Origin: a bacterium HR15
Lineage (GTDB): Bacteria; Armatimonadota; Fimbriimonadia; Fimbriimonadales; GBS-DC
Reading direction: 5' to 3'
NCBI GenBank assembly: GCA_002898555.1
Contig: BEHR01000032.1
Coordinates: forward strand, 1-38,836
Length of the DNA stretch: 38,836 bases
Part shown: positions 1 through 38,836 of the stretch, piece by piece
How positions within the stretch are numbered: position 1 is the first letter of the stretch
Layout: each line of letters begins with the position of its first letter
Program-made: the position numbers and the translations under genes
Notes under the pieces: model-generated
Seen by the model: only the letters and a program-made list of their open reading frames with translations
Database searches by the model: none
What the model was told of the DNA's origin: nothing

Positions 1-138
1 CTGCGCTCAAAATTTTCTTCTCCGGGGTACCCGTCTGGGTCGGAGAAGAAAATTTTGGAGTACCCCAGAGAAAAAATTTTTCCTGAAATTTTTTCTCTGG
101 GGTACTCCGCGCAGCGGGGTCAGAGAAAAAATTTCAGG
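1..138. repeat. Nested palindromic element array at the left end
   Basis: Positions 9-56 are a 48-bp palindrome with AAAATTTT at both ends and arms CTTCTCC/GGAGAAG (flavour A). It sits in the loop of a second palindrome whose right arm (about 58-80) is seen and whose left arm lies outside the window. A complete flavour-C palindrome follows at 82-138, with 18-bp arms 82-99 and 121-138 that are perfectly complementary and a 21-nt loop. Positions 1-99 are an exact reverse complement of 38613-38711, so the contig ends inside inverted copies of the same array. The repeat probably stopped the assembly here. Confidence 0.9.
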
Positions 139-169
139 TGAACTGGTAGGAATCGCCCGCTGCGGAAGG

Positions 170-175
170 TATCTT
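170..175 (+). promoter_or_regulatory. -10 box (GGTATCTT) of the aspartyl protease gene
   Basis: TATCTT preceded by GG lies 7 nt before an in-frame ATG at 183. The predicted transcript would begin at or just before that ATG, which itself overlaps the GGAGGG ribosome binding site (185-190) of the ATG at 198. Either a leaderless start at 183 or an ultra-short leader with a Shine-Dalgarno start at 198 fits. No convincing -35 box is seen. Confidence 0.45.
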
Positions 176-197
176 ATAACCGATGGAGGGTTCAGCG

Positions 198-2153
198 ATG
201 CGATTACTATGCACTATGCGCCATGCGCTCTTCGTCCTTTCGCTGCTCGTCAGCGGATGGACCTATGCCGACCTGTCCACCGCCCGTGCCCGTTTTGAGC
301 ATGCACTCCAAGTACATGGAGGAGAGGCATTCGCCCAACTCGCCCAAAAAGGAGTGCGCCTCAATGTCGATGTGACCAGCGAGCGAGGCGGCAAGAGTGA
401 TGTCAAAATCACGCTCTACCGCAAGGGCGAAAAAGTACGCACCGACATCGAACGCGGCGGTGAGACCGAAATCGTCGGGTTTGATGGCAAAACAGGCTGG
501 CGCAAGCAGGGGTATCTGGTTGCCCGCATCGCACAGGAAGAGGTGCAGAGTCTTCTGGATGACCGCTATCATGACTTTCTCATGCTGCCCTTGCTTTACA
601 AAGACGCGACCCTGCTCGATGGCGCTGAGAGCAAGCTGCCCGATGGACGCAGCGGCTATCGCATCACCTTCCAACTGCCACGACTACCTCATCACACAAG
701 CCTGCCCAAAAAGCCCGAACGCAAAGTACATTGCTACCTCAACGAGCAAGATCAGGTCATCGGGCTGGAGTATGAAGCGGTGGACTACGAGACCGACGAG
801 CTGATGCGCGTCTTTGAAGCGTACCATAACTATCGGCAGGTCAAGACACCCGCGGGCGAGGTGCTGGTGCCGTTTGAGACCCGCCTCTTTGTGAATGGCG
901 CACAGGTGCGCAATCAATTCTTCACCGCGCTGGATGCCACGGGGGTGCCTGACTCGCTCTTTGAGCGACCCTCGTCCGAACCACCACCCATCGTGCGCGA
1001 CAAACTGCCCGCTAAAGTGCCTTTCCAGATGAAGCAGTTCTCTCTCTATGTGGAGGTCAAAATCAACGATAAGGGGCCCTACCTGATAATCTTCGATACA
1101 GGGGCGTCGCGCTCATGGATCGACACCAAAATTGCCAAAGAGGCAGGACTGGAGCGCATTCCCAAGACCGACCATGTGTTAGCGCTGGTCTACGGGTTGG
1201 TACCTGCTTATGGCGCGAAAGCCAAGAGTGTCAAGATTGGTGACGCCGAGATTAAGGATGTGGTGTTCTCGGTCGGTCCGCTCGATTACACCCCGCTGGG
1301 CGACGACGAAGTGGATGGGCGCAAGGTGATTGGGCTGCTCGGGCGCGAGATTATCTCCGCCTTTCAGATTACTATCGATTTCACCACGCGCACGATGACC
1401 TTCGAGCCACCCGATGCCGAGATGCCAAAAGGCGTGGTCATCCCCTTCGAGATGTTTGGCGACCACATCCTGGTCACGATGGGGGTGGGCGATAAGCAGC
1501 AGATACGAATGATTGTGGACACAGGGGCGGCTGCCAATTTAATGCCCCCCTCCTATGAACCCGACAAGTCCGTCTGCGTCTGGATGAAACTGGAAGACTG
1601 GTTCAAGCGGATGGGCGAGTTCTTTGAAGGGGATGAGTATGAGTTCATGACGGGCGATATGCGTGTGATGCGCCTGAACAAGATGACCCTGGGCGACTTG
1701 CGTTTCGGGCCGGTGTTCGCCTTTCAGAAGCCTGCCAGCACCGTCGCCTCCGACTCGGCACTGATGCGCAAAGGCAAGCATGGCTTGCTGGGCATCCCCA
1801 TCATGCGCCACTACAAAATCACCTTCAACTACTTCCGCGAGCAGATGGTGTGGCAACCGCACACGGAGCGCGAGCGCGCCGCCGATAACGCGGGCTACGG
1901 CATCCAGTGGCGTCGACAAGGGAAAGAGCTAATCATCCGCTGGGTGATGCCCCTCTCCGATGCCGACCTGGCAGGGGTCAAGGCAGGCGACCGCATCGTG
2001 CGGATCGATGGGCAATCGCCCACCAACTGGAGCGAGAAGCAGCTGGTGGATCGGCTGTTGAACACCAAGCCCGGACGCCCCCTGAAACTCACGGTGCAGC
2101 GCGGCAAGCAGCAGCTGGAGTTTAATCTGGTGGCGTTGAACTACGAGCTGTGA
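198..2153 (+). CDS. Secreted retropepsin-like aspartyl protease with C-terminal PDZ domain
   Basis: A predicted exported protease of 651 residues. The N-terminus (MRLLCTMRHALF then a hydrophobic stretch ending near WTYA) reads as a signal peptide. Residues of about 25-270 resemble the lipoprotein-sorting or DUF4292-type beta-rich fold. Two retropepsin-like domains follow, each with a DTGA catalytic motif (Asp300 in FDTGAS and Asp441 in VDTGAA), which could pair like the two lobes of pepsin. Residues of about 570-648 form a PDZ domain (DADLAGVKAGDRIVRIDG) for substrate or partner binding. The start at 198 has GGAGGG 7 nt upstream. An ATG at 183 overlaps that site and is the alternative. The substrate is unknown. 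The gene is separated from the next by 271 bp holding that gene's promoter. Confidence 0.8.
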   Translation: MRLLCTMRHALFVLSLLVSGWTYADLSTARARFEHALQVHGGEAFAQLAQKGVRLNVDVTSERGGKSDVKITLYRKGEKVRTDIERGGETEIVGFDGKTGWRKQGYLVARIAQEEVQSLLDDRYHDFLMLPLLYKDATLLDGAESKLPDGRSGYRITFQLPRLPHHTSLPKKPERKVHCYLNEQDQVIGLEYEAVDYETDELMRVFEAYHNYRQVKTPAGEVLVPFETRLFVNGAQVRNQFFTALDATGVPDSLFERPSSEPPPIVRDKLPAKVPFQMKQFSLYVEVKINDKGPYLIIFDTGASRSWIDTKIAKEAGLERIPKTDHVLALVYGLVPAYGAKAKSVKIGDAEIKDVVFSVGPLDYTPLGDDEVDGRKVIGLLGREIISAFQITIDFTTRTMTFEPPDAEMPKGVVIPFEMFGDHILVTMGVGDKQQIRMIVDTGAAANLMPPSYEPDKSVCVWMKLEDWFKRMGEFFEGDEYEFMTGDMRVMRLNKMTLGDLRFGPVFAFQKPASTVASDSALMRKGKHGLLGIPIMRHYKITFNYFREQMVWQPHTERERAADNAGYGIQWRRQGKELIIRWVMPLSDADLAGVKAGDRIVRIDGQSPTNWSEKQLVDRLLNTKPGRPLKLTVQRGKQQLEFNLVALNYEL

Positions 2154-2260
2154 GCCAGATGCTTCCCAGTGCCCGCGCTTGAGCAGTCAGACATCCTCGT
2201 GCGAAACCCTCCGCATCGCGCCCAAAACCCCGGAAAAGGGCAAACCGGGACTTTCGTCCC

Positions 2261-2289
2261 TTGCAATCCGCGAAAAAGTGTGATATAAT
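2261..2289 (+). promoter_or_regulatory. Sigma-70-type promoter of the secreted-protein operon
   Basis: TTGCAA (2261-2266), a 17-bp spacer, then a perfect TATAAT (2284-2289). This is the best -35/-10 pair in the window. A small hairpin, GGGAC-TTTC-GTCCC, ends just before the -35 box. Transcription should start near 2296, giving a leader of about 128 nt. In that leader GGGGCAG (2291-2297) can pair with CTGCCCC (2378-2384), and AATCGCCTCTGT occurs twice (about 2349 and 2365). Confidence 0.75.
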
Positions 2290-2424
2290 AGGGGCAGATG
2301 GTGATAAGGAAGGAACGCGCTGAGGTGAACGCGACTGAAACCCTTTCAAATCGCCTCTGTTGCTAATCGCCTCTGTGCTGCCCCACCTTGAACCCATCTC
2401 AATTTCATAGCAGGAGGTCAAGCG

Positions 2425-3768
2425 ATGCGATTGATGCTGAGTAGCATAGGGCTTTGTGCGTTGATGGCGCTTAGTTGCGCCCAGTCGTTCACCTATCAGG
2501 GGTTCTTAAAAGAGAGCGGAAACCCTGCGAACGGCACCTACCCGATGACTTTTCGGCTCTACAGCGCTCCCAGTGGCGGCTCTTTGATAGGGACCGTCGG
2601 ACCGGTATCGGTTTCGGTGTCCAATGGGCTGTTCACCCAAGTACTGAACTTCGGCAGCGTGTGGGACGGCTCGGACCGCTATCTGGAGATCCAGGTCGGT
2701 TCCACTGTGCTTTCGCCCCGGGTGAAAATCAATCCGACGCCGTATGCGAACACCGCCACGCAGATTAATCTGTTTCAAAGCGGTATAAGCAACGCCGACC
2801 GCATGGTGATTACCCACTCGCCCAGCTATCCGGACTGGGGCTTGATGTATCGCGACAGCGACGATAGCTTCCACTTTTTGAGAGGCGGCTTCTCGCAGGT
2901 GAGTATCGATCTCGTCAGTGGACGGCTGACCGCCCAAGCGTTTCAGTTGCCAACGGGTGCCGCGGCAGGACGCGTGCTGACCAGCGATGCCAGCGGCAAC
3001 GCCAGCTGGCAACCATTACCTACGGGCGCAAGCGTTTGGGCAGTGAACGGCGCAAACATCTACAACACGAACACGGGAAATGTCGGTATCGGCACCGCGA
3101 CCCTGATGACCGCACGCTTAAATGTAGCTACCGATAGTACTGTCGATAACGCCACACTACGTCTCCATGAAAACGCTGCGGACTTTGCGCGGTTGGAGTT
3201 CACGAACACGAACACCGCCCGTAAGTGGCACATTGCGGGGTTGATCGGCTCCACCCAAACGGGCGACCGCCTCAACTTCTGGAACAGTGCTGCAGGAGAC
3301 ATCATGAGCATTCGCGGCGACGGCACAGTGTCCGTGAGAGTGCTGGAAATCACGGGCGCGGACCTCGCCGAGAAGTTTCCCATCACAGACACAGTGGAAC
3401 CCGGCATGGTGGTGGAGATTGACCCCGACAATCCCGGACACCTGCGTAAGGCACAAGGCGCGTATAATAAGCGCGTCGTGGGCGTGGTCGCAGGGGCGAA
3501 CGGACTGTCCAAAGGCATTATCTTGGGCAATCTCGAAGGCGGCGAAAACCACACTCCCATCGCGATGAGCGGGCGTGTGTGGGTCTATGCCGACGCCACC
3601 AAACGCGCGATTGAACCCGGCGACTTCCTGACCACCGCCGATAAGCCCGGCTACGCGATGGCTGTGGACAACCTTGCTCAAGCACAAGGTGCGATTATCG
3701 GCAAAGCCATGACCCGCCTCGAAAAAGGCACAACGGGCATGGTACTGATACTCGTGAACTTGCAATAA
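2425..3768 (+). CDS. Secreted tail-fibre-like surface protein
   Basis: 447 residues with AGGAGG 7 nt before the start. Signal peptide MRLMLSSIGLCALMALSCAQ. Residues of about 20-115 form a beta-rich module (FTYQGFLKESGNP...MTFRLYS) common in secreted proteins of Armatimonadota and Planctomycetota. The middle carries phage-tail-fibre or adhesin-style repeats (GNVGIGTATL, ASWQPLPTG). The C-terminal third (ADLAEKFPITDTVEPGMVVEIDPDNP onward) resembles the globular tail of such fibres, ending in a compact beta domain. The likely role is a trimeric extracellular spike or adhesin. No enzyme motif is visible. It is followed after 12 bp by the metalloprotease gene, so the two are probably cotranscribed. 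Confidence 0.6.
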   Translation: MRLMLSSIGLCALMALSCAQSFTYQGFLKESGNPANGTYPMTFRLYSAPSGGSLIGTVGPVSVSVSNGLFTQVLNFGSVWDGSDRYLEIQVGSTVLSPRVKINPTPYANTATQINLFQSGISNADRMVITHSPSYPDWGLMYRDSDDSFHFLRGGFSQVSIDLVSGRLTAQAFQLPTGAAAGRVLTSDASGNASWQPLPTGASVWAVNGANIYNTNTGNVGIGTATLMTARLNVATDSTVDNATLRLHENAADFARLEFTNTNTARKWHIAGLIGSTQTGDRLNFWNSAAGDIMSIRGDGTVSVRVLEITGADLAEKFPITDTVEPGMVVEIDPDNPGHLRKAQGAYNKRVVGVVAGANGLSKGIILGNLEGGENHTPIAMSGRVWVYADATKRAIEPGDFLTTADKPGYAMAVDNLAQAQGAIIGKAMTRLEKGTTGMVLILVNLQ

Positions 3769-3780
3769 GGAGGCAGAGGG

Positions 3781-5403
3781 ATGCGAGCCATAGCAGGAGT
3801 TCTGGGGTTTATCCTGTTGCTGAGCGGCAGCACTTGGGGACAGGAAACCACGCCTTCGCAAACGCGCAACACTGCCCCCCGCCCTCTCTTTCGGCACATC
3901 AAACTGGCAAAACCGCCCGCCGATGCCGACCTGCGCGGGATGCTGGAGTATCAGCCCGTAAACATCCGCTGGGAAGTGCTCAACGCGCTTCAGGCAGGCA
4001 GCCGAGTGGAGTTGAACTTGTTCAAGAACTACAGTCTGATTGCCTACATCGAGCGAGTAGAGCGACGCAGCGAGCGAAGCGTTTCCTACTTCGGGAAAAT
4101 CGACGGTGTGCCCGACGGGTACAGCCATGTCATTCTAACCAACGAAGGCGAAGTGCTGCTGGCGACTATCTACAGTCCTCCATTGGGCATCGAATTCGGA
4201 GTGACCTCGCATCGAGAAGGGTATCACCTCGCCTATCGGGTAGACCCTACGGTGCGTGGCGGTTGCGGCACGAACACCGAGCAGACGCCCGAACCGAGCA
4301 GTGCCGAACCTGAGACGCCCAACGAATCGCAAACGGGTGGGGATTTCTCACCCGCTGGCGACTTCGAGCCTTCGGCATGCGTACAGCCGACCGCTACTGT
4401 CGATATAATGGTGGTCTATACACCTGCCGTACTCGCAGCTCGCGGTTCTTACAGTGGGGTTCGCGCTGCTGCCCAGCAGGGGGTGGATGTTTCCAATACC
4501 ATCTACCAGAACAGCCAGATCCCGTTGCGAGCGCGTCTCGTCCTGGTGGCTGAGGTGGACTATGACGAGAGCCGCGACACCTTCGAAACCCACCTGAATC
4601 GGCTGAGAAATAATGGCGACGGCTACATGGATATCGTCCACACATTGCGAGATATGCACCGTGCAGACGATGTCGTTCTATTTGTGGATGACAGCGATAA
4701 CGGAACTTTGTGTGGGCTAGCGTTTCCCAACCACGGTTGGACATGGGAAGGTCCTGTCGCTGATCGCGCTTTCTTCGTACTGAATCACAGCAATGGTTGC
4801 CTCGGCTTGTGGTGGCCCGCCTTCACGCACGAGTTGGGGCACAATCAGGGCTGTGCACATAACCGCGCGAATGCGGGTTGCTCGTGTGGGGTTCTCTGTT
4901 GGGAATGTGCGAACCGCTATGACTACTCCTATGGCTATCGTTTTCAGGGTACTGACGGGCAGCGCTATATCACGGTGATGTCTTACCCAAGCGATATGGG
5001 CGATTGCACAGGAAGTAACTATGTCGGTGCGCCGGTGATCCCTTACTTCTCTAATCCCAGCATTACCTATGCGGGTGTCGCAATTGGTCGTGCTGAGGGC
5101 GATGGGTGTGCCGCCGACAACGCGCGTACGATTCGCCAGACTTCACGGCGGCGCGAAGACTTCGCTCTATTGGACATCTGGGTGGACTTCAGCTACAGCG
5201 GTTCCCCAGAGAGAGGCACCTTCTCCTTCCCGTTCAACACCCTTGCGGAGGGAGCCGACGCCATAACGACCTTTGTGGACACCACCCTCATCCCGTTTCC
5301 AACACTCTACATTAAAGCAGGTTCCAGTAACGAGCGCCCACGCATCACGAAACGCATGCGTATCGAGGCATGTGGTGGTACGGTGCGCATCGGCGCGCCA
5401 TAG
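3781..5403 (+). CDS. Secreted reprolysin-like (M12) zinc metalloprotease
   Basis: 540 residues, with AAGGAGG upstream. A signal peptide (ending near STWGQ) is followed by a propeptide-like region to about residue 140 and a linker rich in Pro, Glu and Ser (TPEPSSAEPETPN). The catalytic domain spans about residues 150-455 and holds the metzincin zinc motif HELGHNQGCAH, with His350, Glu351, His354 and His360, and a Met-turn at Met400 (ITVMSY). Many cysteines suggest disulfides and extracellular function. The C-terminus (GTFSFPFNTLAEGADA...ITKRMRIEACGGTVRIG) looks like the first turns of a beta-helix and ends abruptly at IGAP, so a longer ancestral helix may have been lost. It lies in an operon between the fibre-like protein and the dockerin protein. 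The substrate is unknown. Confidence 0.85.
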   Translation: MRAIAGVLGFILLLSGSTWGQETTPSQTRNTAPRPLFRHIKLAKPPADADLRGMLEYQPVNIRWEVLNALQAGSRVELNLFKNYSLIAYIERVERRSERSVSYFGKIDGVPDGYSHVILTNEGEVLLATIYSPPLGIEFGVTSHREGYHLAYRVDPTVRGGCGTNTEQTPEPSSAEPETPNESQTGGDFSPAGDFEPSACVQPTATVDIMVVYTPAVLAARGSYSGVRAAAQQGVDVSNTIYQNSQIPLRARLVLVAEVDYDESRDTFETHLNRLRNNGDGYMDIVHTLRDMHRADDVVLFVDDSDNGTLCGLAFPNHGWTWEGPVADRAFFVLNHSNGCLGLWWPAFTHELGHNQGCAHNRANAGCSCGVLCWECANRYDYSYGYRFQGTDGQRYITVMSYPSDMGDCTGSNYVGAPVIPYFSNPSITYAGVAIGRAEGDGCAADNARTIRQTSRRREDFALLDIWVDFSYSGSPERGTFSFPFNTLAEGADAITTFVDTTLIPFPTLYIKAGSSNERPRITKRMRIEACGGTVRIGAP

Positions 5404-5406
5404 ATT

Positions 5407-5430
5407 AGGGCAGACCTCTGTATCTGCCCT
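5407..5430 (+). terminator. Hairpin after the metalloprotease gene
   Basis: AGGGCAGA (5407-5414) pairs with TCTGCCCT (5423-5430) over an 8-nt loop, four bases after the stop codon. No T-run follows, so it may be an attenuator or mRNA-stabilising hairpin rather than a full terminator. The sequence resembles the CTGCCCCTACACGCC interspersed repeat family seen at 17827. Confidence 0.4.
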
Positions 5431-5453
5431 GACTAAACGAAGGAGGCAAGACG

Positions 5454-5870
5454 ATGAGCAAACTGAGCAAACCGGTAGCTGCAGTAGCTGCCCTGCTGCT
5501 GAGCCTGCTGTGCGCCAACGCCCAATCGGGCGGCGGCTACGACCTAACTTGGTGGACGATTGACAGCGGCGGTATCACTTTCGCCACTGGCGGCACTTTC
5601 ACCCTCGGCGCTACCATCGGACAGCCCGATGCGAGCAACGCGCTCACTGGCGGCGCGTTCAGCCTCACGGGTGGCTTCTGGTTCACGCCCGCCTGCATCC
5701 CGACGAATGGGGATGTGGATGGCAACGGCTGCGTGGACGATGCTGACCTGTTGCAAGTGTTGTTTGCATTTGGGTCAACGGGTTCGAACCCAGCCGATGT
5801 GAACTGCGACAGTCTGGTGGATGATGCCGACCTGCTGATTGTGTTGTTCAACTTTGGCAGTGGCTGTTGA
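5454..5870 (+). CDS. Small secreted protein with dockerin-type calcium-binding repeats
   Basis: 138 residues with GAAGGAGG upstream. The signal peptide ends near CANAQS. Residues of about 25-80 (YDLTWWTIDSGG...SLTGGFWFTP) form a module common in Planctomycetota, Chloroflexota and Armatimonadota secreted proteins. The C-terminal 55 residues hold two dockerin-type loops, GDVDGNGCVDDADLL and ADVNCDSLVDDADLL, each with the DxDxxGxxDxxDL calcium pattern or a close variant. No cohesin partner lies in the window, so the cellulosome-type role is not implied. It is the last gene of the secreted operon and is followed by a strong hairpin. Confidence 0.75.
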   Translation: MSKLSKPVAAVAALLLSLLCANAQSGGGYDLTWWTIDSGGITFATGGTFTLGATIGQPDASNALTGGAFSLTGGFWFTPACIPTNGDVDGNGCVDDADLLQVLFAFGSTGSNPADVNCDSLVDDADLLIVLFNFGSGC

Positions 5871-5920
5871 AAGCGGGCAGGGGATGGGGTTGCAGCATTT
5901 CCTCCTTACCTGCCTTTGCC

Positions 5921-5957
5921 CGCCGGTAAGGGCGTGCCTGTCGCGCCCTTACCGGCG
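5921..5957. terminator. Bidirectional hairpin between convergent genes
   Basis: A perfect 14-bp stem, CGCCGGTAAGGGCG (5921-5934) with CGCCCTTACCGGCG (5944-5957), and a 9-nt loop. It lies 50 bp after the dockerin gene and its right arm overlaps the last codons and stop of the PBP2 gene, so the same palindrome could end transcription from both sides. The T-runs are weak. Confidence 0.6.
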
Positions 5958-7811
5958 TTGATCGGCAAAGCTGCTGTCTGACTGTTGAAAAAAGGTTTTG
6001 AGCCACTCGGCAGCGATAGGCACGGCGACCTCGCTGCCGTGCCCTGCTTCTTCTGCGATCACGCAGACCACCACACGCGGGTTTTCGGCGGGGGCGAACG
6101 CGATGAACCATGAGTGCGTTTTGCCCCCTTTGCGGAACTCGGCGGAACCTGTTTTGCCCGCCACCTGAACGCCGGCGATCCTGGCTCGCTGAGCCGTGCC
6201 CCGCTCCACTACGCGCACCATGCCTTCAATCACAGCATCCCAATGCGCAGGGGATGCTTGCACACGGTGGATAACCTCCGGCTGGGCATTGTACAGCACG
6301 CTGCCGTCTGGGGCGATAATCTGGCGCACCAGATGCGGACGGTAGATCACGCCCCGATTGGCGATGCCCATCGTCGCGACCGCCATCTGCAGCGGTGTGG
6401 TCAGCAGGTAGCCCTGTCCGATGCCGTAATTCAGCGTTTCACCGCCGAACCATGGCTGTTTGAAGGTCTGAAGTTTCCACTCAGGATCTGGAACCAGCCC
6501 ATGTCGTTCGTGGGGTAGGTCGATGCCGGTGGGTGCGCCCAGTCCAAACGCACGCGACCAGTGTGCCAGACGCTCCGGACCCAGCTTCTGCGCGGCAATA
6601 TAGTAAAAAGTGTCGCATGAAAGCGCGATGGAGTTGTAGAACTCCACATAGCCGTGCCGTCGCCAGCAGCGGAAAAACCGCCCGCCTGACTGATAGCCGC
6701 CGGGGCAGACGATGCTGGAGTAGGTGGTCAACACGCCTGTTTCTAATCCTGCCAGCGCGACGAACGGCTTGAAGGTGGAGCCGGGCGCATATGCTGACTG
6801 GATGACGCGATTATTGAGCGGAGCGCGTGGATCATTGAGAAGGGTACGCCAAATGTCTGCTGGAATACGCGGCACGAACAGATTGGGGTCAAACGCGGGG
6901 CAGCTGACGCAGGCAAGCACCTCCCCTGTGCGCGGGTCCAGCGCGACCAGCGCACCCACATGTCCCTGCAGCAATTCAAAGGCACGCTGCTGCAATTTGA
7001 GATCGAGGCTCAGCACCAGCCGTGCGCCCGGCACAGGCTCCAGCTGCTGCAAAGTGCGCACGCGCTTGCCCAGCGGGGTCACCTCCACCTGCTCGCCGCC
7101 AGGGAGTCCGTGCAGATAGCGTTCATATTCCCGCTCCAGTCCGTTTTTGCCCACGAAATCGGTGCCATCATACAGGGAGCGGACAGGGAGAGGTGATTCG
7201 CTATCTGCTACCTGCCACTCGCTACTTGCCTTCTGCCGATACGCCTTCAGTTCCTCCTCCGAGATCTGCCCCACATAGCCCACCACATGGGCGAACAGCT
7301 TGCCATAGGGATACCAGCGCATCGCCTGCAGCGAGACCTCCACTTCGGGCAGGTTATACTGGCTCTCCAGCAGGTCGACCGCCTCCTCGTAGGAAACCCC
7401 CTTCAGCACCACAAGCGGCACATAGGGGTTGATGCGCGGGTTCATCACCAACGCGCGCAGCTCATCGGGCGAGATTTTGAGACGGCTGGCGACAAGGGGA
7501 ATGCGCTGCGGGTTGCGCCGCAACTGATCGGGCAGCACACTGACCACGATCTGGGCGCGATTCGTGGCGAGGGTACTTCCTTGCCGGTCCACAATCAGCC
7601 CGCGTGGGGGCGGGATGCGTATCAGGCGTGTGCGCACCAGTTCGGCACGAGCGGTCAGCTCATCGCCGTGTAGCACCTGCAGATACCACAGACGAGCAAT
7701 CAGCACTAACAGGGCAAGCCCCGTCATGACCAGCAACCCATATTCGCGCGGCTGGATGGGGCGCCGATCCTCGGAACGGATGCCCAGATAGCGTTTCGGT
7801 CGAGTCAGCAT
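5949..7811 (-). CDS. mrdA: Penicillin-binding protein 2 (peptidoglycan DD-transpeptidase)
   Basis: 620 residues, close to the family norm. One membrane anchor at about residues 25-48, then the PBP dimerisation domain and the transpeptidase domain. The active-site motifs are STFK (nucleophile Ser345), SCD (398-400) and KTG (553-555). It crosslinks peptidoglycan during rod elongation, outside the membrane. It starts 2 bp after the upstream PBP gene stop, so the genes are translationally linked. Oddity: residues of about 194-205 (SSEWQVADSESP), just before the conserved GKNGLE segment, are extra relative to typical PBP2 and match an interspersed repeat (7198-7230). RodA and MreB are not in the window. 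Confidence 0.93.
   Translation of the reverse strand: MLTRPKRYLGIRSEDRRPIQPREYGLLVMTGLALLVLIARLWYLQVLHGDELTARAELVRTRLIRIPPPRGLIVDRQGSTLATNRAQIVVSVLPDQLRRNPQRIPLVASRLKISPDELRALVMNPRINPYVPLVVLKGVSYEEAVDLLESQYNLPEVEVSLQAMRWYPYGKLFAHVVGYVGQISEEELKAYRQKASSEWQVADSESPLPVRSLYDGTDFVGKNGLEREYERYLHGLPGGEQVEVTPLGKRVRTLQQLEPVPGARLVLSLDLKLQQRAFELLQGHVGALVALDPRTGEVLACVSCPAFDPNLFVPRIPADIWRTLLNDPRAPLNNRVIQSAYAPGSTFKPFVALAGLETGVLTTYSSIVCPGGYQSGGRFFRCWRRHGYVEFYNSIALSCDTFYYIAAQKLGPERLAHWSRAFGLGAPTGIDLPHERHGLVPDPEWKLQTFKQPWFGGETLNYGIGQGYLLTTPLQMAVATMGIANRGVIYRPHLVRQIIAPDGSVLYNAQPEVIHRVQASPAHWDAVIEGMVRVVERGTAQRARIAGVQVAGKTGSAEFRKGGKTHSWFIAFAPAENPRVVVCVIAEEAGHGSEVAVPIAAEWLKTFFQQSDSSFADQRR
7198..7230. repeat. Interspersed GAGTGGCA-type repeat inside the PBP2 gene
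   Basis: On the coding strand this reads GGCAAGTAGCGAGTGGCAGG and continues with GTAGCAGATAGCG. Related short blocks occur at 22345-22372 (just after hom), 26437-26453 and 26745-26775 (both within the HyuA-like gene). In coding copies it encodes (S/G)EWQ. It is a low-complexity repeat with a roughly 7-8 nt sub-period rather than a palindrome. Confidence 0.6.
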
Positions 7812-7813
7812 GG

Positions 7814-10114
7814 TTATCGGAGACGATGCTTCTTACAGAACTGCTTCGGTTCAGTGCCTTTAACAAAGGTGCGACGCACTACCTCCGGGCAGTAGTCGGT
7901 GGCGCGCTGTCCTGTATCGACGCAGATGGCGACCGTGACGGTCTCCGGCTGCTTGGGTGGTGGTAGTGGTGGCGGGGCACTGGGACGCGGGGCGCCCGTA
8001 GTGGCAGGCTCCGCCTTCACGCCCGCACCGCTGGGTGCAGGCGGGCTGATGGGCGGTGGCGTGTCCGGGCTTGCCAGCTGCGCATCAGCCCTGGTCGCTG
8101 GCGGCATCTGCCCCGCTCCCGTTGCTTCCTCTCCTGTTGCAGGAACCGAAGGAGCATGGGCCTCCGAGGGCGGAGTCACCTGCGTGGGGTTTGCGGAGGA
8201 TGGCACAGATGTCTCCGGTTGCTCTGGAGCAGCTTTCGTCGTTCGCCACTTCTCTAACTGCGCATCGATTTTCAGCACCTCATCCATTAAATCTGCCCAA
8301 ATGCGGGCGCAGACTGTGCCACCGAACACACGCTTCATCGGGCGATACTCCCAGCGGTGACTGCGCTCATCATAATGCGCACTGGCGACCCACACAACCG
8401 CCAAATAACGGTCGGTGTAGCCGATGAACCATGCATCGCGATAGTCGCTGGTGGTGCCTGTCTTGCCGCGAGCGTTCGGGATTCGGCTGGCAGCGCGCCC
8501 GGTGCCGTTCACCACCGCCACGCGCAAAATCTCGTCGATCCAGCGCGCGCTCTGCTCTGACAGCACATTTTCTAACACTTCCGCTTTCTGATCCAGCAGC
8601 ACGACGCCGTCACGGTCTACCACACGCCGTATGAGAAAGGGTTTGATGCGGTTGCCGTGTGTGGCGAACACGGTGAAGGCTTCCGCCATCTCGATGGGCT
8701 TGACCGCCGATGCCCCCAGCGCGATTGGCAGCACAGGGTCCAGCGGCGATTCGAAACCGAACCGCTCGTGGGCAAACTGCACGATCGTATCGGCACCGAC
8801 CAGCATCGCGGCGCGCACGGCGGGCAGGTTGATGGAGGATGCCAACGCGCGGGTCACGGAAACACGCCCACGAAATCTGCCGTCGGCATTCTGGGGACGC
8901 CAGGGGCGACCGGGCACGCCCGAGGGCAAGCTAAGAGGCGCGTCCAGCAGCGTGCTGGTCGGGGTCAGTTTGCCCAGTTCGAAGGCGGTGGCGTAAACAA
9001 AAGGTTTGAAAGCGGAGCCGGGCTGTCGCCGCCCCTGCGTGATGGCGTTGTATTGCGACTGGCTGAAGTTGCGCCCGCCGACCATCGCTCGGATGCCTCC
9101 TGTGCGCAGGTCAATCAGCACGATCGCGCCCTGATTGACCCCTTGCGCTTCGAAGGCGCGGATGCCACGCTCCAACACCTGCTCGGCTACGCGCTGCATG
9201 CCGCTGTGGAGAGTGGTGTAAACACGGAGGTTGCCCTGCAGTAGCAGCTCGCGCCCGTAGAGTTCCTCCAGTTGGCGCAGGGCATCCATCACAGCGTAGG
9301 GTGCAATCCAACGCATGTGGGGGCGACGCTTCGCCAGACGCAACGGCTCCTGCTTGGCAGCGTCACGCTGCGCCGGGGTGATGTAGCCCTCACGCGCCAT
9401 CAGGTCCAGCACCAAATTGCGCTGACGGATTGCCTCGTCGGGGTTGCCAAAAGGTTCGTAGCCCGAAGGGCGTTGGGGCAACGCTGCCAGCAGCGCACAC
9501 TCCGCTAAGGTCAGCTGGTCAAGGGGCTTGTTGAAGTAGACCTGCGCCGCCGCTTTGACCCCGTACGCCCCGTTTCCGTAGTAGACCTGGTTGAGATAAA
9601 GCTCCAAAATGCGCTCCTTGCTCAAGCGGCGCTCCAGCTCCTGCGCCAGAATAATCTCCTGCAGCTTGCGACTGAAGGTGCGTCGCTGGGTGAGGAAGGC
9701 GTTGCGTGCCAGCTGCTGTGTGAGGGTACTACCCCCTTGTTGAATCTCGCCCTCGGTCAGGTTGACCCAGGCCGCTCGCGCCACGCCTCGCCAGTCCACC
9801 CCGTGATGGCTCCAGAATCGGCGGTCCTCTTTGGCAATCGTGGCGTTGATGAGATGCTTGGGAATCGCGCTCAGCGCCACAGGCTCACGATACTCCTCCG
9901 CGATTTGTGCCAGCAACACGCCATCGGCCGAGTAGATATAGCTCGCTTCGCGTGGTTTGTAGTTCTCCAGCACCTCGACGGAGGGCATCATCTGCGCAAC
10001 CTGATAGTACAGCACACCGACAAAGGTCATGCCACCCAGCATCAGGCTCAGCATGACCAGTGCCAAGTATGCCAACACAAGCTTCCACCGTTTGCGCCTG
10101 CGTCTCGGTTTCAT
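7814..10114 (-). CDS. Bifunctional class A penicillin-binding protein (PBP1A type)
   Basis: 766 residues. A cytoplasmic Arg/Lys-rich start and one transmembrane helix (about 11-38) precede the GT51 glycosyltransferase domain, whose catalytic Glu96 is in AKEDRRF and which includes GGSTLTQQLARN. The transpeptidase domain has SAFK (Ser367), SIN (427-429) and KTGT (551-554). It polymerises and crosslinks glycan strands. A long Pro/Ala/Ser-rich linker (about 630-722) leads to a small C-terminal module with Cys731, Cys742 and Cys760, as in several Gram-positive-type class A PBPs. Its ATG overlaps the coaBC stop (ATGA at 10111-10114). The order coaBC, class A PBP, PBP2 forms one operon. Confidence 0.92.
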   Translation of the reverse strand: MKPRRRRKRWKLVLAYLALVMLSLMLGGMTFVGVLYYQVAQMMPSVEVLENYKPREASYIYSADGVLLAQIAEEYREPVALSAIPKHLINATIAKEDRRFWSHHGVDWRGVARAAWVNLTEGEIQQGGSTLTQQLARNAFLTQRRTFSRKLQEIILAQELERRLSKERILELYLNQVYYGNGAYGVKAAAQVYFNKPLDQLTLAECALLAALPQRPSGYEPFGNPDEAIRQRNLVLDLMAREGYITPAQRDAAKQEPLRLAKRRPHMRWIAPYAVMDALRQLEELYGRELLLQGNLRVYTTLHSGMQRVAEQVLERGIRAFEAQGVNQGAIVLIDLRTGGIRAMVGGRNFSQSQYNAITQGRRQPGSAFKPFVYATAFELGKLTPTSTLLDAPLSLPSGVPGRPWRPQNADGRFRGRVSVTRALASSINLPAVRAAMLVGADTIVQFAHERFGFESPLDPVLPIALGASAVKPIEMAEAFTVFATHGNRIKPFLIRRVVDRDGVVLLDQKAEVLENVLSEQSARWIDEILRVAVVNGTGRAASRIPNARGKTGTTSDYRDAWFIGYTDRYLAVVWVASAHYDERSHRWEYRPMKRVFGGTVCARIWADLMDEVLKIDAQLEKWRTTKAAPEQPETSVPSSANPTQVTPPSEAHAPSVPATGEEATGAGQMPPATRADAQLASPDTPPPISPPAPSGAGVKAEPATTGAPRPSAPPPLPPPKQPETVTVAICVDTGQRATDYCPEVVRRTFVKGTEPKQFCKKHRLR

Positions 10115-11358
10115 GGCGATTTAAACGAGTCTGGCAGGTGCGACCTGTCAGGCACGCCAGACTTACCTGCAAGGATGTGCAGCCGTTCCACCACCGCGTC
10201 CATCAGCCGATGAGCAGCGATGCGCTTGGGCAGCAGCGGCAGAGGCTCGACGCTCCCATCGGCATAGAGCAAGGTGAGGCGAGTGGTGTCTACTTCGAAG
10301 CCACTCTGCGGCTCCAGCACATCGTTCACCGCGATGAGATCCAGCCCTTTGCGCTGCAGTTTCTCTCGGGCGTACTCGATGGCTTTGCCCGTTTCCGCCG
10401 CGAAGCCGACCACGAGCCGATGCCCTTTGCGCGGTGCGACTGTGCCCAAAATATCGGGATTCGGCACGAGGCGCAGCGTCCATGCGCGTTGGCTGCGCTT
10501 GCGTTTGAGAGGATAGACCCGTTCGGGACGGTAATCCGCCACTGCCGCCACCGAGATAAACACATCGCATGCTTCAAAATGCTCTTGCACGGCTTGAAGC
10601 ATCTGCTCCGCAGTCTGCACGCGGATACACTTCACGCCTGCCGGGGGGTCCAGCGCGGTGGGCCCAGAAATCAGCGTGACTTCTGCGCCACGCTCGGCAG
10701 CGGCTTGCGCAACGGCATAACCCATCTTGCCGCTGGAGCGGTTTCCAATGAAGCGCACAGGGTCGATGGGTTCATAGGTTGGACCCGCCGTGACAAGCAC
10801 ATGGATTCCGGCTAATTCTTGCGTGCGTTTTAGGCGGCGCTCGACCACCTCGATCATTGTGGGCGTATCGGCAATTTTGCCCCAGCCCTCATCACCGCAC
10901 GCCATGACCCCATAGGTCGGATCGATAAACTCGACGCCGCGTGCCTGAAGCATTTGCACATGGGCTTGCGTGGCGGGGTGCGTCCACATGGCGGGATTCA
11001 TCGCGGGGGCAACGAGAATCGGGGCACGAGTCGCCAGCGCGAGGGTGGTGAGCATATCGTCCGCCAACCCCAGCGCGAGACGGGCGATCGTGTGCGCGGT
11101 AGCAGGTGCAATCAATATCAGGTCAGCATCCTGTGCAAGGCGGATATGGGTAATTTGACCAGGCTGGGCTTCATCGAACACATCCACCGTGACGGGGTTG
11201 CCCGTGAGCGCGGCGAAGGTGGCGGGAGCAATCAGGCGTGTGGCATGGGGCGTCATTACCACATGCACCTCATGTCCGCGATGGATTAGCTCTCGCGCTA
11301 CTTCGCATGCCCGATAAGCCGCCACACTGCCACAAACACCCAACACAATGCGTGCCAC
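10111..11358 (-). CDS. coaBC: Bifunctional phosphopantothenoylcysteine decarboxylase / phosphopantothenate-cysteine ligase
   Basis: 415 residues if translated from the GTG at 11358. It makes 4'-phosphopantetheine from phosphopantothenate and cysteine for coenzyme A. The CoaC half has a catalytic His71 (QITHIRLA), the PAMN motif (118-121) and ACGDEGWGK with Cys154. The CoaB half begins at HVLVTAGPTYEPIDPVR. I chose GTG over the ATG at 11376 because the bases coding YNP of the longer form are a -10 box (TACAAT, 11365-11370) lying exactly 6 nt before the GTG. The family normally starts directly with the (M)xRIVLGVCG strand. Together with panB it supplies two steps of the same pathway. Confidence 0.92.
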   Translation of the reverse strand: MARIVLGVCGSVAAYRACEVARELIHRGHEVHVVMTPHATRLIAPATFAALTGNPVTVDVFDEAQPGQITHIRLAQDADLILIAPATAHTIARLALGLADDMLTTLALATRAPILVAPAMNPAMWTHPATQAHVQMLQARGVEFIDPTYGVMACGDEGWGKIADTPTMIEVVERRLKRTQELAGIHVLVTAGPTYEPIDPVRFIGNRSSGKMGYAVAQAAAERGAEVTLISGPTALDPPAGVKCIRVQTAEQMLQAVQEHFEACDVFISVAAVADYRPERVYPLKRKRSQRAWTLRLVPNPDILGTVAPRKGHRLVVGFAAETGKAIEYAREKLQRKGLDLIAVNDVLEPQSGFEVDTTRLTLLYADGSVEPLPLLPKRIAAHRLMDAVVERLHILAGKSGVPDRSHLPDSFKSP

Positions 11359-11364
11359 ATCTGG

Positions 11365-11370
11365 ATTGTA
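11365..11370 (-). promoter_or_regulatory. Leaderless-type -10 box of coaBC
   Basis: On the minus strand GGGTACAAT is followed by 6 nt and then GTG. The box lies inside the longer reading frame from 11376, which argues against that start. There is no Shine-Dalgarno sequence in front of the GTG. Confidence 0.6.
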
Positions 11371-11387
11371 CCCCATAAAGCAACCGC

Positions 11388-12221
11388 TTAGACCCCGAAC
11401 AGACTCAAAATAGTTTGTGCATGCGCACGCCCAACCTCCTCATAAATAGCCAACAACTCTTCGTAAGTGGACGGACCGCCCAGCAATTCCCAGAACTCAT
11501 CGCCAATCAATACTGCGTCGTCGAAAGGAGTGTAATGGATGGCATAACTCCACTGATAATCCTTCCGTGAAGGACCAAACGGATTGTAAGGCATTGCGAA
11601 ATATGCCTGGACATCAGGACGCGGCTTGCCTCGCAGTAGATGAATTCGTAACAAACGCTGAGTAACTTCCAAGCACTGCCCTTTGTTCGGCTGAGGCGAC
11701 TTGATCTCGAAAAATAACTCTTTACCATCATGCTTTCGTACATAGAGATCTGAAATCACGCTTAAAGTGACCACATTGGTCGGCGCTGTAGATTTGCTTA
11801 GCACTGCGCTCACCATCTCCTTAAAAGGAAGCCTTTTTCTCTGTGTTGCCATGCTTTCAAAAGTAGCCACCTGTGTGTTAATCTCTTCCAGAGCAGCTTG
11901 GCTTACTTCCGCTTGGATTTTATAGTTGCGTCGTGCTACCGCATGATGTTGAGCAGCAATTCGGCGGGCGCATTCCTCAAAGGTGCTACCCAATCGGGTA
12001 CTGAAACTCCGCTCAAAACGGCTTGCTTTTCTGATGGCGACAGGGATAATCGCCTGATGGAAGGGTTTAAGGGTGCTATCGTCTACATTCGAGTCAGCAT
12101 CGCTGTCTCCCATATCGCTGGTGGCAACCTCCTGCAGCAAGGTATTAACAAAATTGCTCAGGTATTGTCTTATTTGCTCCTTAACTTCGGCTGAAATCGC
12201 AGGAGGACGACGGCGTGCCAT
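11388..12221 (-). CDS. Type II restriction endonuclease, TdeIII family
   Basis: 277 residues. The block FERSFSTRLGSTFEECARRI (about 69-88) is characteristic of the TdeIII restriction enzymes, whose prototype I recall as recognising GGNCC. The nuclease core is of the PD-(D/E)xK type: Asp158 in ISDLY, then Glu172-Ile-Lys174 in FFEIKSP. Its ATG overlaps the stop of the upstream methyltransferase gene (TAATG at 12219-12223), so the methylase is made first. The DNA is visibly richer in A+T than the flanking housekeeping genes, which fits lateral acquisition of the pair. Specificity cannot be read from sequence alone. Confidence 0.85.
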   Translation of the reverse strand: MARRRPPAISAEVKEQIRQYLSNFVNTLLQEVATSDMGDSDADSNVDDSTLKPFHQAIIPVAIRKASRFERSFSTRLGSTFEECARRIAAQHHAVARRNYKIQAEVSQAALEEINTQVATFESMATQRKRLPFKEMVSAVLSKSTAPTNVVTLSVISDLYVRKHDGKELFFEIKSPQPNKGQCLEVTQRLLRIHLLRGKPRPDVQAYFAMPYNPFGPSRKDYQWSYAIHYTPFDDAVLIGDEFWELLGGPSTYEELLAIYEEVGRAHAQTILSLFGV

Positions 12222-13471
12222 TATGGTTTCCTCCAGATGAAGACCGATTCGAAAAACTCGGTAGATCGGCGTCCTGTGCGGCGATTCACATGGCGCACCA
12301 GCACACCTTCTACCTCCACCCCCAGCCGAGCGGCAATTTCGCTATACAGATTATGCTTATCGTTTGCCACCACGATCAGTGGCGCACCAGGCGGCATCGC
12401 TTCCAGTGCCTTGCTGAATACTGTCACAATGTCGGCCACATATTGCGCCTTCGCGCGTTCCGACGCGCCATTCGAGGCAGCGCCAATCTCATGCGCACTT
12501 AAATCTTTCAAGTTGAGCAGATGGTAGGCGTAGGCGTGTTGCGCGTGGTAATCGATAAGCCCCACATAGGGTGGGCTGGTGATAACGCCGTCTACAGGGG
12601 GGAAATCTGCTTCGCGGCTATCGGCATGGTGTACCTCCACGCGAGCATCCGTGCGTACTTGGGCGAACTCCGACACACGCCGGATTGTATCCAGACTGTA
12701 TCGGCGAATGAACTTGAGCGCCTCGGTTGTTGGTTCACAAACGCGACGATGCTTGTAGCACCAGTACGGTTCCGTTTGGGGTTTTTTGGGGAAATCCAGA
12801 TCGTAATGGGGGGTCAATCGTGCGGAGCGTGCCGAGCGCGAGAGAATGATTCGCAGCAGGTCTTTATACTGATAATCGCCTTGCTCCACAATTTGACGAT
12901 AAGTCAGTAGTTCGCTTAATGCCTGAGGCGCATACCACTCACGCAAATATTCCGCATGGTCGGTGGAATGCTCATAGAGCAGCTCACGCGGTTCCATCAA
13001 CAGGGAAAGCTGCCCTCGCGCCCACTCCATAGCGTTTTCCGTCTGTTCCAGCGCGCTTAGGACCTCCCTTTTCATCTGCTTCAGATCGTACACCTGTGTC
13101 TTAGCGCGGCACAGGAGTACATTAAACGCTGAGATATCATAACCGATGGAATGAATCCCCAACTCGTTTGACTGCACAAGGGTTGTGCCTGACCCGACGA
13201 ATGGATCCAGCACGGTTTGTCCGGGGCGAAAATATTTGCGCAAAAACACTTCCACCAGCTGAGGGATAAACTTGCCTAAATAGGGATGTAGGCGATGCAC
13301 ATGTTTGGTGCGCAGTCGCTCAGGTAGGTCGCGTTCGCGCCAGTTGAGATTGAGAGCCTCTAACGGTGTATCGGGCGTGACTTGAGCTGGGTTGATGGGG
13401 CTATGTCCATCATGATAAATCCCGACCCGACGCTCCTCGTTTGTCAGCATTTTTGCACTTTCCATCAGCAT
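12221..13471 (-). CDS. Type II DNA methyltransferase (amino-group N4-cytosine or N6-adenine)
   Basis: 416 residues. The AdoMet-binding motif I is DPFVGSGT (89-96) and the catalytic motif IV is TSPPY (298-302). Motif I before motif IV, with about 200 residues between them that can hold a target recognition domain, suggests an alpha-like arrangement. TSPPY is typical of N4-cytosine methylases. It protects host DNA from the TdeIII-type nuclease encoded immediately downstream. The first ATG (13471) is followed by in-frame ATGs at 13465 and 13450. GGTAATCT lies a few bases before the first, so I keep 13471. It starts 13 bp after pyrE. Confidence 0.88.
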   Translation of the reverse strand: MLMESAKMLTNEERRVGIYHDGHSPINPAQVTPDTPLEALNLNWRERDLPERLRTKHVHRLHPYLGKFIPQLVEVFLRKYFRPGQTVLDPFVGSGTTLVQSNELGIHSIGYDISAFNVLLCRAKTQVYDLKQMKREVLSALEQTENAMEWARGQLSLLMEPRELLYEHSTDHAEYLREWYAPQALSELLTYRQIVEQGDYQYKDLLRIILSRSARSARLTPHYDLDFPKKPQTEPYWCYKHRRVCEPTTEALKFIRRYSLDTIRRVSEFAQVRTDARVEVHHADSREADFPPVDGVITSPPYVGLIDYHAQHAYAYHLLNLKDLSAHEIGAASNGASERAKAQYVADIVTVFSKALEAMPPGAPLIVVANDKHNLYSEIAARLGVEVEGVLVRHVNRRTGRRSTEFFESVFIWRKP

Positions 13472-13484
13472 CTGTAAGATTACC

Positions 13485-14060
13485 CTATCGGCTACCTCGC
13501 TTCAGAAGCGGAATCCCTTGTAGGCAGAGAGGGCACTCATCGGGTGGGTAACTTTCGGCAGGCAGGCGCAAAGCGGCTGCAAGCGGGTAGCCAAACTCGA
13601 TGGGCTGCTCGGAGCGGTCAATCAGTACCCCTATGCCGACCACCTGCACCGCGTAGCTTTGTAAGAGGGTGAGCACTTCGCGAATGGAGCTGCCTGTGGT
13701 CAACACATCGTCCACAACCAAAAGGCGCATGCCGCGTTCAGGTATGCCGTTGCGTCGGAAGGCGCGTTCCGCGCCCTCACGCTCAGCGTAGAACGCTTGC
13801 ACACCAAGTTGCCGCGCTGCCTCATACGCCACGAGGATACCCCCCAGCGTTGGACCCACCACACCCTCTATCGGCTTCCCTCGAAAGGGCGTGAGCATGG
13901 TGGCTACCACTCTTTCGAGCAGCGCGGGGCGCTCCAGCAGGCGGAACTTCTCGAAATAGACCGCGCTGTGCCTGCCCGAAGTGAGCAAAAAGTGCCCATG
14001 CAGAATCGCACCCATCTGGGTCAGCTCTTCCAAGGTAATCCCCTCGCCAACCGGTCTCAT
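13485..14060 (-). CDS. pyrE: Orotate phosphoribosyltransferase
   Basis: 191 residues. It converts orotate and PRPP to orotidine monophosphate in pyrimidine synthesis. The PRPP-binding motif VVDDVLTTGSS is at about 115-125. The C-terminus carries a CPLC pair (176-179), as in Thermus-type PyrE, possibly a metal or structural site. The start overlaps the panB stop (ATGA at 14057-14060), so panB and pyrE are cotranscribed and translationally coupled. Confidence 0.92.
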   Translation of the reverse strand: MRPVGEGITLEELTQMGAILHGHFLLTSGRHSAVYFEKFRLLERPALLERVVATMLTPFRGKPIEGVVGPTLGGILVAYEAARQLGVQAFYAEREGAERAFRRNGIPERGMRLLVVDDVLTTGSSIREVLTLLQSYAVQVVGIGVLIDRSEQPIEFGYPLAAALRLPAESYPPDECPLCLQGIPLLKRGSR

Positions 14061-14857
14061 CGAAACGAATGCTCCTCGGTAGGAAACGCGCCTTCACGCA
14101 CTTCTTGGGCGTACTGCTCCAGTGCCGAGCGTATCTGTTGCCCAACTTCGGCATAGCGTTTGGCGTGTTTGTAGGTCTGCTCACTCAGCCCGATGAGGTC
14201 GTGCAACACCTGTATCTGCCCATCGCAGAAGGGTCCGGCACCGATGCCGATGGTGGGGATGGTCAGTGTCTGCGTGATGCGTTGCGCGAGGGTCGCGGGG
14301 ATCAGCTCCAGCACGAGGCTAAACGCACCTGCCTCCTGCACCGCTTGGGCCGCTTGCAGAAGGGCTTCTGCCGCCTGTTCGCTTCGTCCTTGCACCACAT
14401 AGCCCCCGAATTTATGGATCGATTGCGGGGTCAAGCCCAAATGCGCCATCACGGGGATGCCGATATCGACCATCGCGCGAATGCTCTGGAGCACCGGTTC
14501 GGTCGCGCCCTCCAGTTTGACCGCTTCTGCGCCCGCTTGCATCAAGCGACCTGCGTTATAGACCGCATCAGGCACAGAAACCCCGTAGCTCAAGAAGGGC
14601 ATATCAACCACCAGCAGGGCGCGTTTGATGCCTTTGCGCACGGCGCGCAGATGATGCTCTATCTCTGCAAGCGTCACAGGCAATGTAGTTTCATAGCCCA
14701 GCATCGTGTTGCCCACCGAATCGCCCACCAGCACTACATCGATGCCCGCTTCGTCTGCCAGTTTCGCGGTGGGATAGTCATAGGCGGTGACGGAGACAAT
14801 CCGTCGCCCATCCTGCTTCCAGCGGATGAGGGTGCGTGTCGTGACCTTTTCGGGCAT
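14057..14857 (-). CDS. panB: 3-methyl-2-oxobutanoate hydroxymethyltransferase
   Basis: 266 residues, the normal family length. It transfers a hydroxymethyl group from methylene-tetrahydrofolate to alpha-ketoisovalerate, the first committed step of pantothenate synthesis. Family blocks are VSVTAYDYPTAKLADEAG, VGDSVGNTMLGYETTLPVT, VKLEGA, MAHLGLTPQS and TIGIGAGPFCDGQIQVLHD. It is the first gene of the panB-pyrE operon, with a leaderless-type promoter directly before its ATG. Confidence 0.96.
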   Translation of the reverse strand: MPEKVTTRTLIRWKQDGRRIVSVTAYDYPTAKLADEAGIDVVLVGDSVGNTMLGYETTLPVTLAEIEHHLRAVRKGIKRALLVVDMPFLSYGVSVPDAVYNAGRLMQAGAEAVKLEGATEPVLQSIRAMVDIGIPVMAHLGLTPQSIHKFGGYVVQGRSEQAAEALLQAAQAVQEAGAFSLVLELIPATLAQRITQTLTIPTIGIGAGPFCDGQIQVLHDLIGLSEQTYKHAKRYAEVGQQIRSALEQYAQEVREGAFPTEEHSFR

Positions 14858-14863
14858 ATGCCG

Positions 14864-14869
14864 ATTTTA
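14864..14869 (-). promoter_or_regulatory. Leaderless-type -10 box of panB
   Basis: On the minus strand AGGTAAAAT is followed by exactly 6 nt and the panB ATG. No Shine-Dalgarno sequence fits in that space. Confidence 0.55.
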
Positions 14870-14903
14870 CCTGAAAAGCGTTCGTTTTCGATGCGAATCG
14901 AGT

Positions 14904-14909
14904 TATAAT
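14904..14909 (+). promoter_or_regulatory. -10 box of the sigma factor gene
   Basis: A perfect TATAAT 13 nt before the GTG at 14923, so the leader would be only about 6-10 nt. It is divergent from the panB promoter. No clear -35 box is seen. Confidence 0.5.
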
Positions 14910-14922
14910 AGAGCAGGCGGGT

Positions 14923-15525
14923 GTGATGGTGGTGTGCTGGTTTGGTGAAGATATAGGCGAGCTGATTGAGCGTGCGCAAGCAGGCGACCAAGAGGCAGCA
15001 GAACAGTTGCTGCGGCTGTATCGACCGCTGGTGCTGGGCGAGGCGCGCCACTTCTTTCTGCCCGGTAGCGAGCCAGAGGATGTACAGCAGATTGGGATGA
15101 TAGGGCTATGGAAGGCGATCCTGCGCTATAACCCTGCGCGACGCACTTCGTTCCCGACCTTTGCCCGATTGTGCATTCGTCGCCAGATTCTGTCTGCGTT
15201 GAAATGCGCCACGAACCCATCGGTGCCGACGGTCGCGTTCCCAGAACCATCGGAACAGCGGCGCGACTGGCACGAGTGGGTGTATGACCCGACGCCCAAC
15301 CTGCTGGAGCAGTTAATGGAACAGGAGGAGATACGCCGCCTGCTGGATATATTGGTCAGCCAGCTTAGTCCACTGGAGGCACGAGTGTTCGCCCTTTATG
15401 GTGAGGGGCAGACCTATCGCGAAATCGCCGAGCAGCTCGGCTGCTCGCTCAAGGCAGTCGATAATGCGCTTGCCCGCATCAAGCGCAAGGCGCGCTGCTT
15501 GCAGGTCGAGAAGTGCAGCGAATAG
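14923..15525 (+). CDS. RNA polymerase sigma factor, SigH-like sigma-70 family
   Basis: 200 residues. Region 2 spans about 25-90 (EDVQQIGMIGLWKAILRYNPARRTSFPTFA, the core-binding and -10 recognition helices). Region 4 spans about 140-190 (LSPLEARVFALYGEGQTYREIAEQLGCSLKAVDNALARIKRKA), a helix-turn-helix for -35 recognition. Layout and length match the SigH/Spo0H-type alternative sigma factors rather than ECF factors. No anti-sigma gene is adjacent. The start may be GTG 14923 or the next codon, ATG 14926. It converges with the acyl-CoA dehydrogenase gene with 5 bp between stops. Confidence 0.85.
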   Translation: MMVVCWFGEDIGELIERAQAGDQEAAEQLLRLYRPLVLGEARHFFLPGSEPEDVQQIGMIGLWKAILRYNPARRTSFPTFARLCIRRQILSALKCATNPSVPTVAFPEPSEQRRDWHEWVYDPTPNLLEQLMEQEEIRRLLDILVSQLSPLEARVFALYGEGQTYREIAEQLGCSLKAVDNALARIKRKARCLQVEKCSE

Positions 15526-15530
15526 CGCGT

Positions 15531-16964
15531 TCACAGCAAGCGCGTACAGACCTGCCCGACCCACTGCGCGAAGGGTGGGATGAGTTCCTCCAAGTGGGCT
15601 TCTTGGGCTTCAGGGGATAGCTGGAGGTAGGCTTCAAGTCGCTCTTGCCATCCGAGCAGCTCGGTTGGATCCGCTTTGGGCTGCAGCATCTTTAGTAGCA
15701 GGCGATGCGCCTGCTTGCGCTGCATCACTTCCAGCGCATCCAGCATCTGGCGGTGGCTGCCACCTTCCCAGATGGGTAGCACCATCGCCTCGCGAAGCAG
15801 TCGCTCGGCCGGGAACTCGCTCAACACACCCAGACCGCCATGCACCTCCATACACCACTTCGCCCCTTGCACTGCCAGTTCCGCTGTCCAATATTTTGCC
15901 AGATGCGTGAGCAGCCGAAAGAGGTGGTAGCGTGGGCTGTAAGGTGGGGTTTCCTGCCACACCTCCTGCAACAGGCGCACGGCTGTCCAAGTAAGTGCGA
16001 AGGCACCCTGGAGCCGTTGGCGCCACCTCTCAAACTGCCGATGCATCAGCGGCTGCTCGATGAGGGGTTTGCCAAAGGCGATCCGATGACGGGCGAACTG
16101 TTCCGCCTCGGCGAGGGCGCGCTGTAGGAGCGCGACACTGCCGATGCTGTTGGCAACACGCGAGATGTTCAACACTTCCAGGATTAAATAGACGCCTATC
16201 TCGGCGCTGCCCATGAGGTAGGCTTCGCTGTCGATGAACTCCACCTCACCGGTGGGCACGGAGCGTGTGCCGATTTTATCTTTGATGCGGCGGATAAAGT
16301 AGTTCAGTGTGCCGTCCTCGCGCCAGCGAGGCACGAGAAAGAGGGCAAGCCCACGAATGCCCTCGGGGGCGCCTTGCGGGCGCGCTGCCACGACCGCGAG
16401 TTCCGCGCCGATATTACTGCAAAAGTATTTCTCGCCGCGTAGCCGATAGCGATCGCCCTCAGGGATAGCCACGGTGCGCACATTGGCGCCGAGGTCGGAG
16501 CCACCACCTATCTCGGTCATCCATGTCGCCCCTTGCCAAACCGTCTCATCTCGCTTCAAAAGCGGAGCCAGATAGCGCTCCTTCAGCAGGGGATTGCCAT
16601 ATTTGGCGAGGGGAACAGCCGTCGCAAGGCTTACCGTGTGCGGGCAGTATAAGCCCGGGTCATAAAACGAGGTGAGATAGCCCAGCGCGAAGCTGGTAAG
16701 CCAGTCGCCCTCCTCCAGCACTCGCCACACGATGCCATGCTGATACGCCTGCAGCACCAGTTCACGATAGCCTGCGGGCATCACGATTTCGTCGATGCGC
16801 TCGCCCTGCCGATTGTACATACGCAGCCAGGGCGTGCCTGCACGGTCTACCGTGTCTGACAGGGCACTCCCTGTCGTCTCCCACCACGCATAATAGTTGC
16901 GTAGCGTGTCCGCGCAGGGCAACTTGCCCAGCTGCATCTCCAGAAAGGCAATGGGATGGTTCAT
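15531..16964 (-). CDS. AidB-like acyl-CoA dehydrogenase family protein
   Basis: 477 residues. The blocks WMTEIGGGSDLGAN (FAD/substrate region), RRIKDKIGTRSVPTGEVEF and RVANSIGSVALLQRAL match the acyl-CoA dehydrogenase superfamily, closest to the AidB-like branch. The substrate is unknown. AidB-type proteins include DNA-associated members as well as true dehydrogenases, so the reaction is not certain. The ATG overlaps the stop of the upstream amidotransferase gene (ATGA at 16961-16964), so the two are translationally coupled. No other beta-oxidation genes are near. Confidence 0.85.
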   Translation of the reverse strand: MNHPIAFLEMQLGKLPCADTLRNYYAWWETTGSALSDTVDRAGTPWLRMYNRQGERIDEIVMPAGYRELVLQAYQHGIVWRVLEEGDWLTSFALGYLTSFYDPGLYCPHTVSLATAVPLAKYGNPLLKERYLAPLLKRDETVWQGATWMTEIGGGSDLGANVRTVAIPEGDRYRLRGEKYFCSNIGAELAVVAARPQGAPEGIRGLALFLVPRWREDGTLNYFIRRIKDKIGTRSVPTGEVEFIDSEAYLMGSAEIGVYLILEVLNISRVANSIGSVALLQRALAEAEQFARHRIAFGKPLIEQPLMHRQFERWRQRLQGAFALTWTAVRLLQEVWQETPPYSPRYHLFRLLTHLAKYWTAELAVQGAKWCMEVHGGLGVLSEFPAERLLREAMVLPIWEGGSHRQMLDALEVMQRKQAHRLLLKMLQPKADPTELLGWQERLEAYLQLSPEAQEAHLEELIPPFAQWVGQVCTRLL

Positions 16965-17707
16965 CCTCTTCGCTCTATGGACGAGGCATGCAACGCTGCC
17001 TGCACGAAGGCTTCAAAGAGAGCGCGCGTGGCAGGCGCATTGGGGTCGCGCTCTGGATGCCACTGGACCCCGATGAAGAAAGGAAGTTCAGGGTCCTCGA
17101 TGCCCTCGATCACGCCATCGGGCGAATAGGCCACGATGCGCAACCCTCTGCCTACCTCGCGCACCGCCTGATGATGTGCGCTCACAATTTCAAACTGCTC
17201 CTGCCCAATAAAGGCATGAAGAGTCGTACCGCATTTTAGTTGCACGAAGTGGCGCGGATGCTCCTGTTCATTTGGCTCGCGTCTATGTCGGAGCTTTACG
17301 AAGGGCAAGTCGGGCAGGTGCTGATAGAGCGTACCGCCCCGCCAGACATTAAGCAGTTGTGCCCCGTAGCAGATGCCAAGTATCGGCTTGCGTCGCGCTT
17401 CAAACGCCTTCAGCAACGCTCGTTCCATCTCGAATCGGGGACGCGCCACGATGCGAACGGTTGGATGAGGCTCCTCGCCAAACTCACGCGGGTCAATATC
17501 CGCGCCCCCCGGGATAAGTAGCCCGTCCAACGATTCTGCCAGCGCGTCTGCATCGGCATCGGTGGGGATTAACACAGGCACTCCACCCGCGCGACTGACC
17601 GCCCGCGCATAGGCGTCGTCCATTTGCAGCTCGCCGAAGCCGTTCTCCTCTGCACGCCAGTTGCAACTGATGCCAATCAGCGGTTTGCGTGAACTTACGA
17701 GCGTCAT
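16961..17707 (-). CDS. Class I glutamine amidotransferase, peptidase C26 (gamma-glutamyl-gamma-aminobutyrate hydrolase-like)
   Basis: 248 residues. The catalytic triad is visible: Cys113 in GICYGAQ, and His217 and Glu219 in QWHPERD. The PuuD-like family cleaves gamma-glutamyl amides such as gamma-Glu-GABA. Without other putrescine-pathway genes nearby the substrate is open. A longer reading frame starts at 17824, but its extra 39 residues come from a palindromic repeat (17772-17820), so the ATG at 17707 (start of MTLVSSRKPLIGISCNW) is preferred. A TATTAT box sits 9 nt upstream. Confidence 0.88.
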   Translation of the reverse strand: MTLVSSRKPLIGISCNWRAEENGFGELQMDDAYARAVSRAGGVPVLIPTDADADALAESLDGLLIPGGADIDPREFGEEPHPTVRIVARPRFEMERALLKAFEARRKPILGICYGAQLLNVWRGGTLYQHLPDLPFVKLRHRREPNEQEHPRHFVQLKCGTTLHAFIGQEQFEIVSAHHQAVREVGRGLRIVAYSPDGVIEGIEDPELPFFIGVQWHPERDPNAPATRALFEAFVQAALHASSIERRG

Positions 17708-17716
17708 TCCAGCTTT

Positions 17717-17722
17717 ATAATA
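17717..17722 (-). promoter_or_regulatory. -10 box of the amidotransferase operon
   Basis: On the minus strand GGGTATTAT lies 9 nt before the ATG at 17707, implying a leader of only a few nucleotides or none. Confidence 0.45.
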
Positions 17723-17771
17723 CCCTCTGCAGGGCTGTGAAGGACGAAGACGGGTCAGTTCTTGGGTAGAC

Positions 17772-17820
17772 AAAATTTTCTTTTCCAGAGGTACTCTGCA
17801 GAGTCGGAAAAGCAAATTTT
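17772..17820. repeat. Palindromic element, flavour B
   Basis: AAAATTTTCTTTTCC (17772-17786) pairs with GGAAAAGCAAATTTT (17806-17820) with one mismatch. The loop contains GGTACTC and GAGTC, the apex motif of the family in reverse orientation. It lies between the divergent transcripts' ends upstream of the amidotransferase promoter. Confidence 0.85.
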
Positions 17821-17966
17821 GCACATAGGTCTGCCCCTACACGCCAGGAGGCTCGCCTTCCACGCCCCTCGCCCTCTGGGAGAGGGGCTGGAGGTGAGGG
17901 TACGGGGCAGGCACGCAGGTCTGCCCCTACACGCCAGGAGGCTCGCCTTCCAGGAGTTCCGCAGCC
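17821..17966. repeat. Direct repeat pair of an interspersed GC-rich family
   Basis: Two identical 36-bp copies at 17827-17862 and 17917-17952 (each contains CTACACGCCAGGAGGCTCG). Between them is a CCCTC...GAGGG hairpin of the kind widespread between bacterial genes. A diverged copy in reverse orientation lies at 32351-32378. No gene is seen in 17821-17966. Confidence 0.8.
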
Positions 17967-18458
17967 CTACGGGTTCCAGCGGCTGAAGACTCGGTCGCGA
18001 TTCTTGACCTGATCGTGGCAACTCTGACACTGTCCCACTGGGTCTTTCACAATCGCCTTACCCGAAGCATCCCAAGCTTGCCAGCCCCAGCCGCCTGACT
18101 TCGCGTACCGCTTGCTATCTTTGACCATCAGCGCGGTCACCTTCTTTTTGCCTGCAACATACATGCCGTTCTCGTCTTTCGCCTCGTACAACACGAAGAC
18201 GATTTGGCTGCCGTCGGGGAATTTGTTCGCGTTCTTGCGGTATGCTTCCGCCGCAACGCGATTCGCGTAGATGTGATGCACGCCGCCAAATGCACCGAAC
18301 AGCGGGTGCTCCTTACTGTAGATGACGCCTGTGGTGATATGCGTCCAGTTGCGCCAACCAGCAGGCAATCGCTGAGGTGTGGGTGCTTTGCTCTGTCCCG
18401 CGATTGCCGCGATGCTCAATAACATCAGCAATCCTGTCCCAATCAAAAAGATTCGCAT
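17967..18458 (-). CDS. Exported cytochrome P460-like haem protein
   Basis: 163 residues from the ATG at 18458, which has GGAGG 8 nt upstream. A GTG at 18467 lies within that ribosome binding site and is rejected. A signal peptide (MRIFLIGTGLLMLLSIAAIAGQ) precedes a P460-type beta domain (WRNWTHITTGVIYSKEHPLFGAFGGVHHIYAN). The haem-binding CQSCH motif is near the end (Cys144, Cys147, His148). P460 proteins oxidise hydroxylamine or related nitrogen compounds or detoxify nitric oxide in the periplasm. No ammonia-oxidation genes are nearby, so the role here is unknown. Confidence 0.8.
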   Translation of the reverse strand: MRIFLIGTGLLMLLSIAAIAGQSKAPTPQRLPAGWRNWTHITTGVIYSKEHPLFGAFGGVHHIYANRVAAEAYRKNANKFPDGSQIVFVLYEAKDENGMYVAGKKKVTALMVKDSKRYAKSGGWGWQAWDASGKAIVKDPVGQCQSCHDQVKNRDRVFSRWNP

Positions 18459-18628
18459 AGCGTCCACCTCCTTCTCTATTGTTTACCTGATAGGCGTGTC
18501 CGATGTCAAGAGGTTTCCACAAAGTAAACTACTCACTTTTTGGGAAGTTTTGGGTGATAGGCGCACAAAAAGCGATTTTTGAACTTTTCGCGCGCCCAAA
18601 GCGTCTAACTCTCTGGAGGTGTCTCTCT

Positions 18629-20578
18629 ATGCGATTGGGCAGATGGGCAGGGGTACTTGGCATGGTTGCGCTCTGCGCGATGCTGAACGCGCAGACAGTT
18701 GACCTGAAGCAGGATGAACGACTGCAGAAACCAATTACGGTGCGCGAACCGTTGATTCCGCTGAAGCAGCTGCTTGCTCAAATCAGCAAGGAACTTGGCG
18801 TAAGCCTCTCTGTGACCTCCGACATTGCTGCGGATAAGGTATGTGTCTTGGTGCGCGAGCGACCGGCGTATGAGGTGCTGCAACGGCTTGCCGACACGCT
18901 TCGGTATGAGTGGCAGGCTTCGGAGGCGACAGGTGGCTATCGCCTCTATCAGCCGCTTATGGAGCGGACACGCGAGCAGCAGTTGCGTCAGGCGTTGCTG
19001 CAGGCGCGTCGTCAGACCGTGGAGCGTGCCCTACGCGTGTTAATCGAACTGGCGCGTCGCGTCCGCTGGGAGGAGCTGACCCGCTTGGGGGAACAGGGGT
19101 CAGAGCGACTTTCGCCAGAGCAAGCCCGATTGCTGCCGCGCCTCTACAATATGGGTATTTACGCCGCGGCGCGCGTGATGGGCGATTTTCGTGCCGCCGA
19201 GTGGCAACGCTTCTGGCAAGGCGAGACGCTGGTCTTTTCATCCGCGCCCCGCACTGGTGAACTCCCCCTTGCAGCCGAGATAAGCCAGTTGATTTTGGAG
19301 GGTCGTCCCAATCTATGGATGCGTTCCAAAGCGGAGTCTGTACGGGGCGACGCACGCGAAACGGTCGTCCGGTTGCGACTGCGTTGGGATAACTGGCGCG
19401 GTGAAATGACCGTCCTAACCGAACGCCAAACGAATACTTCAGCACAACGCACCCCGCAAGGGTCTGCCCTCATCCCCATAGGGATCGCTACCACGATGGG
19501 ATCGCTGTCCGCACGCGACCTGATGGACAGGGCACGCTCGCAGGAGCAGTCCACTACCTTGCTGGACGACCACCCACTCAACAAGGTATGGCGCGAATGG
19601 GCTAATGTGTCGGACCGCCTCACACCCTCACGCCCAACGACTACCAGATCCGAACGAATTGTGCTGCCGGATTATCTCCAGCGTAGCCCCCTTGCCGCAT
19701 TGGTGGAGATTGCCACACGCTATGGGTTGGACCTCTATGCCGATGCGTACCGTCTGGAACTGTTCCCTGAGATGTTGCCTGCCACGCGCACGCTCCTGTT
19801 GAACAGGACGCTGCCTACGGATTGGTCGGAGATACGGGCGATGTTCTGGCTGCGTCAGGAAGGCGACGCGCTGATGGCACGACACAAGGACTACTTCTGG
19901 CTGCGCCCAAGCGAGATACCCGAGGAGAGCCTCCGCCCGCTGGAAGTGAAAAAAGCGTCCTCCTCGAAGCAAGGAGAACAGCCAAGCACCCCCATCACGC
20001 TGGACGACTGGGCGCGATTCGCCGATTCGCTCAACGAGTTGCAGATCGAGCGACTGATAGGGCTACCGTTGGTCTCGAACAGTTATGTGCGCACATCCAG
20101 TACGCTGAACCTGCGTTCGGTGGCAACCGCTATTCCTGCGCTGCGCTTCTGGGCAACTCTAACCCCTCAACAGAAGCAGGTCGCCCTATCAGGTGAACCG
20201 TTGTTCCTGCGCCGCCTGAGCCTTGGGCAACAGCAACGGTTCCAGCAAGCCCTCTATGCATCCACAAGCCGAGCTCTCCATGCAGGAACCACCTCCGTCG
20301 CCCTCGAAGCGGTCACACCGCAGATCCTCTCGCTGTACGAATCGGGCATGGGAACCGCTCCTGAAGTGATGGAGCCGCACTTCAGGCTGGTGCATGGACG
20401 CCAGCAGATGGTGATGGAGACATCCGATAACGCCGCCACTGAAACTAAGTCGCTCCAAATCCTTTTGACACAACCCTCCGAATCGGCGGAGTCTGAGCGC
20501 AGTTCCAATTTCTACCTTTTCAGGTTTGTCCTGGAGAATCTCACACGCGAATATCCGTTCTCGCCCGACAATCCATAG
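18629..20578 (+). CDS. Secreted STN-domain protein of unknown function
   Basis: 649 residues from the ATG at 18629, with GGAGG about 10 nt upstream. An in-frame ATG at 18503 would add 42 residues ahead of a clear signal peptide (MRLGRWAGVLGMVALCAMLNAQ) and is rejected. Residues of about 30-105 (TVREPLIPLKQLLAQISKELGVSLSV...EVLQRLADTLRYEW) resemble the STN domain of secretins and TonB receptors. The remaining 540 residues contain several similar alpha/beta segments (for example 350-460, again with SPLAALVEIATRYGLDLYADAYRLEL), perhaps a second STN-like module. No beta-barrel or secretin ring domain is recognisable, so it is not itself a secretin. Confidence 0.6.
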   Translation: MRLGRWAGVLGMVALCAMLNAQTVDLKQDERLQKPITVREPLIPLKQLLAQISKELGVSLSVTSDIAADKVCVLVRERPAYEVLQRLADTLRYEWQASEATGGYRLYQPLMERTREQQLRQALLQARRQTVERALRVLIELARRVRWEELTRLGEQGSERLSPEQARLLPRLYNMGIYAAARVMGDFRAAEWQRFWQGETLVFSSAPRTGELPLAAEISQLILEGRPNLWMRSKAESVRGDARETVVRLRLRWDNWRGEMTVLTERQTNTSAQRTPQGSALIPIGIATTMGSLSARDLMDRARSQEQSTTLLDDHPLNKVWREWANVSDRLTPSRPTTTRSERIVLPDYLQRSPLAALVEIATRYGLDLYADAYRLELFPEMLPATRTLLLNRTLPTDWSEIRAMFWLRQEGDALMARHKDYFWLRPSEIPEESLRPLEVKKASSSKQGEQPSTPITLDDWARFADSLNELQIERLIGLPLVSNSYVRTSSTLNLRSVATAIPALRFWATLTPQQKQVALSGEPLFLRRLSLGQQQRFQQALYASTSRALHAGTTSVALEAVTPQILSLYESGMGTAPEVMEPHFRLVHGRQQMVMETSDNAATETKSLQILLTQPSESAESERSSNFYLFRFVLENLTREYPFSPDNP

Positions 20579-20603
20579 AGGATGCGCTGAGTGAAGGAGC
20601 AGG

Positions 20604-20609
20604 TATAAT
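20604..20609 (+). promoter_or_regulatory. Leaderless-type -10 box of accB-hom
   Basis: AGGTATAAT followed by 6 nt and the GTG start of accB at 20616. The nearest GGAG is 16 nt from the GTG and would be upstream of the transcript start, so Shine-Dalgarno initiation is unlikely. Confidence 0.6.
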
Positions 20610-20615
20610 AGGCGC

Positions 20616-21059
20616 GTGCAGCTTCCGATTGAGCTGGTGGAGCGGTGCTTGGAGCTGATGGAGCGTCATCAGCTGCAAGAGTTAAGCGTGGAGTTGGGCG
20701 ACCTCAGCATCCATCTGGAGCGGTTCCTAACCCCTGCTCCTATTGCCTCTCACGCAGCGCGAGAAAGGGAGCAAACGGGTGAGGGATTCCTCAGCGAGAG
20801 TGTGGAGCAACCCTCTTTCATCCCCGTCGATGCGCCGATGACGGGCATGTTCTATCGGGGACCGTCACCCAACGAGCCGCCCTATGTGGAAGAGGGTGAC
20901 CTGGTCTACGAGGGACAAATCATCGGCTTGATCGAGGCGATGAAGGTGTTCAACGAAATCCCCGCACCCGCCACAGGCGTCGTCCGCCGCATTCTGGCGC
21001 AGAACGCCTCGCTGGTGCAGCAGGGCGAAATCCTGATGCTGCTGGAGCCACCCGAATGA
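20616..21059 (+). CDS. accB: Biotin carboxyl carrier protein of acetyl-CoA carboxylase
   Basis: 147 residues. It carries the carboxybiotin between biotin carboxylase and carboxyltransferase at the start of fatty acid synthesis. The C-terminal biotinyl domain has the biotinylation motif EAMKVFNE with Lys110 as acceptor. The N-terminal part is the usual helical region and flexible linker. The GTG start is supported by the -10 box 6 nt upstream. The stop overlaps the hom ATG (ATGA at 21056-21059). accC is not adjacent, which is unusual. Confidence 0.93.
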   Translation: MQLPIELVERCLELMERHQLQELSVELGDLSIHLERFLTPAPIASHAAREREQTGEGFLSESVEQPSFIPVDAPMTGMFYRGPSPNEPPYVEEGDLVYEGQIIGLIEAMKVFNEIPAPATGVVRRILAQNASLVQQGEILMLLEPPE

Positions 21060-22348
21060 GAACGATACGAATTGCACTGCTGGGCGCGGGCACGGTGGGC
21101 GGAGGCGTGTTGAGCCTCTTGCGGGAGAATGCCGAGCTGCTTCAGGTGCAAACGGATTGCCGTTTCGAAGTGCGTCATGTGGTGGTGCGCGACCCGGCGA
21201 AGCCCCGTGCGGTGCCTGTGCCCCCCGAACTTATCACCACCGATGCCGAAAATGCCGTCCGTGACCCAGAGGTAGACATCGTGATCGAGGTGATGGGGGG
21301 GTTGGAGCCGCCCCACAGCCTCATTCGCCACGCGCTGCAAGCAGGCAAAAGCGTTATCACCGCGAACAAGATGGTGATGGCGATCGCAGGCGATGAACTC
21401 ATCCGCCTTGCGACGACCCACCGTGCCGATTTACTGTACGAGGCGAGCGTGGCGGGCAGCCTGCCGATCCTGACCCTCTTGCAGGGCGCACTCGCGGGCA
21501 ATCGCATCGAACGCGCCGTCGGCATCGTGAATAGCACCACCAACTTCATTCTCACCCGCATGGAACAGGCGCTCGCGATGGGGGTCGCTGCAGAGCAAGC
21601 CTATTCAGAAGCACTTGCACAAGCCCAATCGCTGGGCTATGCCGAAGCCGACCCCAGCAGCGATGTGGAAGGCTACGACGCGCAGTATAAGATGGCGATA
21701 CTGGCACGGCTGGCGTTCCTGCAGTATGTGCCCCTCGAAAGCGTCTATCGGGAGGGCATCGCGCACCTGAGCGGGCGCGATCTGGTATGGGCACGTCGAC
21801 TCGGCTATGGCATCAAGCTTATCGGCACCGCGGAGCGACTGTCCGATGGACGGCTGAATGTGCGCGTGCATCCCACCCTGTTGCCGTTGGAACATCCGCT
21901 CTATGGGCTAAGGGACGCCAACAGCGGCATCTGGCTGCAGGGCAACGGCTTTCGTGAACTCTTTCTGCATGGCTTTGCCGCGGGCGCGCGTCCGACTGCC
22001 AGCGCGATCTTGGGTGACCTGATTCTCGCTGCACGGAACTTGCGAATGGGTATCGCGGGCACAACACCGCAGCCAAGTCTGCAGCCGGGCGAGACCGCCC
22101 CCATCGAGGCGATTTCGTTCCGCTACTATGTGCGGACGGTAGGCACGAGCGAAGAGCCGCTCAAAGCGGTCCGCGAAGCACTTGCCGAGTGGCTGCCTGA
22201 ATGCCAACCTGTGGAGCAGATACCGGAGGGCTATGAACAGGTCTGTCTGACCGCGCTGGCGCCCGAGTCGCTCTTTCAAGCGCATCTCGCGCCGCTACGC
22301 CAGCACCCCGACATCCGCCAGCTGCAAGTGATTCGCTTCCTTTCGTAG
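21056..22348 (+). CDS. hom: Homoserine dehydrogenase
   Basis: 430 residues. It reduces aspartate semialdehyde to homoserine, the branch to threonine and methionine. The N-terminal nucleotide-binding motif is GAGTVGGGV (10-18). The catalytic core includes ITANKMVMA, EASVAGSLPIL and GIVNSTTNFILTRM. The C-terminal 80 residues (YYVRTVGTSEEPLKAVREAL) are an ACT regulatory domain, so feedback by threonine is likely. Its stop codon TAG forms part of an interspersed repeat. The homoserine branch links functionally to the cystathionine gene at 28283-29422. Confidence 0.95.
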   Translation: MRTIRIALLGAGTVGGGVLSLLRENAELLQVQTDCRFEVRHVVVRDPAKPRAVPVPPELITTDAENAVRDPEVDIVIEVMGGLEPPHSLIRHALQAGKSVITANKMVMAIAGDELIRLATTHRADLLYEASVAGSLPILTLLQGALAGNRIERAVGIVNSTTNFILTRMEQALAMGVAAEQAYSEALAQAQSLGYAEADPSSDVEGYDAQYKMAILARLAFLQYVPLESVYREGIAHLSGRDLVWARRLGYGIKLIGTAERLSDGRLNVRVHPTLLPLEHPLYGLRDANSGIWLQGNGFRELFLHGFAAGARPTASAILGDLILAARNLRMGIAGTTPQPSLQPGETAPIEAISFRYYVRTVGTSEEPLKAVREALAEWLPECQPVEQIPEGYEQVCLTALAPESLFQAHLAPLRQHPDIRQLQVIRFLS

Positions 22349-22372
22349 CGAGTGGTGAGCAGGGAGTTAGCG
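22345..22372. repeat. Interspersed GAGTGG-type repeat at the hom stop codon
   Basis: TAGCGAGTGGTGAGCAGGGA followed by GTTAGCG matches the repeat within the PBP2 gene. The hom stop codon TAG is its first triplet. Confidence 0.5.
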
Positions 22373-22403
22373 GACGCGCCTTCTGTCGTGTAGGGGCAGA
22401 GAG

Positions 22404-22409
22404 TATAGT
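22404..22409 (+). promoter_or_regulatory. -10 box of scpB
   Basis: TATAGT 24 nt before the scpB ATG. An AGGGGAG ribosome binding site lies in the short leader (about 22420-22426). Confidence 0.5.
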
Positions 22410-22433
22410 TAGAACAACAGGGGAGCCGCATCA

Positions 22434-22946
22434 ATGGAGCTGAGTGATATTTTGCATGCCTTGCTCTTTGTGGCGGATGCGCCCTTGACAGTGGAGACAC
22501 TGAGCGAGGTGGTGGGTGAATCGCCTGACGCGGTGGAGCGTGCCCTGCAAACGCTGGAGCAGGAACTCACTGGGCGCGGTCCGATCCAGCTCTTGCGGAT
22601 CGCGGGCGGCTATCAGCTCGCAACGAAACCTGAATATGCGCCCTACATCACACGGTTGTTGAACCCACCCCCAAAACGCCTTTCGCGTGCTGCGCTGGAG
22701 GTGCTGTCCATTGTGGCGTATGAGCAGCCTGTCACACAAGCGCAAATCGATGCCCTGCGTGGCGTCGATAGCAGCCACACGGTGCGCCAGCTGCTTGCAC
22801 GGGGACTTATTGAGGAAGTAGGACGCAAGGATGCGCCGGGCAAACCAATTCTATACGGCACAACTGCTCAGTTTCTGCACTATTTTGGCTTGAACAGCCT
22901 CGATGAGTTGCCTGAACAGCCAGAGGATGGCTTAGCCCAGTCGTAA
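22434..22946 (+). CDS. scpB: Segregation and condensation protein B
   Basis: 170 residues with tandem winged-helix folds, the kleisin-associated subunit of the Smc-ScpAB complex that compacts and segregates chromosomes. Recognisable blocks are [51 protein letters not shown] and [20 protein letters not shown]. scpA is not next to it. The last 15 bp overlap the convergent trpG/pabA gene. Confidence 0.95.
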
Positions 22947-23501
22947 AAAGTTTTTCAAAAGTTCCAGTCCTGCCTCGCTCAGGATCGATTCGGGGTGGAA
23001 CTGTACCCCTTCGATGGGGTACTGCTTATGGCGCACTCCCATGATTTCCCCCTCGTCGGTCTCGGCAGTTATTTCCAGCTCAGCGGGCAGCGTGTCGCGA
23101 CGAATGACCAGGGAATGGTAGCGAATGACGCGCATCGGGTTCGGTAGCCCGTGAAACACGCCTTGTCCATCGTGGCGAATCAGCGAGGTTTTGCCATGCA
23201 TCGGGCGCAAAGCGCGCACAATCTCGCCCCCAAACGCCGCCCCTATCGCTTGATGCCCCAAACAGACACCCAGCAAAGGAATCTGTCCTGCCACCGCGCG
23301 GACAAGTGGGACGCAGATGCCCGCCTCATTCGGGGTGCAAGGGCCAGGCGAAAGCACGATGCGATCGGGCGCGAGGCGAAACGCATCCTCCACGCTCAGC
23401 GCGTCGTTGCGCACTACATGGACTTCCGCGCCCAGCTCACCCAGATACTGCACCAGATTATAAGTGAAGCTGTCGTAGTTGTCAATCACCAACACCCGCA
23501 T
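22932..23501 (-). CDS. trpG: Glutamine amidotransferase subunit of anthranilate/aminodeoxychorismate synthase
   Basis: 189 residues. The triad is Cys80 in LLGVCLGHQ and His169/Glu171 in FHPES. It starts [20 protein letters not shown], the canonical TrpG/PabA beginning. It supplies ammonia from glutamine to TrpE or PabB. Neither partner is in the window, so trpG and pabA cannot be told apart, and one protein may serve both. TACACT preceded by GG lies 9 nt before the ATG. Confidence 0.92.
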
Positions 23502-23619
23502 ATGCCTCAGAGTGTACCCTGTTCCGTCGCGTGCAAATTTTCAGATGCCCAAAACGGGTACACTTGAGAGAAAGGCGCGCTCTCTGCCGAAAATTTCAAA
23601 GGGTTGGTAGGCGGTCATC
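23502..23619. promoter_or_regulatory. Divergent promoter region of trpG/pabA and UDP-glucose dehydrogenase
   Basis: Both sides carry a GGGTACACT box, on the minus strand at 23511-23516 for the amidotransferase and on the plus strand near 23560 for the dehydrogenase. The dehydrogenase leader would be about 45 nt, with only a weak purine stretch before its ATG. Confidence 0.4.
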
Positions 23620-24933
23620 ATGAAAATCGCCATCGCGGGAACAGGCTATGTGGGCTTGGTGACAGGTGCGGTGTTTGCCGACTTAGGCAACGAGGTCATC
23701 TGTGTTGATGTGGATCCGCGCAAGGTGGAGCTTATTCTCAAAGGCATCGCGCCCATCTACGAGCCGGGACTGGAGGAGCTACTCCATCGTAACCTGGAAG
23801 AGGAACGGCTCACTGCCACCACCGACCTCGAAGCGGCTGTGCGCGAGTCGGAAGTGATTTTCATCACGGTAGGCACACCTCCACGAGAAAACGGCGAGCC
23901 AGATCTGGGCAATGTGATTGAGGTGGCGCAGACGATTGGGCGCGCTCTGAATGGCTACAAGATTATCGTGAACAAATCCACCGTGCCCGTGGGAACGGGC
24001 GACCTGGTGCGCCGTGTCATCGAAGCGCACCGTACCGAGCCGCACGACTTCGATGTGGTGTCTAACCCTGAATTCCTGCGAGAAGGCTCGGCGGTGCATG
24101 ACACTCTTTATCCCGACCGGATTGTGATTGGCACGGACAATCCACGCGCCGCGATGAAGATTGTCGAACTCTATGCACCCTTAGAGCGCCCGATGCTCAT
24201 CACCAACTTAGCGACCGCTGAGATTATCAAGTACGCTTCAAACACTTTCCTTGCGCTCAAAATCTCGTTTATCAACGCCATCGCGGACCTGTGCGAGCAG
24301 GTTGGCGCGGATGTCACGCAGGTGGCCAAGGCGATGGGCTACGATTCGCGCATCGGGCACGCCTTTCTGCAGGCAGGATTGGGTTTCGGTGGCTCCTGCT
24401 TCCCCAAAGATGTGCAGGCGTTCGCCCATACCATGAAACGGTACGGGTTAGATTCCGCCCTGTTTGAAACGATTCTTGCCATTAACGAGCAGCGTCCGGT
24501 GCAGTTTGTGGCACGCATACGCGAACGGTTGGGCAACCTGCAGGGGCGCGTCGTGGGGCTGCTGGGGCTATCTTTTAAGCCGAATACCGACGATATTCGT
24601 GAAGCGCGCTCGCTGGAGATTATTCGCCTGCTGCTCCAGGAAGGGGCAACCATCAAAGCGTACGACCCCGCCGCCATGCCCAAAGTGCAAGCCCTCTATC
24701 CCCAGATCACCTATTGCCGCAGTGCGTATGAAGTCGCGGAAGGTGCCGACGCGCTCGCGCTCGTCACCGAGTGGAACGAGTTCAAGCAGCTCAATATGGA
24801 GCGGATTAAATCACTGATGCGTGAGCCGAACCTGTTTGATGGACGCAATCTGTATGACCCGGTGCGCCTGCAGAAGCTCGGCTTCTATTATTACGGTGTC
24901 GGGCGCACCGCCCCATCCAATGGGGAGGGGTAG
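23620..24933 (+). CDS. ugd: UDP-glucose 6-dehydrogenase
   Basis: 437 residues, the usual length. It oxidises UDP-glucose to UDP-glucuronate for exopolysaccharide or surface glycan synthesis. NAD-binding GTGYVGLVTGAVFADLG is at the N-terminus, SNPEFLREGSAV in the middle, and the catalytic Cys260 in GFGGSCFPKD. The C-terminal domain contains GLSFKPNTDDIREARS. It is a single-gene unit followed by the triple-nested repeat. Confidence 0.95.
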   Translation: MKIAIAGTGYVGLVTGAVFADLGNEVICVDVDPRKVELILKGIAPIYEPGLEELLHRNLEEERLTATTDLEAAVRESEVIFITVGTPPRENGEPDLGNVIEVAQTIGRALNGYKIIVNKSTVPVGTGDLVRRVIEAHRTEPHDFDVVSNPEFLREGSAVHDTLYPDRIVIGTDNPRAAMKIVELYAPLERPMLITNLATAEIIKYASNTFLALKISFINAIADLCEQVGADVTQVAKAMGYDSRIGHAFLQAGLGFGGSCFPKDVQAFAHTMKRYGLDSALFETILAINEQRPVQFVARIRERLGNLQGRVVGLLGLSFKPNTDDIREARSLEIIRLLLQEGATIKAYDPAAMPKVQALYPQITYCRSAYEVAEGADALALVTEWNEFKQLNMERIKSLMREPNLFDGRNLYDPVRLQKLGFYYYGVGRTAPSNGEG

Positions 24934-24959
24934 CCCCTCTGACTCACCTACGGGCAATG

Positions 24960-25102
24960 TTTTCTTCTCCGACCCTGTAGGCAAAATTTTCTTTTCCGAC
25001 CCAGCAGCAAAATTTTTTTCTCTGACCCAGACGGGTACCCCAGAGAAAAAAATTTTGGGGTACCCCGGAAAAGAAAATTTTGGGCTACCCCAGAGAAGAA
25101 AA
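24960..25102. repeat. Triple-nested palindromic element
   Basis: Three palindromes lie one inside the loop of another. Outer (flavour A): TTTTCTTCT at 24960-24968 with AGAAGAAAA at 25094-25102. Middle (flavour B): 16-bp perfect arms at 24983-24998 and 25066-25081. Inner (flavour C): 16-bp perfect arms at 25009-25024 and 25041-25056, loop ACCCAGACGGGTACCC. Each inner element enters between a GACCC...GC segment and a GGGTACCCC-like segment of the host loop. Arms differ between levels but match within each level. Confidence 0.93.
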
Positions 25103-25166
25103 TATGGGTGATTGTCCCCCTAAAAAGCCCCCTCGTTATCGCCGATAATCTGTGGTGGAGGCAAGC

Positions 25167-26084
25167 ATGTCGTTCCTTCAACGCTTTCTGGGTGTCGGCA
25201 GGAATCACGCTTACGACGAGGGGATTCGCTGCTACGATGAGGGGCGGTTCGAGGACGCGCTCCGCCTGTTCGAGCGCGCGCTGACCGAAACGCGCGATGT
25301 GATGATTCAGAAGCTCGCTCGCTTCTATGTTGCCGAATCGCACGCGCAGTTGGGGCAAGCAGCGCTTCGACGCGGGCATTATGAGTCCGCCGAGGCGCAT
25401 TTCGCTAAAGCGCTGGAGATTCATCCTCACTATGCCGACTTGCACTTCCAGCGTGCTTTCGCCCTGCGCAAGCTCAAAGATTATGACGGCGCACAGTTCC
25501 ACCTTCAGGAGGCGCTGCGTATCAACCCGCGCTTCGCCAAAGCACGGTTGCACTACGGCATTTTGCTCTATGAGACAGGGCGGCGTGAGGAGGCACTGCG
25601 CCATCTGCAGGAAGCGGTCGAGCTTGATCCGGGTTTCCACACTGGGCGCTACGAGGACGCGCTGCGCCACGACCGCGAGGGACGCTATGAGCAAGCCCTC
25701 GCGTTGTTCGAAACGCTCGGCTCCACCTCCGCCGACGACGCGCTTTATCACGCGCAACTGGGCGATGACCTTTATCGGCGAGGCGATTTTGAGGCGGCGG
25801 TGGCAGAATATCGGCGCGCACTCGCCATTCAGCCGCGCTTTGCCGACATTCGCAACCATCTGGGCATGGCGCTCGCTGCGATGGGGCGTGAGGAAGAGGC
25901 CATCCAAGAGTTCCGGCGCGCGCTGGAGATTAACCCCCGCTATGTGGAAGCGCGTTTGAACCTCGCGATTACCCTGCGCGACATGGGGCGCCACGCAGAA
26001 GCGCGCGAGCAATACCTCAAGGTGCTGGAGATCGACCCAGATAACCTCATTGCCCGTAACGCCTTAGCGAATCTGGCAGCCTAA
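25167..26084 (+). CDS. Tetratricopeptide repeat protein
   Basis: 305 residues from the ATG at 25167, which has GGAGG 5 nt upstream. A GTG at 25152 lies just before that site and is less likely. After a short start there are at least seven TPR motifs (for example EGIRCYDEGRFEDALRLFER, AEAHFAKALEIHPHYADLHF, AVAEYRRALAIQPRFADIRN, AIQEFRRALEINPRYVEARL, AREQYLKVLEIDPDNLIARN). No signal peptide or enzymatic domain is present, so it is probably a cytoplasmic scaffold. The stop codon TAA runs directly into a degenerate palindromic repeat (CCTAAAATTTC). Confidence 0.88.
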   Translation: MSFLQRFLGVGRNHAYDEGIRCYDEGRFEDALRLFERALTETRDVMIQKLARFYVAESHAQLGQAALRRGHYESAEAHFAKALEIHPHYADLHFQRAFALRKLKDYDGAQFHLQEALRINPRFAKARLHYGILLYETGRREEALRHLQEAVELDPGFHTGRYEDALRHDREGRYEQALALFETLGSTSADDALYHAQLGDDLYRRGDFEAAVAEYRRALAIQPRFADIRNHLGMALAAMGREEEAIQEFRRALEINPRYVEARLNLAITLRDMGRHAEAREQYLKVLEIDPDNLIARNALANLAA

Positions 26085-26138
26085 AATTTCTCTCTGGGGG
26101 GCCCAAAATTTTGCATCTGGGGCGGAAGAAAAATTTTT
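26083..26138. repeat. Degenerate palindromic element between convergent genes
   Basis: The left arm AAAATTTCTCTCTGG resembles flavour C, while the right side GGGGCGGAAGAAAAATTTTT resembles flavours A/B, with CCAAAATTTTG between. It fills the whole gap between the TPR stop and the HyuA-like stop (26141-26143), overlapping the TPR stop codon. Confidence 0.7.
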
Positions 26139-26140
26139 AC

Positions 26141-28276
26141 CTAAACCCGCTGCCCAACCAAATTGCCCTGGGGGTCTACCTCGACTTGCCAGCCCGGCTC
26201 AATGAGCAAAGTGGTGTCGGGCTGGACAATCAGCGCGGGAACAGGCACACGCTGGCGCGGTGACAACGCTTCACGCCACAGCACCGGCACCTCCACCCAT
26301 TCCCCTGACAGATAGAGACGAGTCGTAGGTGGCAGGCGGTGAGGAGCGAGTGGAGTGGAATCCCCATTCGCCCCCAAAATTGTGCCGTCTGGGTCAGAGA
26401 AAACATTTTGCTGCTGAGTCGGCGGAAAAATTTTTGCTTGCCATTCGCCACCCACAGGCTTGGGCTGAAGTGCCACCGCTCGCATGCGCAGGTTGACCAG
26501 CTCCAAGGGGCGTCCTGGCATTGAGAAGCCATAGTGGCGTGCATGCAGCTCGTGGAACATTTCAGCCGTGCGCTGGGGCTGTGCGGGATCGAACAGCACG
26601 GTGATCTCATACGACTGCCCCCGATAGCGCAGATCAGCATAGAGAGAATAATGCGCTGCTTCGGGCGCAGCGCCTGCCTCCTGAAGCGCCTGCGCACATT
26701 CTTGGTGCAGCTCGTGGAGGAGGCTGCCATACCCATTGAGATATGCCCCTTGCCACTCGCCGCTTGCAAATGGCGTTCCCAGCACCGTACGCACCGCCTC
26801 ATGGACCACATCCATCCAGAGTAAACCGTAGGCAGAGAGTACCCCGGGAAAGCGCGGAAGAAGCCAGCGTCTGACCCCCAGTAGCCGAGCAAGTGCTGTG
26901 GTGTGGAGCGGTCCTGCGCCTCCGAATGCCAGCAGGGTGAAGTCCGCAGGGTCATAGCCGCGCGCTGCGGAGACCAGCCGCAGCGCTTTCGCCATGCGCG
27001 CCCGTGCCTGCTCCAAAATGGCTTCCGCCGTTTCGGGAACGCTGATTCCTAATGCCCGTGCCAGTGGCTCCAGCGCACGCCACGCGCCCTCCGGCTGAAG
27101 GGGGAGTTGCCCGAAGCCGAAAGTTTCGGGCAGCAAGTGCCCCAACACGACATGGGCATCCGTCACGGTGGGCAGGTCGCCCTTGCCATAGGCAGCGGGA
27201 CCGGGATCGGCTGCTGCACTTTGGGGACCGACGCGCAGGCTACCCGCCGCGTCCAGAGAGGCGATGGAACCCCCACCCGCTCCAATCGTGTGAATTTCCA
27301 GCTGGGGCAATCGGATGGGCATGCCTGCGACTTCAGATAATCCCACCCGTGTTGGCTCTTTGTCGATCAGGGCAACATCGGTGGAAGTGCCCCCCATATC
27401 GAAGGTGAGCAGGCGCGGATGCCCGCTCTGCCGCCCAACCGCCCACGCGCCCATCACGCCCGCTGCCGGACCAGAGAGCACCGTGCTAATCGGCAGTCTG
27501 CACGCTTGCGCAACCCCCATCAGCCCCCCGTTCGAATGGCTCAATAGGAGCGATGCGGTCGTCGCCCCCCGCAGGTTTTCTCGTTGGAAACCTTCTGGGT
27601 CGGAGAAGGTTATTTTGGTCTGAAGGGCATGCAGGTAGCGTGTGAGGATAGGCATGAGATAGGCGTTCAAAAAGGTGGTGGAGGCGCGTTCATATTCGCG
27701 AAACTCGGGCGCGACCTCGCTGGAGAGCGAGACGGGGAAATGGGGCGAAAGCAGCTCGCCCAAGCGACGCTCATGCGCCGGATTCGCATAGGAGAAGAGC
27801 AGGCAGACGGCGACGGCTTCCACACCGTCCCGTTTCCAGCGGCGAATGAGCCGTGGCAATCCGCTCGTGTCCAGCGGTTGCAGCACCATCCCGTCGTAGG
27901 CTATCCGTTCGGGCACTTCGGCACAGAGGGCGCGCTCTGCCAAGCAGGGTGCCGGCTGCGGACAGAGGCTATAGAGTTCACGGCGGGTCTGACGCGCCAA
28001 AAACAGCAGGTCGCGAAACCCCTCCGTGGTCAAAAATGCCACGCGTGCGCCCTTGCGCTCTAAAAGAGCGTTCGTGCCGACCGTCGTGCCATGCAGCAGG
28101 AGCAGGTGGGAGGGCTTGCTCTGCACGATCTGCGCCACTCCCTGCAGCACCGCCTGCTCAGGCGCGGCAGGCGTGGAGGGCACTTTAAGCAAATACAGCT
28201 GCTGACCGTTCCACGCGATGAAGTCGGTGAAAGTCCCGCCCGTATCTACGCCGATGCGCCACCCGCTGTGTGCCAT
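26141..28276 (-). CDS. Hydantoinase A / 5-oxoprolinase-like ATPase subunit
   Basis: 711 residues. The N-terminal hydantoinase/oxoprolinase domain has GVDTGGTFTDF (9-19), and the actin-like ATPase core has FDMGGTSTDV (about 290) and LSGPAAGVMGAW. Family members hydrolyse ATP to open hydantoin or 5-oxoproline rings or carboxylate acetone. The partner subunit (HyuB) is absent from the window, so the substrate is unknown. It starts 6 bp after the cystathionine gene, so the two are cotranscribed. Oddities: two in-frame segments match the palindromic repeat (residues of about 220-236 with FSDPEGFQREN and about 613-634 with NVFSDPDGT). Two short GEWQ-coding repeats also occur. Confidence 0.87.
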   Translation of the reverse strand: MAHSGWRIGVDTGGTFTDFIAWNGQQLYLLKVPSTPAAPEQAVLQGVAQIVQSKPSHLLLLHGTTVGTNALLERKGARVAFLTTEGFRDLLFLARQTRRELYSLCPQPAPCLAERALCAEVPERIAYDGMVLQPLDTSGLPRLIRRWKRDGVEAVAVCLLFSYANPAHERRLGELLSPHFPVSLSSEVAPEFREYERASTTFLNAYLMPILTRYLHALQTKITFSDPEGFQRENLRGATTASLLLSHSNGGLMGVAQACRLPISTVLSGPAAGVMGAWAVGRQSGHPRLLTFDMGGTSTDVALIDKEPTRVGLSEVAGMPIRLPQLEIHTIGAGGGSIASLDAAGSLRVGPQSAAADPGPAAYGKGDLPTVTDAHVVLGHLLPETFGFGQLPLQPEGAWRALEPLARALGISVPETAEAILEQARARMAKALRLVSAARGYDPADFTLLAFGGAGPLHTTALARLLGVRRWLLPRFPGVLSAYGLLWMDVVHEAVRTVLGTPFASGEWQGAYLNGYGSLLHELHQECAQALQEAGAAPEAAHYSLYADLRYRGQSYEITVLFDPAQPQRTAEMFHELHARHYGFSMPGRPLELVNLRMRAVALQPKPVGGEWQAKIFPPTQQQNVFSDPDGTILGANGDSTPLAPHRLPPTTRLYLSGEWVEVPVLWREALSPRQRVPVPALIVQPDTTLLIEPGWQVEVDPQGNLVGQRV
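26375..26437. repeat. Nested palindromic element remnant inside the HyuA-like gene
   Basis: On the coding strand this matches the left middle arm and left inner arm of the nested element at 24981-25035: CCGACYCAGCAGCAAAAT, then TTTTCTCTGACCCAGACGG with few differences. The inner right arm is mostly deleted. It reads in frame as KIFPPTQQQNVFSDPDGTIL. Confidence 0.8.
26437..26453. repeat. Short GEWQ-coding repeat copy
   Basis: On the coding strand GTGGCGAATGGCAAG, encoding GGEWQA, directly precedes the palindromic remnant. It is similar to the blocks at 7198-7230 and 26745-26775. Confidence 0.35.
26745..26775. repeat. GAGTGGCA-type repeat inside the HyuA-like gene
   Basis: On the coding strand GCAAGCGGCGAGTGGCAAGG, encoding ASGEWQG, matches the repeat in the PBP2 gene (GCAAGTAGCGAGTGGCAGG) with three differences. 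Confidence 0.5.
27571..27618. repeat. Decayed flavour-A palindromic element inside the HyuA-like gene
   Basis: On the coding strand CAAAATAACCTTCTCCGACC and the following AAGGTTTCCAACGAGAAAA align along the full length of the intact flavour-A element. The in-frame product KITFSDPEGFQRENL aligns with the peptide the intact element would encode (FSDPDGYPxEE/REK). Confidence 0.75.
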
Positions 28277-28282
28277 TGGTTC

Positions 28283-29422
28283 TCACACTTTCGCCAATGC
28301 CTGCTCCAGATCCGCCAGCAGGTCGTCGATATGCTCCAGCCCTACCGAGAGGCGCACGAGGTTCTCGGTAATGCCGCGCTCGGCACGCTCTTCGGGCGTG
28401 AGGCTCGCATGCGACATCACGGGCGGATAGCCAATCAGCGATTCGACCCCGCCCAAGCTGCTGGCGAGCAGGAAGAGGCGCGTCGATTCGCAGAATCGTA
28501 CCGCCTGCTCGCGCCCGCCTTTGAGATAGACCGCCAGCATCCCGCCAAAGCCGCGCATCTGGCGTCGTGCCAGCGCATGGTGCGGATGATCGGGCAAGCC
28601 CGGATAGAGCACCTGCTCCACCTTGGGATGCTCCTGCAAGTAGCGGGCAACCGCCATAGCGTTTGCCTCGTGCGCCCGCATGCGCACCGCCAGCGTTTTC
28701 AGCCCGCGCAGCAGCAGCCAGCTCTCAAAAGGCGAAAGAATACCTCCACCGACCGCCTGTTGGTCCCAAAGCGGATCGTGGAGGTCATCCCGATTGTACA
28801 CCAGCGCGCCCCCTATCAGGTCGCTGTGTCCGCCCAAATACTTTGTCGCGCTATGCACCACGATATCGGCGCCCAGTGCGAGCGGGTTCTGCAGGTAGGG
28901 CGTGGCAAAGGTATTGTCCACCACCACCAACAGTCCGTGTGCGTGCCCCAGTTCTGCAAGGGCTTGTAAATCCACCACATAGGTCAGGGGGTTGGTGGGC
29001 GATTCGAGCCAGAGCAAGCGCGTCTCTGGTCGAATGGCACCGGCGACTTCCTCCAAGCGGGTGGCATCGACATAAGTGTAGCGGATACCGCGTCCCTCCG
29101 CCAATCGCAGCAGCGACATCGTACCGCCATACACATCGCGAATGCAGACCACATGCTCACCCGGCTTGAGCAGCCCAATGACGGCGCTCTCGGCTGCCAT
29201 CCCAGAGGCGAACAGCAGGCAATATTTACCGCCTTCCAGCGCGGCGAGACACTGCTCCGCCGCGGCGCGGGTCGGGTTCGCCACCCGCGAATATTCGTAG
29301 CCCCCTTCCTGCTCGATACTTTGCCGACGGAAGGTCGAGGTCGCGTAGATGGGCACGATGACGGAGCCTGTGGCAGGGTCTGGCTCCTGCCCCACCCGAA
29401 TCGCGATGGTCTCAAAATGCAT
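28283..29422 (-). CDS. Cystathionine gamma-synthase / gamma-lyase family PLP enzyme
   Basis: 379 residues, the usual length. The PLP-binding lysine is Lys194 in VVHSATKYLGGHSD. Further family blocks are YEYSRVANPTRAAAEQCLAALEGG, SGMAAESAV, WLESPTNPL and SLGGVESLIGYPPVMSHA. It acts in transsulfuration between cysteine and homocysteine. Synthase, gamma-lyase and methionine gamma-lyase cannot be separated by eye. It is the first gene of an operon with the HyuA-like gene and has a leaderless-type -10 box. Confidence 0.92.
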   Translation of the reverse strand: MHFETIAIRVGQEPDPATGSVIVPIYATSTFRRQSIEQEGGYEYSRVANPTRAAAEQCLAALEGGKYCLLFASGMAAESAVIGLLKPGEHVVCIRDVYGGTMSLLRLAEGRGIRYTYVDATRLEEVAGAIRPETRLLWLESPTNPLTYVVDLQALAELGHAHGLLVVVDNTFATPYLQNPLALGADIVVHSATKYLGGHSDLIGGALVYNRDDLHDPLWDQQAVGGGILSPFESWLLLRGLKTLAVRMRAHEANAMAVARYLQEHPKVEQVLYPGLPDHPHHALARRQMRGFGGMLAVYLKGGREQAVRFCESTRLFLLASSLGGVESLIGYPPVMSHASLTPEERAERGITENLVRLSVGLEHIDDLLADLEQALAKV

Positions 29423-29428
29423 GGTTTT

Positions 29429-29434
29429 ATGATA
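29429..29434 (-). promoter_or_regulatory. Leaderless-type -10 box of the cystathionine gene
   Basis: On the minus strand GGGTATCAT is followed by exactly 6 nt (AAAACC) and the ATG. There is no room for a ribosome binding site. Confidence 0.55.
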
Positions 29435-29496
29435 CCCCCACAGCGTTGGCGCAGGACGCTATCGAAGAGTGAGCAGGAAATCCATCCCTCATCAGG

Positions 29497-29502
29497 TAAT
29501 AT
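29497..29502 (+). promoter_or_regulatory. -10 box of sbcD
   Basis: AGGTAATAT lies 21 nt before the ATG. The short leader carries AGGAG 9 nt before the start, so this unit uses a Shine-Dalgarno sequence, unlike its divergent neighbour. Confidence 0.45.
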
Positions 29503-29523
29503 TCGGGAGCAGGAGCAATTAGC

Positions 29524-30687
29524 ATGCGAATCGCGCACATCAGCGATGTGCATTTAGGCTATCGTGCCTACAGCCGCTTAACCTCGCGCGGCATCAACCA
29601 GCGCGAGCAGGATGTGCTGCAGGCATTTCGGCATGCGCTCCAGCTCGCGCTCGAACAGCAACCGGACCTGATCCTCATTACAGGCGACCTCTTCCACTCG
29701 GTGCGTCCACCGAATTTTAGCCTCGTTAACGCCTATCGCTGGCTTAGCAAGGTTCAGCAAGAGCGGAACGGCGCGCCGCTAATTATTATTGCGGGCAATC
29801 ACGAGACGCCTCGCTCTACTGAAAGCATCTGCATCCTCCGATTGCTGGGGCATATCCCGGGCGTGCAGGTGGCGGATGGAGGCATCGAAAGCCTCCGTCT
29901 GGACACGCTGGGCGTGCATGCGCTCTGCATCCCCGCACGCGGGCTGTATACCCTCCCCACGACGCGCATCGAGCCCGACCCCAAAGCGAAGGTGAACCTA
30001 CTGCTCTTACACGGTATTTTGGAGGGATTGACCCCCTACGCGGTGGAGCGACCCGTGTCGCGCCAGCTGATTTTGAACGATGACTGGGACTATATCGCAT
30101 TAGGCGACTGGCATCTCTACACGCAGGTCGCCCCAAACGCCATCTATGCAGGAGCAACCGAGTTCACCAGCACCAACATCTGGGAAGAGGCAGGCAAACC
30201 GAAAGGGTTCGTGCTGTACGACACCGACACGCGCCAGCACCAGTTCCTGAAGGTTCCGACGCGCGCCGTCTATGACCTGCTACCCATCGACGCGCGCGAG
30301 CTGACCGCCCCAGAGATCAACGAGCAGATTCGGGCACGCGCCGAGTCGCTGGACATCACCAATGCAGTGGTACGCCAGCGCATCTATCATCTCATGCCTG
30401 AGCAGCGTTCAGGACTGGATGGAAACTTGCTGCGCGAGTTGCGGGCGCGGGCGTTGCACTATTATCTCGATCTACGCATGTACCGCGAGGCGCGCACGAT
30501 GCCAAAACAAAATGCCCTCTCTGACCCCAATGCGGGGAACCCAGCTGGGGCGGACGAAGAGGGTGAACCTCGCTTGACCTTGATCGAGGAATGGTGCGAG
30601 TTCGCTCGCCGCTACGAGCTACCGCCCGATGTGGAACGCGATGAACTGATTAATCTGGGCGTGCAATACCTAAGCAAAATCGAATAA
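29524..30687 (+). CDS. sbcD: SbcD/Mre11-family DNA repair exonuclease
   Basis: 387 residues. The metallophosphoesterase motifs appear in order: SDVH (Asp8, His10), ITGDLFH (Asp55), GNHE (91-94), LLLHG (His163) and GDWH (194-197). Such proteins process DNA ends and hairpins together with SbcC/Rad50. The ATPase partner is missing here, the next gene being ThuA-like. Residues of about 328-347 (QNALSDPNAGNPAGADEEGE), in the poorly conserved C-terminal part, look derived from the palindromic repeat. Hairpin cleavage by SbcCD is relevant because the region is rich in long palindromes. Confidence 0.87.
   Translation: MRIAHISDVHLGYRAYSRLTSRGINQREQDVLQAFRHALQLALEQQPDLILITGDLFHSVRPPNFSLVNAYRWLSKVQQERNGAPLIIIAGNHETPRSTESICILRLLGHIPGVQVADGGIESLRLDTLGVHALCIPARGLYTLPTTRIEPDPKAKVNLLLLHGILEGLTPYAVERPVSRQLILNDDWDYIALGDWHLYTQVAPNAIYAGATEFTSTNIWEEAGKPKGFVLYDTDTRQHQFLKVPTRAVYDLLPIDARELTAPEINEQIRARAESLDITNAVVRQRIYHLMPEQRSGLDGNLLRELRARALHYYLDLRMYREARTMPKQNALSDPNAGNPAGADEEGEPRLTLIEEWCEFARRYELPPDVERDELINLGVQYLSKIE
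30506..30562. repeat. Probable decayed palindromic element inside sbcD
   Basis: CAAAATGCCCTCTCTGACCC followed by CAATGCGGGGAACCC resembles the left arm and apex of the intact flavour-C element at 36923-36975 (CTCTGACCCCGCTGCGCGG). It reads ALSDPNAG, the same strand and frame as the two copies in the HyuA-like gene. The right arm is poorly preserved. Confidence 0.5.
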
Positions 30688-30765
30688 CCTGGAGAGGCAG
30701 CCCTTGTGTCTGCCCAAAAATATCGAAAAGCAGGGATCGTTTCGCGGGTGTCGAAAGAACACGCT

Positions 30766-31566
30766 ATGCGAGCGACTGCATGCTGGACAATCGGGCTTGT
30801 CGCGTTGATATTGGCTAACGCGAGCAACTTGATTGGGGAACAGGAGAAAATGAAACAAGAGCCGACAAAAATGCAGGGTGTCAAGCGGTTGCTTGTCGTC
30901 ACCCATACGGCAGGCTTCCGTCATACCGACTCGATAGAGATGGGCGAAAAGATACTGGCGGAGCTTGCCCAGCAAAGTGGGCATTTCACCGTCAGCTACT
31001 GTCGCACCGCGGACGAGGTGCAGAAGATGCTCACGCCGGAATACCTCAACGAGAACCAGTTCGATGGCGTGATTTTCCTCAATACGACGGGCGATATCGG
31101 CATTCCCGACCTGAAAGCGTTCTTGGAATGGCTCAAAGGCGGCAAGGCGTTCATCGGTATCCACGCTGCAACCGATACCTATCACAACCGCCCCGAATAT
31201 ATCGAGATGATTGGGGGCGAATTTGCCTATCATGGTCAGCAGACGAAGGTGCGCGCACGAGTGGAAGACCGAAAGCACCCAGCCGTAGCGCACCTCGGTG
31301 CCGAATGGGAGATCTTTGACGAAATCTACTTGTTCAAAGAGAACACGCGCGACAAGGTGAAGGTGTTACTTTCGCTGGACCAGCATCCCGACGACGGCAC
31401 CCCCAACGCAGGCAAACCGGGCGATTATCTGCTGGCGTGGTGCCGCGACTATGGCAAAGGGCGCGTGTTCTACACCGCGCTGGGGCATCGCATCGATGTG
31501 TGGCAAAATCCCGCCTATCAGAAGCACCTGCTGGGCGGCATCGAGTGGGCGCTAAGACTGAGATAA
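30766..31566 (+). CDS. ThuA-like domain protein (trehalose-utilisation family), secreted
   Basis: 266 residues from the ATG at 30766. The start MRATACWTIGLVALILANAS is signal-peptide-like. A GTG at 30706 with GGAGAGG upstream is in frame and would add 20 hydrophilic residues. The ThuA fold (class I glutamine amidotransferase-like) spans the rest: RLLVVTHTAGFRHTDSIEMG at its start, GVIFLNTTGDIGIPDLKAFLEW, KAFIGIHAATDTYHNRPEY, and GRVFYTALGHRIDVWQNPAYQKHLLGGIEWAL at the end. The biochemical role of ThuA proteins is uncertain, with a link to disaccharide metabolism. It follows sbcD closely, but the two need not be functionally related. Confidence 0.82.
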   Translation: MRATACWTIGLVALILANASNLIGEQEKMKQEPTKMQGVKRLLVVTHTAGFRHTDSIEMGEKILAELAQQSGHFTVSYCRTADEVQKMLTPEYLNENQFDGVIFLNTTGDIGIPDLKAFLEWLKGGKAFIGIHAATDTYHNRPEYIEMIGGEFAYHGQQTKVRARVEDRKHPAVAHLGAEWEIFDEIYLFKENTRDKVKVLLSLDQHPDDGTPNAGKPGDYLLAWCRDYGKGRVFYTALGHRIDVWQNPAYQKHLLGGIEWALRLR

Positions 31567-31691
31567 TCCCCTGCATCGCTTTGCACGCGAGATGCTGGTG
31601 GAGATGTAGGGGGCAGGTCAGCCTGAAGTACGCAACCCGCTTCCAAGGGACGCAACAGAATCGCTCGGAGAAGCCGGGCATTAGCGGTCTC
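31567..31691. other. Convergent intergenic region without a gene
   Basis: 125 bp between the ThuA-like gene and the MarR gene. It contains GTAGGGGGCAGGTC, a fragment resembling the GTAGGGGCAGA interspersed family, and no convincing terminator. Confidence 0.4.
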
Positions 31692-32228
31692 TCAGCGGCA
31701 TATTTTGGCCGAGTGGAACTCCACCAGCGGGCAGCTGGGGTCCCTACCTGTACCACAGTGCAAACATACCTCGTCCGCCTTCAGCGTGCCGGACGCTAAT
31801 CCCGCTCGAATAAACGCTGCCAACCCATTAATAAACGCGTGGCGCTCATGCTCGTCCATCCGCGCCAGCACCTGAGCGAACCGCTGCCGCCGCTCCTGAT
31901 CGATCTGCTCAATTAGTCTTCGCCCTTCATCGGTCAGTATCAGTCCCACTTGTCGGCGATCGCGCGGGTTCGCAATTCGCCGGATCAGCCCCTTCTTTTC
32001 CAGCCGATGCACCATATTGGTCGCTGAGGGATAGGAGATGTTTAACCCCTCTGCCAAATCACCCACCGTGACGCGCCGATGAGTGCGCAGATAGCGCAGC
32101 GCCTGCATCTGCGAGTAGGTGATCTCAGCCTCCGCAAGCTCCTCCAACACGCGCTCCCCAATCGAGGTATACATCGCCTGCATGAACACCCGCGCGACCA
32201 ATTCCGCATGTGCAAATAGATCTTCCAT
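31692..32228 (-). CDS. MarR-family transcriptional regulator
   Basis: 178 residues from the ATG at 32228, which has GAGGGG 12 nt upstream. A TTG at 32240 directly abuts that site and is less likely. The winged helix-turn-helix lies at about 35-110 (ISYPSATNMVHRLEKKGLIRRIANPRDRRQVGLILTDEGRRLI), the canonical MarR recognition helix and wing. The C-terminus carries CLHCGTGRDPSC, three cysteines that could bind a metal or sense oxidation. This tail is not typical of MarR proteins. Its targets are unknown and no transporter gene is adjacent. Confidence 0.88.
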   Translation of the reverse strand: MEDLFAHAELVARVFMQAMYTSIGERVLEELAEAEITYSQMQALRYLRTHRRVTVGDLAEGLNISYPSATNMVHRLEKKGLIRRIANPRDRRQVGLILTDEGRRLIEQIDQERRQRFAQVLARMDEHERHAFINGLAAFIRAGLASGTLKADEVCLHCGTGRDPSCPLVEFHSAKICR

Positions 32229-32686
32229 CGCTTGTTTCAACCCCTCACAAAAAGGCTACAAATCTACCTTGACCAACGGCGTTATTCTACCCCGTCGATG
32301 CCGGTAAAATCAAGATCGCGAGAGGGTGTTCGAAAACGCACGCGGTGAACCGCGGAGGGCGAGCCTCCCGGCGTGTAGTGGGTCTGCCCAACAATCCTTC
32401 CGATGCCACATAATGGGATAGCGTTCTGGACGATGAGCGATTCGATGCAGCACCATGCCCAAATCCCGTATAAATACCTACCGCGTTCCACCACGAATTG
32501 ATTTATAATAGCCACGAAGGGACTTTCCCTGACCCATCGGTCGAAAACCTGTCCGGTTTTGGGCGGATTTTGAGTCATTAAAGAGCGGATGGGGAGAGTG
32601 GAACTCCCCCCTGCGAACGAATCGATGGGCTATGGGAAGGGTCGTCCCTTCCGACAAACCCTTTGCAACGAGGAGGTTCTGATGCG
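32229..32686. other. Intergenic region with divergent promoters, a repeat and a structured leader
   Basis: 458 bp without a supported gene. The MarR side has GGTAGAAT on the minus strand near 32290. A diverged copy of the CTACACGCC repeat, in reverse, lies at 32351-32378. A TATAAT (32503-32508) faces the PEP-CTERM gene. Its predicted leader of about 170 nt holds hairpins GGGGAG/CTCCCC (32591-32609) and GGAAGGG/CCCTTCC (32635-32652). A 20-bp stretch at 32612-32631 is identical to the start of the next PEP-CTERM gene (33544-33563). Confidence 0.6.
32503..32508 (+). promoter_or_regulatory. -10 box of the first PEP-CTERM gene
   Basis: A perfect TATAAT with the transcription start expected near 32516. 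No good -35 box was found. Confidence 0.45.
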
Positions 32687-33379
32687 ATGAAAAGCTCGAT
32701 TCGACTCACAATGGGAGCGATCTGTGCGCTGATGTTTACAAGTGCAATCGCACAACCACCTGGACCTGCTGGTCTGGTCTGGCTCGATAACCAGTTCGAG
32801 TTCGACCTGAATGCGGGCAATCTGGTTGCTACAGGTGCTATCAGCACCACGATCAACTTAGGTAATCCCGGTCCTGTTTGTTTAGCTAAGAATCCCAACA
32901 CGCTCGACATCCAGCTTGATCTTGCCGCGCTGGTGGGTATTCCTGGCTTGCCAACGATTACCCTGACAGGTACAGTTGTCGATCCAGGAGGCACCATTAT
33001 TAACTGGTCTGTGGGGCAGGTGGATATCAATCGCTGTCTACCCGCTTCACAAACCGGGCTACCTGTGGATCTGCTTATCAAAAGGATCACAGGGGGCAAT
33101 CTGCGTGTGAACGCCTCGATTTTGCCCTCCGCCTATTTCTCCCCTACCTGCAACCGTAACTTCTGGGTGTATATGGAGGACACCGGAGGGAACACTTACA
33201 ACTACCTGAACATCGAGGCGTATGCATTTTGTGTGGAGTCCTCCTTCACTCGCATCAACGCGACAGTTCGGGACCTAGATTACATTGCGTATAGTGGTCC
33301 GGTGCCGGAGCCGGCGAGCTTGCTTGCTCTTGGCTCAGGGTTGATCGGGTTGCTTGGGCTGCGTCGAAGGAAGCGGTAA
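32687..33379 (+). CDS. PEP-CTERM sorted surface protein
   Basis: 230 residues from the ATG at 32687, with GAGGAGG 10 nt upstream. An overlapping ATG at 32682 opens a two-codon frame (ATG CGA TGA) just before it. Signal peptide MKSSIRLTMGAICALMFTSAIAQ. The last 25 residues are a PEP-CTERM signal: VPEPAS, a hydrophobic helix rich in Gly and Leu, then RRRKR. Such proteins are cut and anchored or exported by exosortase, which is not in the window. The mature region is a beta-rich domain with five cysteines and no known family. Confidence 0.85.
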   Translation: MKSSIRLTMGAICALMFTSAIAQPPGPAGLVWLDNQFEFDLNAGNLVATGAISTTINLGNPGPVCLAKNPNTLDIQLDLAALVGIPGLPTITLTGTVVDPGGTIINWSVGQVDINRCLPASQTGLPVDLLIKRITGGNLRVNASILPSAYFSPTCNRNFWVYMEDTGGNTYNYLNIEAYAFCVESSFTRINATVRDLDYIAYSGPVPEPASLLALGSGLIGLLGLRRRKR

Positions 33380-33402
33380 GGTTCCTACCTCCTTCCGTGT
33401 TT

Positions 33403-33429
33403 GGGGGTAAAGGGGCGACCTCTACCCCC
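33403..33429 (+). terminator. Hairpin after the first PEP-CTERM gene
   Basis: GGGGGTA (33403-33409) pairs with TACCCCC (33423-33429), extended outward by GTGT/ACAC. There is no T-run, so termination is only possible rather than assured. The following leader (to 33539) shares a TCGTCC...CAAACCCT block with the leader of the first PEP-CTERM gene. Confidence 0.4.
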
Positions 33430-33539
33430 TGAATACACCTCCTGGTTAGGCTTGGCTTGTTTTGAGAGGCTTCGTCCTGTCGGCAAACCCTGCGGGAGCG
33501 TCATCCACATCAAAATCTTTGACTGAGAGGTGATGGACG

Positions 33540-34583
33540 ATGATGCGAACGAATCGATGGGCTTTGCTGACGGCGGGTTTGACTATCGTGAGCCTTGTGG
33601 GCAATGCTTCTGCCCAGCAGGTTCAAGGGAATGTTCCGCAGCTCGACTCAGGCTGGAGCTTACCTAATGGAGCGGGACCAACCAACTGGCTTCGTCTGCG
33701 TGGTGATCAGAGTGTTCCGCCGCGCACGGCACGCCATGCGCGAATCGAACCCATCTCGGTGGTAAGTGGCGGCGATACCTTCGGGCGTGTCTCCACCTAT
33801 TGGACAGGTTGGGAAGGTAATGGAGGCGACCGTTCCGAATATTGGATCCTTGGTGCTTATAAACCTGGTCCACAACAACTCGGAGCAAAAGTGGGCGATG
33901 GCTGGAGTGGTTCCAACCTGTTTCGTGGCAGGCTCTGGAACGAGCAATATTTTAGCTTCCAAACCCGTAGAGCCCAGCTGAGTTTATATGTTGCGAATGC
34001 TCCCACACCCATCCTGCAAGCATCCCCAACACCCAACACTAATCTCGCCTCGTTTGACGATGATGCTGCTCCGGGTATTCAGATCGACCGGGGAAGAGGT
34101 TCCATCAACTTATTCTGGGAGACAGGCAGCACCTCGGCGTTTCGCAACCTGATCTACGGCAATAAGCGTGTCGTCGGGCATGATGCGTTCGTTGACGACA
34201 CACTGCCCTCACCCCATAGAGATGTGGTGTTTCTCTGGGGTGTGCTGGAGATCAATGGCGTGCCAGTTCAAGCTTCTGCCAGCACCAGTAGCGCGACATG
34301 GAACGCCTTCGACTCAACCACGACCTATGGGTTAGCCTCCGCAAACAATACCTACACTATTGACCTTACATCATACAACATCGGTGACCTCGTCACGGTG
34401 AAGGTAACCGCCTATTTCAAGCACGACGCTTGGTATCGAAACGACTATGTGCTTGGCAGCTCCGGTAATGTGGTCGCTGCCATCTTGGAGCAGCAGTTCG
34501 AGGTGATCCCCGAGCCAGCGTCGCTGGTGGCTTTGGGCACGGGGCTGATCGGGTTGCTTGGGCTGCATCGAAGGAAGCGGTAG
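33540..34583 (+). CDS. PEP-CTERM sorted surface protein
   Basis: 347 residues, with GAGAGG 9 nt before the ATG at 33540. The next codon is also ATG. Signal peptide MMRTNRWALLTAGLTIVSLVGNASAQ. The C-terminal signal is IPEPAS, a hydrophobic helix, then HRRKR, almost the same as in the preceding gene (PEPASL.ALG.GLIGLLGL). The mature part is rich in Trp, Asn, Thr and Gly and matches no family I recognise. The two proteins share only their sorting signals, so they are probably two cargoes of the same exosortase. A strong terminator follows. Confidence 0.85.
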   Translation: MMRTNRWALLTAGLTIVSLVGNASAQQVQGNVPQLDSGWSLPNGAGPTNWLRLRGDQSVPPRTARHARIEPISVVSGGDTFGRVSTYWTGWEGNGGDRSEYWILGAYKPGPQQLGAKVGDGWSGSNLFRGRLWNEQYFSFQTRRAQLSLYVANAPTPILQASPTPNTNLASFDDDAAPGIQIDRGRGSINLFWETGSTSAFRNLIYGNKRVVGHDAFVDDTLPSPHRDVVFLWGVLEINGVPVQASASTSSATWNAFDSTTTYGLASANNTYTIDLTSYNIGDLVTVKVTAYFKHDAWYRNDYVLGSSGNVVAAILEQQFEVIPEPASLVALGTGLIGLLGLHRRKR

Positions 34584-34629
34584 GGGGTTTTAGCCCTCGC
34601 TTCCCCAACATGTTTCTACCCCCCTTCCT

Positions 34630-34680
34630 TCAGGGTTCCCCCTTGCCGATAAGGGGGAACCCTGATGTTGGTCATTTTTT
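34630..34680 (+). terminator. Rho-independent terminator of the second PEP-CTERM gene
   Basis: A perfect 15-bp stem (34630-34644 with 34651-34665; TCAGGGTTCCCCCTT and its complement) with a 6-nt GCCGAT loop. A TTTTTT run follows at 34675-34680, nine bases beyond the stem. Confidence 0.8.
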
Positions 34681-34692
34681 GACCTTCCCGCT

Positions 34693-34730
34693 TCCTCCTA
34701 ACCGCACTTGCCCATGTTCGGTTAGGAGGA
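34693..34730 (-). terminator. Hairpin downstream of purB
   Basis: TCCTCCTAACCG (34693-34704) pairs perfectly with CGGTTAGGAGGA (34719-34730) over a 14-nt loop, six bases after the purB stop. No T-run follows on the minus strand close by. Confidence 0.55.
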
Positions 34731-34736
34731 GAGCAT

Positions 34737-36041
34737 TTAGCTCTTTGCGGGTAGTCCCACGCGCTGGAGGGTTGTCTCTACATAGCGTAGGTGATGCTGC
34801 AGGCTCAGGCATTCCCGAATCTCCTCCTCGCTAAGATGTTGGCGTACCTCGTCGTCGCTCAGCAAGGCGTCCAGAAAGGGGGTTCCTTCGTCCCACACAC
34901 GCGCCGCGTTGCGCTGCACCAGCCGATAGGCATGCTCACGCGAAAGCCCCTTGCGAATCAGCGCCAGCATCACATGCTCGCTGTAGGGTAAGCCCTGCAA
35001 CAGCTCCAGATTGCGTTGCATCTGCTCCGGGAACACCACCAGCCCTTTCAGAATGGCGGTGAACTTCTTCAGCATCCAGTGGACGAGCGTGCAGGTATCG
35101 GGCAGGACGATGCGCTCCACACTGGAGTTGGTCAGGTCGCGCTCGTGCCAGGTGCAGACGCTTTCCAGTATCGCCAGCAGGTTGCCTCGCACGATACGCG
35201 CCAGCCCGCTGATGGTCTCGCAATTCCATGGGTTGCGTTTGTGCGGCATAGCGGAGGAGCCTGTCTGCCCCTGTGCGAACGGCTCCTGCACCTCGCGGAT
35301 TTCGGTGCGTTGCAAGTTGCGGATTTCGGTGGCGAACTTCTCCAGCGAGGCTGCTAACACCGCGAGATGCGCCATCAGCGTGGCATGGCGGTCGCGGGCA
35401 ACGATCTGGGTGGCAGCGGGATCGGGCTTCAGACCGAGCTTGGCGCATACATACTCTTCCACACGCGGGTCGATATGGGCATGGATGCCGACTGCACCCG
35501 CGATCTTACCTATTGCAATTTCCTCTAAGGCGCGTCGCAGTCGCTCTTGATGACGCGCCATCTCCGCATACCAGCCGAGCAGTTTGAAGCCGAAGGTGAT
35601 GGGTTCTGCGTGGATGCCGTGCGTGCGTCCTATCATCGGGGTATGCAGGTGCTGCTGGGCAAGGCGCGCTATTTCATGCATTAACTCGCCGCAGGCTTCC
35701 AGAATCAGCTCCAGCGACTGTTTCAGGCGCAGGGCAAGCGCGGTGTCCACGATATCGTAGGAGGTCGCCCCAAAGTGAATCCAGCGTCCCGCCTCGCCCA
35801 CATTCTCCGCCAGATTCAGCACGAACGCCATCACATCGTGGCGCGTGATTTGCTCCAGCTCGGTGATGCGGTCTATGTCGAACCGCGCCTTTTCACGGAT
35901 GACAGCGGCAGCATGCTGGGGAATATAGCCATAGTGTGCCAGCCCCTCGCAGAGAGCAATCTCCACCTCCATCCATGTACGGTACTTATTCTCCTCGCTC
36001 CAGATTGCCCGCATTTCGGGGGTCGTGTATCGCTCGATCAC
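34737..36041 (-). CDS. purB: Adenylosuccinate lyase
   Basis: 434 residues, starting with GTG (MIERYTTPEMRAIW). It acts twice in purine synthesis, releasing fumarate from SAICAR and from adenylosuccinate. The family signature GSSAMPHKRNP lies at 261-271, with the catalytic Ser on its flexible loop. His141 in GRTHGIHAEP is the general acid region. It is transcribed divergently from thiD. A perfect 17-bp palindrome covers the start codon (36037-36053). Confidence 0.96.
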   Translation of the reverse strand: MIERYTTPEMRAIWSEENKYRTWMEVEIALCEGLAHYGYIPQHAAAVIREKARFDIDRITELEQITRHDVMAFVLNLAENVGEAGRWIHFGATSYDIVDTALALRLKQSLELILEACGELMHEIARLAQQHLHTPMIGRTHGIHAEPITFGFKLLGWYAEMARHQERLRRALEEIAIGKIAGAVGIHAHIDPRVEEYVCAKLGLKPDPAATQIVARDRHATLMAHLAVLAASLEKFATEIRNLQRTEIREVQEPFAQGQTGSSAMPHKRNPWNCETISGLARIVRGNLLAILESVCTWHERDLTNSSVERIVLPDTCTLVHWMLKKFTAILKGLVVFPEQMQRNLELLQGLPYSEHVMLALIRKGLSREHAYRLVQRNAARVWDEGTPFLDALLSDDEVRQHLSEEEIRECLSLQHHLRYVETTLQRVGLPAKS

Positions 36042-36053
36042 ACTTGGTGTGAT
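36037..36053. promoter_or_regulatory. Palindromic operator-like site at the purB start
   Basis: ATCACAC-TTG-GTGTGAT, a perfect 7+3+7 inverted repeat. It overlaps the GTG start codon of purB and lies 42 bp before the thiD -10 box, so a dimeric regulator bound here could affect purB and perhaps thiD. It could equally form an RNA hairpin over the purB start. Confidence 0.45.
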
Positions 36054-36094
36054 TCACCGCGCCCCCTTCGATTCCTGCCACTTCCCTATTCAGG

Positions 36095-36100
36095 TATAGT
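36095..36100 (+). promoter_or_regulatory. Leaderless-type -10 box of thiD
   Basis: AGGTATAGT is followed by 7 nt and the thiD ATG at 36108. No Shine-Dalgarno sequence is available. Confidence 0.55.
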
Positions 36101-36107
36101 AAAGATC

Positions 36108-36914
36108 ATGCGCAAGGCGATGACCATTGCTGGCTCCGATTCAGGCGGTGGGGCAGGTATTCAGGCGGATTTGAAAACCTTCGCTGCGCTGGGTGTGTAC
36201 GGCACGAGCGCGATTACCGCGCTTACCGCGCAGAACACACTGGGTGTGCAGGGTGTGTTCCCTGTGGATCCCGATTTCGTGGGGCAGCAAATCGACTCGA
36301 TTATGGCGGATATTGGCGCAGATGCCGCCAAGACGGGCATGTTGTTCAGCGAGGCGATTATCCGCATGGTGGCGGCGCGTGTGCGTCGCTGGAACATCCG
36401 CAATTTGGTGGTGGATCCCGTGATGGTCGCCAAGAGCGGCGATCGGCTGCTGCGAGAGGACGCTATCGATGCCTTGCGTTGCGAACTGCTGCCCCTTGCA
36501 CTGGTGGTCACGCCCAATTTGGGCGAAGCGAGCGTGCTCGCGGGATTCCCCGTGCAGGACAAGCCGGCGATGCAGGAGGCGGCGCGGGCAATTCACGCGC
36601 TGGGCGCACGCTGGGTGGTGGTCAAGGGCGGTCATCTGCCCGATTGTGCCGATGATTTGCTGTATGATGGCGAGCAGTTCCTCTGGCTGCCTGGTGAACG
36701 CATCGACACGCCCCATACACACGGCACAGGTTGTGCCTTCTCCGCCGCGATTGCCGCCTTCTTGGCGAAGGGCAGCGAAGTGCCCGAAGCGGTGCGTCGT
36801 GCCAAAGAGTACCTGACCGCAGGGCTGCGTGCTGCCGTGCCCATCGGGGCAGGACATAGCCCGCCACACCATTTTCATCCTTTCTATCGGGTAGAAATCT
36901 CTTCTGAGATCTAA
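36108..36914 (+). CDS. thiD: Hydroxymethylpyrimidine/phosphomethylpyrimidine kinase
   Basis: 268 residues. It phosphorylates HMP and HMP-P in thiamine diphosphate synthesis. Family blocks are AMTIAGSDSGGGAGIQADLKTF at the start, DPVMVAKSGDRLL, VVTPNLGEASVLAG and the catalytic HTHGTGCAFSAA (anion hole GTG and Cys209). A much longer open frame extends upstream to 35775, but it runs back through purB and lacks family sequence. The ATG at 36108 sits 7 nt after a -10 box. A flavour-C palindrome begins 8 bp after the stop. Confidence 0.95.
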   Translation: MRKAMTIAGSDSGGGAGIQADLKTFAALGVYGTSAITALTAQNTLGVQGVFPVDPDFVGQQIDSIMADIGADAAKTGMLFSEAIIRMVAARVRRWNIRNLVVDPVMVAKSGDRLLREDAIDALRCELLPLALVVTPNLGEASVLAGFPVQDKPAMQEAARAIHALGARWVVVKGGHLPDCADDLLYDGEQFLWLPGERIDTPHTHGTGCAFSAAIAAFLAKGSEVPEAVRRAKEYLTAGLRAAVPIGAGHSPPHHFHPFYRVEISSEI

Positions 36915-36922
36915 AGGGCAAA

Positions 36923-36975
36923 TGAAATTTTTTCTCTGACCCCGCTGCGCGGAGTACCCCAGAGAAAAAATTTCA
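36923..36975. repeat. Intact single flavour-C palindromic element
   Basis: Perfect 16-bp arms TGAAATTTTTTCTCTG (36923-36938) and complement (36960-36975). The loop reads ACCCCGCTGCGCGGAGTACCC. This is an 'empty site' form of the array unit at 38526, in which a flavour-A element splits the same loop after GCTGCGC. Confidence 0.92.
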
Positions 36976-36995
36976 GGATCTCAAGGGAGTAACTG

Positions 36996-38528
36996 ATGGA
37001 CTATCTTGTGGAGATGCGCGGCATCACGAAACGATTCGGCGCGCTGGTCGCGAATGAGCGGGTCGACCTCCATGTGCGCGCGGGCACATTACACGCGATT
37101 GTAGGTGAAAACGGCGCGGGCAAAACCACACTCATGCGCATCCTCTACGGCTATTATCAGCCCGATGAGGGCGCGATCTATCTGAAAGGCAGGCGCGTGC
37201 GTTTCACCAGCCCTGCGGACGCGATTGCCCATGGCGTCGGCATGGTCAGCCAGCACTACAGCATCATCCCTGAGCTGAGCGTTCTGGATAACTTGATGTT
37301 AGGCGCGGAGGTGGCGGGCGCAATGGGCGTTCTGCATCGTCGAGCGGCTCGCCAGCGTGCGGAGAGCCTCGCACGAAGCCTGGAGTTCGAAGCCGACTGG
37401 AACCGCCCTGCTGCGGAACTGAGCGTCGCGGCGCGTCAGAAGCTGGAGATTCTGAAACTGCTATGGCGCAACGCCGAAATTCTGATTCTGGATGAGCCAA
37501 CGGCGATGCTCTCACCTGCCGATGTGCAGACGCTGTTCGAAGTGCTGCTGCGCCTGAAAGCGGAAGGGCGCACCATCTTGCTCGTGACGCATAAGTTGCA
37601 GGAGGTGCTGGACTATGCCGACATGGTGACGGTGCTGCGCGGGGGACGCAAAGTCGCCGAGGCGCCTGTCAGCGAGACCGACGCATCCATGCTCACCCGC
37701 TGGATTATTGGGGAAGAGACCCAGGAGCCATCCAATAAGCCTGACAGGGTATCCATCGCAGAACCTCAAAGAGCCGCCTCCAAACCCCCACGCCTTGCCA
37801 TCGAATCGCTCTATGTACGCTCTGATCGGGGTGGATGGGGCGTGCAGGAGTTGGGTTTACAGATTGCTCCCGGCGAGATTTTTGGGTTGGCAGGTGTGGA
37901 TGGCAACGGACAGCAGGAACTGGTCGAGGCACTAACGGGGCTGCGCCCTGCAGCGCAGGGACATATGCGACTGGACGGCGTGCCCTTTGAAAAATGGAGT
38001 CCTGCCAAACGCTTGCACGCCGGCATCCGCTTCCTGTTCGATGACCGCTTCCGGCGCGGCATGATTGCGACATGGAGCGTGATGGAGAACGCGATTCTGG
38101 GCGCGCAGCGTGAACGGGAGTTGCAGCGATGGGGTTGGCTGCGTCCGAATGCCGTTCGTCAACGCGCCATGCAGCTCGTGGAACGATTTCAGGTGAAAGT
38201 GCCCTCGCTGCGTGCGCCGATGACGGCGCTATCGGGTGGCAATCAGCAGCGGCTAATGGTAGCGCGCGCCTTGCACGGTCAGCCACGCCTGCTCGTTGCT
38301 TATGCGCCCACGCGCGGGCTGGATATTCGCGGCACAGAGGCAACCTACAGCGCGATCCGAGAAGCATGTCAGCAAGGCATGGCCGCGCTGGTCATCTCGC
38401 TCGACCTGGACGAACTGATGGAGCATTGCGACCGCATCGGCGTGCTGTATCGCGGGCGCATCGCCAAAGTGTTTGAGCGCGATGAGTTCTCGCGCGAAGC
38501 CATCGGCGCGGCAATGGTCGGCGTGTGA
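36996..38528 (+). CDS. Double-ATPase subunit of a nucleoside/simple-sugar ABC importer
   Basis: 510 residues with AAGGGAG upstream. Two ABC domains are fused. The first has a complete Walker A (GENGAGKTT, 37-45), a signature-like ELSVAARQ (141-148) and Walker B (EILILDEPTA, 161-170). The second has a degenerate Walker A (GVDGNGQQE) but a good LSGGNQQR signature, so one site is probably catalytic. The layout matches the YufO/NupO and RbsA/XylG type, which works with a substrate-binding lipoprotein and two permeases for nucleosides or sugars. These should lie past the window. The stop codon TGA lies inside the left arm of the adjacent palindromic repeat. Confidence 0.9.
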   Translation: MDYLVEMRGITKRFGALVANERVDLHVRAGTLHAIVGENGAGKTTLMRILYGYYQPDEGAIYLKGRRVRFTSPADAIAHGVGMVSQHYSIIPELSVLDNLMLGAEVAGAMGVLHRRAARQRAESLARSLEFEADWNRPAAELSVAARQKLEILKLLWRNAEILILDEPTAMLSPADVQTLFEVLLRLKAEGRTILLVTHKLQEVLDYADMVTVLRGGRKVAEAPVSETDASMLTRWIIGEETQEPSNKPDRVSIAEPQRAASKPPRLAIESLYVRSDRGGWGVQELGLQIAPGEIFGLAGVDGNGQQELVEALTGLRPAAQGHMRLDGVPFEKWSPAKRLHAGIRFLFDDRFRRGMIATWSVMENAILGAQRERELQRWGWLRPNAVRQRAMQLVERFQVKVPSLRAPMTALSGGNQQRLMVARALHGQPRLLVAYAPTRGLDIRGTEATYSAIREACQQGMAALVISLDLDELMEHCDRIGVLYRGRIAKVFERDEFSREAIGAAMVGV

Positions 38529-38836
38529 AATTTTTTCTCTGGGGTACTCCAAAATTTTCTTCTCCGACCCAGACGGGTACCCCGGAGAAGAAAATTTTGA
38601 GCGCAGCTGGGTCAGAGAAAAAATTTCAGGAAAAATTTTTTCTCTGGGGTACTCCAAAATTTTCTTCTCCGACCCAGACGGGTACCCCGGAGAAGAAAAT
38701 TTTGAGCGCAGCTGGGTCAGAGAAAAAATTTCAGGAAAAATTTTTTCTCTGGGGTACTCCAAAATTTTCTTCTCCGACCCAGACGGGTACCCCGGAGAAG
38801 AAAATTTTGAGCGCAGCTGGGTCAGAGAAAAAATTT
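38526..38836. repeat. Tandem array of nested palindromic elements at the right end
   Basis: Three units with a period of 105 bp. Each unit is a flavour-C palindrome (arms starting at 38526, 38633 and 38738) with a flavour-A palindrome in its loop (first copy 38551-38598). The units look identical base for base where they can be compared. The window stops at the end of the third right arm (CAGAGAAAAAATTT). The first left arm supplies the ABC gene's TGA stop codon. Confidence 0.93.

Follow-up and report, generated by a model that had tools for sequence, protein, structure and literature searches.

It has long been asked how tiny palindromes without genes of their own spread through the DNA of mitochondria, plastids and bacteria. 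In the mitochondrial and plastid DNA of Volvox carteri, short palindromic repeats have inserted into one another (PMC2670323). The double-hairpin elements of Allomyces mtDNA and the repetitive hairpins of sponge mtDNA are described as mobile hairpins without target duplications, and an RNA intermediate was suggested for the former (PMC2800124, citing Paquin 2000). Yeast mitochondrial GC clusters merge and shuffle, and include GC42, a palindromic mobile element of 42 nt (PMC4478555). Among bacteria, Rickettsia palindromic elements (RPE) lie in frame in unrelated genes and contribute a conserved peptide (PMC10969869). In pneumococcus, the small repeats BOX, RUP and SPRITE occur inserted in each other (PMC3049150).

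The hairpins described here show, in a bacterium, a behaviour that has been reported chiefly from mitochondria and chloroplasts. They were found in contig C32 (hereafter the window, the whole stretch of 38,836 nt that was analysed) of a hot-spring bacterium genome (3.04 Mb, 72 contigs, 98% complete). As in Volvox, complete palindromes lie within palindromes. The Volvox repeats though reside in organelle DNA and have loops of 3-5 nt, whereas the hairpins here occupy a bacterial chromosome, have long loops in which the acceptor point is defined, alternate between subfamilies and have copies in frame in genes. The Allomyces and sponge hairpins are tandem or double as far as the available part of the account goes (PMC2800124), whereas the nests here are concentric and occupy a fixed place in the loop. 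GC42 has AG target nucleotides at its ends and clusters merge, while nesting here is loop-specific (PMC4478555). In-frame insertion into conserved protein genes is shared with RPE. The available part of the RPE description sets these elements apart by a length of about 150 bp, against a unit of ~50 bp in a Fimbriimonadales-like genome here, and does not mention sister-loop nesting (PMC10969869). For BOX, RUP and SPRITE, insertion is occasional and the available part of the report gives no fixed concentric acceptor site (PMC3049150). As short, high-copy bacterial palindromes the hairpins resemble REP/REPIN sequences, but they have neither an intact RAYT nor a tetranucleotide foot and sit inside one another instead of forming adjacent pairs. 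The small dispersed repeats of cyanobacteria, reportedly treated by Elhai in 2008, are another likely comparison.

A sequence-only reading of the window knew of no described element with such behaviour in this group. This holds for a fixed loop acceptor combined with subfamily alternation and in-frame nesting in a bacterial genome, a combination not found in the literature consulted, but not for nesting itself, which is known from green-algal organelles and, less regularly, from pneumococcal repeats. The nests record the order of insertion, and their empty and filled sites can be matched exactly in a bacterial genome that has only tens of copies. The joining reaction and its target could thereby be worked out through strain comparison.

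The triple nest and its family

Arm parsing confirmed the three concentric palindromes that had been noticed at 24960-25102, with slightly wider coordinates (24955-25107; Table 1). The DNA fold of the nest has a predicted energy of -49.6 kcal/mol compared to -19.9 +/- 3.3 for shuffled sequences (z -8.9; 0/200 shuffles). The window contains 21 arm half-sites against 0.31 expected and five loop motifs against 0 expected. Every guest of the nest sits at the identical loop position. Empty and singly filled copies with the same loop and arms occur at three further places in the window. The nest occupies an intergenic gap, and the syntenic gap in two relatives (L155, L156) measures 44 nt and 11 nt and is hairpin-free. 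The UDP-glucose dehydrogenase-like gene bordering the gap has its nearest named relatives in Fimbriimonadales MAGs.

Table 1. Hairpin elements of the window and the gap that holds the triple nest (X{Y}, host X filled by guest Y).
Feature	Position	Strand	Details
B{A1} composite cut by contig end, followed by an empty B	1..138	-	A1 arms 8-24 / 41-57; empty B about 84-136
Diverged single A2-like element	17771..17821	.	loop ACTCTGCAGAGTACCTC; within a C-type repeat
Intergenic gap	24934..25166	+	233 nt; UDP-glucose dehydrogenase-like gene ends 24933; TPR gene ATG at 25167
Outer palindrome of the nest, A1-like, decayed	24955..25107	.	arms 24955-24971 / 25091-25107, 3 mismatches; loop halves ACCCTGTAGG / GGCTACCC; host of the middle element
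Middle palindrome, A2 (CAAAATTTTCTTTTCCG)	24982..25082	.	arms 24982-24998 / 25066-25082, perfect; loop halves ACCCAGCAG / GGGTACCC
Inner palindrome, B' (CAAAATTTTTTTCTCTG)	25008..25057	.	arms 25008-25024 / 25041-25057, perfect; empty 16-nt loop ACCCAGACGGGTACCC
Empty B element	36923..36975	+	loop ACCCCGCTGCGCGGAGTACCC
Three tandem B{A1} copies	38526..38836	.	period 105; running off the contig end

The family unit is a hairpin of ~50 bp with a loop of 16-21 nt. Genome-wide, the loop motif has 64 matches at up to two mismatches (reversed-pattern control, 0) and there are 161 arm half-sites (control, 0). A longer loop pattern has 82 matches at up to three mismatches in this genome and at most one, a chance-level number, in any of 40 relatives. 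The single loop match in one relative (G015) is chance coding sequence. The exact pattern was absent from the genome contigs and viral contigs searched, and the element had no plasmid match and no Rfam family. Copies were gathered by motif, and the 82 clusters recovered are thus a sample from which strongly decayed copies are missing.

Arms were assigned by script to the subfamilies A1 (CAAAATTTTCTTCTCCG), A2 (CAAAATTTTCTTTTCCG), B (TGAAATTTTTTCTCTG) and B' (CAAAATTTTTT(T)CTCTG). Elements of A1, A2 and B' run from C to G and those of B from T to A, with the end sequences C AAAATTTT...AAAATTTT G or TGAAATTT...AAATTTCA. Larger inverted repeats form further outer shells around nests (L016, L019, L037, L038, L071 and others). 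Shell repeat C reads GGAGGGCGAGCCTCC...GGGGCAGAC...GTCTGCCCC and shell repeat D has the ends GGGTGTTCGAAAATTC; both occur in versions with a single hairpin and with several. The genome is fragmented, often at hairpin repeats. Contigs end inside repeats at positions 1 and 38836 of the window (with the 105-bp tandem B{A1} array) and at the starts of contigs C34 and C67. Copy number at such repeat-bounded contig ends has likely been collapsed by assembly.

A fixed entry point in the loop

A census of the 82 clusters by nesting state counted 82 hosts that were empty and 37 that contained a complete guest. The maximum complete depth was 0 in six clusters (unpaired arms), 1 in 46, 2 in 26, 3 in three and 4 in one. 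Guests entered directly 5' of GRGTACCC or variants in all cases, which bears out, both in the window and genome-wide, the earlier proposal that guests share one dedicated nesting site. The acceptor site is off-centre, after position 9-10 of a 16-nt loop or position 13 of a 21-nt loop. In B hosts, the empty loop ACCCAGCTTCGCTGAGTACCC (21 nt) equals the filled loop minus a C...G guest, and 10 of 12 filled loops retain 21 nt. In A and B' hosts, the filled loop mostly has 17-18 nt compared to 16 nt when empty, with one or two extra G. An unrelated palindromic host (C) is cut exactly, as GCAGACCTCCGTG^TCTGCCC, by a C...G guest at five loci, and empty copies of this host are present elsewhere in the DNA around family matches. 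A standard MITE mobilized by a DDE transposase is argued against because the joins are exact and lack a target site duplication of fixed length, with 0 nt where the host is B or C and 1-2 G where it is A.

Empty and filled pairs exist at three levels, namely within host types, among paralogous loci and among orthologues. Empty hosts were found for every host type. In paralogue series E, L057 is empty while L015 and L083 are filled. In series D, L038 and L055 carry A2 only, compared to A2{B'} in L014, L008 and L077. Outer insertions lie mostly outside palindromes. A stem of at least 6 bp was found in 5 of 63 flank pairs against a permutation mean of 2.4, which leaves palindrome-tip targeting unsupported as a general rule for outer insertions.

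Successive insertion at a fixed loop site very likely accounts for the nests. An unlikely alternative is that nesting happened only a few times, and that the composites B{A1} and A2{B'} then spread whole, by transposition or by duplication of the C and D repeats. Nearly identical A2{B'} in C- and D-type flanks would fit such a history, as would B{A1} at many sites and in tandem. However, the junctions of the 37 filled hosts form 24 distinct left/right combinations, several host and guest combinations exist, paralogous loci hold the same host with only part of the nest, and empty hosts of all types persist. Composite spread also leaves unexplained why the first nestings share a loop position across host types. 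Some of the copies may nevertheless stem from the spread of already nested composites. Many nested copies share the outer flanks of hosts C and D, which puts the number of independent insertions below 37.

The junctions also bear on a rather improbable route in which a hairpin nuclease such as SbcCD opens the loop of an extruded palindrome by cutting, and end joining then captures a short hairpin fragment that is free. Loop insertion, the lack of a fixed target duplication and the small additions in A hosts would all follow, but no Ku was found in the genome, the B and C junctions are base-exact, and guests are complete with defined ends.

Alternating partners and the joining reaction

Hosts and guests combine across subfamilies. 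A2 hosts hold B' in 15 pairs, B or B' hosts hold A1 in 10 and A2 in eight (two of these guests typed by eye), and A1 hosts hold A2 in two. Composites include B{A1}, B{A2}, A2{B'}, A2{B'{A2}} and B{A1{A2{B'}}}. Nests of like in like number 0 of 35 typed pairs against 12.6 expected from label shuffling, a test that errs on the optimistic side since copies with common flanks are not independent events. The sequence-only reading suggested that the element targets its own apex, and here it has to be revised. Guest and host always belong to different subfamilies, the site is off-centre, and insertions also occur in the unrelated palindromic host C and in palindrome-free genes. The label self-nesting is not quite right, as subfamilies alternate. 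In 19 pairs the outer arms have the greater number of mismatches, and in six the inner arms do (p = 0.015), which is what a greater age of the outer elements would produce.

Asymmetric, half-deleted clusters (++-, +--, +++-) are frequent and look like nests that lost arms through recombination between direct repeats. Such clusters, together with arms that remain complementary, could also be produced without any mobility by replication slippage that duplicates half-units, after which one arm serves as the template for its partner (quasi-palindrome correction). This explanation is highly improbable. Slippage predicts duplication of the neighboring arm and thus like in like, contrary to the observed alternation, and guests are complete elements that also occur alone at unrelated sites and in genes.

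The data show that the elements are mobile, that they enter at one fixed point and that nests gain their later members on the inside. In the reading favored here, the hairpin loop (16-21 nt) of each element carries the acceptor point, and nests grow from the outside inwards. New copies would land at dispersed positions, some of them in frame within genes, and would prefer the loop acceptor point of a copy that belongs to a different subfamily. Nests of like in like may never be made, or their identical arms, being direct repeats, may be rapidly deleted. The true target might be the loop in its folded state, where a cruciform or the lagging strand leaves it single-stranded. The donor might be a short single strand that has folded, or a copy derived from RNA, and a putative trans-acting enzyme would join it without a fixed target duplication. 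We tentatively favor a route in which an extruded hairpin exposes its loop as a single strand and a short folded strand is joined into this loop. More broadly, it is conceivable, though doubtful, that the loop of a bacterial mobile hairpin system acts as a structure-recognized acceptor for partner subfamilies. Elements would then nest concentrically and spare further genes from damage, by a joining without target duplication that is undescribed in bacteria. Considered jointly with successive loop insertion, a lineage-restricted family of non-autonomous mobile palindromes of ~50 bp is probably the best explanation. The one or two additional G at junctions in A hosts are unaccounted for and count against it, as does the lack of a usable mobilizing enzyme in the genome among the Y1/RAYT and IS110 searches.

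Membership in the IS110/bridge RNA group was rejected, as the genome has no Transposase_20 match. Movement of a REP/BIME-type element by a RAYT (Y1) transposase is barely credible and already largely refuted. It would suit short, high-copy palindromes, and the genome does encode one Y1_Tnp match. This only match (L089) has however lost the HUH histidines, with NQVNLLI where active members have HxH (e.g., NHVHLLI), it carries a C-terminal extension, no hairpin copy lies beside the gene, and the element ends show no GTAG/CGTC foot. The gene lies between HIT-like and Der-like genes (contig C10, 34510-34848). The C-terminal extension resembles a helix-turn-helix, and the protein looks domesticated. 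The only RVT_1 match is a protein of 897 aa followed by Cas2 (L132 478-3171, minus strand, on contig C35). From the domains read in its sequence, we take it to be a Cas6-RT-Cas1 fusion. As the only reverse transcriptase, next to Cas2, it is a speculative source of the joining activity.

Insertions within genes

In housekeeping genes of this genome, single or nested palindromes add 16 to 47 residues. The argC genes of relatives, with identities of up to 83%, match about residues 11-106 and, on adjoining DNA, 132-387. Because the alignment continues on both sides, residues 107-131 (25 residues) are identified as an inserted nest, in frame and partly deleted, inside the NAD-binding domain. The junction is not placeable to the base because neighboring codons have drifted. 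A three-level nest of ~47 codons (about residues 241-287) in a 3-keto-disaccharide hydrolase gene is likewise missing from relatives. Single in-frame copies of ~48 bp occur in amidase, MiaB-like, AAA and helicase genes, among others, and the amidase segment is missing from solved amidases. Orthologous loci thus exist with and without the element, as uninterrupted gene orthologues and as the hairpin-free syntenic gaps of the window nest. Mobility, which the sequence-only reading had proposed for a small hairpin, is supported by these absences.

Within the window, a decayed element-like stretch at 26395-26434 lies in a hydantoinase-like gene, with the in-frame reading KIFPPTQQQNVFSD. In four intragenic copies (L003, L074, L063 and L083:2715), the ends are altered yet largely complementary (AGGATTTT...AAAATCCT, AGAATTTT...AAAATTCT), and these copies are mostly in one reading frame (FSSPGYPSGSEKKIL).
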